NCBI RefSeq assembly: GCF_000374025.1
Contig: NZ_KB893206.1
Location: 1-64,000 of the forward strand
Source: Spirosoma panaciterrae DSM 21099
GTDB taxonomy: Bacteria > Bacteroidota > Bacteroidia > Cytophagales > Spirosomataceae
Length of the DNA: 64,000 nucleotides
Direction: 5' to 3'
The position numbers were made by a program, and so were the translations under genes. Each line of letters opens with the position of its first letter. Within the stretch, counting starts at the first letter, position 1. The notes below the pieces were generated by a model. It saw nothing but the letters and a program-made list of their open reading frames with translations. It did no database searches and was not told where the DNA came from. Of this stretch, positions 1-64,000 are shown one piece after another.

Positions 1-2
1 TG

Positions 3-278
3 GAGAAGATGTTCGGCGATCAAGCCTACAACGGCGTGTTTGCTCAAGAGCTTGACCGTTGGAGTATCGATTTTGAGAAAGCGTCGCGGCCTGAATCAGC
101 CCAAGGTTTTGTACCGGTGGCCAAACGATGGGTAGTGGAACGAAGCATTGCCTGGACGAACTATTTTCGGAGAATCGTCAAAGACTATGAGCATACAGCA
201 TCTTCTTCGGTCAGTTGGCTGTATCTGGCCAATAGCCAGATCATGTTACAACGAATCGAGACTTATTGCCAAAGATGA
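3..278 (+). CDS. IS5-family transposase, C-terminal part (cut by window edge)
   Basis: The frame is open from the first bases of the window, so this is the tail of a gene that starts upstream. The last ~90 residues carry the end of a DDE transposase: a GDQAYNG segment, then KRWVVERSIAWTNYFRRIVKDYEH. This matches the RRWVVERTFAWL...RRL.KDYE block around the catalytic Glu of IS5-family (IS427/IS1031-like) enzymes. The ORF ends in TGA overlapping an ATG at 275 (ATGA) that opens a fragment of an unrelated membrane protein. No terminal inverted repeat is identifiable between the transposase stop and that fragment, so the right end of the element cannot be placed. Family assignment is from motif recognition; intactness cannot be judged here. 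Confidence 0.8.
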   Translation, partial: EKMFGDQAYNGVFAQELDRWSIDFEKASRPESAQGFVPVAKRWVVERSIAWTNYFRRIVKDYEHTASSSVSWLYLANSQIMLQRIETYCQR

Positions 279-505
279 TTTCCCAACATACTCTAAACAT
301 AACTTCGCGCTGGGTAAGTTACCTGGGTTTGTTAGCTTCAGTTATTTATCTGTTGGCTCAGGGCGATCTGTTTGCCACCGTAATGCCGGGTTTTCCAACC
401 TGGGAACTCGCTGGTTTAGTGGGTAGTACGCTTTGGCTGGTCTGGCTGCTGATTCTTGGGGTTCAGTTTCGTCGGCTAAACGAGATTGCCGTTCAGAAAG
501 CCTAA
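275..505 (+). pseudogene. Small membrane protein, probable C-terminal remnant of a DUF4386-type protein
   Basis: About 76 residues with two hydrophobic segments (near residues 13-28 and 42-62) separated by a short loop, ending in LNEIAVQKA. The pattern of a helix beginning at RWVSYLGLLASV, a DLFATVMPG loop and a WELAGLVGSTLWLVWLLILG helix resembles the last two membrane helices of DUF4386 proteins, which are usually over 200 residues. I infer that the front of the gene was lost when the adjacent IS5 element inserted. The frame opens with ATG at 275 inside the transposase stop (a TTG at 266 is also possible), so it could be translated by coupling. It could instead be a genuine small membrane protein. 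Confidence 0.45.
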
Positions 506-605
506 TTTACCTTCCAACGAGGGGAAGCCGCTTGTGATGTAATTTAATGGGGCCGCCTATCAACTTTTGAGTAGGTTTCACAGGTCATTAAACCAGATAG
601 AACCT

Positions 606-902
606 ATGCCAGTTAACGCCAAACATTTAGCCACGTTTATTTTGGGAGCAGCCGCCGGGGTGGCGCTCAATAAATACGCACAAACCGAAGACGGTCAGAA
701 ACTGATGGCCGATCTGAAAGAAAAAGGGCTGCAACTCAAATCCGAGGCCGAAGGAGCCATCGATAACGCACCGGAATATTTTGAAAAACTGAAAACGCAA
801 TTGGCTGATGTACTGAAAGCCAACTTCCCGGATGCTGAAGCCACCATAAATGATGTACTCGGGAAAAAACCGGATACGCCTGATACGGCAAGCCAAAGCT
901 GA
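606..902 (+). CDS. YtxH-like small stress-type protein
   Basis: A 98-residue protein starting MPVNAKHLATFILGAAAGVA, with one short hydrophobic glycine/alanine-rich segment at residues 7-20. A charged helical region rich in Lys, Glu and Ala follows (LMADLKEKGLQLKSEAEGAI), then a polar tail. This is the layout of YtxH / gas-vesicle-like proteins (PF12732), membrane-tethered amphipathic helices of unclear role, sometimes stress-induced. I chose the ATG at 606 over the in-frame TTG at 567 because the hydrophobic segment then sits at the N-terminus as in the family. It stands alone, facing katG across a hairpin terminator. Confidence 0.7.
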   Translation: MPVNAKHLATFILGAAAGVALNKYAQTEDGQKLMADLKEKGLQLKSEAEGAIDNAPEYFEKLKTQLADVLKANFPDAEATINDVLGKKPDTPDTASQS

Positions 903-992
903 AATGCTCATTTTGGCCACGCTTCCTGCATCAGTATGAAAAAGCGTGTGTATTCAGTTCGTGAGAATTTCTGGGCTAGAACTAAAAAAACA

Positions 993-1016
993 ACGCCGGA
1001 CGATCTTGTCCGGCGT
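993..1016. terminator. Bidirectional hairpin terminator between the YtxH-like gene and katG
   Basis: A perfect 9-bp stem (ACGCCGGAC at 993-1001, GTCCGGCGT at 1008-1016) with a 6-nt loop. A run of A lies before it and T-rich sequence after it, so it can serve both converging genes. Confidence 0.8.
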
Positions 1017-1050
1017 GTTTGATTTAGAGAAAGCTAGAAATTGACGTTGA

Positions 1051-3351
<2,301 letters not shown>

Positions 3352-3437
3352 CTAAAGATTTGGTTTAAGCGTGAACGTGGTCTGTCCGTTGTTGTCAATT
3401 TGTTTTACAAGGCAATACTAACAGGAAGTTACTTATC

Positions 3438-3450
3438 AATCAAATTGATT
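3438..3450. promoter_or_regulatory. AT-rich palindrome upstream of katG
   Basis: AATCAA-A-TTGATT (6-bp arms, 1-nt spacer) lies about 95 nt before the katG start in an AT-rich 154-nt spacer between katG and the lysoplasmalogenase gene. Such a symmetric site could be an operator for a peroxide-responsive regulator. The sequence alone does not say which one, and in AT-rich DNA this may be chance. Confidence 0.25.
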
Positions 3451-3499
3451 TAATTTATTATAGTATCGACAATATTTATAATGACGAGCTGGCCGCTTA

Positions 3500-4213
3500 T
3501 CACGTTTCAGGTACTTGACTGGCTACCTGCTGCATCATTCCGATCATAATCAGGTATTGGGCCATTGCATAGGTGGTCATAACCACCCAGGTCGAACCGG
3601 CAAATGGATGGAGAAATTTATTGACAGCAATGGCGGAGTCGGACAGGATAAATAACAACGCTCCCAGTACCACCTGATTATAGCCCGGCAATCCCAGCCG
3701 CTGGGTGGCTAAGATCCCCATCGTGTTCAGGCAGATGGCGTAGAGGACGACCGGCCACCAGAGTATTTCTAAAGTTGGTTTGCCCGCGAAAGCGGGGCGA
3801 AGTAAAACGAGGAAAATGACCAGATACAAGCCAAAGAAAATAGCGCTTTTAGCGAACCAGCGGCCCATAATTTTTTGTCCAGCAGTCTGGATCGATTTCA
3901 GAAAGGCAACGCTGTAGCAAAGCTGCATGAGCAGAAAGGCCCCCAACCCAGGTGTAAATAAGTCGACCTCCCGGATCATCAGAAGTACGTCGCCAAGCAG
4001 GGCAAACGCCATGCCCATGAAAAGCCATCGTGTATACGAAACAAAGCCGATTGCGCGGCAAAATTGCCAGACATAGAGCATTAACAGAGCCATAATAAGC
4101 GGTTTGCATCCGTAATGCAATACGCGGATATGAAACGAATCGCCAAGCATTTCGAGCAGCGTAATGGCTATAAACGTAAGGGTGAACGGCCGGGTGGGTT
4201 TGATGGTCATCAT
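3500..4213 (-). CDS. Lysoplasmalogenase-like membrane protein (YhhN family)
   Basis: A 237-residue integral membrane protein with about eight hydrophobic helices. Family features are the KPLIMALLMLYVW helix after the first TM segment and the FALLGDVLLM motif near residue 75, both typical of YhhN/TMEM86 proteins. Characterised members hydrolyse the vinyl-ether bond of lysoplasmalogens; for bacterial homologues the substrate is mostly inferred. The length matches the family. It is transcribed with katG on the minus strand but about 150 nt away, so probably on its own promoter. Tandem starts exist (MM); the first is used. Confidence 0.8.
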   Translation of the reverse strand: MMTIKPTRPFTLTFIAITLLEMLGDSFHIRVLHYGCKPLIMALLMLYVWQFCRAIGFVSYTRWLFMGMAFALLGDVLLMIREVDLFTPGLGAFLLMQLCYSVAFLKSIQTAGQKIMGRWFAKSAIFFGLYLVIFLVLLRPAFAGKPTLEILWWPVVLYAICLNTMGILATQRLGLPGYNQVVLGALLFILSDSAIAVNKFLHPFAGSTWVVMTTYAMAQYLIMIGMMQQVASQVPET

Positions 4214-4359
4214 AAAGTTAATACATTGACCAGAAGGAGAATAGATTTAAAATCTGGTATATTTCGACTCGTACTGCGCAAGCCGCAACGGGTTGCGAAT
4301 TTGTCGTTGCCATTAATAAAATCTAAACCCGATCATTCTACTTATTAACCGATACCGAT

Positions 4360-4806
4360 ATGGCTGGAGACAATCAGGCCGCCGAAGGGCCTTCATCTAC
4401 TTATTCGTATAAAGTAAAGTTTGGACAGAGTTTGGAAGGGTCTTTTCAGGAACTGACGGGAATGGATACCCCAACTCCGACGGCCTATCGCTCAGGCGAC
4501 AGCCAGGGACGTTTGTTAACCAAAATGCCGGGTCAGCCCAAAGCCACATTGACTTTAAAAAAGGGTGTATGTAGCAACGATACCAGATTCTGGGACTGGT
4601 ACAACCAAGTCAGGATGAATACGGCCCCACGCGATAGGGTCGAGATCTATTTACAGGATCAAACGGGGCGTACCCAAATGAACTGGCTGGTAAAAAATGG
4701 ACTGGTAACCAACCTACAGGTTCCTGATTTGAACGCCAAGGGAAACAACATAGCGATTGAATCGCTCGAACTGACGTATGAAGGGCTGGAAATCAAATCG
4801 GTCTGA
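4360..4806 (+). CDS. Phage tail-tube protein, T4 gp19 / TIGR02241 type
   Basis: A 148-residue protein of the T4 gp19-like tail-tube family. These form the inner tube of contractile phage tails and of extracellular contractile injection systems. Supporting features are the N-terminal YSYKVKFGQSLEGSFQELTG, a central RLLTKMPGQPKATLTLKKGV and the conserved FWDWYNQVR, with the family's mixed-strand C-terminal half. No sheath, baseplate, spike, AAA ATPase or other tail gene lies within the window. Its only partner is the small coiled-coil gene 110 nt downstream, in the same direction and before a shared terminator. It is either an orphan remnant or a subunit working in trans with a tail locus elsewhere. 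Family call is confident; function here is not. Confidence 0.85.
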   Translation: MAGDNQAAEGPSSTYSYKVKFGQSLEGSFQELTGMDTPTPTAYRSGDSQGRLLTKMPGQPKATLTLKKGVCSNDTRFWDWYNQVRMNTAPRDRVEIYLQDQTGRTQMNWLVKNGLVTNLQVPDLNAKGNNIAIESLELTYEGLEIKSV

Positions 4807-4916
4807 GTATACGGGTCGGGCCGAGCTTACCAAAAGGTTGGAAAATAAACGGACTGTAGCAAACCATTTTCGGTTTACTGAGTTCTATAACCAATACTCA
4901 ACAAAATAGAAACATT

Positions 4917-5219
4917 ATGGATAAGGCACAGAAGTTTGAACTGATGAACAAAGTGGTTCGTGAACTGGAAGATTTGCAAAACAGCCAGACGGCCCTCATT
5001 ACCAAAATCAGTCAGATCGAAGTGGACAATATGAATGGTCTGAACGATTCGACGCTGGAAAAAAATCTTAGCGACATGCATTCGAAAATTGCCGAGAATG
5101 TCGACTCGATCAATGATATTTTTTCGTATTTCGAAAGCAAACGAGACGATTACGGCGAGAAAAATAGCGCGGCCATCGCTGCTGCTGAAGCTGCTGCGGC
5201 TGCCGAAGCGGTTAAATAG
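4917..5219 (+). CDS. Small coiled-coil protein of unknown function, next to tail-tube gene
   Basis: A 100-residue, highly charged, Cys-free, probably all-helical protein. Residues 1-80 show heptad-like spacing of hydrophobics (FELMNKVVRELEDL, then ITKISQIEVDNM). The last ~20 residues are almost only Ala and Glu. There is no signal peptide or membrane segment. I do not recognise a family. It follows the gp19-like gene by 110 nt with a terminator directly after, so the two probably share a transcript. Small helical proteins beside tube proteins are sometimes chaperones or tape-measure-like factors, but that is inference. Confidence 0.7.
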   Translation: MDKAQKFELMNKVVRELEDLQNSQTALITKISQIEVDNMNGLNDSTLEKNLSDMHSKIAENVDSINDIFSYFESKRDDYGEKNSAAIAAAEAAAAAEAVK

Positions 5220-5238
5220 ATTAAAAAATACGATCATT

Positions 5239-5269
5239 CGAAAAGTCGGGCACTATGTCCGACTTTTCG
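5239..5269 (+). terminator. Hairpin terminator after the tail-tube / coiled-coil pair
   Basis: An 11-bp perfect stem (CGAAAAGTCGG at 5239-5249 with CCGACTTTTCG at 5259-5269) and a 9-nt loop lie 20 nt after the coiled-coil stop. The built-in A/T tracts are typical of an intrinsic terminator. Confidence 0.75.
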
Positions 5270-5393
5270 CGTTTCTGATCCATTTGATAGGAGTAAAGCA
5301 GCCCCGTTAAAAGTCTTATTGTAAAAAGTACGTAATGATGAAAAAGTGCAGTAGATTCGTAGCGATTTGTTGAACCCTTGCCTTACAAAATCT

Positions 5394-6518
5394 ATGACTC
5401 TACGAAATTGGCTACTGCTTTTTTATTGTATACTGTTCCCGGCCGCAGTGCTCCTGGCTCAGGTTCCCCGAATGCCCCCCGTTAAATCGCCGGAAGTGAC
5501 TGAGGGTGGCTTGATCTTCCGGTTGCGGGCGCCCAATGCCAAAGAGGTAATTCTCGACATCGAAGGTATTTCGCGGGAAACGATGACCAAAGACGAACAG
5601 GGCGTCTGGAGTTTTACCAAAAAGCTTGAACCGGATGTATACGACTACGCGTTTGTGGTCGATGGACTGCGCATTCCTGATCCGGCTAATCCGGTCGCCA
5701 AGCCGTGCTACCAATGCAACGGGCAGAGCCTGGCACACATGCCGGGACCTGCTTCGCTGAGTTGGGAGATCAAGGACGTACCCCGTGGCCTTATCAACCA
5801 CCATGTCTATCGGTCGGCGGTGATGGGCGAAGATCGGGACTATTATGTCTATCTACCACCGAATTACGATCCCAAACGCAAGGAGCCTTATCCGGTGTTT
5901 TTCCTGCTGCACGGTGCTACGGGTACAGCTCTCTCCTGGATTGTCAATGCGCAGGCCAATATCATTCTGGATAACCTGATTGCCGAAGGCAAAGCCAAAC
6001 CCATGATTATGGTCAATACACTGGGCTATGGTGGCAATGAGAAATACACGGCCGAAGTGCTTCAGGAAATCATACCCCAACTGGAGAAAACATACAATGC
6101 CGCCAAAGACCGAACCCAGCGAGCTATTGTCGGCTTATCGATGGGGGGCGGTACAGCGTTTTATACGGGTCTGAACAACCTCGATCATTTTGCTTATGTA
6201 GGTGGATTCAGTAGTGCAGTAGGCTTTGGTGGAGGACCTCGCCCTGCAACAACGGCTTCTCCTGAGGAGCAGACCAAAGCGATGATGGAAAGCTTTGCCA
6301 AAAGCTACCCGAAGCTGGACGAGAGCGCCAATAAACAGCTAAAGCTATTATGGATTTCCTGCGGGGCTGACGACTTTCTACTTCAGAATAACAAGAACTT
6401 TAAAGACTATCTGACGTCAAAAAATGTAAAATTCAAAGAGGTGAATACACCGGGTGGACACACATTCATGGTCTGGCGCAGAAACCTGACCGATATTGCT
6501 CCTTTGCTGTTTCGGTAA
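5394..6518 (+). CDS. Secreted esterase with N-terminal E-set/CBM48-like domain
   Basis: A 374-residue exported alpha/beta hydrolase. Residues 1-22 form a signal peptide ending at LLAQ. Residues ~35-110 look like an Ig-like early-set (CBM48-like) domain (LIFRLRAPNAKEVILDIEG, then YDYAFVVDGLRIPDP). Residues ~125-374 are an esterase-D/XynZ-type catalytic domain with YYVYLPPNYDP, FFLLHGATG (oxyanion region), the nucleophile elbow VGLSMGGG (Ser249) and a C-terminal GGHTFMVWR carrying the catalytic His. This architecture is common in Bacteroidota feruloyl/acetyl-xylan esterases that remove side chains from plant polysaccharides; the substrate here is not determined. The ATG at 5394 is preferred to a TTG at 5367 because it begins the signal peptide directly. 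Confidence 0.85.
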   Translation: MTLRNWLLLFYCILFPAAVLLAQVPRMPPVKSPEVTEGGLIFRLRAPNAKEVILDIEGISRETMTKDEQGVWSFTKKLEPDVYDYAFVVDGLRIPDPANPVAKPCYQCNGQSLAHMPGPASLSWEIKDVPRGLINHHVYRSAVMGEDRDYYVYLPPNYDPKRKEPYPVFFLLHGATGTALSWIVNAQANIILDNLIAEGKAKPMIMVNTLGYGGNEKYTAEVLQEIIPQLEKTYNAAKDRTQRAIVGLSMGGGTAFYTGLNNLDHFAYVGGFSSAVGFGGGPRPATTASPEEQTKAMMESFAKSYPKLDESANKQLKLLWISCGADDFLLQNNKNFKDYLTSKNVKFKEVNTPGGHTFMVWRRNLTDIAPLLFR

Positions 6519-6543
6519 AGAATGTAGTTGTCAAGGAGTCGAT

Positions 6544-6574
6544 CGGGCTTTGTTACCACTAGTAACAAAGCCCG
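6544..6574. terminator. Bidirectional terminator between esterase and DUF3817 gene
   Basis: A perfect 13-bp stem (CGGGCTTTGTTAC at 6544-6556; GTAACAAAGCCCG at 6562-6574) with a 5-nt loop sits exactly between the stops of two convergent genes. Confidence 0.8.
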
Positions 6575-6580
6575 AATCAT

Positions 6581-6895
6581 TTAGACATCTTCTGCCGCTG
6601 GTAAAAGCCGAAATACCTTATGATCGGCATAGAACGTTCCGCCTGGTAGGATCGATGCCAGTAATGCCAGCCCCGTTTTACCAACTGACCAGCCATATTC
6701 GGTCTTTGCCTGAATAACCACCAGTACGTACCAGACAAACAGCAGACCATGAATCGGACCCAGTATCTGAACCGCTTCAGGATGGCCACCAATTCGTTTT
6801 AACGGCACGGCAATGAACAAAAGCAGCAAGTACGAAATCCCTTCGGCAAAGCTCACTACGCGAAGCCGGATTTTGAGTGAATTGAAAAAGTGCAT
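6581..6895 (-). CDS. DUF3817 family membrane protein
   Basis: A 104-residue integral membrane protein with three hydrophobic helices. It shows the DUF3817 signature: VVSFAEGISYLLLLF in the first helix, AVPLKRIGG after it, then ILGPIHGLLFVWYVLVV. The function of this family is unknown. Its start lies 13 nt from a series of TGAC repeats at 10-bp spacing on its own coding strand (6908-6960), which may be its control region. The next gene in the same direction begins 500 nt upstream. Confidence 0.85.
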   Translation of the reverse strand: MHFFNSLKIRLRVVSFAEGISYLLLLFIAVPLKRIGGHPEAVQILGPIHGLLFVWYVLVVIQAKTEYGWSVGKTGLALLASILPGGTFYADHKVFRLLPAAEDV

Positions 6896-6975
6896 ATAGG
6901 TGTACTAGTCAAGTATGGTCAGGAATGGTCAGGAGCTGTCTTATGTGACTTTATAAGTCAATAAGTGAAATTCTA
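6896..6975 (-). promoter_or_regulatory. Phased TGAC repeats and palindrome upstream of the DUF3817 gene
   Basis: On the minus strand TGAC occurs ending at 6908, 6918 and 6928, with a degenerate copy at 6938 (AGAC), so the copies are exactly 10 bp apart. Next to them is a perfect inverted repeat TGACTT-TAT-AAGTCA at 6946-6960. The copies read toward the gene start. A related array lies at 11029-11130. It may be binding sites on one face of the helix or a short tandem repeat. Confidence 0.5.
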
Positions 6976-7443
6976 TTAAAAACTACGAATCCAGGGCCGG
7001 GTTGCTAATGGCGAAAAGGGCCAGGGAATCGCGATCAGGATTAGCAGCAGGGTAATGGTAAAATAAATAGCTGTTGTCCTGAACGTCTGCTGGGCCGTGG
7101 GCTGGCGCTTTGCTTTGCTCGAACCAATGGTCATAACCACCACTGCCGTAACCATCAATCCCATATGAATCAGGCTGAAAAATCGGAATTCGGATGATTG
7201 GCTGGTATCGGGCGAAAACTTCCAGTAATAGCTTACAATTGGACTTTGGGTATATAAATAAAACCCGACCAGCAACTGCGTATGGGCAATCGATGTGGCG
7301 ATTATGCGTAGCAGCTGGTCTAAAGAGCGATACGGTCGCGCTAGAAACCAGCCTGAATAACTCGTGCCCAGTGCGATCAGTAAACTCCCCAGCACCAGCC
7401 ACCGCAGGGCATTGTGAGCGGCCAGAAGAATAGGATAAACCAT
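6976..7443 (-). CDS. Four-helix membrane protein, cytochrome b-like, Bacteroidota-specific
   Basis: 155 residues from the ATG at 7443 (a TTG at 7473 would add ten). There are about four hydrophobic helices. Two carry histidines in membrane-compatible positions: LLAAHNALRWLVLG in the first, SIAHTQLLVGFYLYT in the second, and SLIHMGLMVTAVVV in the third. This resembles small Cytophagales membrane proteins often labelled as putative cytochrome b. Haem binding is only suggested by the His placement. It lies downstream of the AraC regulator gene on the same strand with a 104-nt gap. Confidence 0.55.
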   Translation of the reverse strand: MVYPILLAAHNALRWLVLGSLLIALGTSYSGWFLARPYRSLDQLLRIIATSIAHTQLLVGFYLYTQSPIVSYYWKFSPDTSQSSEFRFFSLIHMGLMVTAVVVMTIGSSKAKRQPTAQQTFRTTAIYFTITLLLILIAIPWPFSPLATRPWIRSF

Positions 7444-7547
7444 GGCATTGACGAAACGTGAATACAACGGCAAAGGTCCTATAGCTTTCTGAAACGCATT
7501 TAGACCGGAACCGGGTAATCTTGGTCAAAATCAATCCTTTTGGATGC

Positions 7548-8450
7548 CTATACAAACTGACTTCTGAACTGAGTGGGCGTTAGATCGGTGTATTTTCGAA
7601 AGAGTTTTCCAAAGCTCGATTGATCGGGGAAGCCCATTTCATACGCGATTTGCGCTACAGTCAACTCTGTCTGGACAAGCAGGACTTTCGCTTCCAGCAC
7701 CACCCGTTCATCAATCCAGACAGAAGGCGATTTATCGGTTCGATTTTTCACGACCTTGTTTAGATGGTTCGGACTGACGGCCAGCCAGTCGGCATACTGA
7801 CTGGTGAGTCGGGTTTCTCGAATACGCGTCGTCAGTAAGTCCATAAAGCGTTGGACCAGCCGTTCGCCCACATCTGTATGAATCGCCATGGGGCCCACAT
7901 ACGCCCGGTCGATCTCTGCAAACAGTGCCAGCAAATACGGCCGGATCAATTCAGGTTTTGTTGCTCCGTTTTCCTGGTATTCAACAGCGAGTCGGTTCAG
8001 AAGGGCATTGACAAACTGCACTTGCCGATCCGATAAAGGTATATACGGATTGCCCGTCAATTTCAGAAAATCGAAATCGCTATTGTTACCTGCGCCCAAC
8101 AATAGCTCCTGACTGATAAACGATATGAATCCTACCGAATCGGGCCAGATGCTGTGTAAGGTAAATATTTGGAGCGCAGGCACAATCACCAGATCGTTCG
8201 GGCGGAGCGTATAGGCCTGATGCCCAATGGTAATGTCGACCTGCCCACGTTCAACCATAAACAGTGCATGATTGCTGGTGCGGGAGGGGGGCAGCGGCAG
8301 CTTGATAATCGGCCAGCTATATTCCAGGGGCGCAATGATGAACTGGTTGAAATTTTCCTTAAATCGGTCGCCCCACGAAGCATCCCTGATCAGAAAAAGC
8401 TCGCGGGCCATGGCCGGACTAATAGCTGGAAAGAGAGCACTGGGCGTCAT
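7548..8450 (-). CDS. AraC-family transcriptional regulator
   Basis: A 300-residue regulator. The N-terminal ~170 residues form a cupin-type sensing domain (HALFMVERGQVDITIG, then LRPNDLVIVPA). The last ~100 residues are the double helix-turn-helix DNA-binding domain, with SPNHLNKVVKNRTDKSPSVWI and the second-HTH signature TVAQIAYEMGFPDQSSFGKLFRKYTDLTP. Its ATG overlaps the stop of the M1 aminopeptidase gene in an ATGA arrangement, so the two are very likely co-transcribed and translationally coupled. The effector and targets are unknown. Confidence 0.92.
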   Translation of the reverse strand: MTPSALFPAISPAMARELFLIRDASWGDRFKENFNQFIIAPLEYSWPIIKLPLPPSRTSNHALFMVERGQVDITIGHQAYTLRPNDLVIVPALQIFTLHSIWPDSVGFISFISQELLLGAGNNSDFDFLKLTGNPYIPLSDRQVQFVNALLNRLAVEYQENGATKPELIRPYLLALFAEIDRAYVGPMAIHTDVGERLVQRFMDLLTTRIRETRLTSQYADWLAVSPNHLNKVVKNRTDKSPSVWIDERVVLEAKVLLVQTELTVAQIAYEMGFPDQSSFGKLFRKYTDLTPTQFRSQFV

Positions 8451-11014
8451 AGATGATACAGCAACTTACTCGCCCGGAACGGCCCATCGGCAGCCTGTAA
8501 GAGTTTGGCCCGCAAGCGTGGGTTGTAGGTCGGACGGTCGGCCAGAAATTTGCGGACCAGTTGTACGGTTTCGGGTGTCTGATAACTCGACAAGGTCGAT
8601 CGGAGCCACGATTCGGGGAAGAAAATGTCGCCCGTTCGCTGAATTTCTTCGAGTAGTTCCAGGCTCTTGGGTAAATATTTAGCGGAGGTCTCAGCCCGCA
8701 ACGGATGATGCAGATACCCCAGCGCAGCCGTTACCCAGGCTTCGTGTTCGCGGTTGGCTTCACTGGTCAGCGAGGCAAAAAACTGATCCCGCTCAGCCAC
8801 GTTCGACGATAGGGCTGGCATCATGAATTCGAGCCGTTTCTTCCGGTCCGGGTTTTTGATACGAGCCAGTTGCTTCGTCAGAATTCCTTCGGCCGGGTAG
8901 TCGCGAACAGCCAGCGCCAGCGCCAGACTGGTGTAATCGTCTTCAGTGAGGGTTACGCCCGCTGGTGCTTTCTGATCGCGCCAGATGGCATACAGGCGGT
9001 CACGGGCTTCGGTACTCAGGGCAATGTTCTGGTACAGGCGAAACAGAAGCTTTTTTTTGCCGGAACTAGTTTCCTGTTCCATAGCCTGCCACGCGGCCTG
9101 TTCGACTGAAGCCGCCAGAGCGGGGCGTTGTTCGGGTCGGGTAAAGTTCCAGACAATATCCGAAAGCTGGTTCGTAATCAGGCGCAGATTCAGCTCTTCC
9201 GACTCTCTGCTTAACCTATTCTGGTAGCCAAAGGCCAGTTGAGCCGGGGAAATTCCCTGACCCGATACCATGTTTTCGTACAAATTAATGTAGGTAGCGG
9301 CTCGTGTCACTGGATTTTTGGTGTTATCCAGATAAACGGTGGTGGCTGTATCGACTGGAAAGATGCCATAGCCCTGCCCCGACGAATTGAAGGTGACAAA
9401 TAGGGGCGTCCGTTTGCCAATGGCTTCGTGCAGTACAACCTGCGGCTTGTCCATATGTACGGTCAACTCTTCCTGATGGTCGTTATACACAAACGTTATT
9501 TCAAAACTCTGGGGCCAGAATCGGCTGGAGCCGTCTTCACCCTGCTGCGAAATCACAAACTGTTTGATGGTGCCTCCTTTGCCATCCCATTGGTACGAAA
9601 ATTTTGGACGCCCGGTTTCATTCACCCATACCTTGTTCCAGGCTTGCAGATCGGCAGGAGTGTGGGTATCCAGAATCGAAATCAGGTCGTTCCAGGTGGC
9701 ATTACCAAACGAGTACTTTTTCAGGTATTCGCGGAGCCCGTCGCGTAGGGCGGTTTTGCCCATCAGCCGTTCCAACTGACGCATCATGATCGGTGCTTTG
9801 TGGTAAATAATGCCTCCGTAAAGCGTTCCGGCTTCCTGTAGGTTGGTTAGTGGCTGCCCAATCGGATTGGCGCCTTCGGTTCGGTCGACGGCGTAGGCAG
9901 CGGGAAAATGATCGACCACAAACTGAAGGTCGTAATTAGCCTCCGGCGATGATACTTCCGTGATCTTATCGGCCATAAAGTTGGCAAATACCTCTTTCAG
10001 CCACACATCGTTGAACCAGCGCATGGTCACCAGATCGCCAAACCACATGTGTGCCGTTTCGTGCGAAATCAGCGTAGCCCGTGAGAGCTTCTGGTCGCGG
10101 GTGGCACCGTTGTCGAGAAACAGGCTGGATAGTCGGTAATCGATGGCCCCAACGTGTTCCATGCCGCCATACTGGAAATCGGGTACGGCCACAAAATCGA
10201 ACTTTTGAAATGGATACGGAATCTGCGTGTAGTCTTCCAGAAACCTGAGCGCATCGGCATGAAGCGAAAAGATCGGGTCGAGGCTCAGCCGGATTTTGGT
10301 GGTATCGGTTTCGCGGTGCAGGAGGGTCATCGAACGCCCGGCGAGGGTTCGGCTAACGGGGGTGAACGTCCCCGCCACAAACGAAAACAGATAGGTCGGG
10401 ATTACCTCCGACTGACGGAAATGGATGGTTTTGCGATCACCAGCCGTAGTTGAGTCGTTGACGGCTGCGTTGGTCATGGCCTGCCAGTGGCTTGGAATCG
10501 TGAGCGATAGCTGAAATTTCGCCTTCAGGTCGGGCTGATCGAAGCAGGGAAATACCGTTCGGGCGCGGTCGGGAACGAGCAGGGTGTATATATACTCATC
10601 GTTTCGGTTGAGGGATAAATTACCCGCCGTAAACTGAATCGAAATGATGTTCTTTCCAGGCTTCAGAAAAGCAGTAGAAATCAGCAAATGTTCGCTCTCA
10701 AAGACAATGGGGATGGCCTTTTCATTGACAGAAATCGTCTGTACCTGAGTACGTTTCTCTTTAAAATCGAGTTGGAGAGGAGCCGCGTTTCTGGCCCAGT
10801 AAAACGATATTGATTCAGTGGCTGGAATAGGCTGGTTTTTTTGCGAAGGAATGTCGAACTTTAAAGCATAAGCCACATCGCGGATGGTTTTTTTTCGGGC
10901 TTTAGCCAGCATCTGCGACACACCCGTTTCGACAGTTGGCGATTGACTGAGGGCAGATTGTTGACTCCCGAGCATAATGAGTAGAAGAAGTGCAGTAATA
11001 CCGTAACGCATCAT
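8447..11014 (-). CDS. M1 family zinc aminopeptidase, secreted
   Basis: An 855-residue gluzincin with a signal peptide in the first ~24 residues (to ALSQ). The zinc site is HETAH (His318, Glu319, His322) followed by Glu341 in LKEVFANF, the HExxH-x18-E spacing of M1 peptidases. The exopeptidase motif is GGMEH (residues 293-297) in place of GAMEN; Glu296 is kept, and this form is common in Bacteroidota. The N-terminal saddle domain and a helical C-terminal half are present, so the protein is full length. It probably trims peptides in the periplasm or outside the cell. The AraC gene overlaps its end, and its start faces the divergent gene at 11145 across the phased TGAC array. Confidence 0.93.
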   Translation of the reverse strand: MMRYGITALLLLIMLGSQQSALSQSPTVETGVSQMLAKARKKTIRDVAYALKFDIPSQKNQPIPATESISFYWARNAAPLQLDFKEKRTQVQTISVNEKAIPIVFESEHLLISTAFLKPGKNIISIQFTAGNLSLNRNDEYIYTLLVPDRARTVFPCFDQPDLKAKFQLSLTIPSHWQAMTNAAVNDSTTAGDRKTIHFRQSEVIPTYLFSFVAGTFTPVSRTLAGRSMTLLHRETDTTKIRLSLDPIFSLHADALRFLEDYTQIPYPFQKFDFVAVPDFQYGGMEHVGAIDYRLSSLFLDNGATRDQKLSRATLISHETAHMWFGDLVTMRWFNDVWLKEVFANFMADKITEVSSPEANYDLQFVVDHFPAAYAVDRTEGANPIGQPLTNLQEAGTLYGGIIYHKAPIMMRQLERLMGKTALRDGLREYLKKYSFGNATWNDLISILDTHTPADLQAWNKVWVNETGRPKFSYQWDGKGGTIKQFVISQQGEDGSSRFWPQSFEITFVYNDHQEELTVHMDKPQVVLHEAIGKRTPLFVTFNSSGQGYGIFPVDTATTVYLDNTKNPVTRAATYINLYENMVSGQGISPAQLAFGYQNRLSRESEELNLRLITNQLSDIVWNFTRPEQRPALAASVEQAAWQAMEQETSSGKKKLLFRLYQNIALSTEARDRLYAIWRDQKAPAGVTLTEDDYTSLALALAVRDYPAEGILTKQLARIKNPDRKKRLEFMMPALSSNVAERDQFFASLTSEANREHEAWVTAALGYLHHPLRAETSAKYLPKSLELLEEIQRTGDIFFPESWLRSTLSSYQTPETVQLVRKFLADRPTYNPRLRAKLLQAADGPFRASKLLYHL

Positions 11015-11028
11015 AGAAGTTGTTGGTA

Positions 11029-11130
11029 GTCAGAAAGGGTTATTCATCGTCAGTAGGTAGTCATTTATTGTACAGAAAATGACCACGAATGACAAACAAT
11101 GACTAGCTAATGACCATACATGACGATGAA
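11029..11130. promoter_or_regulatory. Symmetric array of ~10-bp-phased TGAC repeats in a divergent promoter region
   Basis: The plus strand has ATGAC at 11079, 11089, 11099, 11110 and 11120, reading toward the gene at 11145. The minus strand has TGAC copies (GTCA on plus) at 11029, 11049 and 11060, reading toward the aminopeptidase start at 11014. A 10-bp inverted repeat (TTCATCGTCA at 11043-11052, TGACGATGAA at 11121-11130) ties the halves together. Spacings of 10, 10, 11 and 10 bp equal one helical turn. Confidence 0.55.
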
Positions 11131-11144
11131 TTAGGTCAAAAATA

Positions 11145-12422
11145 ATGCACGCTATGAAACAGCGCTTAACTTTTCTACTGCTATTACTGGCTCTTGTCGG
11201 TTGGGCAGTTCCTGCCTGGGCTAATTATGTCCTGATTCCGATGGATGACCGGCAGACCAATCACCTGAAAGCGTATGGGATCGCTTACAAAGTGCTGAAA
11301 GATGATCAGGATGTAGAATGGCTGCTGAACTACCGGGGTGGCAGTTTTATGATGAAATACACCAAGTCGGTCGAAACGGAATGCCGGGTTCGGGGGGTGT
11401 CGTTCGAAGCCATTTCCGATTCGCAGGCGGAGTCGATTCGGCAGCAGTTGTCCAATCCTGATGTGAACATGGATGTGGTCAAGCTACAGAAAGCGGCTAA
11501 GATCATCGTGTATTCACCCGCTAAGGTTGGCCCTGCCGAATTTGAAAATACCGATGCCGTGTTGATGGTACTCACCTATGCCGAAATTCCGTACGAACTG
11601 GTGTACGACGAAGAGGTGCTGAAAGGTGATTTGCCTAAATACGACTGGTTACACCTGCACCATGAAGATTTTACGGGGCAATATGGGCGTAATATGCATC
11701 GGCAGTCGCTGGCCGACATCAAAGCCCAGGAAGACATTGCCCGTAAATATGGCTATTCGAAAGTATCGCAGATGAAACTGGCTGTGGCCAAAGGAATCAA
11801 GCAGTTCTGCGCGGGGGGGGGGTACCTGTTTGCCATGTGCTCGGCCGCCGAAACGCTCGATATTGCGCTGGCGGCTGAGGGTGTCGATATTGTCAGCAGT
11901 AGCTACGATGGCGACGGTATGGACCCCAATGCACAGGAGAAACTCGACTTCAGCAAAACGTTTGCGTTTGGCAACTTTACGCTTGAATCCGACAATGGGT
12001 ATCGCGGATTTTCGACGTTTTCGGATATCAATTCAGCCGCCAATCGGGGGTTCGACGAGCCTAGTGGTTTCTTTGAGCTGTTCAATTTTTCGGCCAAATG
12101 GGATGCCATTCCTTCTATGCTCACCCAGAATCACGAAAATATTATCAAGGAGTTTTTCGGCCAGACGACAGCCTTCCGTAAGGGAGCGGTGAAGCCCAGT
12201 AGCCTGGTAATGGGTGAGGGCAAAACGTCGGACCGCTATCTCTATGGCGAAATGGGCAAAGGCCAATGGACATTTTACGGTGGGCATGACCCCGAAGGCA
12301 CCCGGGGGGGCGGTTTTCGTAACCCAACCGATCTGAACCTGCACCCCCATTCGGCGGGGTATCGGCTTATTCTCAATAATGTCCTGTTTCCATCGGCCCG
12401 GAAGAAGAAGCGCAAAACGTAG
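11145..12422 (+). CDS. Secreted protein of unknown function, amidotransferase-like fold (often named 'asparagine synthetase B')
   Basis: A 425-residue exported protein; residues 1-26 are a signal peptide ending AWA. The mature protein begins NYVLIPMDDRQTNHLKAYGIAY, a start I recognise from a Cytophagales family that databases often name asparagine synthetase B. None of the synthetase motifs (N-terminal catalytic Cys, SGGxDS ATP loop) are present, so that name looks wrong. Alternating strand/helix segments with AKIIVYSP, WLHLHHEDF and a GGGYLFAMCSAAETLD turn suggest a class I glutamine-amidotransferase-like fold, with Cys in the elbow position. Near the C-terminus GQWTFYGGHDPEGT is another conserved-looking block. 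It begins 130 nt from the divergent M1 peptidase start. Confidence 0.6.
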   Translation: MHAMKQRLTFLLLLLALVGWAVPAWANYVLIPMDDRQTNHLKAYGIAYKVLKDDQDVEWLLNYRGGSFMMKYTKSVETECRVRGVSFEAISDSQAESIRQQLSNPDVNMDVVKLQKAAKIIVYSPAKVGPAEFENTDAVLMVLTYAEIPYELVYDEEVLKGDLPKYDWLHLHHEDFTGQYGRNMHRQSLADIKAQEDIARKYGYSKVSQMKLAVAKGIKQFCAGGGYLFAMCSAAETLDIALAAEGVDIVSSSYDGDGMDPNAQEKLDFSKTFAFGNFTLESDNGYRGFSTFSDINSAANRGFDEPSGFFELFNFSAKWDAIPSMLTQNHENIIKEFFGQTTAFRKGAVKPSSLVMGEGKTSDRYLYGEMGKGQWTFYGGHDPEGTRGGGFRNPTDLNLHPHSAGYRLILNNVLFPSARKKKRKT

Positions 12423-12456
12423 CCAACCAGATACCGTCTTTGCCCTGTTAGGAGCC

Positions 12457-12801
12457 CTAATGAGGATAGGCCTTTTTGACTTCGGCCAGCATCTGATTTA
12501 ATTCGGCAGCGCTAAACCAGCGGCCTCTCAACATAACGCCACTTCGTTTTTGGGTGTTGGCTATGTTTTGCAATGGGTTGCCCTCCAGCAGGACCAAATC
12601 AGCTTGCTTACCAGCCTCAATGGTGCCCACCTCCGACTGCCTTTTTAAGAAAAGGGCTGCATTGGCGGTGCAGGCTTTTAAGGCTTCGTATTCAGGGATT
12701 CCTGCACTGACCCATTCCTGGAGCTCTTCGTGGATACTGAAACCGGCCAGCACATAGGCGTTCAGATGAGCGAGAAAGGTTAGCAGGATATGTGAATAGC
12801 T
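12457..12801 (-). pseudogene. C-terminal remnant of an amidohydrolase (imidazolonepropionase-like)
   Basis: Only the last ~115 codons of a metal-dependent amidohydrolase remain. They show the family's end block: GFSIHEELQEWVSAGIPEYEALKACTANAALFL, then GTIEAGKQADLVLLEGNPL. The metal-binding HxH and following catalytic His/Asp regions, about 300 residues, are missing. The frame opens directly after the TAA of the upstream hydrolase gene in the same frame, so a deletion or recombination joined unrelated sequence here. A GTG at 12753 could start a 98-residue peptide, but without the catalytic core it cannot be an active hydrolase. Confidence 0.75.
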
Positions 12802-14223
12802 TTACTGGGATCGTTGCCGTTTTTGGGCAAATAGCCAGTCGAACAACCCAGGTGTAGTTGCCAGACCGGGCCGCAGATCGTGCCCTATGTCCTCAAATTC
12901 GGTATATCGAGGATGCCCACCCGCTTTTTGTATCGCTCTGACAACGTTTCGAGAGCTTTCTACCGGCACATTTCTGTCTTTTTCTCCATGAAAGGCCCAG
13001 ATGGCTACATCCACCATATTCTTGGCTAAAGTAGGGTCTCCTCCCCCACAGAAGGGGAGCGCAGCCGCAAATACGCCTGGATGAGTACCAATGAAATGCC
13101 AGGTTCCATACCCGCCCAACGACCCTCCGGCCACATAACGCCGATTGGTATCGATAGCAAATTCGTGTTCCAGAGCATGCATTAATTCAAAAAAGACCGT
13201 ATCCCGAGCTACCACATTCGGTAAGCCGCCCCAGCTACTGCCAAGCGGGCATTGAGGTACTACCACGAAGGCGGGGTATTTATTTCGAGCACCCGGCTCG
13301 GCTAGTTGCTGGACTTCCCAGTTGGCCAGTTGGCGGATATTGTCTGAGCCACAACCTGCCCCTCCATGCAGACTGATTACCAGCGGATAGGTTTGGGTAG
13401 AATCGTAGTCTAATGGCTTGAGTAATCGATACGACAGGGTATCGCCACGCGGGCTCGTAAAGGTTCGGGCTTCGAAAATCTGAGCCAGTTGAAGAGCCTC
13501 TTTGGGTGGATAATTAGCCCTAATGCCCTCGCTGGACAGCGCTACGCCCAGAAACAGGAACGCGGCTACGCTCACAAAACGAGCAGCATCGAGCAGCAAT
13601 TCGGGCCAGGTAGGGGTCTCCGACTGAGTAGGCTGCGCATGGATATGGGAGTGTTTCTGCCAAAAAAGCCCAATCACGAGCAGGGGAGGTATACTCCCGG
13701 CAAAAGAAAGCCATTGCTCTGCACGGATTAAGTTGGAACTACTGGGCCCCATATGAGCCTTCAATGACCAGATCAATAAGGCTAACGTACTAGCCGACAA
13801 GACAACGTAGGCCAGACCAGCGCTTTTTAACCAGTAATTTTTTCCGGTCCGGGAAACTGCCAGGCTAGCTCCATAAAGAAGGCTGGCACCCATATCTAGA
13901 AAGAGTAAGGGTAGGTAATACGGTTCGAACGCACGGGTTAACGGAACCAGTGTGCAATAGAGTACTACTGCCCGAAGCAGGGCAGTAGAAAAAGCGAATA
14001 TCCCTGTCCAGAATACCACCCGGTAGGGCTGCTCATAAAAATAGCGGAGCAGGAAACCTGTGCTAAGAAACGAAATCAGGTTCGCTACCAGAAAGAAATT
14101 AGCAAATGAAGGAAGGGTTGGCAGGTTGGGGCCTACTGTTACAAAAAGCCAGCTTTGCAGGAGACCGACCAGTAGGGTAAGTCCCAGAAAGAAAATGCCA
14201 TTCTGATAGAATTTTTGAGTCAT
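12802..14223 (-). CDS. Membrane-anchored alpha/beta hydrolase (depolymerase/esterase-like)
   Basis: A 473-residue two-part protein. Residues ~1-235 form six to seven hydrophobic helices (for example LRYFYEQPYRVVFWTG and FVSVAAFLFLGVALSS). Residues ~250-473 are a PHB-depolymerase/acyl-peptidase-type hydrolase: YPLVISLHGGAGCG (oxyanion strand), the nucleophile elbow YVAGGSLGGYGTWHF, VAIWAFHGEKDRNVP with the catalytic Asp, and FEDIGHDL with the His. The hydrolase would sit at the outer face of the inner membrane. The membrane half resembles DUF4386-type bundles, but this is not certain. It lies between the amidohydrolase remnant and the GH140 gene on the same strand. Confidence 0.75.
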   Translation of the reverse strand: MTQKFYQNGIFFLGLTLLVGLLQSWLFVTVGPNLPTLPSFANFFLVANLISFLSTGFLLRYFYEQPYRVVFWTGIFAFSTALLRAVVLYCTLVPLTRAFEPYYLPLLFLDMGASLLYGASLAVSRTGKNYWLKSAGLAYVVLSASTLALLIWSLKAHMGPSSSNLIRAEQWLSFAGSIPPLLVIGLFWQKHSHIHAQPTQSETPTWPELLLDAARFVSVAAFLFLGVALSSEGIRANYPPKEALQLAQIFEARTFTSPRGDTLSYRLLKPLDYDSTQTYPLVISLHGGAGCGSDNIRQLANWEVQQLAEPGARNKYPAFVVVPQCPLGSSWGGLPNVVARDTVFFELMHALEHEFAIDTNRRYVAGGSLGGYGTWHFIGTHPGVFAAALPFCGGGDPTLAKNMVDVAIWAFHGEKDRNVPVESSRNVVRAIQKAGGHPRYTEFEDIGHDLRPGLATTPGLFDWLFAQKRQRSQ

Positions 14224-14304
14224 CGCAGGGCCGGCCCTAACCGCGTCTGGAGAAAAGTAAGCCTGTCTGTTGTTGTAAATCGGGTCATTTCGTTCTGGGC
14301 AGAT

Positions 14305-15693
14305 TTATAATCCTGCGTAGTTTTTAGCGGAATCGTCCAGCACCAGTACCCAGTCGTGGCCGTAGCCTTTGGAGGGCGGAGAAAATTGTTTAGCCTGCTG
14401 ATTGTCGAAGGTGCCCGCCGATTGGGTTTTGCCCGTACGCGGATCGAACCAGGTTGCCGTGATGGTTTTGCCGGAAATTTTCCCCGGATTGACCGTAAAC
14501 GGCTTGCCAACGGCCGAATACACAAAGGCATAGTCTTTGCCCCGTGTGGCCTGAATCCGCTCGGCCGGGCTGAGGTTGTTTTCCACAATAATCGACTGGT
14601 CGGGTACGCGGTCGAGTAGGGGGCGGGCAGTCATCAGTTTCCGAACAAATGCCATCTGATTCGCACCGGGCAAATCGAGGGCCTGCTGCCAGAATAGATG
14701 CGGGCCATTTACGGCGGGGCGCTGGCTACTGTACATCTGCCAGATGTCGTGACAGCCGTAAGTGTGCCCGTGTGCACCCGCAAACAGATCCAGATAGGCA
14801 TACACCCGCACATCGTAGGCATTGGAGGTTCCCAGATCCTTGACGTTGAAACAAACCGGATGGTCTTCATAAATAGGTTCGGCATCCATCGTCGGTTTGG
14901 TCGGCTGCCGGTTGTAGGAGACGCTGATCTGATCGTATACAGGCGTATATCGGCAGTGCCCGTTCTGGTGCATGTTGAAGTCGAACCAGTCGTCGTTTTG
15001 AAACCATTTTGAGGCCCCACCTTCCAGGCCATTGGGCTGTGGGTGGTACGACATCAGGGCTTTATCGGCACCGCCAACCCCTTCCTGGATGCCTTCGGCC
15101 ATAGCCCGCCAGACCGCCACATCCTGCGAGCCATCGCGCGGCATCCGGTCGCCCCCCAGCACCCACACGATATTTTCACGGTTTTTATACCGGTTGCCTA
15201 CATAACGACCATAAACGCGGGCATTGGTTGGATTGAAAATTTCGGGCCCCTGCCCCCAGGTACTTTTGAAAAGCTTGTCGCCCCAGGTGGGCAGAAACGC
15301 AATCACGAGGCCATACTGAGCCGCTTTGTCAACGATGTAATCGATATGCTTAAAATACGCTTCGTTGGGTTTGGTTGGGTCGTTGTCCAGAAGCGGAGTG
15401 TCGCCGTAAGGATTCGGTTCTTTTAGCCCATCAAATTCGGCCAGGGCCACGGCTTGTATGACGGTAAACCCCTGTTCGGCCCGGTGTTTCAGGTATTGGT
15501 CAGCCTCTTCGCGGTTGAGTCTATGAAACAGCTCCCAGGCCGTATCGCCCAGCCAGAAAAAAGGAGTGCCGTTCTGATGAACCAGGTACCGTTTATTATC
15601 CGACACCTTTAGCCGACCATTCGTGAACGGTTGCTGGGCCTGAAGCAGGTGGTGACCAAGAAGAAATCCGGCCCAGATGATGAGTTTTTTCAT
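14305..15693 (-). CDS. Glycoside hydrolase family 140-like, probable apiosidase (DUF4038)
   Basis: A 462-residue secreted enzyme; residues 1-20 are a signal peptide ending LQAQ. The catalytic domain (~25-360) is a DUF4038-type TIM barrel with GTPFFWLGDTAWELFHRLN, FTVIQAVALAEFDGL, VWVLGGDRMPRDG (Asp182 a likely acid/base) and MDAEPIYEDHP (Glu272 or Glu276 a likely nucleophile). A C-terminal collagen-binding-like beta domain (~375-462) follows, with ATWFDPRTGKTQSAGTF. GH140 members remove apiose from the side chains of rhamnogalacturonan II. The neighbouring divergent D-apionate lactonase-like gene strengthens that reading. Confidence 0.8.
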   Translation of the reverse strand: MKKLIIWAGFLLGHHLLQAQQPFTNGRLKVSDNKRYLVHQNGTPFFWLGDTAWELFHRLNREEADQYLKHRAEQGFTVIQAVALAEFDGLKEPNPYGDTPLLDNDPTKPNEAYFKHIDYIVDKAAQYGLVIAFLPTWGDKLFKSTWGQGPEIFNPTNARVYGRYVGNRYKNRENIVWVLGGDRMPRDGSQDVAVWRAMAEGIQEGVGGADKALMSYHPQPNGLEGGASKWFQNDDWFDFNMHQNGHCRYTPVYDQISVSYNRQPTKPTMDAEPIYEDHPVCFNVKDLGTSNAYDVRVYAYLDLFAGAHGHTYGCHDIWQMYSSQRPAVNGPHLFWQQALDLPGANQMAFVRKLMTARPLLDRVPDQSIIVENNLSPAERIQATRGKDYAFVYSAVGKPFTVNPGKISGKTITATWFDPRTGKTQSAGTFDNQQAKQFSPPSKGYGHDWVLVLDDSAKNYAGL

Positions 15694-15804
15694 GAATACG
15701 GGTTTAGACTAGGAAACCATTACAAACTGACTCGAAAAGACAGTGGAGCCGTTAGCCTACCGTAGTGGCTGACCAACTAAATCCGATAACGATACATTCT
15801 AATT

Positions 15805-17349
15805 ATGTCTCAAATGCTTCATGCCGGCCCTGTGCACGTGCGTTACGAACAGGGATTCCTGCGCTACTTTACCCATGCGAATACCGAAATCCTTCGGCTG
15901 ATCTATTTCGCCATTCGCGATCATAACTGGACAACCGCCCCCTTTACCATACAGAACGAATCGATAACCCAACATGCAGAAACGTTTCAAATTCACTACG
16001 ACTGGCAGATTGATGACCTGGGTATTCAGATGACGGGTAGCGTGGTGATGATGGGTGATGAAAAGGGGACGATCTCGGTCGATTTTTCTGGGAAGGCACT
16101 CAATTCGTTCCGAAAAAACCGCATCGGTCTCTGTATTCTGCACCCGATCGATGGGGTGTTGGGGCACCCTGCCCAGGTTGTGGCCCCCGACGGAACCCAG
16201 ACCGATGCCCATTTCCCAACATTTATAAAGCCCCATCAGCCGTTTCTGAACATACAGACGCTGCGCTGGAAACCGGCTTCGGGACTTACCTGGCAGCTTG
16301 ATGTCGAGGGGGATGTGTTCGAAACCGAAGATCAGCGGAACTGGTCCGATGCATCGTTTAAAACCTATTCGACCCCGCAGGTTCGACCTAAACCCGTTAC
16401 CGTGTCGGCAGGCGATGAATTTCGGCAGCGCGTGGTGTTCAGCCTGGCTGACGAAAAACTGATGGCGCCAGCCGATGAGGAGAAAATCCGCGAATTGACG
16501 CAGTTTGCGGCCAAAACGAAGCCCTGCCAGCCTCGTGTTGGTGTCGGATACCATATGGGTGGCCCTGCTCTGACCGATGCGGAGGTCATTTTATTGCGCA
16601 AACTGAATTTGTCGCACCTGCGTGTCGATGTCTTTTTTAGCCTTGCCAACTGGCAGGAATTGTTCGGGCAGGCCCTTGCCGATGCGAAACGTCTGGCCAT
16701 TCCGCTCGAACTCGCTTTGTTTTTTGGCACCGAGCCTACTCGTGAACTGAAAAGTATTCAACAATTTATAGAAACACAGGCAGGGGTTATACAGACAATC
16801 CTACTTTTCGATGCGTCTACTCTACGAACGTCGGATGAATTATTGGCCGCTGTTGTGCCCGCCGTACGGAACGCCTGGCCGGAAGCTGCTATTGGCGGAG
16901 GAACCGACGATAATTTTGCGGAACTGAACCGAAATCCATTCAATTTCGAACAGGTCGATTTTGTGACCTATTCGGTAAGTCCGCTGGTCCATGCGCTCGA
17001 TGATCTTACGCTGTTCGAGAACCTGGCCGGACAAGCCGAAACCGTACTGTCGGCCCGGAAGCTCAGTGGTGGCAAACCCATTCATATTTCGCCGATCACC
17101 CTTCGATTACGGTTTAAAACCCTGGAAGGCACTGCTACCGAGCGGCTGGACGCCCCTGCCGATCCTCGCCAGATCACCGACTTCGGAGCCGACTGGACGC
17201 GCCAAAGTCTGGATACCTTAGCCAGAGCGGGCGTTGAATCGGTAACCTATTTCCAGACACACGGACCCGGTGGACTGGTCAGTGGTGACACGGGTTATCC
17301 GGTATTTCATGTTTTGGCGAGCAATCAACTCGTTCCTGAGAGGAAATAA
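15805..17349 (+). CDS. apnL: D-apionate lactonase-like protein
   Basis: A 514-residue cytoplasmic protein with no signal peptide. The N-terminal beta-sandwich half (~1-200) contains RIGLCILHPIDGVLG, QPFLNIQTLRW and EDQRNWSDASFKTY. I recognise these as the conserved core of D-apionate lactonase (ApnL), which opens D-apionolactone in D-apiose catabolism. The C-terminal half looks like a barrel with VGYHMGGPALTDAE and IGGGTDDNFAELN. It is divergent from the GH140 gene with a 111-nt shared upstream region. Apiose dehydrogenase and later enzymes are not in the window. The assignment is from remembered motifs and context. It ends at a strong terminator. Confidence 0.65.
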   Translation: MSQMLHAGPVHVRYEQGFLRYFTHANTEILRLIYFAIRDHNWTTAPFTIQNESITQHAETFQIHYDWQIDDLGIQMTGSVVMMGDEKGTISVDFSGKALNSFRKNRIGLCILHPIDGVLGHPAQVVAPDGTQTDAHFPTFIKPHQPFLNIQTLRWKPASGLTWQLDVEGDVFETEDQRNWSDASFKTYSTPQVRPKPVTVSAGDEFRQRVVFSLADEKLMAPADEEKIRELTQFAAKTKPCQPRVGVGYHMGGPALTDAEVILLRKLNLSHLRVDVFFSLANWQELFGQALADAKRLAIPLELALFFGTEPTRELKSIQQFIETQAGVIQTILLFDASTLRTSDELLAAVVPAVRNAWPEAAIGGGTDDNFAELNRNPFNFEQVDFVTYSVSPLVHALDDLTLFENLAGQAETVLSARKLSGGKPIHISPITLRLRFKTLEGTATERLDAPADPRQITDFGADWTRQSLDTLARAGVESVTYFQTHGPGGLVSGDTGYPVFHVLASNQLVPERK

Positions 17350-17394
17350 GGTCAAGGTAGGACGGGTATGATTACCCGGCTTGCCGCTGGCATA

Positions 17395-17446
17395 ATCGGC
17401 CTGTTGTGTGGCTAGCCACAAGCAACAGGCCGATGCGAGAGTTTTT
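17395..17446 (+). terminator. Long nested hairpin terminator after the apionate lactonase gene
   Basis: A 12-bp stem (ATCGGCCTGTTG at 17395-17406 with CAACAGGCCGAT at 17423-17434) encloses a perfect 14-bp palindrome (TGTGGCTAGCCACA, 17407-17420). A T-run at 17442-17446 follows, and the gpx promoter begins immediately after it. Confidence 0.8.
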
Positions 17447-17448
17447 AC

Positions 17449-17484
17449 TATATTTGTATCGTGAGCGATATAATCGTTTGCGAT
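17449..17484 (+). promoter_or_regulatory. Promoter element with tandem MarR-type operator for gpx-marR
   Basis: TATATTTG at 17449-17456 matches the Bacteroidota -7 element TAnnTTTG. It is followed at once by two related palindromes: TATCG-TGAG-CGATA (17457-17470) and ATCG-TTTG-CGAT (17473-17484), with centres 15 bp apart. Both fit ATCGTnnGCGAT. Their position over the start of transcription fits repression by the MarR protein encoded two genes downstream. No clear -33 element is seen. Confidence 0.55.
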
Positions 17485-17556
17485 AATTTGTGTAAGTCAT
17501 CCATTGAACGTCGGTTACCGAATGACGTAACGGACGAGTAAAGCCAGTAGTGAGTT

Positions 17557-18036
17557 ATGGAAAGTACGTTTTATCAGTTATCGGCCCGAACACCCAAGGG
17601 AGCCCCTATCCCGATGGCCGATTTTAAAGACAAGGTTGTTTTGATTGTCAATACCGCCACCAAATGCGGTCTGGCTCCCCAATTTGATGGGCTGGAGGCT
17701 CTACATCAGCAGTATAAAGACAAAGGGCTGGTGGTGCTGGGATTCCCCTGCGATCAGTTTGCCGGACAGGAACCCGAAAGTAATGATACCGTGGAGCAGG
17801 CATGCCGTCTGAATCACGGGGTTACGTTTCAGCTTACCGAAAAATGCGACGTAAATGGCCCGCATACCCAGCCCGTTTTTCAGTACCTGAAAAAAGAGCT
17901 GGGCGGTTTTCTGGGCAATCGAATTAAGTGGAATTTCACGAAATTTCTGATCGATAAAAAGGGGCGGCCCTATAAACGTTATGCCCCGGTGGCCAAGCCC
18001 GAAGCAATCGAAAAAGATATTCAGAAGTTGCTATAA
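17557..18036 (+). CDS. Glutathione peroxidase family (thiol peroxidase)
   Basis: A 159-residue peroxidase of the GPx family reducing hydrogen and organic peroxides. The peroxidatic cysteine is Cys37 in VNTATKCGLAPQ, so it is the cysteine and not the selenocysteine form. Further family blocks are LGFPCDQFAGQEP (Cys65) and WNFTKFLIDKKG, which carries the active-site Trp and Asn. In bacteria such enzymes usually work with thioredoxin. There is no signal peptide. The stop codon abuts the ATG of the MarR gene with no gap, so the two form an operon. The operator-like palindromes upstream suggest peroxide-induced expression. Confidence 0.93.
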   Translation: MESTFYQLSARTPKGAPIPMADFKDKVVLIVNTATKCGLAPQFDGLEALHQQYKDKGLVVLGFPCDQFAGQEPESNDTVEQACRLNHGVTFQLTEKCDVNGPHTQPVFQYLKKELGGFLGNRIKWNFTKFLIDKKGRPYKRYAPVAKPEAIEKDIQKLL

Positions 18037-18468
18037 ATGGAAACTGAACGCACATCCTTAAAGCTGCAGGATCAGCTCTGCTTTCCGCTTTATACGGCCT
18101 CCCGGCTGGTAACGCAGTGCTATGCACCCATACTGAATACGCTGGGAATCACGTATCCTCAGTATCTGGTGCTTCTGGTTCTGTGGGAAAACGATGCCGT
18201 CAATCTGAGCTTTATTGCTGATCGTTTACAACTTCAGTCCAATACGCTTACGCCCTTGCTCAAACGAATGCAGGAGTTGGGACTAATAACCCGAACGCGT
18301 TCGGAAACCGATGAGCGGAACATAATCATCGCCCTGACCACCAACGGAAAAACACTCCGGCAGGAAGCCGCAAACATCCCTCAGTATCTGGCCGATAAAT
18401 TGCCGTTGTCGGCGGAAGAAGCCCGGCAGCTCTACCATATTTTGTATAAACTGATCGGAAATGTATAG
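18037..18468 (+). CDS. MarR/OhrR-type redox-sensing regulator
   Basis: A 143-residue winged-helix regulator. The N-terminal LQDQLCFPLYTASRLV carries a single Cys at residue 15, the place of the peroxide-sensing cysteine in OhrR proteins. The DNA-binding part follows (LSFIADRLQLQSNTLTPLLKRMQELGLITR, then the wing RSETDERNIIIALT). Located directly after the peroxidase gene, it most likely represses that operon and is released by organic peroxides. The tandem palindromes at 17457-17484 are the likely target. The sensing role is inferred from the Cys position and context. Confidence 0.88.
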   Translation: METERTSLKLQDQLCFPLYTASRLVTQCYAPILNTLGITYPQYLVLLVLWENDAVNLSFIADRLQLQSNTLTPLLKRMQELGLITRTRSETDERNIIIALTTNGKTLRQEAANIPQYLADKLPLSAEEARQLYHILYKLIGNV

Positions 18469-18670
18469 GGCATAGGGTGTGTGATGCAGGGGCTGGTGGC
18501 AGATAGCCTCGTATTTAAAAAAGCAGAAAAATGTCCAGAAGTCTGATGGAGTAACAGTTTATGCGTAAACTTGCCGCGCTTAAGAAAAGAGAATAAGTAG
18601 GAACGCGTGTCTGAGGTTCTTACCAGAGCAAAACGTAGCAGTATCGTATCATTCACCAAATAATAGCATA

Positions 18671-20125
18671 ATGTCAGAATCTGCAGATATTGGCCTGATT
18701 GGTCTTGCCGTAATGGGCGAAAATCTGGTGCTCAACATGGAGAGCAAAGGATATACCGTGGCCGTTTTCAATCGGACGGTCGAGAAAGTCGACCACTTTA
18801 TCAATGGACGAGGGGCCGGGAAAAACTTTATCGGTGCTCATTCTATTGAAGAACTGGTTGCTTCGCTGAAACGCCCCCGTAAGGTGATGATGCTGGTAAA
18901 AGCCGGGCAGCCGGTGGATGATTTTATCGAACAGATCATTCCGCATCTGGAACCCGGCGATATTATCATTGATGGCGGTAACTCTTATTTCCCCGACACC
19001 ATTCGCCGAACCCAGTACGTTGAAAGCAAAGGGTTTTTGTACATCGGAACGGGTGTTTCGGGCGGTGAAATCGGTGCGTTGACCGGCCCGTCGATGATGC
19101 CTGGGGGTAGTGTGGCAGCCTGGCCGTTCGTGAAAGAAATTTTTCAGTCGATTGCCGCCAAAGTGGACGATGGCACCCCCTGCTGCGACTGGGTCGGTAG
19201 TGACGGGGCGGGCCACTTCGTCAAAATGGTCCACAACGGCATCGAGTATGGCGATATGCAGATTATCGGTGAAGCCTATCAGGTGATGAAAGACCTGCTG
19301 GGCATGAGCGCCGATGAAATGCATGAAGTGTTCAAAAAGTGGAATACGGAAGAACTGGACTCCTACCTGATCGAAATTACGGCCGACATTATGGCTTATA
19401 AAGATGAGGACGGTACGCCCATGGTCGATAAAATTCTGGATACGGCCGGACAGAAAGGTACGGGTAAATGGACCGGAACGGCTGCGCTGGACGAGGGTAT
19501 TCCGCTCACGCTGATTGGCGAATCGGTATTTGCCCGGTTCCTGTCGGCACAGAAAGATCTGCGCGTGGCGGCTTCGAAAGTCATTAGCGGGCCCAAACCT
19601 GAGTTTACGGGCGATAAGGCGCAACTGCTGGATGATTTGAAAATGGCCTTGTACGGTGCTAAAATCATCTCCTATGCCCAAGGCTACAACCTGTTTATGG
19701 CTGCCGCAAAGCAATACAAGTGGCAATTGAACTACGGTGACATAGCCCTGATGTGGCGCGGAGGGTGCATCATCCGGTCGGCTTTCCTGGGCGACATCAA
19801 AAAAGCATTTGATAAAAATCCGGCACTCCCACACCTGCTGCTCGACGATTTCTTCAAGGAGAAGATCGAAGCGGCCCAGGCTGGCTGGCGCCGGGTGTGT
19901 GCGGCTGCGTTGAGCAATGGTATTCCGGCTCCGGCACTGACATCAGCCCTTTGCTATCTGGATGGATTCCGTAGCGAATGGCTACCGGCTAACCTGCTGC
20001 AAGCCCAACGCGATTACTTTGGGGCGCACACCTACGAACGGATCGACAAACCACGCGGCCAGTTCTTCCATACGAACTGGACAGGCGAAGGCGGTGATAC
20101 GGTATCGACGGCGTACAATAACTAA
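18671..20125 (+). CDS. gnd: 6-phosphogluconate dehydrogenase, decarboxylating
   Basis: A 484-residue oxidative pentose-phosphate enzyme converting 6-phosphogluconate to ribulose 5-phosphate, CO2 and NADPH. The N-terminal Rossmann motif is IGLIGLAVMGENL, with FNRT after the second strand as in NADP-binding members. The substrate region has TGVSGGEIGALTGPSMMPGG and the catalytic HFVKMVHNGIEYGDMQ (the Lys, His and Asn of the signature). The helical C-terminal domain ends with YFGAHTYERIDKPRGQFFHTNW. The full family length is present. It is a single gene, ending in front of a perfect hairpin. The 200-nt region upstream shows no clear promoter consensus. Confidence 0.97.
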   Translation: MSESADIGLIGLAVMGENLVLNMESKGYTVAVFNRTVEKVDHFINGRGAGKNFIGAHSIEELVASLKRPRKVMMLVKAGQPVDDFIEQIIPHLEPGDIIIDGGNSYFPDTIRRTQYVESKGFLYIGTGVSGGEIGALTGPSMMPGGSVAAWPFVKEIFQSIAAKVDDGTPCCDWVGSDGAGHFVKMVHNGIEYGDMQIIGEAYQVMKDLLGMSADEMHEVFKKWNTEELDSYLIEITADIMAYKDEDGTPMVDKILDTAGQKGTGKWTGTAALDEGIPLTLIGESVFARFLSAQKDLRVAASKVISGPKPEFTGDKAQLLDDLKMALYGAKIISYAQGYNLFMAAAKQYKWQLNYGDIALMWRGGCIIRSAFLGDIKKAFDKNPALPHLLLDDFFKEKIEAAQAGWRRVCAAALSNGIPAPALTSALCYLDGFRSEWLPANLLQAQRDYFGAHTYERIDKPRGQFFHTNWTGEGGDTVSTAYNN

Positions 20126-20146
20126 TTAGCGATACTTTTTAAAAGA

Positions 20147-20180
20147 TAGAACGCAGATGATTATGATCATCTGCGTTCTA
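20147..20180. terminator. Perfect 15-bp hairpin between gnd and the DUF6671 gene
   Basis: TAGAACGCAGATGAT (20147-20161) pairs with ATCATCTGCGTTCTA (20166-20180) around a 4-nt loop between two convergent stops. A related half-site (AATCTGCGTTCTA) occurs near 27152, so this may also be a copy of a dispersed palindromic element. Confidence 0.7.
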
Positions 20181-20195
20181 GTTGGTAAGCTGTTT

Positions 20196-21074
20196 TTAAG
20201 GATTACAAACCGGGCAATAGCCTGGATCAGCCTGCGTAAGTCCATCCGGACGACCTCGTATCGTTCGATAGGTGCATAGCACACAGCCGTCGATTTCGTA
20301 TTTGGTTAGTTCCGTCTCATACCCACACCGACGGCAGGGTAACCCTTTTTCGGAACCTACCTTTCCCCAGCCGGGTGTATGGCAGGAGGGGCACAAACAG
20401 GAAAGCCGGTCGGCAAGTCGGTCGGCTAGCTGGCCAATTACCTGCATACGTGTCGGGTTGAATTTCGCCCGCATATCGGTCTCTACCCAGATTGTGCCCT
20501 GCTCCGAATACAGTCTGGACACTTCGTAAGCCGCTTCCAGTTCATTCTTCGATTGAATCCCTTTAAAGACAGGCTCTTGGGTTGCCCGGTCGTTTGGACG
20601 TACAATAAGCCCATGCGAGGGAAACTGAGCAGTCCTGGCAAAGGCCAGCAGCGCTTCCCAGGATTGCACCTGGGTCATGTTGTAATTGGTTTGCTCACTC
20701 AGCTGCGAAAGATGCAGATGAAAACCCCGTTTTCGGTCGATAAAATAAAGGATTTCTTCGTCGCAGGGTAGGTAAGGCAGAAAAGGGTGGGGACCAAAAC
20801 TACCCTCACTGGCCAAAGCGTAGTCCACTTTGTCGCCCAGTTTCTCCAGCGCCCATTCACATTTACGCCGGGCGCAATCGAGGGCGCTGCCGCTCCGCTC
20901 TACCTCCCCCGAAAAAGTCCCTAATTGATCGGTATCAGCAACATATTCCAGGATACTGGCTTCCAGCCTAGACCAAAACGGTGGTGCTATCGCAATGGAT
21001 TTAGCGTGTTTGGTGGTCAGGATCATACAGCTTCCGGAATAGGCCGACAGGCGTTTTAGTGTACGTTCTGCCAT
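20196..21074 (-). CDS. DUF6671 family protein with C-terminal zinc-ribbon cysteines
   Basis: A 292-residue soluble protein. The N-terminal part has YSGSCMILTTKHAKSIAIAP, DTDQLGTFSGEVER and ALASEGSFGPHPFLPYLPCDEE, the conserved blocks of DUF6671. The last ~70 residues carry cysteine pairs typical of zinc ribbons: CLCPSCH, LPCRRCG, VLCTY and YCPVC. The biochemical function is unknown. Its start overlaps the end of dabA by 19 nt, so it is translated from the same transcript as the DabB-DabA carbon transporter. That suggests an accessory role in bicarbonate/CO2 uptake or its regulation, which is inference. Confidence 0.75.
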   Translation of the reverse strand: MAERTLKRLSAYSGSCMILTTKHAKSIAIAPPFWSRLEASILEYVADTDQLGTFSGEVERSGSALDCARRKCEWALEKLGDKVDYALASEGSFGPHPFLPYLPCDEEILYFIDRKRGFHLHLSQLSEQTNYNMTQVQSWEALLAFARTAQFPSHGLIVRPNDRATQEPVFKGIQSKNELEAAYEVSRLYSEQGTIWVETDMRAKFNPTRMQVIGQLADRLADRLSCLCPSCHTPGWGKVGSEKGLPCRRCGYETELTKYEIDGCVLCTYRTIRGRPDGLTQADPGYCPVCNP

Positions 21075-23290
21075 TGGAAGTCACGCGTTAGGAGGTAAGT
21101 CTGCCCATCCTCAGGATCCAGGCAAGCCAGTTGTACCCAGCCGTTACCGAAAAGTTTTTGCAGGACTGGTTGAGCCTGAACAATGGCTGTTAGCCGGGTA
21201 CGAGGGGCATAGACGACCGTCATCAATCGCTGAGGTTCATGGTAGGCCTGTTCGTCGGTGGCATAAACCGACTGTAACGGCAACCCTGTCATCAGATCGC
21301 TTCCATTTCCCTGCATGATGCCGATTTTGCCGACAACAGTTTGGGTTAGTTTACTGCCACCCCCATAGGCTACATTATCCAGGGTAGAAAACAGGTACTG
21401 GGTATTGATCCATTGGGCTACTACCATCGGCGCGGTCAGAATCGTGGTCAGCGTTGTGCCCTGCGGGTCCTGGGTAGGCTCGTACGAATGCAGAAAGCAG
21501 CGCCCTTCCAGATTCAGTGAGGCCGTCAGCGCACGGGGACCAACGATAAAGGCGGCATTGCGGGCAAGCCCCCATTCGGGACGAACCTGAGCCCAATCCG
21601 TTGAACGCAACCAGGTTTGCTGCACCTCATCTAACTTGCGAAGCGGGGAGGAGAACTGTTGGAGCCGCTCAAGGCTGTTGATCTGTCGGGCTTTTGCCAG
21701 ATCAGAGCGGAGTTGCTGGACCTGTTCGGCATTGTCGTCGCCAAAGAGCGTGACGTCATCGGTCGTCGTATTATGCTCGGCTGCCATGAACTGAGTCGTG
21801 TCAGGAATGCTGATGCCTCTTTGCTGCAACGCCTGTCGGACTTGTTTATCGTTCAGGATACCCGCCAATACGCGAGCGTTACCTCCACCATGCCGTCCAC
21901 CACAAGCTCCGCAATCGAGCGCGGTGGCATACGCATTGTTTTGGGTCGAACTACCGTGTCCACAGAAGACGACCAGGGGCGCAAACTGCTCAGTAAGGCC
22001 CATGGTCCGTAGGGCACCTTCGGCATACCGACATTGGTCCTCCCAGGGAAGAGTTTCCCAGGAGGAGCTTATCGGCATGGGCTTTCGAAGGGAACGGACA
22101 AACTGACCCTGGAGCCGGGCAGCCAGCCCTGGGGCCAGACTACGGACTCCCATCCAGGCACCACTGGCAACCCCTAACCCCTCGACCAGGGCAAAGGGGG
22201 TGGTAAATGTATATTTCAGGGATTGATAAAGCCGCTTTAGTGCCGTCAGTCGTGCATACCCCCGCTGAGCCTGTTTCTGTTCGGTAGGGGTACCACAGGG
22301 TGATTCGTGTACCGTATGGCTGGGAGTGAGCAGTACCGGGCAGGATGCATACGATTCACCCGTTACTGTATCGTTAATTTGAATGGGCAGGCCAAAGAAT
22401 CCGGCAAATCCCAGTGTCTGATAATTCCCCGTCGCTTCCAGCGCCCGACGAAAAGGTTCGGAGCGAACATCGATGCAGAAGACAAGCTGCGCATCGGGTA
22501 GGCCTTTTTCTGATAGGGACTGAGCCGCCAACTGCATTAGTAACGGTAAGCGGAATTGGCGTTCGGCCTGTTGCAACGGCGTTAGGTAATTGGTACTGGA
22601 TTTCGCTTTTTCCAGCGCCTGCTGGTGCCAGCTTAGCAACGTTCTGGCTTCTGGCCACAGCAAACGGGTGATGACTACCCGTAAGGCCATATACTCCGTC
22701 TGGGTTATCGGATGCGGATGGTGGGTGTCCAGTCCAGCCCAATCGGTACGGTATCGGATATAGGACGCCCATCCCGGTAAAGTCGTGAGCATCAGGGTTA
22801 AAAATAGCTCCTCTTCGCCGGAGGCTATGTCCAGCTCAGGCAGACACACGCACAGGGCCTGGGCTGGGTGTTCCGGTAAGTTGGTTAAGAATCGCTTTTT
22901 TTGTGGATCATGGCCGTGTAAATCAGCATCATGAATCGCAAGCTGTCGCCAGGCTGCGTATAATCCCAGATGGCGTAGCGGCATGGGTAACGTAGCCTGC
23001 CCATCGTCAACATAGGCCGATAGCCATTTCAGGGTTTGCCGATTAACGGCTTCCATAGGTTTCGGTAAAGTAGGCTGCTGAAAATAAGCTCGTCCCAGGG
23101 GGAGAGCGTCTTCAATCGGCAACTCTTCAAATCCCTGAAGCGGGTTGACGGCAATCAGGTTTTTTAACGGCCAGAAAGGTGCTATTTTTTTGAAGCTACT
23201 GGCTACCAGATTAGCTACCTGAATCGTAGACAGGCTTTCGGCAGCATCGATCCATTGATCGGTAGAGGGGGGCAACAGAACAGTTTCCAT
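21056..23290 (-). CDS. dabA: Inorganic carbon transporter subunit DabA
   Basis: A 744-residue DUF2309 protein, the beta-carbonic-anhydrase-like subunit of the DAB system, which hydrates CO2 to bicarbonate vectorially. The zinc ligands and active-site residues expected from characterised DabA are all present: Cys272 and Asp274 in FCIDVRSEPF, His445 in VFCGHGSST, and Cys460 in ALDCGACGG, with the correct 15-residue His-Cys spacing. No signal peptide is seen; the protein binds the membrane partner DabB. The gene starts 9 nt after the dabB stop and overlaps the DUF6671 gene, forming a three-gene operon. It looks intact and active. Confidence 0.93.
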   Translation of the reverse strand: METVLLPPSTDQWIDAAESLSTIQVANLVASSFKKIAPFWPLKNLIAVNPLQGFEELPIEDALPLGRAYFQQPTLPKPMEAVNRQTLKWLSAYVDDGQATLPMPLRHLGLYAAWRQLAIHDADLHGHDPQKKRFLTNLPEHPAQALCVCLPELDIASGEEELFLTLMLTTLPGWASYIRYRTDWAGLDTHHPHPITQTEYMALRVVITRLLWPEARTLLSWHQQALEKAKSSTNYLTPLQQAERQFRLPLLMQLAAQSLSEKGLPDAQLVFCIDVRSEPFRRALEATGNYQTLGFAGFFGLPIQINDTVTGESYASCPVLLTPSHTVHESPCGTPTEQKQAQRGYARLTALKRLYQSLKYTFTTPFALVEGLGVASGAWMGVRSLAPGLAARLQGQFVRSLRKPMPISSSWETLPWEDQCRYAEGALRTMGLTEQFAPLVVFCGHGSSTQNNAYATALDCGACGGRHGGGNARVLAGILNDKQVRQALQQRGISIPDTTQFMAAEHNTTTDDVTLFGDDNAEQVQQLRSDLAKARQINSLERLQQFSSPLRKLDEVQQTWLRSTDWAQVRPEWGLARNAAFIVGPRALTASLNLEGRCFLHSYEPTQDPQGTTLTTILTAPMVVAQWINTQYLFSTLDNVAYGGGSKLTQTVVGKIGIMQGNGSDLMTGLPLQSVYATDEQAYHEPQRLMTVVYAPRTRLTAIVQAQPVLQKLFGNGWVQLACLDPEDGQTYLLTRDFQWQNVH

Positions 23291-23299
23291 AGGTTGTAT

Positions 23300-24643
23300 T
23301 TAGTGATAGTGGTAATGGTTGCGATGAGTCGTAATGGTCGTTGGAGCAGGCTGGCTGGCATTGAGTGCTAGTACATACCCTTTCATTGCCCAGACCGGGA
23401 TTGACCAGGTTTTTACGGATTGTCGGAAAAAGAGCATGCTCAACCAGGACACGGTGAGGATGAGTATCCCAGCGATAGGAAGGCTAGTCAGGGGCTGGGG
23501 ATGCATCAAGCCCATAGGGGCCATGAATCCGGTAATGAGCCGTACACTGCCGCCGTAGGCCAGACCCGCCAGGGCTGTGCACAGGATGGCCCCCGGCAAG
23601 GCGCGAAGCGGTCGGACCTGAAGCAGGGGGAGTGCCAACTGAGTACCTGATAGCAAAGCCACGACGTTCAGCACAAGGGTGGTGTCGCCCGGTAGCCAGG
23701 CTTTGCCACTGGCCAGGGCAAAACCGGCACTACCGATTAAACCACAGAGCAGCGCCCCCGAAAAGGCAGGAAACCCCGGTGGATAGCCCTGATCGATGCG
23801 CTTTTCCTGGGCCGCACTCCCACTCGAAAGAAACAGATACGCTTTAAACAGACCATGACCGACCAGATGCGCTACCGCAGCCGGAAACAAGCCTAATCCG
23901 CACTGCACCACCATAAACCCCATCTGGCCCATGGTTGAGCAGGCCAGCATCCGTTTGACATCGGGTTGCATGAGTTTCCAGAAGGTACCCAGCCAGGCCG
24001 TCAGGAATCCCAGTACGGTTAGCAACGCAAGCAGGAACGAACTTTGCATATAAAGGGGCGCAAAGCGGACCAATAAGAAGCCCCCTCCGTTGATCAGACC
24101 TGCGTGCATGATGGCCGAAACGGGCGTCGGTGAATTGAGGGAACTGATTAACCAGCGATGGAAGGGCCAGATAGCCGATTGGGTAATGGCTCCCAGCGCC
24201 AGTAGCCCCAGCGCCAGTTCCATTGACGGTGAAAGGGAAGACCGACGAAGCAGAGCCTGGATACTCGTTTCGGCTGTGGTCAGATAAATCAGCCCGAAAG
24301 CGGCAGCGATGCAGGCAGCTCCCCAGGCAAAATTTTTGGTAGCAAGCCACCCCGATGCTCTGGCGGCTTTCCAGCCCGGTTTGTGGACCATCAACCGAAC
24401 CAGCAGTCCGTTACTTATGCACCAGCTTACCAGCAGTAGCGCCAGATGATCGGCACTGACCAGCATCATGACTGAGCCGATCAGTAGGATGAGCCGGACA
24501 AAAAACGCTCGGTATTGGCCGTCTCCTTTCATATACCGAAAAGCAAAACTACCCACGCATAGACCAATAAAGGATACCAGAGCCATCATAATGATGGAAA
24601 GTCGGTCAAGATGAAAGAGACTGCCTAGGACAAAAAGAACCAT
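23300..24643 (-). CDS. dabB: Proton-conducting membrane subunit DabB (NuoL/Mrp-like)
   Basis: A 447-residue integral membrane protein with about twelve helices, related to the antiporter-like subunits of complex I. Typical features are HRWLISSLNSPTPVSAIMHAGLINGGGFLL, and STMGQMGFMVVQCGLGLFPAAVAHLVGHGLFKAYLFLSSG with its conserved Lys and His residues in membrane helices. In DAB systems this subunit is thought to couple cation flow to CO2 hydration by DabA. It is the first gene of the operon and divergent from the LysR regulator, with a 104-nt shared region holding palindromes and a TACATTTG -7 element. Confidence 0.9.
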   Translation of the reverse strand: MVLFVLGSLFHLDRLSIIMMALVSFIGLCVGSFAFRYMKGDGQYRAFFVRLILLIGSVMMLVSADHLALLLVSWCISNGLLVRLMVHKPGWKAARASGWLATKNFAWGAACIAAAFGLIYLTTAETSIQALLRRSSLSPSMELALGLLALGAITQSAIWPFHRWLISSLNSPTPVSAIMHAGLINGGGFLLVRFAPLYMQSSFLLALLTVLGFLTAWLGTFWKLMQPDVKRMLACSTMGQMGFMVVQCGLGLFPAAVAHLVGHGLFKAYLFLSSGSAAQEKRIDQGYPPGFPAFSGALLCGLIGSAGFALASGKAWLPGDTTLVLNVVALLSGTQLALPLLQVRPLRALPGAILCTALAGLAYGGSVRLITGFMAPMGLMHPQPLTSLPIAGILILTVSWLSMLFFRQSVKTWSIPVWAMKGYVLALNASQPAPTTITTHRNHYHYH

Positions 24644-24681
24644 TCGAATGTCTATTTATAAGTTATATTTGTTTTAGCGCT

Positions 24682-24749
24682 CAAATGTATTAGCTATTCT
24701 AATATTAGAAAAACTCGAAATTCTAATACTTTATATAAGAAAATCTTAT
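24682..24749. promoter_or_regulatory. Divergent promoter/operator between dabB and the LysR gene
   Basis: On the minus strand TACATTTG (24689-24682) matches the Bacteroidota -7 element, with TTTTC 18 nt upstream as a possible -33. Between them lies a perfect 14-bp palindrome TTCTAATATTAGAA (24697-24710). A partial repeat TTCTAATA follows at 24721. A second inverted repeat ATAAGA-AAA-TCTTAT (24735-24749) overlaps the lysR start codon. This layout fits LysR-type control of dabBA and autoregulation. Confidence 0.5.
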
Positions 24750-25590
24750 GAATATTGATACCATTGCCCTACAGTGTTTTATTGCCGTGGCAGAAACGGG
24801 AAGTTTTACCAAAGCAGCCGACCGGGTAGGTCGTACCCAATCGGCTATTAGCCAGCAAATGACCAAGCTGGAAGGTCTGCTGGGAAAACTGTTGCTGGTT
24901 CGGGGTAAAGCGTTTACGCTCACCCCGGAAGGAGAGATTTTTCTGGGGTATGCCCGCCAGATTTTTGCGTTGCACCGGGAAGCGCTGGATCGCTTCAAAG
25001 AACCCGAACTGGAAGGGGAAGTTCGGTTTGGGCTACCAGAGAATTTTGCTACGGTCTATCTGTCGGATGTGCTGGCCGATTTCTCCCGGATTCATCCCCG
25101 CATCCTGCTAAAGATCGAGTGTGATCTGACGCTGAACTTATTCGAGCGGTTCAAGCAGAAAGAGTTCGATCTGGTGCTGGTAAAAATGAATCGCCCCGAA
25201 GATTTTCCGAATGGGCTGGATGTATGGTCGGAACCGCTCAAGTGGGTGGGAGATGCGAATCTGATTGATCCCGGAAAGCCTGTGCCGCTGGTCCTGGCCC
25301 CCCAGCCGTGTGTGTATCGGGCTTCGGCGATAAAGTCCCTTGAGCAATCGAGTCGGGCCTGGCGGCTGGTATTTTCGAGTCCGAGTTATGCCGGAGCGGT
25401 GGCGGCTGTTCGGGCGGGCATGGGCATTTCGGTGATGCCTCAAACTATGATTCCGGCTGACTTGCAGGCGGTTGATGCGGCTTTGCTGCCGAAGCTGGCC
25501 GACACGCATGTGTCGTTAATTAAGCATACGGCTACGAATGTGGCTATCAATACGCTGGAAGAGTTCGTGCTTCGACGGCTTAAGCACTGA
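24748..25590 (+). CDS. LysR-family regulator, likely of dabBA
   Basis: A 280-residue LysR-type regulator. The N-terminal winged HTH is classic (LQCFIAVAETGSFTKAADRVGRTQSAISQQMTKLEGLLGKLLLVR). The effector-binding domain follows from about residue 90 (VRFGLPENFATVYLSDVLADFSRIHP). The protein is full length, slightly short for the family. It is divergent from dabB-dabA-DUF6671, the usual arrangement in which a LysR protein controls its neighbour. Regulation by carbon supply, as for CbbR/CcmR, is inference. A hairpin terminator follows the gene. Confidence 0.9.
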   Translation: MNIDTIALQCFIAVAETGSFTKAADRVGRTQSAISQQMTKLEGLLGKLLLVRGKAFTLTPEGEIFLGYARQIFALHREALDRFKEPELEGEVRFGLPENFATVYLSDVLADFSRIHPRILLKIECDLTLNLFERFKQKEFDLVLVKMNRPEDFPNGLDVWSEPLKWVGDANLIDPGKPVPLVLAPQPCVYRASAIKSLEQSSRAWRLVFSSPSYAGAVAAVRAGMGISVMPQTMIPADLQAVDAALLPKLADTHVSLIKHTATNVAINTLEEFVLRRLKH

Positions 25591-25605
25591 ATTGTTAAAA
25601 TTCAT

Positions 25606-25649
25606 TTCGACCGGATGAACAGGGTTGAGATCTTGTTCATCCGGTCGAA
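25606..25649. terminator. Bidirectional terminator between the LysR gene and the FG-GAP protein
   Basis: A perfect 16-bp stem (25606-25621 with 25634-25649, core TTCGACCGGATGAACA) and a 12-nt loop lie between two convergent stops, with A/T-rich flanks on both sides. Confidence 0.85.
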
Positions 25650-25652
25650 AAA

Positions 25653-26915
25653 TTACTTCTTTATCTTATTCTCAAGCAGGAAAACCCCGTTTTTATTGGC
25701 TACGATAATGTCCGGTTTCCGGTCGCCGTTCATATCGTGAACCATGACGTTCAGACCCGAGCCCGAATCCGTATCGATGATGTGCTCTTTGTAGTACGGC
25801 TCTTTACCGGGCGTAAACTCAAACCACATCAGAATGGCCGGGTCGCTGTCGCCGGGGTCGCGACCGTGGTGCGCCAGAAACCGTTTGCCCGTAATATAAT
25901 CCTTGCGGCCATCGCCGTTCAGATCGGCCATGATCGACGAGTGGGTTTGGGCCGTGGTGTTGCTCATCAGATGCGTTTTGAAGTTGATCTGGCCCTGTTC
26001 GTCGGTGATCTGTTCGTGCCACCACACGCCCAGCGCATGAGCCGATGCACTTACGACGTCGTTCTTGCCGTCACCATTCACGTCCAGCACCTGCATGTGT
26101 GAACAGGGTTCGCCCAGATTGGCCGGATGGAACACCCAGTTACCCGATTTTTTGTCGGCCGTTCCTTCAAACCAGCCTTCTCGAATCACCACATCGTTGA
26201 ACCCGTCTTTATTAATGTCGCCGAAGCCAATGCCGTGCGAGAAAATTTCGGTGCCCGGTACGTTCTCTTTGCTGAGCGGGTAACGTATCCATTCGGTTTC
26301 ACCGGGTTTCGATGGCGCTTTCAGCCACACGATCTGTTTTTTGTCTTTGTCGCCACAAAGAATATCGAGCCGTCCGTCGCCATCAATGTCGATAAAACCG
26401 GGCGACTCGTTAGCGATCCCCATCGAATTGGCCAGCATGTGCTTTTTCCATTCTCTTGGCGAGTCCACGCCGGGCGCATTGTTCTTCGGATTCTCGAACC
26501 AGAAGCCGGGTTTACCAGGGAAGTCGATAATGACCACATCGTCCCAGCCATCCTGATTGACATCCATGCCCATATTCAGAAACGAATCGCTGTACTCTTT
26601 GCGCGGATCGTATGTACGGGAGGGGGCCATTTCGTGGCGGGTCCAGTTGGGTGCTTCGAACCAATAGTATCCGGCCACAATGTCCATTTTGCCGTCTTTG
26701 TTCAGATCGGCTACAGCGGCTCCTTCCGAGATAAAATCGCGGGTAAGCGTCGTCTTTTTGAAATTGCCTTCGGGAACAACTGGCTTGGTCGCTCGTTCGG
26801 TGCTGGCGGCTGCGGCCTGTTGCTCCCGGACCTTCATCAGGGTCTTATCCTGGCTGTAAGCAGCAGTGAACCAGCAGGCGAGTACCGTTCCACTCAGTAT
26901 GATTTTTGTTTTCAT
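25653..26915 (-). CDS. Secreted FG-GAP/VCBS repeat protein
   Basis: A 420-residue exported protein with a signal peptide of ~21 residues (ending AAYSQ). The rest is a beta-propeller built of FG-GAP/VCBS repeats, seen as recurring D-x-N/D-x-D-G calcium-binding loops: ADLNKDGKMDIV, MDVNQDGWDDVV, IDIDGDGRLDIL, GDINKDGFNDVV, LDVNGDGKNDVV, ADLNGDGRKDYI and HDMNGDRKPDII, i.e. seven blades. No catalytic domain is visible. Such propellers bind ligands or partner proteins at the surface. It is on the same strand as the cupredoxin-dehydrogenase protein but separated from it by a long inverted repeat, so co-transcription is doubtful. Confidence 0.88.
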   Translation of the reverse strand: MKTKIILSGTVLACWFTAAYSQDKTLMKVREQQAAAASTERATKPVVPEGNFKKTTLTRDFISEGAAVADLNKDGKMDIVAGYYWFEAPNWTRHEMAPSRTYDPRKEYSDSFLNMGMDVNQDGWDDVVIIDFPGKPGFWFENPKNNAPGVDSPREWKKHMLANSMGIANESPGFIDIDGDGRLDILCGDKDKKQIVWLKAPSKPGETEWIRYPLSKENVPGTEIFSHGIGFGDINKDGFNDVVIREGWFEGTADKKSGNWVFHPANLGEPCSHMQVLDVNGDGKNDVVSASAHALGVWWHEQITDEQGQINFKTHLMSNTTAQTHSSIMADLNGDGRKDYITGKRFLAHHGRDPGDSDPAILMWFEFTPGKEPYYKEHIIDTDSGSGLNVMVHDMNGDRKPDIIVANKNGVFLLENKIKK

Positions 26916-27013
26916 AAAATCATCGATTATATAACCGCAGTGGGCGGCCCCAACAGATTTTTATGGTTGATTGATACCAAATCATCAACCTGTTTAAACT
27001 TTTGTTTCAATAA

Positions 27014-27105
27014 TTTTTTGTCATCCCGACGCAGGAGGGATCTCTGGGCAATGTGATCAAATATTCCTCGCCCGGAGATCCCTCCTGCGTCGGGATGACA
27101 AAAAA
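27014..27105. repeat. 92-bp near-perfect inverted repeat (TCATCCCGACGCAGGAGGGATCT type)
   Basis: The 36-bp arms (27014-27049 and 27070-27105) differ at one position, around a 20-nt loop. The arm core, TCATCCCGACGCAGGAGGG, is of a type I have seen as dispersed intergenic repeats in Cytophagales genomes. It sits downstream of the cupredoxin-dehydrogenase gene and could also end its transcript. Confidence 0.8.
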
Positions 27106-27174
27106 GAACTCATTCTTGATCGATTAAAGAAAATATAAACAGACTCTAGAATAATCTGCGTTCTATTTTCGAAA

Positions 27175-30048
27175 CTATTCTCCCAATACTTTAGCAATCA
27201 ATGCCTGGATTTCGTGGTTCTCGTGCGAGTGTTCGAGCTTGCCCACGCGGTCGTTGAACTCTTTCAGCAGCTTTTTCGAGTCGTCAGTATTGATGGCCCC
27301 GATTCGCTGGATCATGTAGTTCAGATGCTTCGGCATTTTCGACTTCTGCGCCAGATTCAGCGCCCGTTTCATGTCGACAGCGGCCAGAGGCTCGGTGGCA
27401 TACCACAGCATAAGCGGCTGGTTATGGTCATCTTTGTCCTGCTCTTTCTGGACGAGCGCATCCAGTACGTCCCACCGCTGGCCCGGATCGATTCGGCCCA
27501 TGGCCGAGGTCAGGTACAGTCGAACCAGGGCCGAATTGTCATTCTGCGCCATAGTCGCAAACTGCTTCAACGTCTCTGGCGAAACGGTTTTATCTTCGGC
27601 CAGTAGTTGAATCGCCCAGCTCCGGACATATTCGTTTTCGTTCGAGAGCAGATCGTTCAGGTCTTTGTCGGTAAGGCCTTTCGTCACGTGCAAGGCCCAG
27701 AGTGCCCGCAGCTTACGGGTTGCATCGGGGTTTTGCGCCAGAATCTCTTTCAGCGCCTTATGGACTTTCTTGTTTTGGCCGCGCTCCTGCAAAATGGTCC
27801 GGGCCTGCCGTACATACCAGTCGTTGGGGTTCAGTTGCGCCTTCACCAGATCCATATCCGATGCCTTTCGCAAATCGACCTGCACCCACTTGTCGTTTTC
27901 GTGGCTCAGTTTGAAAATCCGGCCCATCGTTTTGTCGTGTACATCCGGGTTAGGGCTATGGCACTGGTTTTTGTCGTACCAGTCGATTACCCAGACCGAG
28001 CCGCTGGCATCGTATTTAAAGTTGAGCCACTGCGACCACGAATCGTTCATGACAATAAAATCGGGCTTGTGCGATACCGCATAGCCGGTTCCCGAACGGG
28101 CCGGATGATCTCGGTTGAACCGCGCCCCGTTGATGTTGTTCATGAAAATATCGTTGCGGTACTCCTGTGGCCAACTGTTGCCGAGGTAGATCATCGCTCC
28201 CGAATGGGCGTGACCACCACCCGCCGAGGCCGACCGGAAATTGCCCGCGTGAGGTCCCCGCTCACCTACCCAGTGTACATGGTCGGCATGGGTTTTTATG
28301 TCGTCGTAAGTGTATGGGTTGAAGTGCTTTCCGGCCTGCCGCTGGTAACGTCCGCCCTGAATCATGTGGTACATATGCGGAATTACGCAGGCCGTAATGA
28401 ACGCATGGCCGTAGTCGTTGAAATCGAGGCCCCAGGGGTTGCTGGTTCCTTCAGCGAAGAGTTCAAATTGGTGCGTAGTGGGGTGATACCGCCAGACGCC
28501 TGCGTTCAATTTGGTCCGCTCCGAATCGGGGGTGCCGGGCTTGCCCACGTTCGAGTGAGTAAACACCCCGTGCGTACCATACAACCAGCCATCGGGCCCA
28601 AAGCGTAGGCTGTTGAGGGTTTCGTGGGTGTCTTCAAGGCCCCAGCCATCAAGCATTTTCTGGGGTGGTCCCAGCGGTTTGTCGGTTTTGAAATCAGCCG
28701 GGATAAACAGTAGGTACGGAGCGGCTCCAACCCAAACGCCCCCCATACCCACTTCCATACCACTCACCAGATTCAGGCCTTCGATAAATACCTTCTTGCT
28801 GTCGAGGGTGCCGTCGCCGTTGGTGTCTTCAAAGATGAAAATCTTATCGCGGCCCTGGCCTTCGGGAGCCGGAACTGGGTAGGTGTGCGATTCGACCACC
28901 CAAAGCCGACCCCGCCAGTCGACGGTAAAACAGATTGGCTTGACAATGTCAGGTTCCGAAGCCGCCAGCGTCATCTTGAAGCCGTTGGGCAGGGTCATGG
29001 CCTGAGCCGCTTTCGTGCCCGAAAGCCCCGCATTCAGGACCGGGTCGAGCGGGGGTAGAATGATAATGTCTTTCTGTTTCAGTTCATTAGGGAACGTCGG
29101 ACGGGTGGCGTAAAACTGAAAATCATCGAAATTGATGTGTGCCCATTTGTCGTGCGGGATGTACGGAATCTGCGAAATCCCCGTTTCATTGTCGATGATG
29201 CGGATGTAAATCTCCTGATTCAGATACGGTTGCAGATCGACTACAACGGGCTGAAGCGTTGCGCGGCCCTGTCCGGTGCTGTGGAAAATCACCTTGTCGG
29301 TGCTGGCCTGTACGATCTCGACGCGGGTATCCTGCAACGCTCCTCCCGACACTTTAAAGGCCGCGTAGGGCTGCGTAACGGTAAACGGTACTGAGGTTAA
29401 GGTACCCGTTTGTTTGGCGTTGGCTGTGCCGCCACTACTCAGAAAATACTTGCCATCGAAACCGATATGCATGTCTTTTTCATGCACGGGCGACGGGTCA
29501 TCCTGCCCAAAAACTGCATTGGTGAAGGCATCGCCGGTAGCTTTCCAGTCTTTCAGCGTACCGGTTTCGAAATTGAGGTTGAGCGGCTGGCCGTTTTTCA
29601 TGGGTGTCTGTCCGGCAACGGTGGCATCGGTGACAGACCCTTCAACTACCTCAAAGTTACCGACCATACCAGCCGCCCGGTGGCCCGGAACGGTACAATA
29701 GTAGGTGTCGCTTTTGTCGGCTTTGAAGGTGATACTGGCTTTGGTCCCTTTTTCCTGGAGTGTTTTGCTTTTAATACCCAGTTTTTCGAGGGCAATGTCA
29801 TGGGTCATCAACTCGCCATTAGTGATCGTGATGCGGACCCGGTCGCCTTTGTTGGCTTTTAAGGTAGGGTTGCGAGCCCCGTCTTTTGCAAAAAAGCCCA
29901 GCATTGTGGCTTCAAGCGCATACTCCCGGTCGACTTTGGCGGTGTCTGGAGCCGCAGATTTGGTTTTGGACGATTGGGCGGCACAGTCAGGACCAGCCAG
30001 CAGGGTCAGGAGTGGCAGTAAAAGCGTTAGAAAACGGAGATTACGCAT
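27175..30048 (-). CDS. Secreted cupredoxin - membrane-bound-dehydrogenase-type propeller - HEAT repeat protein
   Basis: A 957-residue exported protein with a ~24-residue signal peptide. Residues ~45-135 form a plastocyanin/azurin-like domain with an apparently complete type 1 copper site: His in LMTHDIAL, then Cys, His and Met in YYCTVPGHRAAGM. Residues ~150-310 are a beta domain that may bind carbohydrate. Residues ~340-700 resemble the TIGR02604-type 'membrane-bound dehydrogenase' propeller (MTLAASEPDIVKPICFTVDWRGRLWVVES, then DKIFIFEDTNGDG). The last ~230 residues are HEAT-like helices (VRSWAIQLLAEDKTVSPETL). The C-terminal cytochrome c usual in this group (CxxCH) is absent; the copper domain may take its electron-transfer role. 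It lies 19 nt after the 3-keto-disaccharide hydrolase gene. Confidence 0.82.
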   Translation of the reverse strand: MRNLRFLTLLLPLLTLLAGPDCAAQSSKTKSAAPDTAKVDREYALEATMLGFFAKDGARNPTLKANKGDRVRITITNGELMTHDIALEKLGIKSKTLQEKGTKASITFKADKSDTYYCTVPGHRAAGMVGNFEVVEGSVTDATVAGQTPMKNGQPLNLNFETGTLKDWKATGDAFTNAVFGQDDPSPVHEKDMHIGFDGKYFLSSGGTANAKQTGTLTSVPFTVTQPYAAFKVSGGALQDTRVEIVQASTDKVIFHSTGQGRATLQPVVVDLQPYLNQEIYIRIIDNETGISQIPYIPHDKWAHINFDDFQFYATRPTFPNELKQKDIIILPPLDPVLNAGLSGTKAAQAMTLPNGFKMTLAASEPDIVKPICFTVDWRGRLWVVESHTYPVPAPEGQGRDKIFIFEDTNGDGTLDSKKVFIEGLNLVSGMEVGMGGVWVGAAPYLLFIPADFKTDKPLGPPQKMLDGWGLEDTHETLNSLRFGPDGWLYGTHGVFTHSNVGKPGTPDSERTKLNAGVWRYHPTTHQFELFAEGTSNPWGLDFNDYGHAFITACVIPHMYHMIQGGRYQRQAGKHFNPYTYDDIKTHADHVHWVGERGPHAGNFRSASAGGGHAHSGAMIYLGNSWPQEYRNDIFMNNINGARFNRDHPARSGTGYAVSHKPDFIVMNDSWSQWLNFKYDASGSVWVIDWYDKNQCHSPNPDVHDKTMGRIFKLSHENDKWVQVDLRKASDMDLVKAQLNPNDWYVRQARTILQERGQNKKVHKALKEILAQNPDATRKLRALWALHVTKGLTDKDLNDLLSNENEYVRSWAIQLLAEDKTVSPETLKQFATMAQNDNSALVRLYLTSAMGRIDPGQRWDVLDALVQKEQDKDDHNQPLMLWYATEPLAAVDMKRALNLAQKSKMPKHLNYMIQRIGAINTDDSKKLLKEFNDRVGKLEHSHENHEIQALIAKVLGE

Positions 30049-30067
30049 AAGAATAGGGGGGGCGGGT

Positions 30068-30757
30068 TTACAACTCGTTTATCGTCAAGTCTCTAAATTC
30101 AACCTGGGCAACGCCACCGCTGTGAATCTGGACGGCAATCACGCCCTTGTTGGGAATTTTACTGTCCTGCTCTGTATAGTCGCAGGTTTTGACACCGTTG
30201 ATGTATAATTCATGGTGGTTGCCTTTGCAGCGGATGATATAGCTATTCCAGCCATCTTCTTTCAGCAGGTGTTTGAGCGTTCGCAGATCACCGCCAACCA
30301 ACTTTTCCCGGCGATGTTCGTCGTACAGATCACCCCAGTAGCCATTGCCAATGTCGGCCTGGTACCCGATAATCTTTTTGCCTTCAATAATGGACCGATA
30401 CTGAATGCCGCTGTTGATCATCCCCGTTTTAGGGTCGCCATAGAGCCGGAACAAACAGCGAAATTCGAAATCACCATACTCTTTCAACGTATGCAGATAG
30501 GTATTTTCGGGTATCTTGTTGACACCGTCGCCACTATGAATCACGCTGTCTTTCACCGACCACCAACCAGCCTGTGCCGGGTCGACGGTTTTCCAGCCGT
30601 TCAGTGTCTTTCCATCAAACAGCGACACCGCTTTTACGCTCGACTGAGCAAAGAGCGAAAATGGGCTAATAGCCAGCAGTAGGGCAATCGAATAGCTAAT
30701 TGGTGACTGCCTGAATATGTCTTTCCCAAAAAAACGATGCGGCCCGTTTGGTTTCAT
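30068..30757 (-). CDS. 3-keto-disaccharide hydrolase family protein (DUF1080)
   Basis: A 229-residue exported protein with a signal peptide after a basic start (hydrophobic core SYSIALLLAISPFSLFAQ). The rest is a single DUF1080 concanavalin-like domain: VSLFDGKTLNGWKT, a SGIQYRS strand, HHELYINGVKTCDYTE and GVIAVQIHSGGVAQVEFRDLTINEL. Members cleave 3-keto-glycosides produced by sugar dehydrogenases or act as carbohydrate-binding hydrolases. It is the first gene of a two-gene unit with the cupredoxin-dehydrogenase protein, so an oxidise-then-hydrolyse glycoside pathway is plausible. Confidence 0.88.
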   Translation of the reverse strand: MKPNGPHRFFGKDIFRQSPISYSIALLLAISPFSLFAQSSVKAVSLFDGKTLNGWKTVDPAQAGWWSVKDSVIHSGDGVNKIPENTYLHTLKEYGDFEFRCLFRLYGDPKTGMINSGIQYRSIIEGKKIIGYQADIGNGYWGDLYDEHRREKLVGGDLRTLKHLLKEDGWNSYIIRCKGNHHELYINGVKTCDYTEQDSKIPNKGVIAVQIHSGGVAQVEFRDLTINEL

Positions 30758-31012
30758 GCTGCCAGGATTTAGGTAATGTATGACCTACTAAAGCAACCGA
30801 TATGGGTAAAACTCCCTATTTGTAGAAAAGAAAATAACCGAATGGATGAATCGATTAAGCAGAGTGGAACCTAGTTAAACATGGTTTGGGGTAAGGTTAT
30901 TGCCATCAGCGCTTTGTAGATTATTGCTATTGTGCCGAACGGTTTGCAATTGACCAACTGAAATATGGGCTGTCGTTGGCTACTAGCGTAATTAAGTAAT
31001 TCCAAAATCTGA

Positions 31013-32724
31013 ATGAAAAAGGGTCTGATTCTGGTATCAGTTTTAGTAGCAGGGATGGCTATGCTTGTCCTGCTGGGGGGATTCGAGATAAACTACTCTG
31101 TGCAAAAATCACGGGCTGTCCGTAAGCCAAACATCATTGTCATCATGGCCGACGATATGGGATTTTCGGATCTGGGTTGTTATGGGGGAGAAATCCGGAC
31201 GCCCAATCTCGATTACCTGGCCAGCAATGGCATTCGCTATACGCAATTTTACAACACGTCGCGCTGCTGCCCGACACGGGCGTCGTTGCTGACGGGGTTA
31301 TACAACCAGCAGGCAGGCATTGGAAAAATGACCGATCTGGAAGACGAGCCCGGCTACCGTGGGCATCTGACTGAGAATACGGTTACGCTGGCCGAAGTCT
31401 TGAAGATGGCTGGCTATCAAACCGCCATGACGGGTAAGTGGCACGTTTCCAATACCACCGTGCAGAAGGACCCAAAAGAGCAACTGGCCTGGCTGAACCA
31501 CCAGAAAGAATTTGGGAACTTTGCGCCCCTCGACCAGTATCCAACCAGTCGTGGGTTCGATAAATATTTTGGCAACATCTGGGGCGTTGTCGATTTTTTG
31601 ACCCGTTTAGTCTGGTCAGTGGCACGACTCCCGTTCGGCAGGTGCCGAAAAACTACTATCATACCGATGCTATCAACGACACAACGGTGGCCTATATCAA
31701 CGAATTCAGTAAAGCCTCAGCCCCGTTTTTTATTTATGTGGCCGAAACGGCTCCTCACTGGCCGCTGATGGCGTTGCCGGAAGATATTGCCAAATACAAA
31801 GACACCTACAAAGTTGGGTGGGAGGCCATACGAAAAGCCCGGTATCAGAAAATGAGCCAATTGGGTCTGATCGATCCGGCCCGAACGCCCTTATCGAAAC
31901 GCTTTCAGGATGATTTAACCTGGGAGGCTAACCCTGATAAAGAATGGGATGCACAGGCAATGGCCGTTCATGCGGCTATGATCGATCGGATGGACCAGGG
32001 AATTGGGCGGATGATCAGCGCATTGCGGAAGAACGGTCAACTCGATAACACCTTGATCCTGTTTTTGTCGGACAATGGGGCCAGTCCTGAAAATTGTGCT
32101 GCCTATGGTCCCGGTTTCGACCGCCCAAGCGAAACGCGGGATGGCCGTAAGATCGTGTATGACCTGAAAAAGCAGATCCTGCCCGGACCTCAAACTTCGT
32201 ATGCATCAATTGGGCAGCGTTGGGCCAATGTGGCCAATACACCTTACCAATACTGGAAAGCAGAGTCGTATGAAGGGGGCGTCCATACGCCATTGGTGGC
32301 CTTCTGGCCCGCTGGTATTACGGCTCCCAAAGGCAGCTACAGCGCACAGGTGGGGCATGTGATGGATTTTATGCGCACGTTTGTCGAATTGACCGGTGCC
32401 AAATACCCAGCCACCTACAAAGGCCACCCCATTACTCCAACAACTGGCATTAGCCTGGTGCCCTCGTTTCAGGGGAAGGCGTCAGCGGGTCATGTGTCGC
32501 TGTTCAATGAGCATTTTGGTGCCCGTTATGCTCGTTCTGGCCATTGGAAACTCGTATCGGCCAGTCGCGATACCACCTGGCATCTGTTCAATCTGGCCAC
32601 TGACCGAACCGAAACACAGGACGTAGCCGTTCATCACCCCGATAAAGTACGCCAACTAGCATTCGAATGGCACCAGTGGGCCCGTAGGCATCAGGTGTTT
32701 CCTAAACCGGGTAAGAAGAACTGA
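31013..32724 (+). pseudogene. Arylsulfatase, split by a -1 frameshift at a T TTT TTG heptamer
   Basis: The two halves of one sulfatase lie in different frames: 31013 to ~31600 and ~31600 to 32724. The first half has a hydrophobic N-terminal anchor, IIVIMADDMGFSDLGCYGG (metal-binding Asp47-Asp48) and the formylglycine signature CCPTRASLLTG (Cys85), then GKWHVS. The second half continues with DPFSLVSGTTP, APHWPLMALPED, ILFLSDNGASPEN and the C-terminal HWKLVSASRDTTWHLFNL. The frames join within six Ts at 31594-31599. One missing T restores DFFDPF, and a -1 slip on T-TTT-TTG (31594-31600) would join them as DFLDPF. It is therefore a homopolymer sequencing error, a true mutation or programmed slippage. 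Without the join, translation ends at 31768. Confidence 0.85.
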
Positions 32725-32740
32725 CACCTATATTTTCATA

Positions 32741-32815
32741 AACCGCGAAGACGCGATAGACGCAAAGAGCTATACCTAAACGTTTAGTCTTTTTGTCTAT
32801 CGCGTCTTCGCGGTT
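32741..32815. repeat. 21-bp perfect inverted repeat (AACCGCGAAGACGCG type)
   Basis: Arms at 32741-32761 and 32795-32815 are perfectly complementary around a 33-nt spacer that holds its own small palindrome (TAAACGTTTA, 32777-32786). It sits between the convergent stops of the sulfatase and ferritin-like genes and shares its arm motif with the element at 39243. It is probably a dispersed repeat doubling as terminator. Confidence 0.8.
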
Positions 32816-32842
32816 CAACCGAGTTGCGCTATAGCAAAACCA

Positions 32843-33643
32843 TCAGGCCAGGAAAGGCTTCACAATCTCCAGCACTTCTTCTTTCGTAAGGGGTTCGTCG
32901 AAGGCCTCGGTAATGCCTTCTAGGGGTACCAGGCTTCCCAGAATTCCCGCCAGATTGATGTTTTTCTGGACTACATTGTCTTCGCCTTTGTACACCATAG
33001 CCCCAACGGCTGGTGGTAAACCCGACGGACTTGCCAGCGGAATCCATCCTTTCTGACCACGCAGGAACCGAACCCGGGCCGCATGCGTCGCTTCGGTTGA
33101 GTGAATTTGCAGTGCTGTTTCCAGAATGGGTTTGGCGTTCATCAGGTTAGGAGCCTGACCTTTGTAGGCTCGTACACCCGTATCTTCAAACCCCTGCGAC
33201 ACAGCCGCGAAGGTCTGGAAATTGCTAAACACATCCGGGAACATCCCTTTGGCTGTAAAGTCAAACTTCGGCTCAGGGATGGCTTTAGAACCCAGCACTT
33301 TTTTGAGGAGTTTGACGTGAAGTTCTTCGTGTTGGCGAATGAGTTCAAACGCAGGTTTATACTGCGAAGGGATCATGGTCAGGTTGTTGCCAATGTCGTA
33401 AAAACGGTACTCCAGATACTCCAGCGTAAGGGCAAAGTTGAGCACATCCACCACATTGTCGGGTAAGGTCATACCCTGTCCGTAGGCTTTATTGAGTGCC
33501 GAGGCCAGGATCGTTGGTGCGGCAACAGCCACTGTTTTTTTGGTCAATGCGCTAAACAGTCCGCGACGGGATACGTGTTCCATCCGTCCGATAAAGTCAC
33601 CATCAACCTGTTCGAGTTCGTTGAATAAATTTTGTAAGTTCAT
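32843..33643 (-). CDS. Ferritin-like domain protein, probably exported
   Basis: A 266-residue protein. The N-terminus resembles a Tat signal preceded by ~25 residues: HVSRRGLFSALTKKTVAVAAPTILASAL. The rest is a four-helix bundle of the Ferritin_2 type (PF13668) with carboxylate/His helix motifs: LNFALTLEYLEYRFYDIG, FELIRQHEELHVKLLKKVLG and ILETALQIHSTEATHAARVRFL. These E..Y and E..H patterns could form a di-metal site. The function of this family is not established; it has no ferritin cage evidence. It is 14 nt downstream of a second ferritin-like gene, forming an operon. Confidence 0.85.
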   Translation of the reverse strand: MNLQNLFNELEQVDGDFIGRMEHVSRRGLFSALTKKTVAVAAPTILASALNKAYGQGMTLPDNVVDVLNFALTLEYLEYRFYDIGNNLTMIPSQYKPAFELIRQHEELHVKLLKKVLGSKAIPEPKFDFTAKGMFPDVFSNFQTFAAVSQGFEDTGVRAYKGQAPNLMNAKPILETALQIHSTEATHAARVRFLRGQKGWIPLASPSGLPPAVGAMVYKGEDNVVQKNINLAGILGSLVPLEGITEAFDEPLTKEEVLEIVKPFLA

Positions 33644-33657
33644 GCGCTTAACTGGGT

Positions 33658-34383
33658 TTAGGCGACGGCTGTCGGGAGGTTACGACCATCGATTTTTTCA
33701 AGGATATATTTCTGCGCTTTGGGCAGCACTTCCGAAGGCTCCATTTTAATGAATAGCCCGTCCATTACGATGTTTTCGCCCGAGAAGGCCGTTTGATTCA
33801 TGTACTCCATCTCACGGATGATGGCTACGTGCCGGGCTTCGAGCGAAACAATTTTACCCGCTACTTTCAGGTTTTCGGGATCGGTCAGGTATTTACCACC
33901 GCCTGTATACGCTGCCGTGCCTACTTCGGCAAACATCCGGGCAGCTTCCAGTACGTCGGTGCGCTGGCGGAAATTGATGCTGCTAAAATCGAAGGTCAGG
34001 TCAGGGATTCCAGCGCCCCCCAGGGCCGTTCGGTAGAAAGCCCGGTGCGTAACCTCATGGTTGCGTAAATCCTGGAACAACTGCATTTCCATAGCTGTCA
34101 TGCCCGAATAGGGATTAGCAAGCACCATTTCGTAAAAACGAGCTTCAAGCTGTTCGAGAACAAAGGCATAATTTAGAATACCCAGATCACCACCGGGTAG
34201 GAGTATTGCCTCGCCCGCTGCTGCTGCCCGCGCCCCGTTTGGACTTACGTGTAGATCTGCTGTGGAGCAGGCGGTTAGAATGCCTCCGGTGACCGCTGCG
34301 GCTCCGACAGTTCGCAAAAACGATCGCCGTTGGACGGAAGTCATTCCGGGCGTAGTTTGCGTAGAATTGGTCATGTTTTTCAT
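33658..34383 (-). CDS. Ferritin-like domain lipoprotein with Tat-type signal
   Basis: A 241-residue paralogue of the next gene in the operon. The N-terminus has a twin-arginine motif (QRRSFLRTVGAA) followed by a lipobox-like ILTAC at about residue 39, so it is probably a Tat-exported lipoprotein. The Ferritin_2-type bundle has LNYAFVLEQLEARFYEMVL, LFQDLRNHEVTHRAFYRTALG and GKIVSLEARHVAIIREMEYM, with the Glu/His residues expected for a di-iron or similar metal site. Export in folded form through Tat fits a metalloprotein loaded in the cytoplasm. It is the first gene of the pair, divergent from a response regulator gene across a 309-nt gap. Confidence 0.85.
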   Translation of the reverse strand: MKNMTNSTQTTPGMTSVQRRSFLRTVGAAAVTGGILTACSTADLHVSPNGARAAAAGEAILLPGGDLGILNYAFVLEQLEARFYEMVLANPYSGMTAMEMQLFQDLRNHEVTHRAFYRTALGGAGIPDLTFDFSSINFRQRTDVLEAARMFAEVGTAAYTGGGKYLTDPENLKVAGKIVSLEARHVAIIREMEYMNQTAFSGENIVMDGLFIKMEPSEVLPKAQKYILEKIDGRNLPTAVA

Positions 34384-34692
34384 TGAGTAAATAAATAATT
34401 GTTAGTACTGCTGGACTTACACCAATTCAGGCTAACAGGTTATTCATAGTTAGGAAATGGGGCATTACAGAAATAGAAATTAAGAGCGGAATCAAGGCTC
34501 GCTTATTGATCTGAATGCTGCCCCGTTGCCTCACTATTTTTGGGTAAAACTGGGGGGATGGGGTTGTCTATATATAAATCGCCAATCATAATATGATTTG
34601 TATGTAATAATTGGCTAAAAGACTAGCTGGTTGGTAGGTTTTGATTAATTTTACAGAGTAGCTTTAGGCCAACATTAACTCAGGAATAGCGT
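34384..34692. other. 309-nt intergenic region with a possible promoter and nested palindrome
   Basis: No gene is visible. TATTTTTG at 34535-34542 matches TAnnTTTG on the plus strand, but it lies 150 nt before the response regulator and lacks a -33 match. A nested symmetric element follows: GCCAAT (34581-34586) pairs with ATTGGC (34610-34615), with AATCAT-AAT-ATGATT (34584-34598) inside. It could be an operator, but evidence is weak. Confidence 0.3.
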
Positions 34693-35151
34693 ATGCGGCA
34701 AAACTTTAAACGAGCCAAAGTGCTGGTGATCGATGATAGCTCGGATCATTGGATGTTAATAAAAAAGGCCATGCAGCACTGCCTTCCAGACGTTACGCTT
34801 GTTTATGTAAGCAGTGTACAGCAGACAATTGAGTTGCTTCAGGAGTGGGATACTCAGGAATGGGAACTGCCTCAACTGATTCTGCAGGATTTGTACCTCC
34901 CAACGCGGGAAGCAGGGTGGCAGTTGTTGACTCACATTAAGGGTATGTCTACCTCCATCAGTCGGATTCCGTTAATTATGTTTAGCTCATCCGACGATCA
35001 TCTGGATATTGAAGAGGCCTACCACGCAGGGGTTTCGTCGTATTTGATCAAACCGATTGATTACACAGACTGGGTTGCTTATTTCAACGAATTACGAGCC
35101 TATTGGTGGGAAACCGTTACGTTGCCTCCCGTTCAGTTTTCGATCTATTAA
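34693..35151 (+). CDS. Single-domain response regulator
   Basis: 152 residues forming one receiver domain with no output domain. The acidic pocket is VLVIDDSSDHWML at the N-terminus. The phosphoacceptor is Asp in ILQDLYLP (~residue 66), the conserved Ser is in LIMFSSSDD, and the Lys is in SSYLIKPIDYTDW. The first acidic pair DD and YLIKP are canonical, so phosphorylation is expected. Such Rcp/CheY-like proteins relay signals to a partner kinase or phosphotransfer protein. No histidine kinase is adjacent, so the partner is elsewhere. Confidence 0.9.
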   Translation: MRQNFKRAKVLVIDDSSDHWMLIKKAMQHCLPDVTLVYVSSVQQTIELLQEWDTQEWELPQLILQDLYLPTREAGWQLLTHIKGMSTSISRIPLIMFSSSDDHLDIEEAYHAGVSSYLIKPIDYTDWVAYFNELRAYWWETVTLPPVQFSIY

Positions 35152-35318
35152 ACGGATGATAGATCGCAACGTCATAAAAAAATGATTTACGCTGTAGGGG
35201 GGCGTCATTGAATGGGGAAAGAAGTTTTGGGATGGGTTGGTTGGGCGTGGGTAGAATTTAGCCGTATTCTGTATTTTCGTTATCAGCAGACTTCGCCATT
35301 CCCCTACGCCTTATTTTC

Positions 35319-36830
35319 ATGCCACCATCACCCAAATCCCTGCCGTTCGACGAGTATGTTATCCATGATGCCACAGCCCTGGCCGAACTTGTCAGAACGG
35401 GAGAGGTAACTCCGGCCGAGTTGCTGGAAACGGCTATTGTCCGTGCCGAGGCCGTGAATCCACAACTGAATGCGATTGTTACGCCCCTGTACGACAAAGG
35501 CCGGGCCATGACAAAGGAATTACCAGAGACTGGTCCCTTTCGGGGTGTACCTTTTTTGCTGAAAGATCTGGAACTAGAGTGGGCTGGCACACCGATGAAA
35601 TCAGGTTGCCGGGGCTATCAGAACTATGTGTCGACGGCGGATAGTGAAGTGATTAAACGATTGAAAGCCGCCGGATTAGTTTTCTTCGGAAAAACCAATA
35701 CACCCGAATTTGGGCTGACACCGTATACCGAATCGAAGCTGTACGGCCCTGCCCGCAACCCCTGGAAACAAACGCATTCGCCGGGTGGTTCGAGTGGCGG
35801 GTCGGCCGTGGCCGTTGCCGCTGGTATCGTTCCAGCGGCAACGGCATCAGATGGGGGTGGTTCCATTCGGATTCCGGCGTCGTGCTGTGGCTTGTTCGGA
35901 CTGAAACCATCGAAGGGGCGGGTTACGCTTGGTCCCCGTTTTGGCGAATTATGGAATGGAGCGGTGACCGGGCTTGCCGTTACGCGCAGTGTACGGGATA
36001 GTGCCGCTCTGCTCGACGCTATTGCAGGGCCTATGCCGGGTGATCCGTATTTTCTACCTGCCCCTGAGCGACCTTTTCGGGAAGAAGTGGGTCGTGAGCC
36101 CGATAAGTTGCGGATTGCGTTCTCTACCCAGCCCCTGATGCCAGGCCAAATGGTTGATCCAGAATGCATTCGGGCGGTTCAGGAAACGGCCAGACTGCTG
36201 GAAAAGCTAGGGCATTCGGTTGACGAAATCCCGTTGCCCTACGAGAAAACCATCGTTACAGAAGCTTTTTTCGTGAATGTATTGAGCGAAACAGCCGCTA
36301 CCCTTCGCGAACTGGGCGAGTATCTGGGGCGTCCGGTTCGGCGTGATGATGTCGAGCTAAATACCTGGGCGCAGGCCCGGCTAGCTGAAGGATTCTCTGC
36401 CGCTGATCTGGCCTATCAGAAACGACGCTGGAATACACTCAACCGCAGTATGGGTAAGCTCCACGAAACTTACGACCTGTTCCTTTCCCCGACATTACCC
36501 CGACCCCCCATTGCGATCGGAACGTTTCAGAATAAATCCTCGGAAGAACGGCTTCTCAAACTGGTTGACTCACTAGGCGGTTTAAAATACCTGAAAGGCA
36601 GCAAAACGGTCGATGATCTGGCCGAACGCTCGCTGGGCTATATTTCCTTTACGGTCATTACCAACATGACGGGGCAGCCCTCCATGTCGGTACCGCTACA
36701 CTGGTCGGCTGATGGTTTGCCAATCGGCGTTATGTTTGCCGCCAAACTCGGTGACGAAGCCACCTTATTCCGACTGGCCAGCCAGTTAGAGCAGGAACGC
36801 CCCTGGTTTATGAAACGCCCAAGTTTATAA
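35319..36830 (+). CDS. Amidase signature enzyme (6-aminohexanoate-cyclic-dimer hydrolase-like)
   Basis: A 503-residue amidase signature hydrolase without signal peptide. The Ser-cisSer-Lys triad is present: Lys82 in PFLLKDLELEWAG, the cis-Ser in SPGGSSGGSA (~158), and the nucleophile Ser182 in ATASDGGGSIRIPASCCG. The combination TPMKSGCRGYQNY and GSIRIPASCCGLFGLKPSKGR is closest, from memory, to NylA-type cyclic-dimer hydrolases and related amidases. It probably hydrolyses small amides; the natural substrate is unknown. It is a single gene ending before a terminator hairpin. Confidence 0.88.
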   Translation: MPPSPKSLPFDEYVIHDATALAELVRTGEVTPAELLETAIVRAEAVNPQLNAIVTPLYDKGRAMTKELPETGPFRGVPFLLKDLELEWAGTPMKSGCRGYQNYVSTADSEVIKRLKAAGLVFFGKTNTPEFGLTPYTESKLYGPARNPWKQTHSPGGSSGGSAVAVAAGIVPAATASDGGGSIRIPASCCGLFGLKPSKGRVTLGPRFGELWNGAVTGLAVTRSVRDSAALLDAIAGPMPGDPYFLPAPERPFREEVGREPDKLRIAFSTQPLMPGQMVDPECIRAVQETARLLEKLGHSVDEIPLPYEKTIVTEAFFVNVLSETAATLRELGEYLGRPVRRDDVELNTWAQARLAEGFSAADLAYQKRRWNTLNRSMGKLHETYDLFLSPTLPRPPIAIGTFQNKSSEERLLKLVDSLGGLKYLKGSKTVDDLAERSLGYISFTVITNMTGQPSMSVPLHWSADGLPIGVMFAAKLGDEATLFRLASQLEQERPWFMKRPSL

Positions 36831-36834
36831 GAAA

Positions 36835-36867
36835 CGGCTCGTCCGCTATTGTATCGCAGACGAGCCG
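36835..36867. terminator. Hairpin between the amidase and lipoprotein genes
   Basis: A perfect 9-bp stem (CGGCTCGTC at 36835-36843 and GACGAGCCG at 36859-36867) with a 15-nt loop between convergent stops. Confidence 0.6.
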
Positions 36868-36898
36868 GGAGCCAAGGGGCTTTTGTGTAGTGTGCAGT

Positions 36899-37762
36899 TT
36901 ACTGACAAGCGTAGGAGTAATCTGTCGTGCTGATGGAAGGGGGGCCGGCAGCGTTCGGATTGATACCACCTACACCACTTTTGTAAATGAGTACTTCCAG
37001 CTTGCGCTGCACCTTTCCCTGCTTATCGTAGGTGTAGCTATACGTGGCCGTGAAGTTTGTGTAAAGATTAATGTCGAACTGATGGTAATCCTGTGATGAT
37101 TTAATCAATAGGTTTCGGCTTGGACGACCTTCAAATAGTTTTTTAGGCGGTATATTTTCTTTGGTAAGATCGTATGTGTACACAATCGTCAATACGAAAT
37201 TTGGATTGGTCATTTCCATTTTGATCACATTGCCATTGTCAATAGTATAGGTCGTTTTTTGGATGACTGTTGGGCTGAGCATTTCTGTTGTTTCGATGAG
37301 ATACCCATTGGCATCGTATTTATACGTTGTATTGCCATTGATAATCGACCCAATCAGGCTTTGGCTATTCAATGAATAGCTGGTTACTTTAGTAAGATTG
37401 CCTCCCGTAAATTCCGATTGCTTAATCGTGGATGAAGTATACTCATAGTTGATAGTACTATTAGAATTGGTATAGAGTCTGCTCTCCTGAGTGAGAAGTT
37501 TCTGTGCGTTATAGGAATAGGTGTGCGTTTCGGTAGGCACTAAAATAAATGTTTGTTTGCCTGCTGGCAATCCGTAGAGTGCACCTTCAATTGTAAGGGT
37601 TTCACTATTGGGGGGCGTCTCGGTACTTGTGTAGCCTCTCTTAATTGATTCCTGAACGATCGGGCAGGAGGGCATTAATTCGGGTATGCGGTGGTCCGTG
37701 CAGGAAAAAGCAATGGCAACAACAGTTAGGCAGCTAACTAATGGGTAAAGTGTGAATTTCAT
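36899..37762 (-). CDS. Lipoprotein of unknown function with YD-like strand repeats
   Basis: A 287-residue predicted lipoprotein; the signal peptide ends in AIAFSC with the lipid-bearing Cys at ~21. The body has alternating short strands resembling YD/RHS-type units (HTYSYNAQKLLTQESRL, TYKYDANGYLIETTEM, YSYTYDKQGKVQRKLEV), with one Cys pair near the ends (SCPIV and YACQ-end). Similar lipoproteins are widespread in Bacteroidota and lack an assigned function. Its sequence is more AT-rich than its neighbours, which may indicate transfer or relaxed selection. No operon partner is seen. Confidence 0.65.
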   Translation of the reverse strand: MKFTLYPLVSCLTVVAIAFSCTDHRIPELMPSCPIVQESIKRGYTSTETPPNSETLTIEGALYGLPAGKQTFILVPTETHTYSYNAQKLLTQESRLYTNSNSTINYEYTSSTIKQSEFTGGNLTKVTSYSLNSQSLIGSIINGNTTYKYDANGYLIETTEMLSPTVIQKTTYTIDNGNVIKMEMTNPNFVLTIVYTYDLTKENIPPKKLFEGRPSRNLLIKSSQDYHQFDINLYTNFTATYSYTYDKQGKVQRKLEVLIYKSGVGGINPNAAGPPSISTTDYSYACQ

Positions 37763-37959
37763 GCGTAAAAATTTATATGTGTAAAATTAGTCTATGGGTT
37801 CTTCCACGTATAGGCATATACCAGGAGAACGCAAAGGAGAATTTATGTAGTTGTAAATCTACAAAATGTATATTTTGTAATATAGTAAAACCTATGTTAC
37901 GGTTTTATGATGTTTTCTACGCTAACTAAACTGAAGAAATTTACTAGCAGGTTTGCTGG

Positions 37960-39201
37960 CTACTCACTATAATCCAGCTCTTTACCGAATGTTTCTTCCA
38001 TCGTAAAGAGCGACCAGAAGCCGAGTGCAAAACAAACCAGAGCAACGATAGCAGCCGATTCGATAACGCCCAGCGAGGGTTTCATAGCCTGATAGGCTGG
38101 AATACTTAACAAGGTAGTAGCCCGGACATTGTTGGCCACCGAGGTCGTAGCGGTAGCCCGAAGGTTGGTGCCGAAACTCTCTGCCGTAATGGTCAGGAAC
38201 ATGGCAATGTAGCCGATGCTGAACCCCATTAGTAAGTAGCTGTTGTAAAACAAGCTGGTCGATTGCAGTCCACCGAACAGGTAAATGCTCACCAGAATCA
38301 GGGCCAGCCCCATCATCAGCCCGATGGCACTCCGGCGAGCCCGTAACCATTGGCTCAGGAAACCACTGAATAGATCGCCCGCTACCGTACCCACGTACAT
38401 CAGCATCAGGCAACGGCCCGGTTGAATGGCTTCGGTAATGCCCAGTGCCTTTCCAAACTCGTTGCCGAACGTGGCCAGAATACCAATCACAAAGTAGGTT
38501 GGAACGGCAATGCCCATACAGCGAAGGTAGCGGAGAACGGACGTTTTATTTCGGAACAACGCCCAGAAATTTCCCCGCGAAACACCTGCCTGCTGCGTCC
38601 GTTTGAACATGCCCGACTCCAATACGCTCACCCGCATCAGCAGCAGCCCTAGTCCCAGTCCACCGCCAACAAAATAGGTTGTGCGCCAGTTGAACAAGGC
38701 AACGGTAAAATAGGCAACAACAGCCCCCAATAGCCCGACACTGGCTACCAGCGACGAGCCATACCCACGCAGATGCGGTGGTAGAATCTCACTGACGAGC
38801 GTTATGCCTGCGCCCAGTTCGCCTGCCAGCCCCAGGCCCGCCACAAACCGAAGGATGGCATACAGTTGTGGGTCGTGCACAAAGCCACAGGCGATATTGG
38901 CCAGCGAATAGGTAATGATACTGCCAAACAGGACGGAGAGCCGCCCCCGTTTATCGCCCAGAATCCCCCAGACAATGCCCCCGATCAATAGACCAGCCTG
39001 CTGATAATTAAGGATTTTTCCGCCAATGATGGATATGTCGGCCTCCGACAGGCCAATGTCTTTCAGGCTGGGAACGCGTACGATGTTGAACAGCAGCAAA
39101 TCATACACATCGACAAAGTAACCCAGAGCGGCTACGATGACGGGTAACGTAAAGAGGGGACGTAACGAATTCGACGGTGATAGGGTAGTGGTAGGCGACA
39201 T
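37960..39201 (-). CDS. MFS transporter (sugar/acid porter-like)
   Basis: A 413-residue major facilitator with twelve predicted helices. Family marks are the loop 2-3 motif GILGDKRGRLSVLFG, RFVAGLGLAGELGAG in helix 4, LPPHLRGYGSS after it, and the C-terminal half beginning near FRNKTSVLRYLRCM. The region FVDVYDLLLFNIVRV in helix 1 resembles metabolite:H+ symporters. The substrate is unknown. I chose the ATG at 39201 because the longer start (a TTG at 39252) would lie inside the palindromic repeat at 39243-39310. Confidence 0.88.
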   Translation of the reverse strand: MSPTTTLSPSNSLRPLFTLPVIVAALGYFVDVYDLLLFNIVRVPSLKDIGLSEADISIIGGKILNYQQAGLLIGGIVWGILGDKRGRLSVLFGSIITYSLANIACGFVHDPQLYAILRFVAGLGLAGELGAGITLVSEILPPHLRGYGSSLVASVGLLGAVVAYFTVALFNWRTTYFVGGGLGLGLLLMRVSVLESGMFKRTQQAGVSRGNFWALFRNKTSVLRYLRCMGIAVPTYFVIGILATFGNEFGKALGITEAIQPGRCLMLMYVGTVAGDLFSGFLSQWLRARRSAIGLMMGLALILVSIYLFGGLQSTSLFYNSYLLMGFSIGYIAMFLTITAESFGTNLRATATTSVANNVRATTLLSIPAYQAMKPSLGVIESAAIVALVCFALGFWSLFTMEETFGKELDYSE

Positions 39202-39242
39202 AAGAGGTAGGAATAACAAGGCCGAATGTACACTAGAACGAA

Positions 39243-39310
39243 TTAACCGCAAAGATGCGACGACGCAAAGAATAAACTTACCCGTTGCGTCGTCGCGTCT
39301 TTGCGGTTAA
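39243..39310. repeat. 26-bp inverted repeat (AACCGCAAAGANGCG type)
   Basis: Arms 39243-39268 and 39285-39310 are complementary apart from one position, with a 16-nt loop. It begins 7 nt after the stop (minus strand) of the outer-membrane protein gene and precedes the MFS start. The arm begins TTAACCGCAAAGA and shares AACCGC.AAGA.GCGA with the element at 32741, so the two belong to one family. Confidence 0.8.
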
Positions 39311-39316
39311 AGAGGG

Positions 39317-42094
39317 TCAAATTCCAAACTTCCGAAGGTTGTAGACGAAGCTCACCAGTAAATACCGACGGAGTATCCGGCTCTGAACATCCTCAAGGTA
39401 GGTATCGGTTGTGTTGCGGGTCAGACTCCGATTCTGATTCAGCAGATCGAACACTTGCAGCCGTAATTCGCCCGTATTGCCTTTGAAAAACTGCCGGGCC
39501 AGGGCCACATTCCAGAGCATAAACTGCTGATTATATCCAGTTGCCCGTCCGGTGGTAGCCGTGTAGGTCAGGTCGCTGCTAAGGACGAACCGAAAGGGTA
39601 GCTTCCAGTACAAATCGGCCGTGGCATACTGGAGCCAGAAAGTGGTGTTTTGTTTGGGCAGTAACGAATACGAAGCCGTTTGGTAGGTGATGTTGCCACT
39701 TACCCCATATTCCAGACTGTTGTTGAAATTGGATTGTAGCCGAACGCCCTGACCGATACTACTGGTCTTCGACTGGTTCGTTTGGTCATTGATCAAACTG
39801 AGGCCACGGCTAAAACGGGCATTGGTCGTTAAGGTAATCCCGATTTTCGACGGGTTCAGCGTCCGACTTAGGGAAAACACACCATTGGCCGACCAAAATC
39901 CGCCAACATTAACGGGTTGCGTGGTTTGTATGCCAGCAGTATTGATGGTCGTAGCTGTAGCGATTCGATTGTTGCTCTGGTTCAGGCTACCGAATATAAA
40001 CAGACTCTTCGTGCCCTGGCTGCTGGATCCGTTGTAGCTCAGCGTCAGGTTGTTGTAAAATTCCGGGGCTAACGCTGGGTTGCCAGTTGTGATGTTCAGC
40101 GGATTACTGTTGTCGATCGTCGGCTGTAACTGGCTAACGGAGGGCGGATTCAGGCGAGTCAGGTATTGGATGCGCAGATTTCGATTTCCGGAAAACGTGT
40201 AGCTAAACAACGCATTGGGGAGCAGGTTCAGATAGGGCCGACGCTGGCTGGTGTCCACGGAACGGTTATCGACCTGTAGGCTGGATTGCTGTACCTCCAG
40301 ACCCAGCGAATACGAGTACCGCAATCGCCGGGTTTGCCAGGTAGCCCCCGCCCGATGCGTAGCGAAGACACGGTTAAATTGATTGGAGAGTAGCGGATTG
40401 GTACGGTCGTAAAGGCCCGTCGATTCGTCCAGGTCATTAACTCGTCGGTCGGCGCGGTTACGGCTGAGCGAATAGGTATACTTAAACTCCAGTTTTTGAA
40501 TGAGCGATAGGGGTTCGGTATAAGACAGGGTTAATGTATTTTGTAAACCATTACTCATTTGGCGATTCTGCTGGTTCAGCCGGTTGGTGATCGGGTTCGT
40601 ACCTGTTGAATCGTAAAAGGTGTTGTTCGACTGATTAATGGCCTGCGTTGTGCCATCGCCCAGCGTCGTGTTGAGATTAAGCGACAGGGTGCGGCCTTCC
40701 CTCCGAAATTTTCGCATGAGCAACAGATTGTTGTATAGATTCAGGCTGTTGCCGCTGGAGTTATAGTGGGTTTCGCCCGTATTGACCTGTTTGGCTACTG
40801 AAGTAAGCCGTCCGGGTAGAGTCGACTGGCTGTTGGTCTGACTAGTATAGTCGCTAGTTTGCCAGGGTAGGTTGCTCGTGAGCCGGAGGCTGGTCAGGGA
40901 GTCGAGCTGCCAGTCCAGACGGGCATTGAATCGGTGGGTCAACTGGCGGTTCTGCGAATACCTGTTTTGGGCGGTGATGAGCGAATTTTCGGGTAGCACA
41001 CTCGTTCGCTGGCTCTGCTGGTCGGTGGTTGTGATCGCCTGATTCAGAAAATAACTGGTCGCTATTTCGATCCGTTTTCCCCATTTGTCCCGGTAGTTAA
41101 GCCCACCTCCCTTTATGTCAACGACATTGGTTGGCATTTGCGGATTGTCCGAAGGCCCGCCACCGAGCCCACCAACAAACACAGGTGCCGAGGCCGATGG
41201 GTCGGCCAGGGTAAAGTTTTGCTGGTTAAGGTTATTGGCCTGACCAATCAGCGAAAGTTGCCGACCTGGTCCGTTGTCGCGGCTGCTAAAGCGGTTCAGA
41301 TTTAACCGGGCCTGATAGCGGTTGTCCTGCCCGTCGCGGGCGGTACCCAGGCCGAGCGAATTTTGCCCGAAATACCCATTGCGTTTATCGCGCTTTAAAC
41401 TCAGGTTGATGGTGCGCTCACGGTTACCATCGTCGATGCCCGAAAACAATGACTGATCGGACGATTGATCGTACAACTGAACTTTATCGACAATATCGGC
41501 GGGCAGATTTCGGGTAGCCATTTTGGGATCGTTGCCAAAAAATGGTTTGCCATCGACTAGTACCCGACTGACGGTCTGCCCCTGGGCTTTGATGGTGCCA
41601 TCGCGGCTTACTTCTACACCGGGCAGTTTACGGAGCAATTCTTCCACCTGCGCGTTGGGCTGAGTTTTAAACGATCCTGCATTGAACTCCAGCGTATCAC
41701 CTTTTACAGCAATGGGAGCGCTTTCCTGCCGAACCACTACTTCCTGAAGCTGGTTGCTCTGTTCGGTCATGCGCAATAGCCCCAGGTTCAGAATTGGTTT
41801 TTCGGTAGAGAGAGTAACAGGCAGGGATAGATTTCGGTAACCCAGAAACGTAATCAAAATGCGGTATGCCCCTTTACCTGTATTTCGCAGACTGAACTGC
41901 CCATCGCCGTCCGTAAGGGTGCCCGTGACATAACTCGAATCGTGGGTTGTCAGCAGCGAAACAGAAGCCTGCCGAAGTGGTTTGCCACTCGTCGAATCGA
42001 GGACGAAACCCCGAATTTCGCGTCTAGTGACCCTTGTTTGGGCCATCAAGTGAGTAGAAAGGCTGATGAGGAGAATAAGGAGAGCGAATTTCAT
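39317..42094 (-). CDS. Outer-membrane beta-barrel protein with carboxypeptidase-regulatory and plug domains
   Basis: A 925-residue TonB-receptor-like protein. The signal peptide ends HLMAQ. Residues ~25-110 are a carboxypeptidase-regulatory-like domain (IRGFVLDSTSGKPLRQASVSLL, then DGDGQFSLRNTGKGAYRILITFLGY). Residues ~125-240 are a plug-like region (LRKLPGVEVSRDGTIKAQGQ, VSRVLVDGKPFFG). The rest is a large barrel (OMP_b-brl_3 type), ending in an aromatic-rich strand. The final residue is Ile, not Phe. The ATG at 42094 is used because it starts the signal peptide; an upstream in-frame start would add 25 unlikely residues. It follows the GLPGLI gene by 87 nt and probably shares its transcript. 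Confidence 0.88.
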   Translation of the reverse strand: MKFALLILLISLSTHLMAQTRVTRREIRGFVLDSTSGKPLRQASVSLLTTHDSSYVTGTLTDGDGQFSLRNTGKGAYRILITFLGYRNLSLPVTLSTEKPILNLGLLRMTEQSNQLQEVVVRQESAPIAVKGDTLEFNAGSFKTQPNAQVEELLRKLPGVEVSRDGTIKAQGQTVSRVLVDGKPFFGNDPKMATRNLPADIVDKVQLYDQSSDQSLFSGIDDGNRERTINLSLKRDKRNGYFGQNSLGLGTARDGQDNRYQARLNLNRFSSRDNGPGRQLSLIGQANNLNQQNFTLADPSASAPVFVGGLGGGPSDNPQMPTNVVDIKGGGLNYRDKWGKRIEIATSYFLNQAITTTDQQSQRTSVLPENSLITAQNRYSQNRQLTHRFNARLDWQLDSLTSLRLTSNLPWQTSDYTSQTNSQSTLPGRLTSVAKQVNTGETHYNSSGNSLNLYNNLLLMRKFRREGRTLSLNLNTTLGDGTTQAINQSNNTFYDSTGTNPITNRLNQQNRQMSNGLQNTLTLSYTEPLSLIQKLEFKYTYSLSRNRADRRVNDLDESTGLYDRTNPLLSNQFNRVFATHRAGATWQTRRLRYSYSLGLEVQQSSLQVDNRSVDTSQRRPYLNLLPNALFSYTFSGNRNLRIQYLTRLNPPSVSQLQPTIDNSNPLNITTGNPALAPEFYNNLTLSYNGSSSQGTKSLFIFGSLNQSNNRIATATTINTAGIQTTQPVNVGGFWSANGVFSLSRTLNPSKIGITLTTNARFSRGLSLINDQTNQSKTSSIGQGVRLQSNFNNSLEYGVSGNITYQTASYSLLPKQNTTFWLQYATADLYWKLPFRFVLSSDLTYTATTGRATGYNQQFMLWNVALARQFFKGNTGELRLQVFDLLNQNRSLTRNTTDTYLEDVQSRILRRYLLVSFVYNLRKFGI

Positions 42095-42181
42095 ACTGTA
42101 GCATGGGGAGAGGTACAGGCTGAGAAAAAGAGGGTGGGTGTTTTTGAACGGTCCTTTTCTCTTCCCCAAGCCCTATTCGAT

Positions 42182-42979
42182 CTAATTCCGCTCGTTGATC
42201 ATCAATTTTTGCTGGAAGTCGGCCATGGCTTTCTGGCGAAGGTCGGCCAATTGTTCGGGGGTAACCGTCTGCGCTTTGACTGTTGGCATTACCGAACTGG
42301 CATCGGGTCCAGAGGCATCTACTTTGGTGGCTTTGAACTGTTCGCGGCTACCTTCAATCAGTAACACCACGCCACTGTCGGGCGTTAGTTCGTGGATGGG
42401 CGAGTAGGTAAATGGCAGCTCGTTGGTAATCCAGACCGTGTAGGTTTCTTTTTTGTAAGGGATTTTTGCTTTTCGGCAGGTATAGCCCGCAATTTTTTTG
42501 GTCTGGTTCGAGAACTCCCAGCCGCTCGCTCGTTGAAGGGGCGCTTCGGCCTGATACGTTTTAGCTTCTGCGTCTTTCCCTACGGTAAGCACAGTAACCT
42601 TTTTCAGACCATTCAGGTCCACATACACCTGTTCGGTAAACGGGCGGAGTACCGTATGGGTCTGGACTGGGCCGTTGTCGCCCCGAATGTGAATAACGGT
42701 ATTTTTTTCATCCCGAATTTCTTTGGCATAGTGGTTGGCAATCTGCGTTTTGAGGCCAAACATCCGGGCATCGGGAATACCAGTCGGAAAGCGTGGGTCG
42801 CCTGGTTTGATGTCTTCACCGTTGATGTTGATGCGCATGCTGCTGGGGTCAATGGAACGGACACCTTCATACGAAATCTGCCCGGCCCAATCGGAACCTG
42901 ATGGGTTCTGAGCGAGTAGTGGGCCAGCCACATACAATACGGTCAATAGACTGAAAATACGACGAATAAGCGGTTTCAT
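42182..42979 (-). CDS. GLPGLI family protein
   Basis: A 265-residue exported protein; the signal peptide ends LLAQ (~24). It has the GLPGLI family layout: an Ala/Glu-rich middle, GWEFSNQTKKIAGYTCRKAKI with the conserved Cys, VWITNELPFTYSPIHELTPDSGVVLLIEG near the place of the name-giving G-L-P-G motif (here degenerate), and a charged tail. The family is periplasmic and of unknown function, commonly paired with TonB-like outer-membrane proteins as here. It is first in a two-gene unit and divergent from a two-component system that probably controls it. Confidence 0.8.
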   Translation of the reverse strand: MKPLIRRIFSLLTVLYVAGPLLAQNPSGSDWAGQISYEGVRSIDPSSMRININGEDIKPGDPRFPTGIPDARMFGLKTQIANHYAKEIRDEKNTVIHIRGDNGPVQTHTVLRPFTEQVYVDLNGLKKVTVLTVGKDAEAKTYQAEAPLQRASGWEFSNQTKKIAGYTCRKAKIPYKKETYTVWITNELPFTYSPIHELTPDSGVVLLIEGSREQFKATKVDASGPDASSVMPTVKAQTVTPEQLADLRQKAMADFQQKLMINERN

Positions 42980-43023
42980 AAAGAATCAGTTGATTTGGTG
43001 AGCCAAAGGTCAGGCGGAGTTTT

Positions 43024-43059
43024 GTAACGTACTGCTATATAATGTTAAGTAGTGTTAAG
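43024..43059. promoter_or_regulatory. Direct repeats at 10-bp spacing, likely OmpR-type regulator site
   Basis: GTTAAG occurs at 43044 and 43054, exactly 10 bp apart, with a weaker GTAACG at 43024 in the same register. Ten- to eleven-bp direct repeats are the usual binding pattern of OmpR/PhoB-type regulators. The site lies between the divergent GLPGLI and histidine kinase starts, so it could serve both. Confidence 0.5.
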
Positions 43060-43097
43060 GGCTATACAAACACCAGCCAGACCATGTAGCTTTGAGT

Positions 43098-44579
43098 ATG
43101 AACTGGCGTATTCGTTCCATTTTCTGGCTGATGACGTGCTGTGTCATCGGTATCAATGCCTTTCAGGGGTACTGGCTCTGGACTACCTATCAGCTTAACC
43201 GACAGCAGTTTAGTCAGACGGTGCAGGATCTATTGCTTCAGGTTCTGGAACGCCAGCAGGTGGCTCAGGCCAGCCGTTTGCTGAATACGAAATCGTTGGG
43301 AGAAGATCCAAAAGGGCCGCGTGTTGTTGTCCGTCGATACAACTCATCGGGTGAAGCAGGTGTAGGGGCGGAACATACGCAGGTGATTATTAACTCAGGT
43401 TCTGGGGCTTTACGTGCAAACGGTGAAAACACGCCCTCTGGCCGGGTCGTGACTTATCGCGTCAATGTCCAGGCTGGTGATAAGCCATCGATGATCACTG
43501 CCGATACACTCGCCCGTCGGATTTCGAGTCTGGTTTTGCTGGATTGGTCGAAGGGGGGTATGCTGGATTTGACCAGGCTGGAAACGGCCTACCGTACTGA
43601 GCTTGAGCGTCGTGGAATATCATCACCTTTCCAGCTCGATACCCTGACCATCCGACCTCGTGCCGATGGAGAAGATATCTTGATTGTTCCGCGAAATGAT
43701 GAAGAAAAAGCATACGGTGGAATACGTACTTTACCTGCCCCAGTTAACCCTGCAAAGCATCTTTTTGCCCGGGCTTCGTTCCCGTCGCCCGCGTCGTATC
43801 TACTGGGTCGAATGGGTTGGTTGCTGGGTAGTTCGGTATTTCTGTTGTTGCTGACGACGGGGTGCTTTTTGTTCATGCTGAGTACCATTCTGCGGCAAAA
43901 GAAGCTGGCGGAGGTGAAAAATGACTTCATCAACAACATGACGCATGAACTCAAAACACCTATTGCTACGGTTACTGCTGCCGTAGAAGCCATGCAGCAT
44001 TTTGGTGCGTTGGCTGATCCGAATAAAACAGAGAAGTACCTTTCCATTTCAGAGACAAACCTGCACCGATTGTCGGATCTGGTCGAGAAAGTGCTGAATC
44101 TGGCCGTTGAAGAAAAGCGTGAACTGGTACTACACCCCGAAGCCATAAACCTGTACGGGCTTACTGCCGAACTTATCGCTAGCCATCAGGTAAAAGCGAT
44201 TAAATCGGTCACATTTGAGGTCGACATTCCGGCTGATGCTGTAATTACTGTAGACCGTATTCACTTCGGGAATGCCCTTAATAACCTGATCGATAATGCC
44301 ATTAAATACTCGCATGAGCGCGTGCATATTCGGTTGGCTTATAGGCCGAATGAACCTGGTTGGCAACTATCGGTGACGGACAATGGCATCGGAATTGCCA
44401 GGACGTATCAGTCGGTCATTTTTGATCGTTTCTTCCGGGTGCCCACCGGCGACCTGCATCCCGTGAAGGGTTTTGGGCTAGGGCTGGCCTACGTTCGGCA
44501 GGTAGTGGAGCGGCATGGGGGGCGGATTCAGGTGCAGAGTGAGCCCGGAAAGGGAAGCGAGTTTTCAATTATCCTGTAG
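43098..44579 (+). CDS. Sensor histidine kinase
   Basis: A 493-residue membrane kinase. The first TM helix is at ~8-28 (FWLMTCCVIGINAFQGYWLW), a ~210-residue periplasmic sensor region follows, and a second TM helix lies near residue 245 (GSSVFLLLLTTGCFLFML). The HisKA domain has NNMTHELKTPIATVTAAVEAM with the phosphoacceptor His. The HATPase domain has NALNNLIDNAIKYS (N box), VTDNGIGIA (G1) and GFGLGLAYVRQV (G2). No HAMP domain is evident. ATG at 43098 is preferred over the TTG at 43092. It is 12 nt before the response regulator gene, with which it forms a pair. Confidence 0.92.
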   Translation: MNWRIRSIFWLMTCCVIGINAFQGYWLWTTYQLNRQQFSQTVQDLLLQVLERQQVAQASRLLNTKSLGEDPKGPRVVVRRYNSSGEAGVGAEHTQVIINSGSGALRANGENTPSGRVVTYRVNVQAGDKPSMITADTLARRISSLVLLDWSKGGMLDLTRLETAYRTELERRGISSPFQLDTLTIRPRADGEDILIVPRNDEEKAYGGIRTLPAPVNPAKHLFARASFPSPASYLLGRMGWLLGSSVFLLLLTTGCFLFMLSTILRQKKLAEVKNDFINNMTHELKTPIATVTAAVEAMQHFGALADPNKTEKYLSISETNLHRLSDLVEKVLNLAVEEKRELVLHPEAINLYGLTAELIASHQVKAIKSVTFEVDIPADAVITVDRIHFGNALNNLIDNAIKYSHERVHIRLAYRPNEPGWQLSVTDNGIGIARTYQSVIFDRFFRVPTGDLHPVKGFGLGLAYVRQVVERHGGRIQVQSEPGKGSEFSIIL

Positions 44580-44591
44580 TTTACATTGTAT

Positions 44592-45275
44592 ATGCCTACC
44601 GTTTTGCTGATCGAAGACGAACCCGCCCTGGGAATGATTGTTAAAGACAGTCTGGAAGTTCGTGGGTTTACGGTTCGTTATGCGGCTGATGGTGTCGAAG
44701 GGTTAACGTTGTTTCGGGAAGAGCCCCCCGACATTATCGTGGCCGATGTCATGATGCCTCATATGGACGGTTTCTCACTCACGCAGCAGATTCGCCAGAC
44801 CGACCCCGATGTCCCGATTCTATTTCTGACGGCCCGCTCGCAAACGGCTGATGTGGTGCGTGGTTTCGAATTAGGGGGTAATGATTACCTCAAAAAACCG
44901 TTCAGTTTAGATGAACTCATTGTTCGGATCAATGCCTTGCTCCGACGCAATCGCACCCCCAGGCCAGAGCGTGCCGAGCCGGATGGAGTGCGCATTGGCC
45001 GTTATCAGTTCGACCCACCTAAACAAAAACTGTCGCTCGATGGCTCTGAGTTACTTTTGTCGCATCGGGAAGCGGAGTTGCTTCGGCGGTTGTACGAACA
45101 GCGCAATCAGGTGCTGGAACGAGCGGTCGTATTGCTCGAACTCTGGGGCGACGATAGCTTTTTCAATGGCCGGAGTCTGGATGTATTCATCACGCGGCTC
45201 CGTCGTCATCTGCGCGACGATCCAAGGGTACAAATCGTAAATGTTCGGGGAATTGGTTATAAACTGATTGTGTAA
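44592..45275 (+). CDS. OmpR/PhoB-type response regulator
   Basis: A 227-residue regulator. The receiver domain has LLIEDEPALG, the phosphoacceptor Asp in DIIVADVMMPHMDGFS, VPILFLTARS and DYLKKPFSLDEL. The winged-helix DNA-binding domain occupies about residues 130-227, with LLSHREAELLRRLYEQRNQVLERAVVL and GRSLDVFITRLRRHLRDDP and the final VRGIGYKL. The ATG at 44592 replaces the TTG at 44586. It pairs with the histidine kinase and probably binds the phased direct repeats at 43044-43059 to control the GLPGLI/barrel operon and itself. Confidence 0.93.
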   Translation: MPTVLLIEDEPALGMIVKDSLEVRGFTVRYAADGVEGLTLFREEPPDIIVADVMMPHMDGFSLTQQIRQTDPDVPILFLTARSQTADVVRGFELGGNDYLKKPFSLDELIVRINALLRRNRTPRPERAEPDGVRIGRYQFDPPKQKLSLDGSELLLSHREAELLRRLYEQRNQVLERAVVLLELWGDDSFFNGRSLDVFITRLRRHLRDDPRVQIVNVRGIGYKLIV

Positions 45276-45347
45276 GCATCCGCCCGTGAGGTATCCCACC
45301 CGGTTCATCAATTCGAGCCGTTATGTTGTAGAACAGGAGCGACAGTG

Positions 45348-45809
45348 TTAATGGATGACAAACGAATAGCTGATACCAGGTGTCGGATTTATTTTCACAT
45401 CATGGTCTTTTGCCAGCAGAGCCATACCGCCAATTCGGAGGTTTAATCCTTTCCAGACCATCCAGCGAAAACCAGCTTCAAGTCCCATTGCATTTTGCTC
45501 GTTGTAGTCAAGGTTCGTGCCTCGTACATACGAAATACCTGCATAAAAGGAAGACGGATTTTCCTGTTTGCCAACGGGCAGAAACCAGGTTGTTAGGCCG
45601 ATTTTGATGAATTTTGTGGTAATGCCTGGTTCCAGCGCGGTGATATAATAACCTGCATGTACCGATACTTGCTGATGGCGATATTCCAGTCCGATGGAAG
45701 GATTCCGAAAACCATTAAGGCTAATTTCATGCTTAGGAAAGCGACTTTGTGAAAAAACCGTAGTTGATAAAAGAGACAGAAAAGCAACGATTGCCAGCTT
45801 GAATTTCAT
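45348..45809 (-). CDS. Small outer-membrane beta-barrel-like protein, unknown function
   Basis: A 153-residue exported protein with a signal peptide of ~20 residues (ending TVFSQS). The mature part is a series of short amphipathic strands (GLEYRHQQVSVHAGYYITAL, FYAGISYVRGTNLDY, GLEAGFRWMVWKGLNLRIGG), ending TPGISYSFVIH, as in small eight-stranded outer-membrane barrels. No family is recognised. The ATG at 45809 is chosen because it starts the signal peptide. It is 154 nt from the end of the Crp-type regulator gene and in the same direction. Confidence 0.65.
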   Translation of the reverse strand: MKFKLAIVAFLSLLSTTVFSQSRFPKHEISLNGFRNPSIGLEYRHQQVSVHAGYYITALEPGITTKFIKIGLTTWFLPVGKQENPSSFYAGISYVRGTNLDYNEQNAMGLEAGFRWMVWKGLNLRIGGMALLAKDHDVKINPTPGISYSFVIH

Positions 45810-45963
45810 AAGAATGTTCGTTTTTGATTGACGATGCAAAGGTCAGTCGCTTAAAAATGAGGCTACTAGACAAATGTCCAAAACGAAAACGCAGTAACTT
45901 CCTGATCGGAATTACCGCTTCTTAAGGCTAGAAAAAGTTGAGTGTAGGCGTGCAAAAGTGCTG

Positions 45964-46527
45964 TTATCGAATGGCACTGCGGATACGGCTGAGGTGTCGA
46001 GGAGTTACCCCCAGAATGGACGCCAGATACTGGAGGGGGATTTGCTGCAAAAGAAAGGGCTCGTCCCGGAGCATTTTCTCGTAGCGTTGTTCGGCGGTCA
46101 ATACAATCAGATCGATTCGACTGGCGTCGATACCGCAGATGGTGCTTTCCAGAAGGGTAATATAAAAATCTTTGAACTGCGGAATTTCGTTGATCAACGC
46201 CTGAAGGTTGGGTTTGCTGATGAGGCTGATGCTCCCGTCGGTCAACGCCCTGATATTTTCGAGGGCTGGCGTTTCGCTGACAAAACTTAAAACCGAAGCC
46301 AGAAAGGTGTTTTCAATGGATATGTAAGTTGTCTTTTCTTCGCCATCCTTAAGCACATAGTACTGAAACAGGCCACTTTCAACAAAGCCAATGTGTCGGC
46401 TTGTCTTCCCAAACTGGACAACAAAGTCGTTCTTTTTGAATACCCTGCATTGAAACGAAGCTAGAATTTTCTCCAGATCAGAACCCTCAAAGCCGATGCT
46501 GGTGAAATATCGTTTTAGTTTTTCCAT
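45964..46527 (-). CDS. Crp/Fnr-family transcriptional regulator
   Basis: A 187-residue regulator. The N-terminal cyclic-nucleotide-binding-like beta-barrel has FKKNDFVVQFGKTSRHIGFVESGLFQYYV and KTTYISIENTFLASVLSFVSE. The C-terminal part has EQRYEKMLRDEPFLLQQIPLQYLASILGVTPRHLSRIRSAIR, a winged-helix-type HTH. No [4Fe-4S] cysteine cluster is present. This is the common Bacteroidota Crp subtype, whose effectors are mostly unknown. It may control the downstream outer-membrane protein gene. Confidence 0.9.
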   Translation of the reverse strand: MEKLKRYFTSIGFEGSDLEKILASFQCRVFKKNDFVVQFGKTSRHIGFVESGLFQYYVLKDGEEKTTYISIENTFLASVLSFVSETPALENIRALTDGSISLISKPNLQALINEIPQFKDFYITLLESTICGIDASRIDLIVLTAEQRYEKMLRDEPFLLQQIPLQYLASILGVTPRHLSRIRSAIR

Positions 46528-46649
46528 GAGGGAGGGCCGGAGGAATTATCTGAAATCAGCGATTAAGGCAAAGGTAGGAAGAAGTTTAAGCTGTTGATTG
46601 ATAATCGGTTTGGCCTTTGTGTGTGATGGCATCAAGTCAAAAAGGCCAA

Positions 46650-46702
46650 AAACAAAAACCAGATGTCTTTTCTACTTGAAAAAAGACATCTGGTTTTTGT
46701 TT
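46650..46702 (-). terminator. 22-bp hairpin terminator of the symporter gene
   Basis: Arms at 46650-46671 and 46681-46702 are perfectly complementary (core ACCAGATGTCTTTT) with a 9-nt loop. On the minus strand a T-rich tail follows, just past the symporter stop at 46718. Confidence 0.85.
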
Positions 46703-46717
46703 GTTATGTTGGGTTAA

Positions 46718-48415
46718 TTACCAGAAGCGAACGTATAGTACCGTTAGAATCAGCATGATAACCGTAATCATAGCCGTAACGGTAGGTGGCAGACGGAACA
46801 TGCTGGTATCGATCTTGAACGCTTTCGGATTCACAGCCGGGCCTGTCAGGCTAATCAATACCATCGCCAGAACGGTGAAGAAAAATGCCCAGCCCATAGC
46901 CACCAGGAACGGAATTTCGTATACCCCATCGGCATTTTTGAAGGCCGTGTAGAGGATCGTTTCAGGACCGAACCACTCAGGAGCAAAGTTGTTGAAGAGC
47001 GTGGTCAGGGCGAAGCCGAGCAGGATACCCGCCACCGCAGCCGCGCCCGTGGTGCGCTTCCAGAAGAAGCCCAGCAGGAACACCGCAAAAATACCGGGAC
47101 TGAGGTAGCCCGTATACTTCTGAATGAACGTAAACCCACCTTCGCGGCCAATGCCCAGCGCATCTTTCCAGGTCAGCGCGATGGACAGCAGCATAGCGAT
47201 CAGGATCGTCACCCGTCCGGCCCAGACCAACTGCTTTTCGGAGGCATCCTTCTTAATGTATTTGTGGTAAATGTCGAGCGTGAAAATTGTTGAAATCGAG
47301 TTGGCTTTACCTGCCAGCGATGCCACAATAGCGGCTGTAAGAGCCGCCATCGACAAGCCTTTCAAGCCATTGGGCAGGAACGACAGGATAGCCGAGTAGG
47401 CATTGTCGGCCAGAAGTTTTCCGCCGGGGGCCATTTCGTTCTGAAGACCCCCATTTTTATACAGCACATAGGCCGCAATACCAGGCAGCATAACGATCAG
47501 TGGCATAAACAGCTTAATCATAGCCGCAAACAGGATACCCGTACGCGCGGTTTTCAGATCGGCACCCAGCGCACGCTGCGTGATGTACTGATTACAGCCC
47601 CAGTAGTTCAGGTTTACGATCCACTGCCCGGCAAAGTACATCGTAATCCCCGGTACGGTCAGGTATTTGTTTACTTCAACCTGTGGCGTATTGGGTCCCG
47701 GCTTTTCGAAGATCAGGTGGAAATGGTCGTCGGCATCTTTCATCATGGCTGAGAAACCTGCCAGTACATCGTTGCCCAGACCGAACTTCTGGCTCACCAG
47801 CGTTAGGGCAATGTAGCTGGTTACCAGACCCCCGATCACCAGCACAACGACCTGAAACACGTCTGTATACCCAATCACTTTCATGCCGCCCAGTGTAATG
47901 ATCAGCGCGAAGATACTCAGACCGATAACGATGGGGTGAAACGAAGCTGGCCCTACCAGACTACTGATGGCCAGCGCACCCAGAAACAAAATGGAGGTCA
48001 GGTTGACGAACACATACAGAAACAGCCAGAAGATAGCCATGATCAGGCTGACCGTTTCGTTATACCGCGTTTTCAGAAACTGCGGCATGGTATAAATGTG
48101 GTTTTTGAGGTAAATAGGCATAAACCACACCGCCACAATGATCAGGGCCACAGCCGCCAGCCATTCATAAGCCGCAACAGCTACCCCAAACGTAAAGCCG
48201 TTGCCCGACATACCGATAAACTGTTCGGCCGAGATGTTGGAAGCGATCAGCGAAGCCCCAATGGCCCACCAGGTCAGCGACCCTTCGGCCAGAAAAAAGT
48301 CTTTGGTATCGAGTTTAGTTTTCTGTTTTTGTTTGTAAATCCAGTATCCGTAGGAGGAAACGCCAATAAAATACAGGAAGAAAATTATGTAATCTGTCTG
48401 GTTAAGCTGGTTCAT
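46718..48415 (-). CDS. Sodium:solute symporter (SSS family, vSGLT-like)
   Basis: A 565-residue membrane transporter with about thirteen to fourteen helices. It has the SSS features FFLAEGSLTWWAIGASLIASNISAEQFIGMSG in the first helices, INLNYWGCNQY-like ligand-region sequence (NLNYWGCNQYITQRALGA), and AALTAAIVASLAGKANSISTIFTLDIYHKYI, the sodium-site/vSGLT signature. The combination points to a Na+/sugar transporter. The specific solute is unknown. It stands alone with its own terminator. The spacer upstream (48416-48594) is AT-rich and contains no evident gene. Confidence 0.92.
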   Translation of the reverse strand: MNQLNQTDYIIFFLYFIGVSSYGYWIYKQKQKTKLDTKDFFLAEGSLTWWAIGASLIASNISAEQFIGMSGNGFTFGVAVAAYEWLAAVALIIVAVWFMPIYLKNHIYTMPQFLKTRYNETVSLIMAIFWLFLYVFVNLTSILFLGALAISSLVGPASFHPIVIGLSIFALIITLGGMKVIGYTDVFQVVVLVIGGLVTSYIALTLVSQKFGLGNDVLAGFSAMMKDADDHFHLIFEKPGPNTPQVEVNKYLTVPGITMYFAGQWIVNLNYWGCNQYITQRALGADLKTARTGILFAAMIKLFMPLIVMLPGIAAYVLYKNGGLQNEMAPGGKLLADNAYSAILSFLPNGLKGLSMAALTAAIVASLAGKANSISTIFTLDIYHKYIKKDASEKQLVWAGRVTILIAMLLSIALTWKDALGIGREGGFTFIQKYTGYLSPGIFAVFLLGFFWKRTTGAAAVAGILLGFALTTLFNNFAPEWFGPETILYTAFKNADGVYEIPFLVAMGWAFFFTVLAMVLISLTGPAVNPKAFKIDTSMFRLPPTVTAMITVIMLILTVLYVRFW

Positions 48416-48594
48416 TGTAACAGCGCGATAAGTTGGTTTTGGGAATTAGCGTGTAAAAAAAAGATTATTTCTCTAAATAGGACTACTTTATGTTAAAATC
48501 ATTTAGAGATTGGCTAATCCAATACCATATTTTCAGGTTTTCGTTTGAGATTTAGTAGGGCCTGGAACCAGACAGACTACTCTCAACCGAAGAA

Positions 48595-49560
48595 CTACTG
48601 CTTCGCCTGTTCCACTTTTTTTTCAATTGGAATCTCGGATACATCCCGTTCCCGTTCGGTTTGTTCAACATACACGGCATAATCGGCCGGTTCGATGCGG
48701 ACACCGAAATGATTCGCATACGCCTGGGTGAACTCTGCCCCAAAATAGAGAATGGCGGCTGTGTAGTAAATCCAGGTCAGAATCACGATCAATGAGCCAG
48801 CCGCTCCGTAGGTCGAGCTGGTGCTGGTGGTTTCGATGTAGAGACCGATCAGATAGCGCCCCAGCATAAAGAGTAAAGCCGTGAAAACAGCCCCCAATCG
48901 AACATCCTTCCAGGCGATCTTTGCATCGGGTAGCACCTTGAAAATGATACCAAACAAAATCGTAATGATGCTTGTGCTCAGCAGAAAATTAAAGGCCATA
49001 ACGATATACACGCCCAAACCCGGCAGGAAGCGGGTAAGCTGATTACTCAACGCCAGCACCAGCCCGTTAATAACCAGTGAGACCAGTAGCAGAAAACCCA
49101 GGCTAACCACCAGCGACGACGATAGTAGCCGGTCTTTGATGAGTTTTAACCAGCCTCGTTTCGGTTTGGCCTTAACCCGCCAGATCAGGTTGACCGAATC
49201 CTGAATTTCGATAAAGATACTAGTGGCCCCAATCACCAGCGTCACAATGCCAAAAGCTAGTGCCGTGTTGGTTTTGCCCGACAGGCCCACACTTTTGATC
49301 ATGTCCTGAATCTGCTTGGCGGCCTCATTGCCCACCAGACCGTTGATCTGGGAGAAAATCTGCCCACGAATGGCTTCTTCGCCCAGAAAAATACTGGTCA
49401 GCGACATGATCAGTACCAGAAGAGGGGCCAGCGAAAAAACAGTATAGTATGCCAGGGCTGCACTCAGTTTCAAACAACGGTCGTTCTGAAAACCATTGAA
49501 CGAATCACGGAGTACAATCCAGGCATCTGAGAAGAATCCTTTCACCCGTTTCGTTGCCAT
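48595..49560 (-). CDS. YihY/UPF0761 (BrkB-like) membrane protein
   Basis: A 321-residue membrane protein with five to six helices. Family marks are LKLSAALAYYTVFSLAPLLVLIMSL, ALAFGIVTLVIGATSIFIEIQDSVNLIWRVK, and SSTYGAAGSLIVILTWIYYTAAILYFGAEFTQAY, the conserved YihY end. The C-terminal tail is charged and cytoplasmic (ERERDVSEIPIEKKVEQAKQ). The molecular function of the family is not established, despite old 'RNase BN' and 'virulence factor BrkB' names. The ATG at 49560 avoids a 23-residue N-terminal extension. It is downstream of a two-gene unit of membrane and exported proteins. Confidence 0.9.
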   Translation of the reverse strand: MATKRVKGFFSDAWIVLRDSFNGFQNDRCLKLSAALAYYTVFSLAPLLVLIMSLTSIFLGEEAIRGQIFSQINGLVGNEAAKQIQDMIKSVGLSGKTNTALAFGIVTLVIGATSIFIEIQDSVNLIWRVKAKPKRGWLKLIKDRLLSSSLVVSLGFLLLVSLVINGLVLALSNQLTRFLPGLGVYIVMAFNFLLSTSIITILFGIIFKVLPDAKIAWKDVRLGAVFTALLFMLGRYLIGLYIETTSTSSTYGAAGSLIVILTWIYYTAAILYFGAEFTQAYANHFGVRIEPADYAVYVEQTERERDVSEIPIEKKVEQAKQ

Positions 49561-49751
49561 AGGATTGCTGTTTCGTAAAATCGGTTCTGGCCATATACTG
49601 ACCAATGGTATAATCTTGATATGTACCAAAATAACCGGAATACAGCCTGGTTGTTGGCAAACAGACGGGTTTTCTAGGAAAAGCTAAGCCTGATGGGAGG
49701 AAGAGCTGACGAGGAAATGAAGAACGGATGGCATACACCTGAGTCGATGAA

Positions 49752-50252
49752 CTAGGTTTTGTTGCCGCCGAGTGAAGCCAGCCAGCCAATGAGACTACCT
49801 AAGCCAATCAGAACAGCCAGTACGATCAGCATCCATTTGAAGATGTTCAGAAAAGGCCATTTGACCATGAAACAAATGGCAGCAATAATACCGATAATAA
49901 TCAGTACGCTAATACCCAGCCCGATGAACAGCATATAGGCAGAACCAATCCCTGAGTCCCGGCTGTCGTTGTAGATGGCGGCTTCGCACAGAAAATTGAC
50001 TACCAGAAAAATCCCGATCAGGCTGGCGAGTCCAACCCGAAGGAGCCACCACCATTGCCCCCCTGGCACCCAATACAGCGTAGCGAACGCAAGCAGGACA
50101 CCTAAACCCGGTAAAAACCAGCCTGCATTGAGTAGTTTGTCATGATCGTTGGGCGGAAGCGGCTGGCTGAACGAAATAAATAACCCGGTAAGGGCCAGCA
50201 GTCCGACCCAAACGAGTTCGGGGCCTAGCAAAAAGGGAAGCAAACGGTTCAT
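49752..50252 (-). CDS. Five-helix membrane protein of unknown function
   Basis: A 166-residue membrane protein with about five hydrophobic helices (LLPFLLGPELVWVGLLALTGLF, then LLRVGLASLIGIFLVVNFLCE, and three near the C-terminus ending IGWLASLGGNKT). No motif I recognise is present. The ATG at 50252 is preferred to a longer start at 50321 since it lies one base after the DUF4468 stop, an operon-like junction. No function is proposed. Confidence 0.55.
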   Translation of the reverse strand: MNRLLPFLLGPELVWVGLLALTGLFISFSQPLPPNDHDKLLNAGWFLPGLGVLLAFATLYWVPGGQWWWLLRVGLASLIGIFLVVNFLCEAAIYNDSRDSGIGSAYMLFIGLGISVLIIIGIIAAICFMVKWPFLNIFKWMLIVLAVLIGLGSLIGWLASLGGNKT

Positions 50253-50253
50253 C

Positions 50254-50805
50254 TTAAAACGTTTTGTAATTTTTGACGTTTTCCTGGAAGCGAGCGAGCG
50301 TGTTTTTAAGCTGTTTATCAAGCTCTGCGTAAATAGCCTGAAGGTCTTTGTCGCCTTTCAGGCAATACCATTCAATCGGTGTCGACCGGGCGTTTCCGGG
50401 TTCTTCAAGTGTGATTTGCGTAAGGGTGGCCCGGTATTTTCGATTGGCACATTCCACAATAAAGCTATACCGGAACGTATACAAACCGCCTGCCGAATGC
50501 TCGGTACGGGGCAGGGTTACGGTTTGTGTCATTCGACCGACCAGGTCGCCGGTTTCCTTGTCACTGAGCGAAACTACATCGTTTGTGGAATGGCTCGATT
50601 GTATGAGCCATAAACGCGCCCGCCGAAACAAATCGGCCTGGGATGCGCTACCGCAGTCCACGACATCAGTATAGGTAACGGCCTGATTCGTTACGGGTAG
50701 TATACCGTGCAATTTTTCGTTCGTCAGGGTGGGTGGACACTGCGCCTGCACTGATCCAACGATCAATAGTCCGGCTGCGAAAAAGGTAAGAAAGCGCGAG
50801 TTCAT
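50254..50805 (-). CDS. DUF4468 domain protein, exported
   Basis: A 183-residue protein with a signal peptide of ~21 residues (ending SVQAQ). The DUF4468 region (TBP2-like fold) covers about 35-150: SQADLFRRARLWLIQSSHSTN, DVVSLSDKETGDLVGRMT and YTFRYSFIVECANRKYRATLTQI. The family is Bacteroidota-specific, periplasmic and of unknown function. It is followed one base later by the five-helix membrane protein gene, so these two form an operon. No promoter was identified with confidence in the upstream 295-nt gap on this strand. Confidence 0.8.
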   Translation of the reverse strand: MNSRFLTFFAAGLLIVGSVQAQCPPTLTNEKLHGILPVTNQAVTYTDVVDCGSASQADLFRRARLWLIQSSHSTNDVVSLSDKETGDLVGRMTQTVTLPRTEHSAGGLYTFRYSFIVECANRKYRATLTQITLEEPGNARSTPIEWYCLKGDKDLQAIYAELDKQLKNTLARFQENVKNYKTF

Positions 50806-51043
50806 ACAATTTGTTGTTCAAAACGGTTGATTGACTGTTCAGCAGGGGCCCTCTGGTTGTCGGAGAGGTTAAAAAAGAGGAAGGGTTGTAAACCGATGTA
50901 AAGGTAGTCTGCCGGGCAGCCGTTAGGCCAGTTGGAGTTGGTAACAGGTGGCCAGCAGCCAATAAGTAGCGTGAAAAGAACGGTAGTCTGTTGGCCTATT
51001 CATGCAGTTCATCGCACGTATTCGACAGTTCACCCAAAAGAGC

Positions 51044-51075
51044 GTTTCAGGCGCCTAGGCCACTCATTAGATTTG
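51044..51075 (+). promoter_or_regulatory. Putative Bacteroidota promoter of the 51101 gene
   Basis: TAGATTTG (51068-51075) matches TAnnTTTG exactly. TTTC at 51044-51047 lies 20 nt before it, suitable for a -33 element. The start codon is 25 nt downstream. Confidence 0.45.
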
Positions 51076-51100
51076 TATACCCGCTAATCAGTATCAATCC

Positions 51101-51754
51101 ATGAAACCGTTTGTCTCTTTGCTCTTTCTGTTGATCGGCAGCCCTTGTTTGGGTCAATATATCCCACTGGGGGCCATTACCCAGTGGACGGATGGCTACG
51201 TAGTGACGCATCAGAACGATACCCTGCGTGGTCAGGTGCGGATAGGCGCATTGGTCAACGACTCGCCCGCCAGCATTGTGATTCGTACCAGCGACACGGA
51301 TAAAATCAAACTGAAAGGAGACGAGCTTCGGCTGGTGGCCCAGCGGATTCCCGATTTTGCCTACTCAACTGGATATATTCCTCGTGGCCGTGAGCTGGTT
51401 ATCTTTGAACGGGTCCCCAATCCACGTCGAAACGGAAAACCGATGCTGCTGGAACGATTGACCCCTTTGGGGGGTAGCGTGGCGCTGTATTTCGATGCCG
51501 CCGGCTGGAAGAAAACTACCGAGTATACCTTTGGTAACTTCACCATTGAAACCGACCATCAGGATTTCAGCTATATCGTTCTGAAGCATGGACAGGCGAG
51601 TTGGGTGGCTAAACGAGGTGATATGGAAGCCGTCCACGACAGACTCTTCGGCGACTGTCCGGCGTTTATCCGAAATTATCCATCGGCTACACGTCGTAAC
51701 TGGCGTGAATTTGGCGAAATGGTCGCTTCCTACAATCAGCTTTGTTCGAAGTAG
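51101..51754 (+). CDS. Exported protein of unknown function
   Basis: A 217-residue protein with a signal peptide of ~18 residues (ending CLGQ). The body begins GYVVTHQNDTLRGQVRIG and continues with strand-rich segments (IRTSDTDKIKLKGDELRLVAQ, MLLERLTPLGGSVALYFDAAGWK). Such sequences are common in Bacteroidota exported proteins of unknown function, whose start 'GYVVT.NDTL.G.V' recurs. Two Cys (GDCPAF and QLCSK-end) could form a disulfide. A good match to the phylum's -7 promoter element lies 25 nt upstream. I do not assign a function. Confidence 0.6.
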   Translation: MKPFVSLLFLLIGSPCLGQYIPLGAITQWTDGYVVTHQNDTLRGQVRIGALVNDSPASIVIRTSDTDKIKLKGDELRLVAQRIPDFAYSTGYIPRGRELVIFERVPNPRRNGKPMLLERLTPLGGSVALYFDAAGWKKTTEYTFGNFTIETDHQDFSYIVLKHGQASWVAKRGDMEAVHDRLFGDCPAFIRNYPSATRRNWREFGEMVASYNQLCSK

Positions 51755-51858
51755 TGAGGCTGGAATTAAAAAATATTAATCCAGAACCTGGCTTTTGGGG
51801 TATATATTGGCGTATCGTCCATCAGGCTGCCACGACGTATAGCGGCTGATTCTTCAGG

Positions 51859-52764
51859 ATGAGGTTGTCTATTATGTCTCTTTTGCGATTGCTCTGGCAA
51901 ATTCCCCTTGTACTGATTGCGCTTGTTGCCGTACTGATTCTGGTGAACGAATACGCCATTGCCCGGTCCAGCCGGCGTACGAAAGACATTACATACCGCC
52001 CGGCCAATGCCCCGGGCTTTGATGCTGAGCGCAATAGCCTGGATGTGTATGCGCCTACCGACAACCCTTCCGGCCCAAAGCCTGTAGTCGTTTTTATTCA
52101 TGGTGGAAGCTGGAACAGCGGTAACAAGAATATCTACGCGTTTATAGGGCGCCGTTTGGCCAAACAGGGTGTAGTGGCTGTACTGATCAATTACCGCCTG
52201 GCCCCGGCCGTTGAGGTACCCGATATGGCGGCCGATTGTGCACAGGCTGTTCATTGGGTGATGGAGCATATTGCCGAATACGGGGGCGATTCGTCGCGGA
52301 TCTTTCTGATGGGGCATTCGGCAGGTGGCGGATTAGCGGCTCTGCTGGCTTCCGACGATCAGATTCTGGCGAAGGTGGGTATGACGCACAATCCGATCAA
52401 AGGGGTTATTCTGGATGATCCGGCTGGGCTGGATATGTTCGACTACCTTAGCCGGATGGACTACCCCGACGACGAACACTACCTGATTCCGTTCGGAAAA
52501 AAACCAGACATTTGGCGGAGTGTATCGGCCCTGTATTCACTAACAGCCCATACGCCCCCTATGCTGGTATATGTAGGCGATCAAACGTATCCGAGCATTA
52601 TCAAAAGTACCCGGCGATTTCTTCAGCGACTTCAGGAACTGGGCGTTACCCATGAATTTACCAGGATGCCCAACAAAAAACATGTTGGCATGGTCACACA
52701 ATTGTTCTGGAAAAACAACGTCATCTATCGCGACCTATTGGCGTTTGTTAACGCTCGACGTTAA
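51859..52764 (+). CDS. Membrane-anchored alpha/beta hydrolase (carboxylesterase/BD-FAE-like)
   Basis: A 301-residue hydrolase. An N-terminal hydrophobic segment (~8-30) anchors or exports it. The catalytic domain has VVVFIHGGSWNSGNK (HGG oxyanion motif), INYRLAP, the nucleophile elbow FLMGHSAGGGLAALLAS, the Asp region MLVYVGDQTYPS and the His in NKKHVGMV, typical of HSL/BD-FAE-type esterases. The ATG at 51859 or at 51874 could start it. It is single and on the plus strand. The substrate is unknown. Confidence 0.85.
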   Translation: MRLSIMSLLRLLWQIPLVLIALVAVLILVNEYAIARSSRRTKDITYRPANAPGFDAERNSLDVYAPTDNPSGPKPVVVFIHGGSWNSGNKNIYAFIGRRLAKQGVVAVLINYRLAPAVEVPDMAADCAQAVHWVMEHIAEYGGDSSRIFLMGHSAGGGLAALLASDDQILAKVGMTHNPIKGVILDDPAGLDMFDYLSRMDYPDDEHYLIPFGKKPDIWRSVSALYSLTAHTPPMLVYVGDQTYPSIIKSTRRFLQRLQELGVTHEFTRMPNKKHVGMVTQLFWKNNVIYRDLLAFVNARR

Positions 52765-52931
52765 AGTAGAAGCCTACCTATAGTTATGCGGGAATTAGCT
52801 GTTTTAGTGCCAGACCATACGTCGATTGCTTTTTGCTGTAATTGAACTATTTGAGATTTCTTCTAATGCGCTTGCCCAGTACGTTCAGTTTATCGTTATA
52901 TTTATAATAAGGTGTTCATAGCGAACGGATT

Positions 52932-53519
52932 ATGGGCGATATCGACTTGCTGAAATACGCGTTACACGAATTTGCGGGGATTGATGATGCCGAATTTGAC
53001 CGCTCGCGGCCTTACTGGGAAAAGAAGCACTACCGAAAAGGGGAATTCTACAACGAGTACAAAAACGTGTGCAAGCACCTTGGTTTTGTGCTGGATGGCT
53101 TTTTTCGGGCGTATTGCGTACATGATGAAACGGGCGAAGAGAAGAACGTATTTTTCTTTTCGAAACATCAGGTCGTGGTGTCGTATAAAAGCTTCGTTAA
53201 TCAGACGCCCTGCAGCTATCACACAGAGTCGATGGTCGATTCGACGATTCTGTACATTCACATTAACCACCTGACGCAGTTATATCAACAGTCGCACCAG
53301 TGGGAGCGGTTTGGTCGGCTGGTGGCCGAAAAGGCATTCAACATTGCCATGACCCGTACCGAAGATTTTCTCTTTCAAACCCCCGAGCAACGCTATCTCG
53401 ATCTGATCACCCAGCATCCTGAGATTTATAATACCATTCCGCTGTACCATATTTCGTCTTATCTGGGTATTCAGGGACCTTCATTAAGTCGCATCCGAAA
53501 ACGAATGGCTGGGCGTTGA
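52932..53519 (+). CDS. Crp/Fnr-family transcriptional regulator
   Basis: A 195-residue regulator similar in design to the one at 45964: a sensing barrel (YRKGEFYNEYKNVCKHLGFVLDGFFRAYC, FFFSKHQVVVSYKSFVNQ) and a C-terminal EQRYLDLITQHPEIYNTIPLYHISSYLGIQGPSLSRIRKRM. Its sequence is clearly different from that of the other, so these are not recent duplicates. No Fe-S cysteine set or known ligand pocket motif is recognised. Neighbouring genes do not indicate its targets. Confidence 0.9.
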   Translation: MGDIDLLKYALHEFAGIDDAEFDRSRPYWEKKHYRKGEFYNEYKNVCKHLGFVLDGFFRAYCVHDETGEEKNVFFFSKHQVVVSYKSFVNQTPCSYHTESMVDSTILYIHINHLTQLYQQSHQWERFGRLVAEKAFNIAMTRTEDFLFQTPEQRYLDLITQHPEIYNTIPLYHISSYLGIQGPSLSRIRKRMAGR

Positions 53520-53529
53520 GACATAGAGA

Positions 53530-53573
53530 CGATTTTTCGGGGTCGGTTCTAAGAAACCGACCCCGAAAAATCG
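53530..53573. terminator. 19-bp perfect bidirectional hairpin
   Basis: Arms 53530-53548 and 53555-53573 (core TTTTTCGGGGTCGGTT) are perfectly complementary with a 6-nt loop, located between the Crp-type regulator and the convergent FAD oxidoreductase gene. Confidence 0.85.
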
Positions 53574-53577
53574 GGCT

Positions 53578-55164
53578 TCATTTTATGTCTTTAGTTCCGT
53601 TCCAGACCTGGTGGTCGATGCTGATGATAACACCTTTCTCACGCAGATGGGTTTGTAATTCGCTCGTGGACAGTTGCTGAACGGCTTTTTTCTGATGAAC
53701 CGCCATTGCTGCTGCGATACCGGCACTATTACCCAGTTGCATCCAGGTCGATTCGACGCGTAAGGAACAGAACCCTACATGCGAAGCGGATACGCATACT
53801 GGAACCAGTAGGTTGGTGCATTCAGTAGGCTTAGGTGTAATGGCCCGGTACGATACTTCATATGGCTTGGTAATCGATTCCCAGATTCGCCCTTCATTGA
53901 CAAATTGGGTTTTCGAAACGGCTACCCGCTGAACATGGTGGCTATCGATCCAATGAGAGCCCAGGCAAATGGCGTCGGGTTTTGTTCGTTCGTCCAGAAT
54001 ATCTTTCTGCGTCTGGATGTACGCTCCCACCATGCGCCGGGCTTCGCGAATGTACAGGTAATACGGGAAGTTTTCATTGTCGGTAAACTCGTCGGCACTA
54101 AATCCATACGAAGCCGTTTCCTGACGTAAAGCATCCGGGACCGACGGGTCGTTGGCGAGGTAGTACATCAGCCCCAGTGTCCAGGCTTTATGGTCGTCGT
54201 AAATGGCTTTCCGACGGGTATAACTGGCCTCAGGGTAATCGACATTACCGCCGAAGTGCCCCAGCGAAATCACCGCCTTCTGCTTGTTGTTGGTTTCAAA
54301 CTTGCCCTTCGGATAATTCCAGGCATACATATCGATGATGTCGCGTAGTTTCGTTTCGGGATGATTTTTCAGCAACCGGGTGAGCAGCAAATAACGCTTA
54401 GGGTTATACGCGGCTGGTTTGGGAAACGGACGGCGATCCGCATGAGTCGACATCATGAGCCGGAAATTGTAATTCATAACCCGATCACTGGCCTGCCCTT
54501 CCGTCAGGGTAGATCGTTCGACAAAACCGGGAAGCAACTTCCCCTTGTCATCATAGGGTGAGGCATCAATAGGCGTATCGATAAAACGTATCCCCGCCAG
54601 CGACTCGCCGTATTGCTCTCGATTTTCGCGCCCATGCGTATGTGAAACCCCTACTTTAGCCATCAGGTCGCCTTCGTAGGTAGCGTCGATAAATACGGAA
54701 CCTGTGTAGCGATTGCCGTTAGTTAGGGTGATGGACTGGACGGTGGTTCCTTGCTTGGTGGCCGATTGCACGAACGCATCGTACACGACTGTTACATGAG
54801 CTTCCTTCAGTAGATCCAGAAACGTTTTTTCAGCAACGTGGGATTCAAAATAAAAGGTAGGACCGTTGATGCCGTAGAACTTGCCTAGTCGCTGATAAAA
54901 TTCCAGTGGTAGCCCCGAAATGGTTTCTTCGATCATGTGTTCGGACTCGGCTGTACCGATGCCACTGGTATTGAGTCCACCCACGTGTCGGGTTTGTTCT
55001 AACAATAGAACACGGGTACCTTCGCGGGCGGCTGCTACGGCAGCAATGACCCCACTGGGTGTGCCTCCATAAACGACAACATCATAGGAAGTGGCCTGAT
55101 GCGGAATAAATGCCTGAAAGGCCCAGCCAACCAGTGCCAGACAGACTGATAAAATAGATTTCAT
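53578..55164 (-). CDS. FAD-dependent oxidoreductase (PF12831), exported
   Basis: A 528-residue exported flavoprotein. After a ~25-residue signal peptide comes YDVVVYGGTPSGVIAAVAAAREG, a dinucleotide-binding GxxxxG motif, followed by TRHVGGLNTSGIGTAE. A second FAD-contact motif is TGSVFIDATYEGDLMAKVGV. The C-terminal region (LLVPVCVSASHVGFCSLRVESTWMQLGNSAGIAAAMAV) is the typical end of FAD_oxidored proteins. Members are linked to polysaccharide-utilisation loci but their substrates are mostly unknown. The ATG at 55164 begins the signal peptide. It follows SusD by 93 nt, at the end of the sigma-FecR-SusC-SusD unit. Confidence 0.88.
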   Translation of the reverse strand: MKSILSVCLALVGWAFQAFIPHQATSYDVVVYGGTPSGVIAAVAAAREGTRVLLLEQTRHVGGLNTSGIGTAESEHMIEETISGLPLEFYQRLGKFYGINGPTFYFESHVAEKTFLDLLKEAHVTVVYDAFVQSATKQGTTVQSITLTNGNRYTGSVFIDATYEGDLMAKVGVSHTHGRENREQYGESLAGIRFIDTPIDASPYDDKGKLLPGFVERSTLTEGQASDRVMNYNFRLMMSTHADRRPFPKPAAYNPKRYLLLTRLLKNHPETKLRDIIDMYAWNYPKGKFETNNKQKAVISLGHFGGNVDYPEASYTRRKAIYDDHKAWTLGLMYYLANDPSVPDALRQETASYGFSADEFTDNENFPYYLYIREARRMVGAYIQTQKDILDERTKPDAICLGSHWIDSHHVQRVAVSKTQFVNEGRIWESITKPYEVSYRAITPKPTECTNLLVPVCVSASHVGFCSLRVESTWMQLGNSAGIAAAMAVHQKKAVQQLSTSELQTHLREKGVIISIDHQVWNGTKDIK

Positions 55165-55257
55165 ACGAACTGATTTCGTTAAATGCATGATGAAATAGAA
55201 CCGAGAAAAATCAGCTAGCCATCAACGGACGGCTAGCTGAATAACCAACCTATCGAA

Positions 55258-56703
55258 TTAGAAGCCAGGGTTTTGAGTTAAGGCCGGGTTTGCATCTCGC
55301 TCGAAAGTCGGAATCGGGAAAAGTAGGTATTTCTCCGAAATCGTATAACCTTGTTTCTGAGCGGCTGCCAGCAATTTTCCTGTGCGGAGCAGATCCCACC
55401 GGCGGTGCCCTTCGCCCGCCAGCTCCCAGCTTCGTTCCTGCAATACCGCGTCACGGAACTGCGCTTGTGTCAGTCCGACCAGATCCTGTGGACCCGTATT
55501 GGCTGCCCCTTTTCGTGCCCGTGCCCGAACCAGGTTAATGGCGTTGTAGGCTTCGGTACCTGGGCCATTTAGTTCGTTTAGTGCTTCGGCATACATTAGC
55601 AGCACATCAGCATACCGGATGACCAGGAAGTTGTTGCGGGCCGATGAAGACCCACAGGCATTGTAGTCCCAGTATTTGTCGAGGTGTGGACCTGTACGCG
55701 ACTGCACAACTGTACCGTCGGCCAGAGTTTTCTGGGTGATCACAGCCACCTGCTTGCGATAGTCGCCCACTACAAACGAGTTGGCATAGGCGTCGGTTAC
55801 CTGAAAGGAGCCGCCTGTCAGGTTAATAGGATAGCTGAAATAAATAGCGAAATTGGCGGCCATCGAGCTACCATACTTAGGCTGGATGCAGCTAAACTGA
55901 ATGGAGAAAATATGCTCGGGCCCGTTTTCTTTTTCCGGGGTGAATACGTCCTTGAAATCCGGCACCAGACTGTATGTTTTGGCGTCGATCACCTCTTTCG
56001 CTTTGGCAGCCGCATTGGCCCAGTCTTTACGGGTCAGGTATACTTTGGCCAGGATCGATTTGGCAGCGCCAACCGTGGCCCGCCCAATTTCGCCAGCGGC
56101 TGTATAACTGACTGGCAACACTTTTTCGGCATCCTGCAAATCCTGAATGATCTGTTGGTAAACCTTGTCGGTTGGGTCGCGGGGAATCTTGACATTGACA
56201 ACGTCGGTTGTCGTTTTCACGACCAGTGGTACATCGCCAAACGCCTGAACCAGATTGAAGTAATGTAAGGCTCGAAGAAACTTGGCTTCGCCCACAATCT
56301 GATCCCGGAGTTTGGTGTCCATCGCAATCTTAGGTACGTTTTCGATCACCCGATTGGCCCGGTCGATGGTGACATAGGAACTGGTATAAAAACTATCGAA
56401 ATAGCTGGTAGAAGCCGTGTATTTGAACTGGTCGATTTCATTGGCAACTGGATCGCCATCGCTGCGGACCCATAGGTCTTCTCCACTCAGATCGCCCAGA
56501 ATGATCATGGGCATCTGATAAATGGCCTTAGCCCGGTCGTAAACGGCATTGACAGCCGTTGTGGCATCGGCCGCATTGTTGAATGAATTAGATTCACTCA
56601 GGAAACTAAGCGGAACTTCTTCCAGATTGCTTTGGCAGCCGCCCGCGGTCAGCAGACCGCTCAGGAGGATCAGTATAGAGATGATTCGATTCATGACATT
56701 CAT
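55258..56703 (-). CDS. SusD/RagB-family nutrient-binding lipoprotein
   Basis: A 481-residue lipoprotein; the signal peptide ends LLTAGGC. The TPR-based SusD fold is visible: RANRVIENVPKIAMDTKLRDQIVGEAKFLRALHYFNLVQAFGDVPLV, ATVGAAKSILAKVYLTRKDWANAA and the C-terminal VIRYADVLLMYAEALNEL and ERSWELAGEGHRRWDLLRTGKL blocks. It lies on the outer membrane surface and hands substrate to the SusC barrel. It starts 37 nt after the susC-type gene. The start could also be 56694, three codons later. The ligand is unknown. Confidence 0.95.
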   Translation of the reverse strand: MNVMNRIISILILLSGLLTAGGCQSNLEEVPLSFLSESNSFNNAADATTAVNAVYDRAKAIYQMPMIILGDLSGEDLWVRSDGDPVANEIDQFKYTASTSYFDSFYTSSYVTIDRANRVIENVPKIAMDTKLRDQIVGEAKFLRALHYFNLVQAFGDVPLVVKTTTDVVNVKIPRDPTDKVYQQIIQDLQDAEKVLPVSYTAAGEIGRATVGAAKSILAKVYLTRKDWANAAAKAKEVIDAKTYSLVPDFKDVFTPEKENGPEHIFSIQFSCIQPKYGSSMAANFAIYFSYPINLTGGSFQVTDAYANSFVVGDYRKQVAVITQKTLADGTVVQSRTGPHLDKYWDYNACGSSSARNNFLVIRYADVLLMYAEALNELNGPGTEAYNAINLVRARARKGAANTGPQDLVGLTQAQFRDAVLQERSWELAGEGHRRWDLLRTGKLLAAAQKQGYTISEKYLLFPIPTFERDANPALTQNPGF

Positions 56704-56740
56704 AAAGTTTATATCGTGTCGTTTGACAATTAATCGGAGA

Positions 56741-59700
56741 TCAGAAAGTGAGGGTGCCACCAATTGTGTAGGTGCGGGAAATCGGGTAAGCGAAATTGTC
56801 GATCCCGTAGGTGGTGTTACTGTTGAAGTTCGAGTTCACCTCCGGGTCGTAGCCCGAATACTGCGTGAACGTGAGCAGGTTTTGCCCGCTGACATATACC
56901 CGTGCGGCTTTAATGGCTTTGGTTTTGAGCGGAAGTCGATAGCCCAGCGATACGTTTTTTAGCCGCAGGAACGAGCCGCTTTCGATCAGATAGGAGCTAT
57001 TTGAAATGTTCCACTGCCGGGCCGACGGACGGCTATTCGACGGTTTTTCTGTTTGCCAATGGTCGTCGATGAAGCTTTTCAAAGGCGTAGCACCGGGATC
57101 GGTTTCGGTTACGCTACGGGTGTAGTTGAAAATCTGATTGCCCTGCACCCCCTGAATAAATACCGACAGGTCCATCCCCTTGAACGAAACGGTATTGGTT
57201 AGCCCATAAATAAACTTGGGTAAGCCATTGCCAATGATAGTCCGGTCGGTTGTATTGTTGAAAACTCCATCGCCGTTTACATCTTTAAAGCGAGGGGCTC
57301 CACCCAGGTCGCCCGTTTGCGCCAGCGTTCCGGCTGCTTTGACGGCATCGGTCGATTGCCACACACCATCGAAAACCCGGCCGTAGAACGAGCCAATCGG
57401 CTCACCTACTTTGACAATCGTTTGCATGCCCGTATTCGGGTCGGTAACCAGATACTGATCGGCATCGGCCAGTTTTAGCACCTTATTGCGGTTGAAGGAT
57501 AGGTTACCGGAGGTTGTCCACTTGACTTTGCCAGTCGTATTGACCGACGAAATGCCCAGTTCAAAGCCGTAGTTCTGAAGACTGCCGATGTTGCGGGTTA
57601 CGGTGGTGAAGCCCGTTGTGGCGGGGAGGTCAATCGCTAGAAGCAGATCGGTGGTCGTTTTGATGTAATAGTCGGCCGTAAGCTGAAAGCGGTTATTGAG
57701 TAAACCCAGATCGACACCACCGTCGAACTGTCCGGTTTTCTCCCAGCGCAGGTCGGGGTTGCCAATCGTAGACGCCTGGGTAGTAAGTACTTCGGTATCG
57801 CCGAAGACGGTACGAGAGGTCACGTAGGAAGACAACGAATTGTACAACCCAATGCCATCATTACCCGTAAAGCCGTAGCTCAGCCGGAATTTTAGGTCGC
57901 TGATCAGCGGACTTGATTTCAGGAATGGTTCGTCGGATACCCGCCAGGCAAAGGCTCCCGATGGAAAGAAGCCATATTTGTTGTTAGTGCCAAAGCGGGA
58001 AGAACCGTCGATCCGACCCGTAAGTGTGAACAGGTAGCGATCCTTAAATCGGTAATTGACCCGGCCCAGATACGAGTTCAATCCCCATTTTTGTACCGTT
58101 GTGGTTGGCGCTAGCAGTACCGAACCCTGGCCCAGGTTGTTGGCACCCAGTGTATAGTTAGCGAAATTCTGGACTTCCTGATACGCGCGATCCTCGCGGT
58201 TCGACTGGAACGTAAGCCCGGCTACAATATCGAATGCATGATTGGAATTCAGCGTTCGCGAATAGGTCAGCGTATTTTCATTCAGCAGGTTTACGTTGCT
58301 GGAATTACCGGTTGATCCATAGCCGTTTAACGTATTGGCAACCAGCGTTTGGGGGGTGTAAAAGACATTCCGTCGGCTGGTGAGCAGGTCGGCTCCTACA
58401 CTGACCCGCGCAGTTAGTCCGTCTCTGATCTGATATTCGGCAAACATATTTCCCAGCACCCGATTGGTATACAGTACGTTGGTCGAGGTACGCAGGACGG
58501 CAACCGGATTAGGTATACTGGCCATGCCTGAGCCTGGGCCTACGTTCAGCAATTGCCAGTTTCCGGTAGCGTCATAGACCGGGCTGGCTGGCGAAATAGT
58601 CCGGGCTGCACCAACCGGCCCATTGGTACCAGCTTCGTTGATGCCGTTGTTAATGCTGTAGGTGACCAGAAAGTTGGTGCCGATCTTCAACCGATTGCTG
58701 AGTTTTGCATCCAGATTCATGCGTCCGGTATACCGTTTGAAATTATTGGCAATCACAATTCCATCCTGATTGAAATAGCTGCCACTAACCAGATACCGAA
58801 GTTTGTCCGTTCCACCCGATGCCGAAAGCTGGTAGTTCTGCATGGGGGCAGCTCGGTAAATCTCTTTTTGCCAGTTGGTGCCAATGCCATATTCTGATGG
58901 CTTTTTCGGATAAGCAGCGGTATAGCCGTATCGTTCTGCAAAACCCAGATTGCGCAACTGTTCGTTTTTGAGGGCGGTTTGGTCTTCGGCTGTAGCCAGG
59001 TTGAGCATTTTGGAGATGTTGGACACACCGTAATACGCTTCAAAATCAATGTTTGACGAGCCTTCTTTACCCCGCCGGGTCGTTACCAGCACCACCCCAT
59101 TGGCCCCTCGGGAGCCGTAAATAGCCGTAGCCGACGCATCTTTCAGGACTTCAATGCTCTCAATATCATTAGGGTTAATGGTCGACAGCACGTTCGGGAA
59201 ATTGCTCGATCCACTAGCTCCCTGTGCCGATGCCGGATTCGTTACCGGGAATCCGTCGATGACATACAGCGGGTCGTTACTGGCCGAAATCGAATTGCCC
59301 CCCCGCACACGGATGGTAACACCACCACCGGGAGCGTTCGACGCATTCGTGACCTGAACCCCACTGACCCGGCCCTGAAGCGCCTGATTGAAGGAAGAAA
59401 TCGGTTGCGCTTTTAGCTCGTTGGTTCCAATGGAGCTAACGGCGCCGGTCAAGTCTCGTTTTTTGACCGCGCCATAACCAATCACCACGACTTCGCTGAG
59501 TGCCTTGTCGTCGGTAGCTAAGCGGATAGAAAGAACAGTTTGATTCCCGATGGTAATTTCCTGGGTTTGATAACCGACAAAGCTGAATACCAGCACAGCG
59601 CCCTTTTCAGGAACAGCAAGCTGAAATGTACCCTGGCTGTTGGTAGTCGTACCGCGCTGCGTGCCTTTCAGTAATACGCTGACCCCCGGCAGAGGTTCTC

Positions 59701-60136
59701 CTTTTTCGTCAGAAACGGTACCCGTAATAAGCTGGTCGATAGCCATTATAGGGGGTGCTGGCAATGCCGATCCGGTCGGTTCTTTTCGCAGCACGATGTA
59801 ATTGCCCGAAACCTGATAACTGATGTTCAGCGGTTTTAGCAGCCGCTCCAGTACCGTTTCGAGCGGATCATTGGTGGCCCGGATCGACACTTTCTGTTGC
59901 GTTTCAACGACCTGAGGAACGTAGGTGAATTTGACGTTGGCTGCTTTTTCGAGCCGACGGAGTATGGTTTTTAAATCCCTATTCTCGAATTGAACGGAAA
60001 TCGGTCGGTTCAATAAATCCTGCGCCATACCGTCCCGGGCGGCTGTCAGGCTGACCGAAACCAGAGTAATGAGTAACGGTAAACAGGTGATTTTCATAAG
60101 GGTAAAGAGGGTAAAGGAATCCCGGAATTTTTTCAT
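56741..60136 (-). CDS. SusC/RagA TonB-dependent outer-membrane transporter with STN signalling domain
   Basis: A 1131-residue TonB-dependent receptor. After the signal peptide there is an STN (secretin/TonB short N-terminal) domain (ISVQFENRDLKTILRRLEKAANVKFTYVP), which in FecA-type systems contacts the FecR anti-sigma factor. Then come a carboxypeptidase-regulatory-like domain (VTGTVSDEKGEPLPGVSVLLKG type, here ITGTVSDEKGEPLPGVSVLL), the TonB-box and plug region with ALSEVVVIGYGAVKKRDLTGAVSSI and IRVRGGNSISASNDPLYVIDGFPV, and the barrel, ending YTIGGTLTF. The ATG at 60136 gives a usual signal peptide, avoiding a 48-residue extension. The STN domain plus the upstream sigma/FecR genes show transport is coupled to signalling. 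Confidence 0.95.
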   Translation of the reverse strand: MKKFRDSFTLFTLMKITCLPLLITLVSVSLTAARDGMAQDLLNRPISVQFENRDLKTILRRLEKAANVKFTYVPQVVETQQKVSIRATNDPLETVLERLLKPLNISYQVSGNYIVLRKEPTGSALPAPPIMAIDQLITGTVSDEKGEPLPGVSVLLKGTQRGTTTNSQGTFQLAVPEKGAVLVFSFVGYQTQEITIGNQTVLSIRLATDDKALSEVVVIGYGAVKKRDLTGAVSSIGTNELKAQPISSFNQALQGRVSGVQVTNASNAPGGGVTIRVRGGNSISASNDPLYVIDGFPVTNPASAQGASGSSNFPNVLSTINPNDIESIEVLKDASATAIYGSRGANGVVLVTTRRGKEGSSNIDFEAYYGVSNISKMLNLATAEDQTALKNEQLRNLGFAERYGYTAAYPKKPSEYGIGTNWQKEIYRAAPMQNYQLSASGGTDKLRYLVSGSYFNQDGIVIANNFKRYTGRMNLDAKLSNRLKIGTNFLVTYSINNGINEAGTNGPVGAARTISPASPVYDATGNWQLLNVGPGSGMASIPNPVAVLRTSTNVLYTNRVLGNMFAEYQIRDGLTARVSVGADLLTSRRNVFYTPQTLVANTLNGYGSTGNSSNVNLLNENTLTYSRTLNSNHAFDIVAGLTFQSNREDRAYQEVQNFANYTLGANNLGQGSVLLAPTTTVQKWGLNSYLGRVNYRFKDRYLFTLTGRIDGSSRFGTNNKYGFFPSGAFAWRVSDEPFLKSSPLISDLKFRLSYGFTGNDGIGLYNSLSSYVTSRTVFGDTEVLTTQASTIGNPDLRWEKTGQFDGGVDLGLLNNRFQLTADYYIKTTTDLLLAIDLPATTGFTTVTRNIGSLQNYGFELGISSVNTTGKVKWTTSGNLSFNRNKVLKLADADQYLVTDPNTGMQTIVKVGEPIGSFYGRVFDGVWQSTDAVKAAGTLAQTGDLGGAPRFKDVNGDGVFNNTTDRTIIGNGLPKFIYGLTNTVSFKGMDLSVFIQGVQGNQIFNYTRSVTETDPGATPLKSFIDDHWQTEKPSNSRPSARQWNISNSSYLIESGSFLRLKNVSLGYRLPLKTKAIKAARVYVSGQNLLTFTQYSGYDPEVNSNFNSNTTYGIDNFAYPISRTYTIGGTLTF

Positions 60137-60364
60137 ACTTTTAACCAGTTTTTGTTCGATTGAATTAGAAAGCAGAGGGCAAAAACATCCCCGTCCCCGC
60201 TTTTTCAGGGTTGTTGCAAGGCCGGAAAACAGAGGAGCGACGTGATAGAAGGCTGGACATCGGGTTAATGCTGGTTGCAACAGGATTAGCCGGCTGTCTG
60301 GCCTTTTTTGTGTGTGAGGTTACGGTTGTTTCATCAGGATGGGGTTTAGGGTTTACAAATTTGA

Positions 60365-61486
60365 TTAAGGAGCCGGGCAACCGGGACCTGAAACGATAAT
60401 CCGGGTGCCCCAGACTTCATAGGTAGCGCCAATAGTCTGGCAGATTATATCTAACTTTCTGAAAAGCGGTTCGTTGCCCAGCGGTGCGGTCAAATTACAA
60501 TGACTGAAGGTGGTGGTATCGTACTGAATGGTGACGCCGTAAGCCTGCTCCAGTTTATGGAAAACCTGGTTGACTGGTGCATTTTCAAAAACAAAATACT
60601 GATTCGTGCTGGGTTGCTGAATGAGCGTTGGGTTGTCGACCAGCCGTTTGGTCAGTTGCTCGCTTCGGGTATCGAAAATAGCCTGCTGATTGGACGTCAA
60701 CAGTAACCGATTCGCGATTTTGCCGTGATTCTTTGCGGCTTCCAACATGGCTTTTAAAGTAAAGACGGCCACTTTCCCGGTCCGAACGGCTACCGATAGC
60801 GTCGGGTTTTTCGGCAATGCCTTGATCGTAAAACTAGTGCCGACCACCTGCGTCACTACCTTGCCGGCATATACAAGGAAGGGCTGCTGGGTGTTGTGCG
60901 TAACCTCAAAAAAACCTTCTCCCTCCAGGTGCACCTCCCGTTTTGCCGAATCGAAAGTTTTCGGGTGACGAAGTCGACTATGAGGCTGTAATACCACCCG
61001 ACTTCCATCGATCAGACGAACCGAAAGAGGAGAGCCTGTTTCATTGGTCTGTTCCACCAGCGGTTCGTTGGTCGCGAACGACCAGCCATGTTGTACTACG
61101 GATCGGTCGGAGGAAAGGGTATTGGCTATAAACCACCAACCGAAGCCTAGTAACAAAAGAACAGCCGCAGCAGCCGCCCACCCCCACCGGAAGCCGATAG
61201 GGCGTTGTATGGGTTCCGATGCTGGCTCAATTGTATCAATGTCCTGAAGCTGACGCTGAATCCCCGCCCACATTTGCCTGCCCTGTTCCTGCGTAGGGAA
61301 GCGCTGGATGTTCCCGACAGCCTGCAGAAAAGCTCTGGCGGTTGCCACAACGGCTTGCTTTTCGGGATAGTGCTCCAGAAAATCGGACCAGAATAAATCG
61401 GTTTCGGCGGTTGGCTGACGGACCGACCGCTGAAAAAAATCATCCTGAGCCAGTTCTTCAACCGTATAATCACGGTAATTCGGCAT
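60365..61486 (-). CDS. FecR-family anti-sigma factor
   Basis: A 373-residue inner-membrane protein. The cytoplasmic N-terminal part (1-90, sigma-interacting) is followed by one TM helix (~112-130, WAAAAAVLLLLGFGWWFIAN). The periplasmic FecR domain has TGSPLSVRLIDGSRVVLQPHSRL, HLEGEGFFEVTHNTQQPFLVYAGKVVTQVVGTSFTIKAL and RTGKVAVF. A C-terminal domain (ENAPVNQVFHKLEQAYGVTIQYD), STN-like, ends the protein. It senses the state of the SusC STN domain and controls the sigma factor encoded just upstream (124 nt away). The SusC gene follows by 228 nt. Confidence 0.93.
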   Translation of the reverse strand: MPNYRDYTVEELAQDDFFQRSVRQPTAETDLFWSDFLEHYPEKQAVVATARAFLQAVGNIQRFPTQEQGRQMWAGIQRQLQDIDTIEPASEPIQRPIGFRWGWAAAAAVLLLLGFGWWFIANTLSSDRSVVQHGWSFATNEPLVEQTNETGSPLSVRLIDGSRVVLQPHSRLRHPKTFDSAKREVHLEGEGFFEVTHNTQQPFLVYAGKVVTQVVGTSFTIKALPKNPTLSVAVRTGKVAVFTLKAMLEAAKNHGKIANRLLLTSNQQAIFDTRSEQLTKRLVDNPTLIQQPSTNQYFVFENAPVNQVFHKLEQAYGVTIQYDTTTFSHCNLTAPLGNEPLFRKLDIICQTIGATYEVWGTRIIVSGPGCPAP

Positions 61487-61609
61487 AGGTATCGGGTAGG
61501 GGAGTAGTGTACAACGGCACTTCTAAAAGAGAAGAGAACGGTCGACCTAAAATGTCCCCTTGTTTTTTGAAAAATATTTTCAGTTCCGTTCGTATCAGGT
61601 CAGCTTGGC

Positions 61610-62215
61610 TCAGGAGAGACACCAGAGCAGGAAGCCTAGCAAGGGAGCCAGGTAAGGAGCCTGTTCGCGTAAATGACTCAATGCTTTGTGAAGGGTATTG
61701 CGAACCGATTTTTCAGTAATTCCCATAATTTGGGCTATTTCTTCATGCCTGAAGCTCTGATAAAAGCGCAGGGTAATGACTTCCTGCTGGCGTTGGGGTA
61801 GTTTCGTTAACGCCTGGGTTAAACGGTCAATCAGTTCCGACTGCTGCTCCTGACTGATCAGTATTTGCTCGGCTGAATAGTCGCTGGAAATTGTATGATC
61901 GGATTCGGGTAGTTCGGTTTCGAAACCATGTTCTTTTTTGCCCAGAAGGTGGATTTTTCGTCTGAGCGATCGAAACAGATAGAATTTAACCGATTGTGCC
62001 AAAGCGATCGAATGCCGCATTCGCCAGACGTCGACAAACAAATCCTGAATGGCATCTTCTACCAGCGTTGTATGGTCGGCTACTTTATATCCGTAGCTGT
62101 ATAAGATCGCATAAAAGCGCTGGTAGAGTTCGGCAAAAGCAGCCTGATCGTCCCGTTTCAGGGCGCTCCAGAGCTGTTCGTCCGACTGCCATTCGCTATG
62201 TAAATCGCCCGCCAA
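61610..62215 (-). CDS. ECF sigma factor (FecI-like, Bacteroidota type)
   Basis: A 201-residue RNA polymerase sigma factor with region 2 (FAELYQRFYAILYSYGYKVAD, then VEDAIQDLFVDVWRMRHSIAL) and region 4 (LTQALTKLPQRQQEVITLRFYQSFRHEEIAQIMGITEKSVRNTLHKAL). A hydrophobic tail (YLAPLLGFLLWCLS) is unusual for a sigma factor but common in this group. The only plausible start is a TTG at 62215: an in-frame stop lies 34 nt upstream and no ATG is found between. It heads the FecR-SusC-SusD cascade, so substrate import should switch on this operon. Confidence 0.93.
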   Translation of the reverse strand: MAGDLHSEWQSDEQLWSALKRDDQAAFAELYQRFYAILYSYGYKVADHTTLVEDAIQDLFVDVWRMRHSIALAQSVKFYLFRSLRRKIHLLGKKEHGFETELPESDHTISSDYSAEQILISQEQQSELIDRLTQALTKLPQRQQEVITLRFYQSFRHEEIAQIMGITEKSVRNTLHKALSHLREQAPYLAPLLGFLLWCLS

Positions 62216-62413
62216 TTCGCCTTTATTTCGATGTAGGAAATGGATTTTTTATAAAGTTACTACCTATAATGATATTTCTAGAATTTTGCTGGAATTCATT
62301 TCATGAGTGCCTCTGACGCTTCAGTAGGCATAAGTACCGCTTCAGGCAATTGATACTCGGCAGTCGGTTCGTTCGGGAGCAACTTTGCTGCATCAGGCCA
62401 AAATAGCCATTGT

Positions 62414-62989
62414 ATGCAAACGTCGAAGATTGCTGCCTTAAAGAAGGGGCGCACCATTATAAATCCTGTTCTGAAAGATGAGGTTATTTTTCTGGAAACC
62501 AGCCGTGAAAGCAATGGCGCCCAGACGCTGGTCGAGGTAACCTTAGCCGCTGGCGGTGGAAACCCATTGCATTACCATGAAGATTTTTCGGAAGAGTTTA
62601 CCTGCCTGGAAGGCGAATTGAGTATCCAACTGGGGCAGCAAATCATTCGGCTGAAGCCGGGTGAGTCGGCTACGGCTCCGGCTTTTAGTAAACATCGGTT
62701 TTTCAACCAAAGCCAACAGCCTTGCCGATTCCGATGCCGGATTGCACCGGGCTGTCCTGGTTTTGAGCAAACGCTCCAGATTATGTATGGTTTAGCCCGG
62801 GATGGCCAATCCAATGCCCACGGGATACCGAAAAGTCCCTATGCGCTAGGATATACAGTTATGATCGGCGGTACGTATATGACGGGTTTGATGGCCTTGT
62901 TACAGCCTGTTTTGCACTGGCTGGGGCGTCAGGCGGTACGAAAGGGAATTGCAGCGGAGTTGCAGCGTCGCTACCTGACGGTGTGGTAG
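62414..62989 (+). CDS. Cupin-domain protein with hydrophobic C-terminus
   Basis: A 191-residue protein. The cupin core is at about residues 35-110: GGNPLHYHEDFSEEFTCLEGELSIQLG (the HxH...E metal motif, motif 1) and KPGESATAPAFSKHRFFNQS (motif 2 with His). A hydrophobic stretch (~150-170: YTVMIGGTYMTGLMALLQPVL) may contact the membrane. It probably is a metal-binding sensor or dioxygenase/isomerase-like protein. The function is unknown. It is divergent from the sigma factor gene across a 198-nt AT-rich gap, and precedes a kinase gene by 107 nt on the same strand. Confidence 0.8.
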   Translation: MQTSKIAALKKGRTIINPVLKDEVIFLETSRESNGAQTLVEVTLAAGGGNPLHYHEDFSEEFTCLEGELSIQLGQQIIRLKPGESATAPAFSKHRFFNQSQQPCRFRCRIAPGCPGFEQTLQIMYGLARDGQSNAHGIPKSPYALGYTVMIGGTYMTGLMALLQPVLHWLGRQAVRKGIAAELQRRYLTVW

Positions 62990-63096
62990 TAGGCCACAGG
63001 AGCAGGTTCTGTCATGAAGAGTCCAGTTAGCTGATCTGTTCCGTTGGTGAAGCCGATATAAGCCGTATTTTTGATGACAAATGATTTGTTTGTCCT

Positions 63097-64000
63097 ATGA
63101 AGCAGTGGGTCCTATTTGACCGATACGATTTTCTCATCTACTTGCTGAATTACCCCGCCGTATTCATCGCCAACTATGTCGTTTTCGGTCCGGCCTATTT
63201 TCATGATCGGTCACTTTTTCTGGGCGCTACACTCATCACCAACCTATGTGGTATTGGCATTTTTGTATCGTTGACCCTCTGGATGAAATACATGCGATTT
63301 TTGTATGGAGGCCCCGATCAGTTTGGCCAGCGGCTGCTCTATTCCATGCTGATGTATGTGGGCGTTATGATGTCAACCATTCTGGCTATCTACTGGATTT
63401 TCGATCAGCTTGGCTATCCGTACAAACCCGAAACCATACCGTGGGTTCTGATGATTGGCTTCGTGACCAACGTTACATCGGCAGGCTGCCATGAGTCGAT
63501 ATTCACCTATAACCAGTTGCGGGAAAGTACACAGCGCGAGTATCGGCTCAAGCAGTTGCACATGCAGCAGCAGATGGACGTCCTCAAACAGCAGGTCAAT
63601 CCGCATTTCCTGTTCAATAGCTTGAATTCATTACTTACCCTCATTGGCGAAGACCCCCGGCAGGCCGAAGTATTTACCGAAGAGCTGAGTTCGGTTTATC
63701 GATACGTGTTGCGGGCCAATGAACAGGATCTGACCGACCTGGCAACGGAACTGGATTTCATCCATTCGTATACCCATTTGCTAAAGACGCGGTATGGGGC
63801 TGGCTTTCACGTATTTATTCAGGTCGATCCCCGCTTTCAGACGTATCAACTACCGCCACTTACCTTGCAATTGCTGGTTGAAAATGCTGTTAAGCATAAC
63901 ATCGTCCTGAAAAACAAACCGCTTACGGTTGAAATTCAAACCGACAGCCTTGCCAATCTGTATATTCGGAACAATATCCAGAAGAAGAAGCAGGGAGTGG
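63097..64000 (+). CDS. LytS/YehU-type sensor histidine kinase (C-terminus beyond the window)
   Basis: An open frame from the ATG at 63097 runs to the window end without a stop (301 codons visible). The N-terminal ~140 residues have about four hydrophobic helices (for example LLYSMLMYVGVMMSTILAIYWIF). A coiled segment follows (REYRLKQLHMQQQMDVLKQQ), then the His_kinase (PF06580) block VNPHFLFNSLNSLLTLI, with the phosphoacceptor His next to Pro. The start of the ATPase domain is seen in LPPLTLQLLVENAVKHNIV (N box). The rest lies beyond 64000. In this family a LytTR response regulator gene usually follows directly. Confidence 0.92.
   Translation, partial: MKQWVLFDRYDFLIYLLNYPAVFIANYVVFGPAYFHDRSLFLGATLITNLCGIGIFVSLTLWMKYMRFLYGGPDQFGQRLLYSMLMYVGVMMSTILAIYWIFDQLGYPYKPETIPWVLMIGFVTNVTSAGCHESIFTYNQLRESTQREYRLKQLHMQQQMDVLKQQVNPHFLFNSLNSLLTLIGEDPRQAEVFTEELSSVYRYVLRANEQDLTDLATELDFIHSYTHLLKTRYGAGFHVFIQVDPRFQTYQLPPLTLQLLVENAVKHNIVLKNKPLTVEIQTDSLANLYIRNNIQKKKQGV

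Follow-up and report, generated by a model that had tools for sequence, protein, structure and literature searches.

The stretch of DNA analysed here (the window) comprises 64,000 nucleotides of Spirosoma panaciterrae DSM 21099 (contig NZ_KB893206.1, positions 1 to 64,000, forward strand). Two divergent genes in this window are separated by a gap in which copies of the word TGAC form two opposed sets, and the features of the locus are as follows.

8447-11014, minus strand: flanking gene for an M1 family aminopeptidase-like protein of 855 aa (Peptidase_M1, E = 3.3e-52)
11015-11144, no strand: whole intergenic region, which folds better than its shuffles
11029-11063, minus strand: left arm, three GTCA (TGAC on the minus strand) at 11029, 11049 and 11060, steps of 20 and 11 bp, read directly
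11033-11110, no strand: inner 78 bp without counterpart in the orthologous gaps of genomes G004 and G027, from comparison of the gaps
11042-11052, no strand: left half of a perfect 11-bp inverted repeat, from reading of the sequence
11079-11124, plus strand: right arm, five ATGAC units at steps of 10, 10, 11 and 10 bp, read directly and found by pattern searches
11121-11131, no strand: right half of the perfect 11-bp inverted repeat, from reading of the sequence
11154-12422, plus strand: flanking gene of 422 aa without a Pfam match at the threshold of E = 0.001
6908-6931, minus strand: shorter second run (three TGAC spaced 10-11 bp), located upstream of the ORF at 6581-6895 (minus strand), from pattern search

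Direct reading confirmed the original prediction in the positions of the five ATGAC on the plus strand (starting at 11079, 11089, 11099, 11110 and 11120) and of the three minus-strand copies. The inverted repeat that was said to frame the set is present and perfect, and is one base longer than the 10 bp claimed. One extra GTCA, in the opposite direction, lies at 11135, beyond the stretch of 11029-11130. The 422-aa gene has a second in-frame ATG at 11145, and its first 203 aa are matched in 35 of the 36 genomes of the genus. Across the window, TGAC and the overlapping ATGA are the only tetramers, and ATGAC the only pentamer, that form chains of five at 10-11 bp. Three TGAC at this spacing were matched four times, while 100 dinucleotide shuffles gave no match. 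Three of the four matches belong to the main array and the fourth is the run at 6908-6931, possibly a degenerate second copy before a small ORF. Folded as single-stranded DNA, the region 11015-11144 reached -17.7 kcal/mol (mean of shuffles -8.9, sd 2.3, z = -3.8).

The opposed TGAC repeats thus exist, and they belong to a dispersed family of which they are a single member. Using a strict pattern of three ATGAC at steps of 9-10 bp (not 10-11), with the reversed pattern as control, we obtained 10 matches in the genome of S. panaciterrae and one match of the control. In an 864-kb sample of the same genome, ATGAC pairs occurred 13 times at 10 bp, six times at 11 bp, six times at 20 bp and five times at 21 bp, where about one is expected at each distance. 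Within the gaps of this sample, ATGAC ranked first among all pentamers at 10-11 bp by the ratio of observed to expected pairs (14 vs. 0.35); in its ORFs, five pairs were observed and 1.7 expected. A looser scan for two ATGAC at 10-11 bp gave nine places in the sample, three of them labelled as lying in ORFs, one of which has an over-extended start. CTGAC was also frequent at 10-11 bp in the gaps (12 observed, 0.49 expected), as in hairpins of the type TAGTCAGGAGTGGTCAGG; it is a related second word and possibly a sister dialect with the same step.

The original prediction had suggested that hits in the genome and its relatives might concentrate close before start codons. Strict matches were found in the relatives as well, and they lie mostly between genes of the same direction. 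In the genus, 19 of 36 genomes carry between 1 and 65 strict matches each and 17 carry none, so that array-rich and array-free species occur within one genus; the single matches in G025, G030 and G035 share one 23-mer and may be coding. None of the 23 genomes outside the genus in the same sample had a match. Over 200 genomes of the family, 51 were matched, with 932 matches (sum of rows) against 11 of the reversed control; counts above 10 occur in four genera, and the richest genome (G132) holds 124. A 35-base array of G024 recurs letter for letter in Spirosoma spitsbergense (L177), and arrays are also present in several Dyadobacter records. Among the matches listed in a wider scan of contigs (at least 80 loci), 43 bear Bacteroidota names, 12 of these being Dyadobacter, and the others carry names from other groups. 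Viral contigs contained 52 stretches of four units at 10 bp, many with identical units. In L315 of G024, gene pairs (450 and 546 aa) are tandemly repeated and four successive gaps each contain a TGAC cluster, and the first 400 bases of L167, from a Lewinellaceae MAG, hold 37 GTCAT at steps of 7-8 bp opposite nine ATGAC.

The architecture of the family was analyzed in 83 distinct strict clusters from 72 sources, in which three core copies had to lie 9-11 bp apart and other copies were free; a few pairs are the two arms of one element, and some clusters are orthologues. In 66 clusters, GTCAT copies are followed by ATGAC copies, while eight have only the left arm, seven only the right arm and two are mixed (RLLRRR and RRRL, the latter, in L113, being the reversed order). 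In the 66 clusters with both arms in order, the middle between them measures 2-40 bp (median 23.5). Neighbouring copies stand 10 bp apart in 249 cases, 11 bp in 45, 9 bp in five and 12 bp in none, and among more distant pairs, steps of 30 bp (46) and 31 bp (34) exceed those of 29 bp (2) and 32 bp (5). Since most loci came from the search at 9-10 bp, the excess of 11 over 9 was not produced by selection. The helical register first noticed in a single gap therefore extends to the family, and steps of 10-11 bp fit binding on one face of the DNA. Among 11 steps of 14 bp, four were exactly GTCATTNGCTNCGC and several others were similar.

The logo of 163 units reads A-ATGAC-H-A-Y-N, with A before ATGAC and after H in 88% of units, which gives a 10-bp consensus of AATGAC-H-A-Y-N. 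This consensus was found again in Dyadobacter and other Bacteroidota. The same 163 units contain 67 different five-letter spacers, and no palindromic sequence is conserved in common among the copies, which share the word, the step and the opposed orientation, but not the remaining sequence. Together with the phasing, a consensus longer than TGAC and diversified spacers speak for a protein that binds one face.

The alternative first offered for the array, a degenerate satellite, was only weakly supported. Within the 83 clusters, adjacent spacers agree in 0.40 of letters; for random pairs the value is 0.48, and none of 2000 permutations fell as low as the observed one. None of 117 neighbouring pairs is identical. 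This is the reverse of what a satellite would show. Arrays with identical neighbours do exist outside the sample, namely two in the genus (contig C202 of G024 and position 3655157 of G016) and at least 20 among the listed matches of genus g53, and slippage does seem to occur in such arrays. Free variation in copy number and arrays inside genes had been named beforehand as signs of a satellite; copy number does vary freely, but none of the 83 clusters lies wholly inside an ORF. The main rival explanation is that the inverted arrays are mutational relics, formed in hairpins through slippage during replication and through template switching, and that no protein binds them. The arrays with identical neighbours shift the odds slightly toward it; the unlike spacers of the sampled clusters are the opposite of what slippage gives, and the recurrence of the unit consensus in other Bacteroidota and the choice of 10-11 bp rather than 9 or 12 bp also count against it.

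The same mutational reading draws support from hairpins built of other repeated words in the same genomes (GAGTGAAA, GGGAGGAA, ATTGAATG and AGGGCAW), among which TGAC would be one word of several. Inverted repeats scoring at least 16 were found in 96 of 448 gaps of the 864-kb sample, and in none of the shuffles (about 30% of the gaps of this genome and all gaps of four other genomes). The corresponding numbers elsewhere were 39 of 116 gaps in G014, 28 of 114 in G004, 15 of 107 in G018 and 10 of 98 in G001, those of G018 and G001 being mostly terminator-like by eye. A 5-mer repeated at least three times in one half was present in 38 of the 96 hairpins of S. panaciterrae, in 11 of G014, nine of G004, one of G018 and none of G001. 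Hairpins with repeated 5-mers also occur in genomes without PF01797 (two each in G003 and G031, one each in G029 and G019, none in G015 and G001). The periods of the other words, grouped by eye, seem to lie near 7-8 bp, not a helical turn. TGAC may thus be one dialect of a wider class of hairpins. Within the window, a hairpin at 27020-27099, with arms GTCATCCCGACGCAGGAGGGATCT and its complement and several similar copies in the genome sample, resembles the superfamily of CGTC/TGTC-tagged REP elements considered below, and hairpins at 32741 and 39245, which start with AACCGCGAAGACGCGATAGACGC and AACCGCAAAGATGCGACGACGC, perhaps represent another word dialect. On balance, a purely mutational origin of the arrays is a serious possibility, though we consider it unlikely.

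The position of the clusters relative to genes is far from uniform. Tandem gaps hold 69 of the 83, divergent gaps 10 and convergent gaps four, and the last are under-used (4 of 83 vs. 31 of 151 junctions in G014, P-value = 0.001). Hairpins of any word in the genome of S. panaciterrae favour convergent gaps (25 of 70 vs. 63 of 288 in tandem gaps, P-value = 0.02). An intrinsic terminator should prefer 3' ends and convergent gaps, and the depletion of the TGAC clusters in the latter does not fit this function. Among the 69 tandem clusters, 54 start within 20 bp past the upstream stop codon, and in 46 the gap outside the cluster amounts to 40 bp or less, a generous count as called ORF starts may enter the element. 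The last ATGAC appeared by eye to provide the start codon of some genes; this idea was dropped, and the 24 of 69 clusters at that offset are an upper bound because the ORF caller takes the first ATG. The claim that all copies are oriented toward the start codon ahead of them is correct for the gap in the window, because that gap is divergent, but most sampled copies lie between co-directional genes, where the units of one arm point away from the downstream gene. With opposed arms, the orientation rule follows from the layout and is not a promoter rule.

Comparison of orthologous gaps revealed considerable turnover. The gap of the window reads GGTAGTCATGACTACACATGACG in G027 and nearly the same in G004, and the 78 bases of 11033-11110 have no counterpart in either of these two closest relatives. 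Among the 30 loci read for this gap, including that of S. panaciterrae itself, other arrays were found in G014, G016, G032, G009 and G018, and none was seen in the remaining 22. We then compared nine other elements of S. panaciterrae with G004, G027 and G018, whose orthologous gaps carry arrays that are shorter, different or absent. In seven of the nine, some TGAC units are kept in G004 and G027. At L001 and L008, these two genomes carry hairpins of different words, as the mutational reading would have it, and what seems to be left of the other hairpin, GCGTTACA, is still contained in the S. panaciterrae element at L001. In G018, the gaps of L002, L008 and L009 hold a different hairpin and that of L004 a short one; none was visible at L001, L007 and L010, L003 had no match and L005 no usable anchors. 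As about one fifth of the gaps in S. panaciterrae contain a hairpin anyway, we make no claim that such replacement exceeds chance.

In seven aligned trios, identity with the S. panaciterrae sequence was 0.84 in motif bases and 0.66 in spacers. Between G004 and G027, a comparison that removes most of the ascertainment, 0.84 of 169 motif bases and 0.78 of 350 spacer bases were kept (P-value = 0.10). At the nine loci and the window, compared with the three relatives where matched, the inner part of the element had been gained or lost, and neither a target-site duplication nor a clean empty site was seen by eye. The short form in G027 suggested growth by nested insertion into the palindrome GTCATGAC; this found no support, as the palindrome has no copy in the gaps of the 864-kb sample and seven in its ORFs.

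A regulator of the two flanking genes, as proposed in the original prediction, is not supported by these data. The family adjoins many different genes, and at the gap of the window most of the relatives read show a shortened form or none. Since the inner 78 bp are missing in the two closest relatives, the two genes have no conserved operator in this array, which looks less like their switch than like a DNA element that spreads or serves an architectural role. It might instead be the operator of a global transcription factor, bound cooperatively on one face at many genes. Helical phasing, a location at gene boundaries that sometimes reaches the start codon, and some conservation of the motif between relatives are in keeping with such an operator; the spread of strict matches from 0 to 65 between species of a single genus, the lost or lacking inner array at the window gap and the concentration in co-directional gaps close behind the upstream stop codon, not in divergent gaps, all tell against it. 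The neighbouring genes may still share a function. Overall, we regard a global operator as improbable.

The possibility of a function in RNA was assessed from the pairing of the arms. For the 58 elements of the 83 clusters with both arms of at least 20 bases, arm-to-arm complementarity was 18.9, compared with 16.8 for arms taken from different elements (P-value = 0.018), and 11 elements exceeded the 95th percentile of swapped arms, forming a clearly more palindromic minority. The perfect covariation of arms suggested by single elements was thus reduced by this control to a modest excess. Because own arms are barely better matched than swapped ones, the hairpin arises for the most part from the opposed words. 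In transcript sense, the mismatches in the stems comprised 42 G.T, 43 A.C and 81 others, with no excess of the G.U type, and thus give no sign of selection for pairing in RNA. No Rfam family reached the threshold at the locus of the window (one match, E = 0.79). Intercistronic hairpins that protect or process operon transcripts would account for the preference for co-directional gaps and for the good folds, but the wobble test gave no signal, Rfam offered no family and the copy in the window sits in a divergent gap, which together make an element acting in mRNA very unlikely.

Mobilisation by a known transposase was also considered. REPINs are elements of about 100 bp with two inverted halves, which form populations in the intergenic regions of a genome; their copies share sequence and accompany a RAYT (Y1 transposase). 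The TGAC elements are similar in size, intergenic and built of inverted halves, but share only a word. We searched for PF01797, the Pfam model of RAYT, in the 36 genomes of the genus and 32 further genomes. Its counts in the genus showed a weak rank correlation with the arrays (0.41, P-value = 0.014, uncorrected for descent). However, G132 with its 124 matches and G015 with five have no PF01797 match, which rules out a RAYT as a requirement, although a divergent RAYT could escape the Pfam model. In genus g53, PF01797 is present in all 13 array-rich genomes and in 16 of 17 array-free ones (leaving out three genomes with 2, 5 and 6 matches). Furthermore, in none of the 20 PF01797 loci read does a TGAC array directly adjoin the gene. 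In L343 an array lies about 1 kb from it, and in L340 the gene contains a loose cluster of three copies. It is hardly credible, then, that the arrays are REPINs moved by a RAYT.

The reading that we prefer, tentatively and at slightly less than an even chance, takes the array in the window as a copy of an inverted intergenic element that is dispersed and non-autonomous, with units in helical phase as putative protein-binding sites. The patchy copy number, the restriction to gaps and the turnover speak for a non-autonomous element that spreads. Such an element would consist of two opposed arms of 10-bp units one helical turn apart, GTCAT on the left and ATGAC on the right, around a variable middle. 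A protein would line up on one DNA face of each arm and bring the arms together, as happens at transposase or architectural sites, and copies would spread through gene-free gaps and decay there, chiefly between genes of the same direction. We infer that a protein binds the element and copies or maintains it; our searches found no trans-acting gene for the arrays. Also counting against this reading are the modest complementarity of the arms, the small margin by which motif bases are kept better than spacers between G004 and G027, the single-arm and mixed clusters, the arrays with identical neighbours and the lack of a target-site duplication or clean empty site in the gaps compared.

Several known systems resemble this element in part. 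In plant transposons such as En/Spm, many short protein-binding motifs are repeated in both ends in opposed orientation (subterminal arrays). The TGAC elements have such opposed repeated motifs, but no transposase or interior gene was found in them. ERIC sequences and MITEs are short, imperfectly palindromic and intergenic, often in transcribed gaps, and their copies are homologous along their length with conserved ends. Like MITEs, the TGAC elements are dispersed and variable in copy number and have two inverted arms without coding capacity (both arms in order in 66 of 83). In the loci read, no pair of arms with a gene between them, as in an autonomous partner, was noticed. Unlike ERIC sequences and MITEs, their copies share the word, step and orientation, with the exception of one Bacteroidales MAG in which whole copies align. 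In this MAG, Tobar18m (L144, L155, L160, L191, L202 and L203), the TGAC arms lie within a homologous dispersed repeat of about 330 bp with a conserved middle.

The nearest published kind among those compared is the superfamily of CGTC/TGTC-tagged REP elements, palindromic repeats that are also present in Bacteroidetes and have no known dedicated transposase (Di Nocera et al., 2013, PMC3733652). As described there, each element of 20-40 bp has one tag and one stem of 8-9 bp. By our own reasoning, a tag followed by A-T first stem pairs would give a GTCAT start as in our arrays. The TGAC element differs in that each arm repeats the word in helical register, the spacers are unconserved and no stem is conserved. 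In the open-access literature, we found no paper on TGAC arrays. The element thus belongs with the intergenic palindromic repeats as a variant that, judging from the open-access literature, is seemingly undescribed.

Intergenic repeats of bacteria are as a rule detected through the sequence that their copies share, so that elements which keep only a phased word are easily missed. Spirosoma and its relatives may harbour, as a speculative and rather doubtful extension of the present finding, a class of intergenic elements in which only a short word, its fixed step and the opposed layout are conserved, with several lineage-specific dialects that could replace each other in the same gaps, each with its own putative DNA-binding or mobilising protein. 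As a simple pattern already retrieves the 932 matches from the 200 genomes of the family, comparison of array-rich with array-free strains makes the search for a protein responsible for the arrays directly doable.
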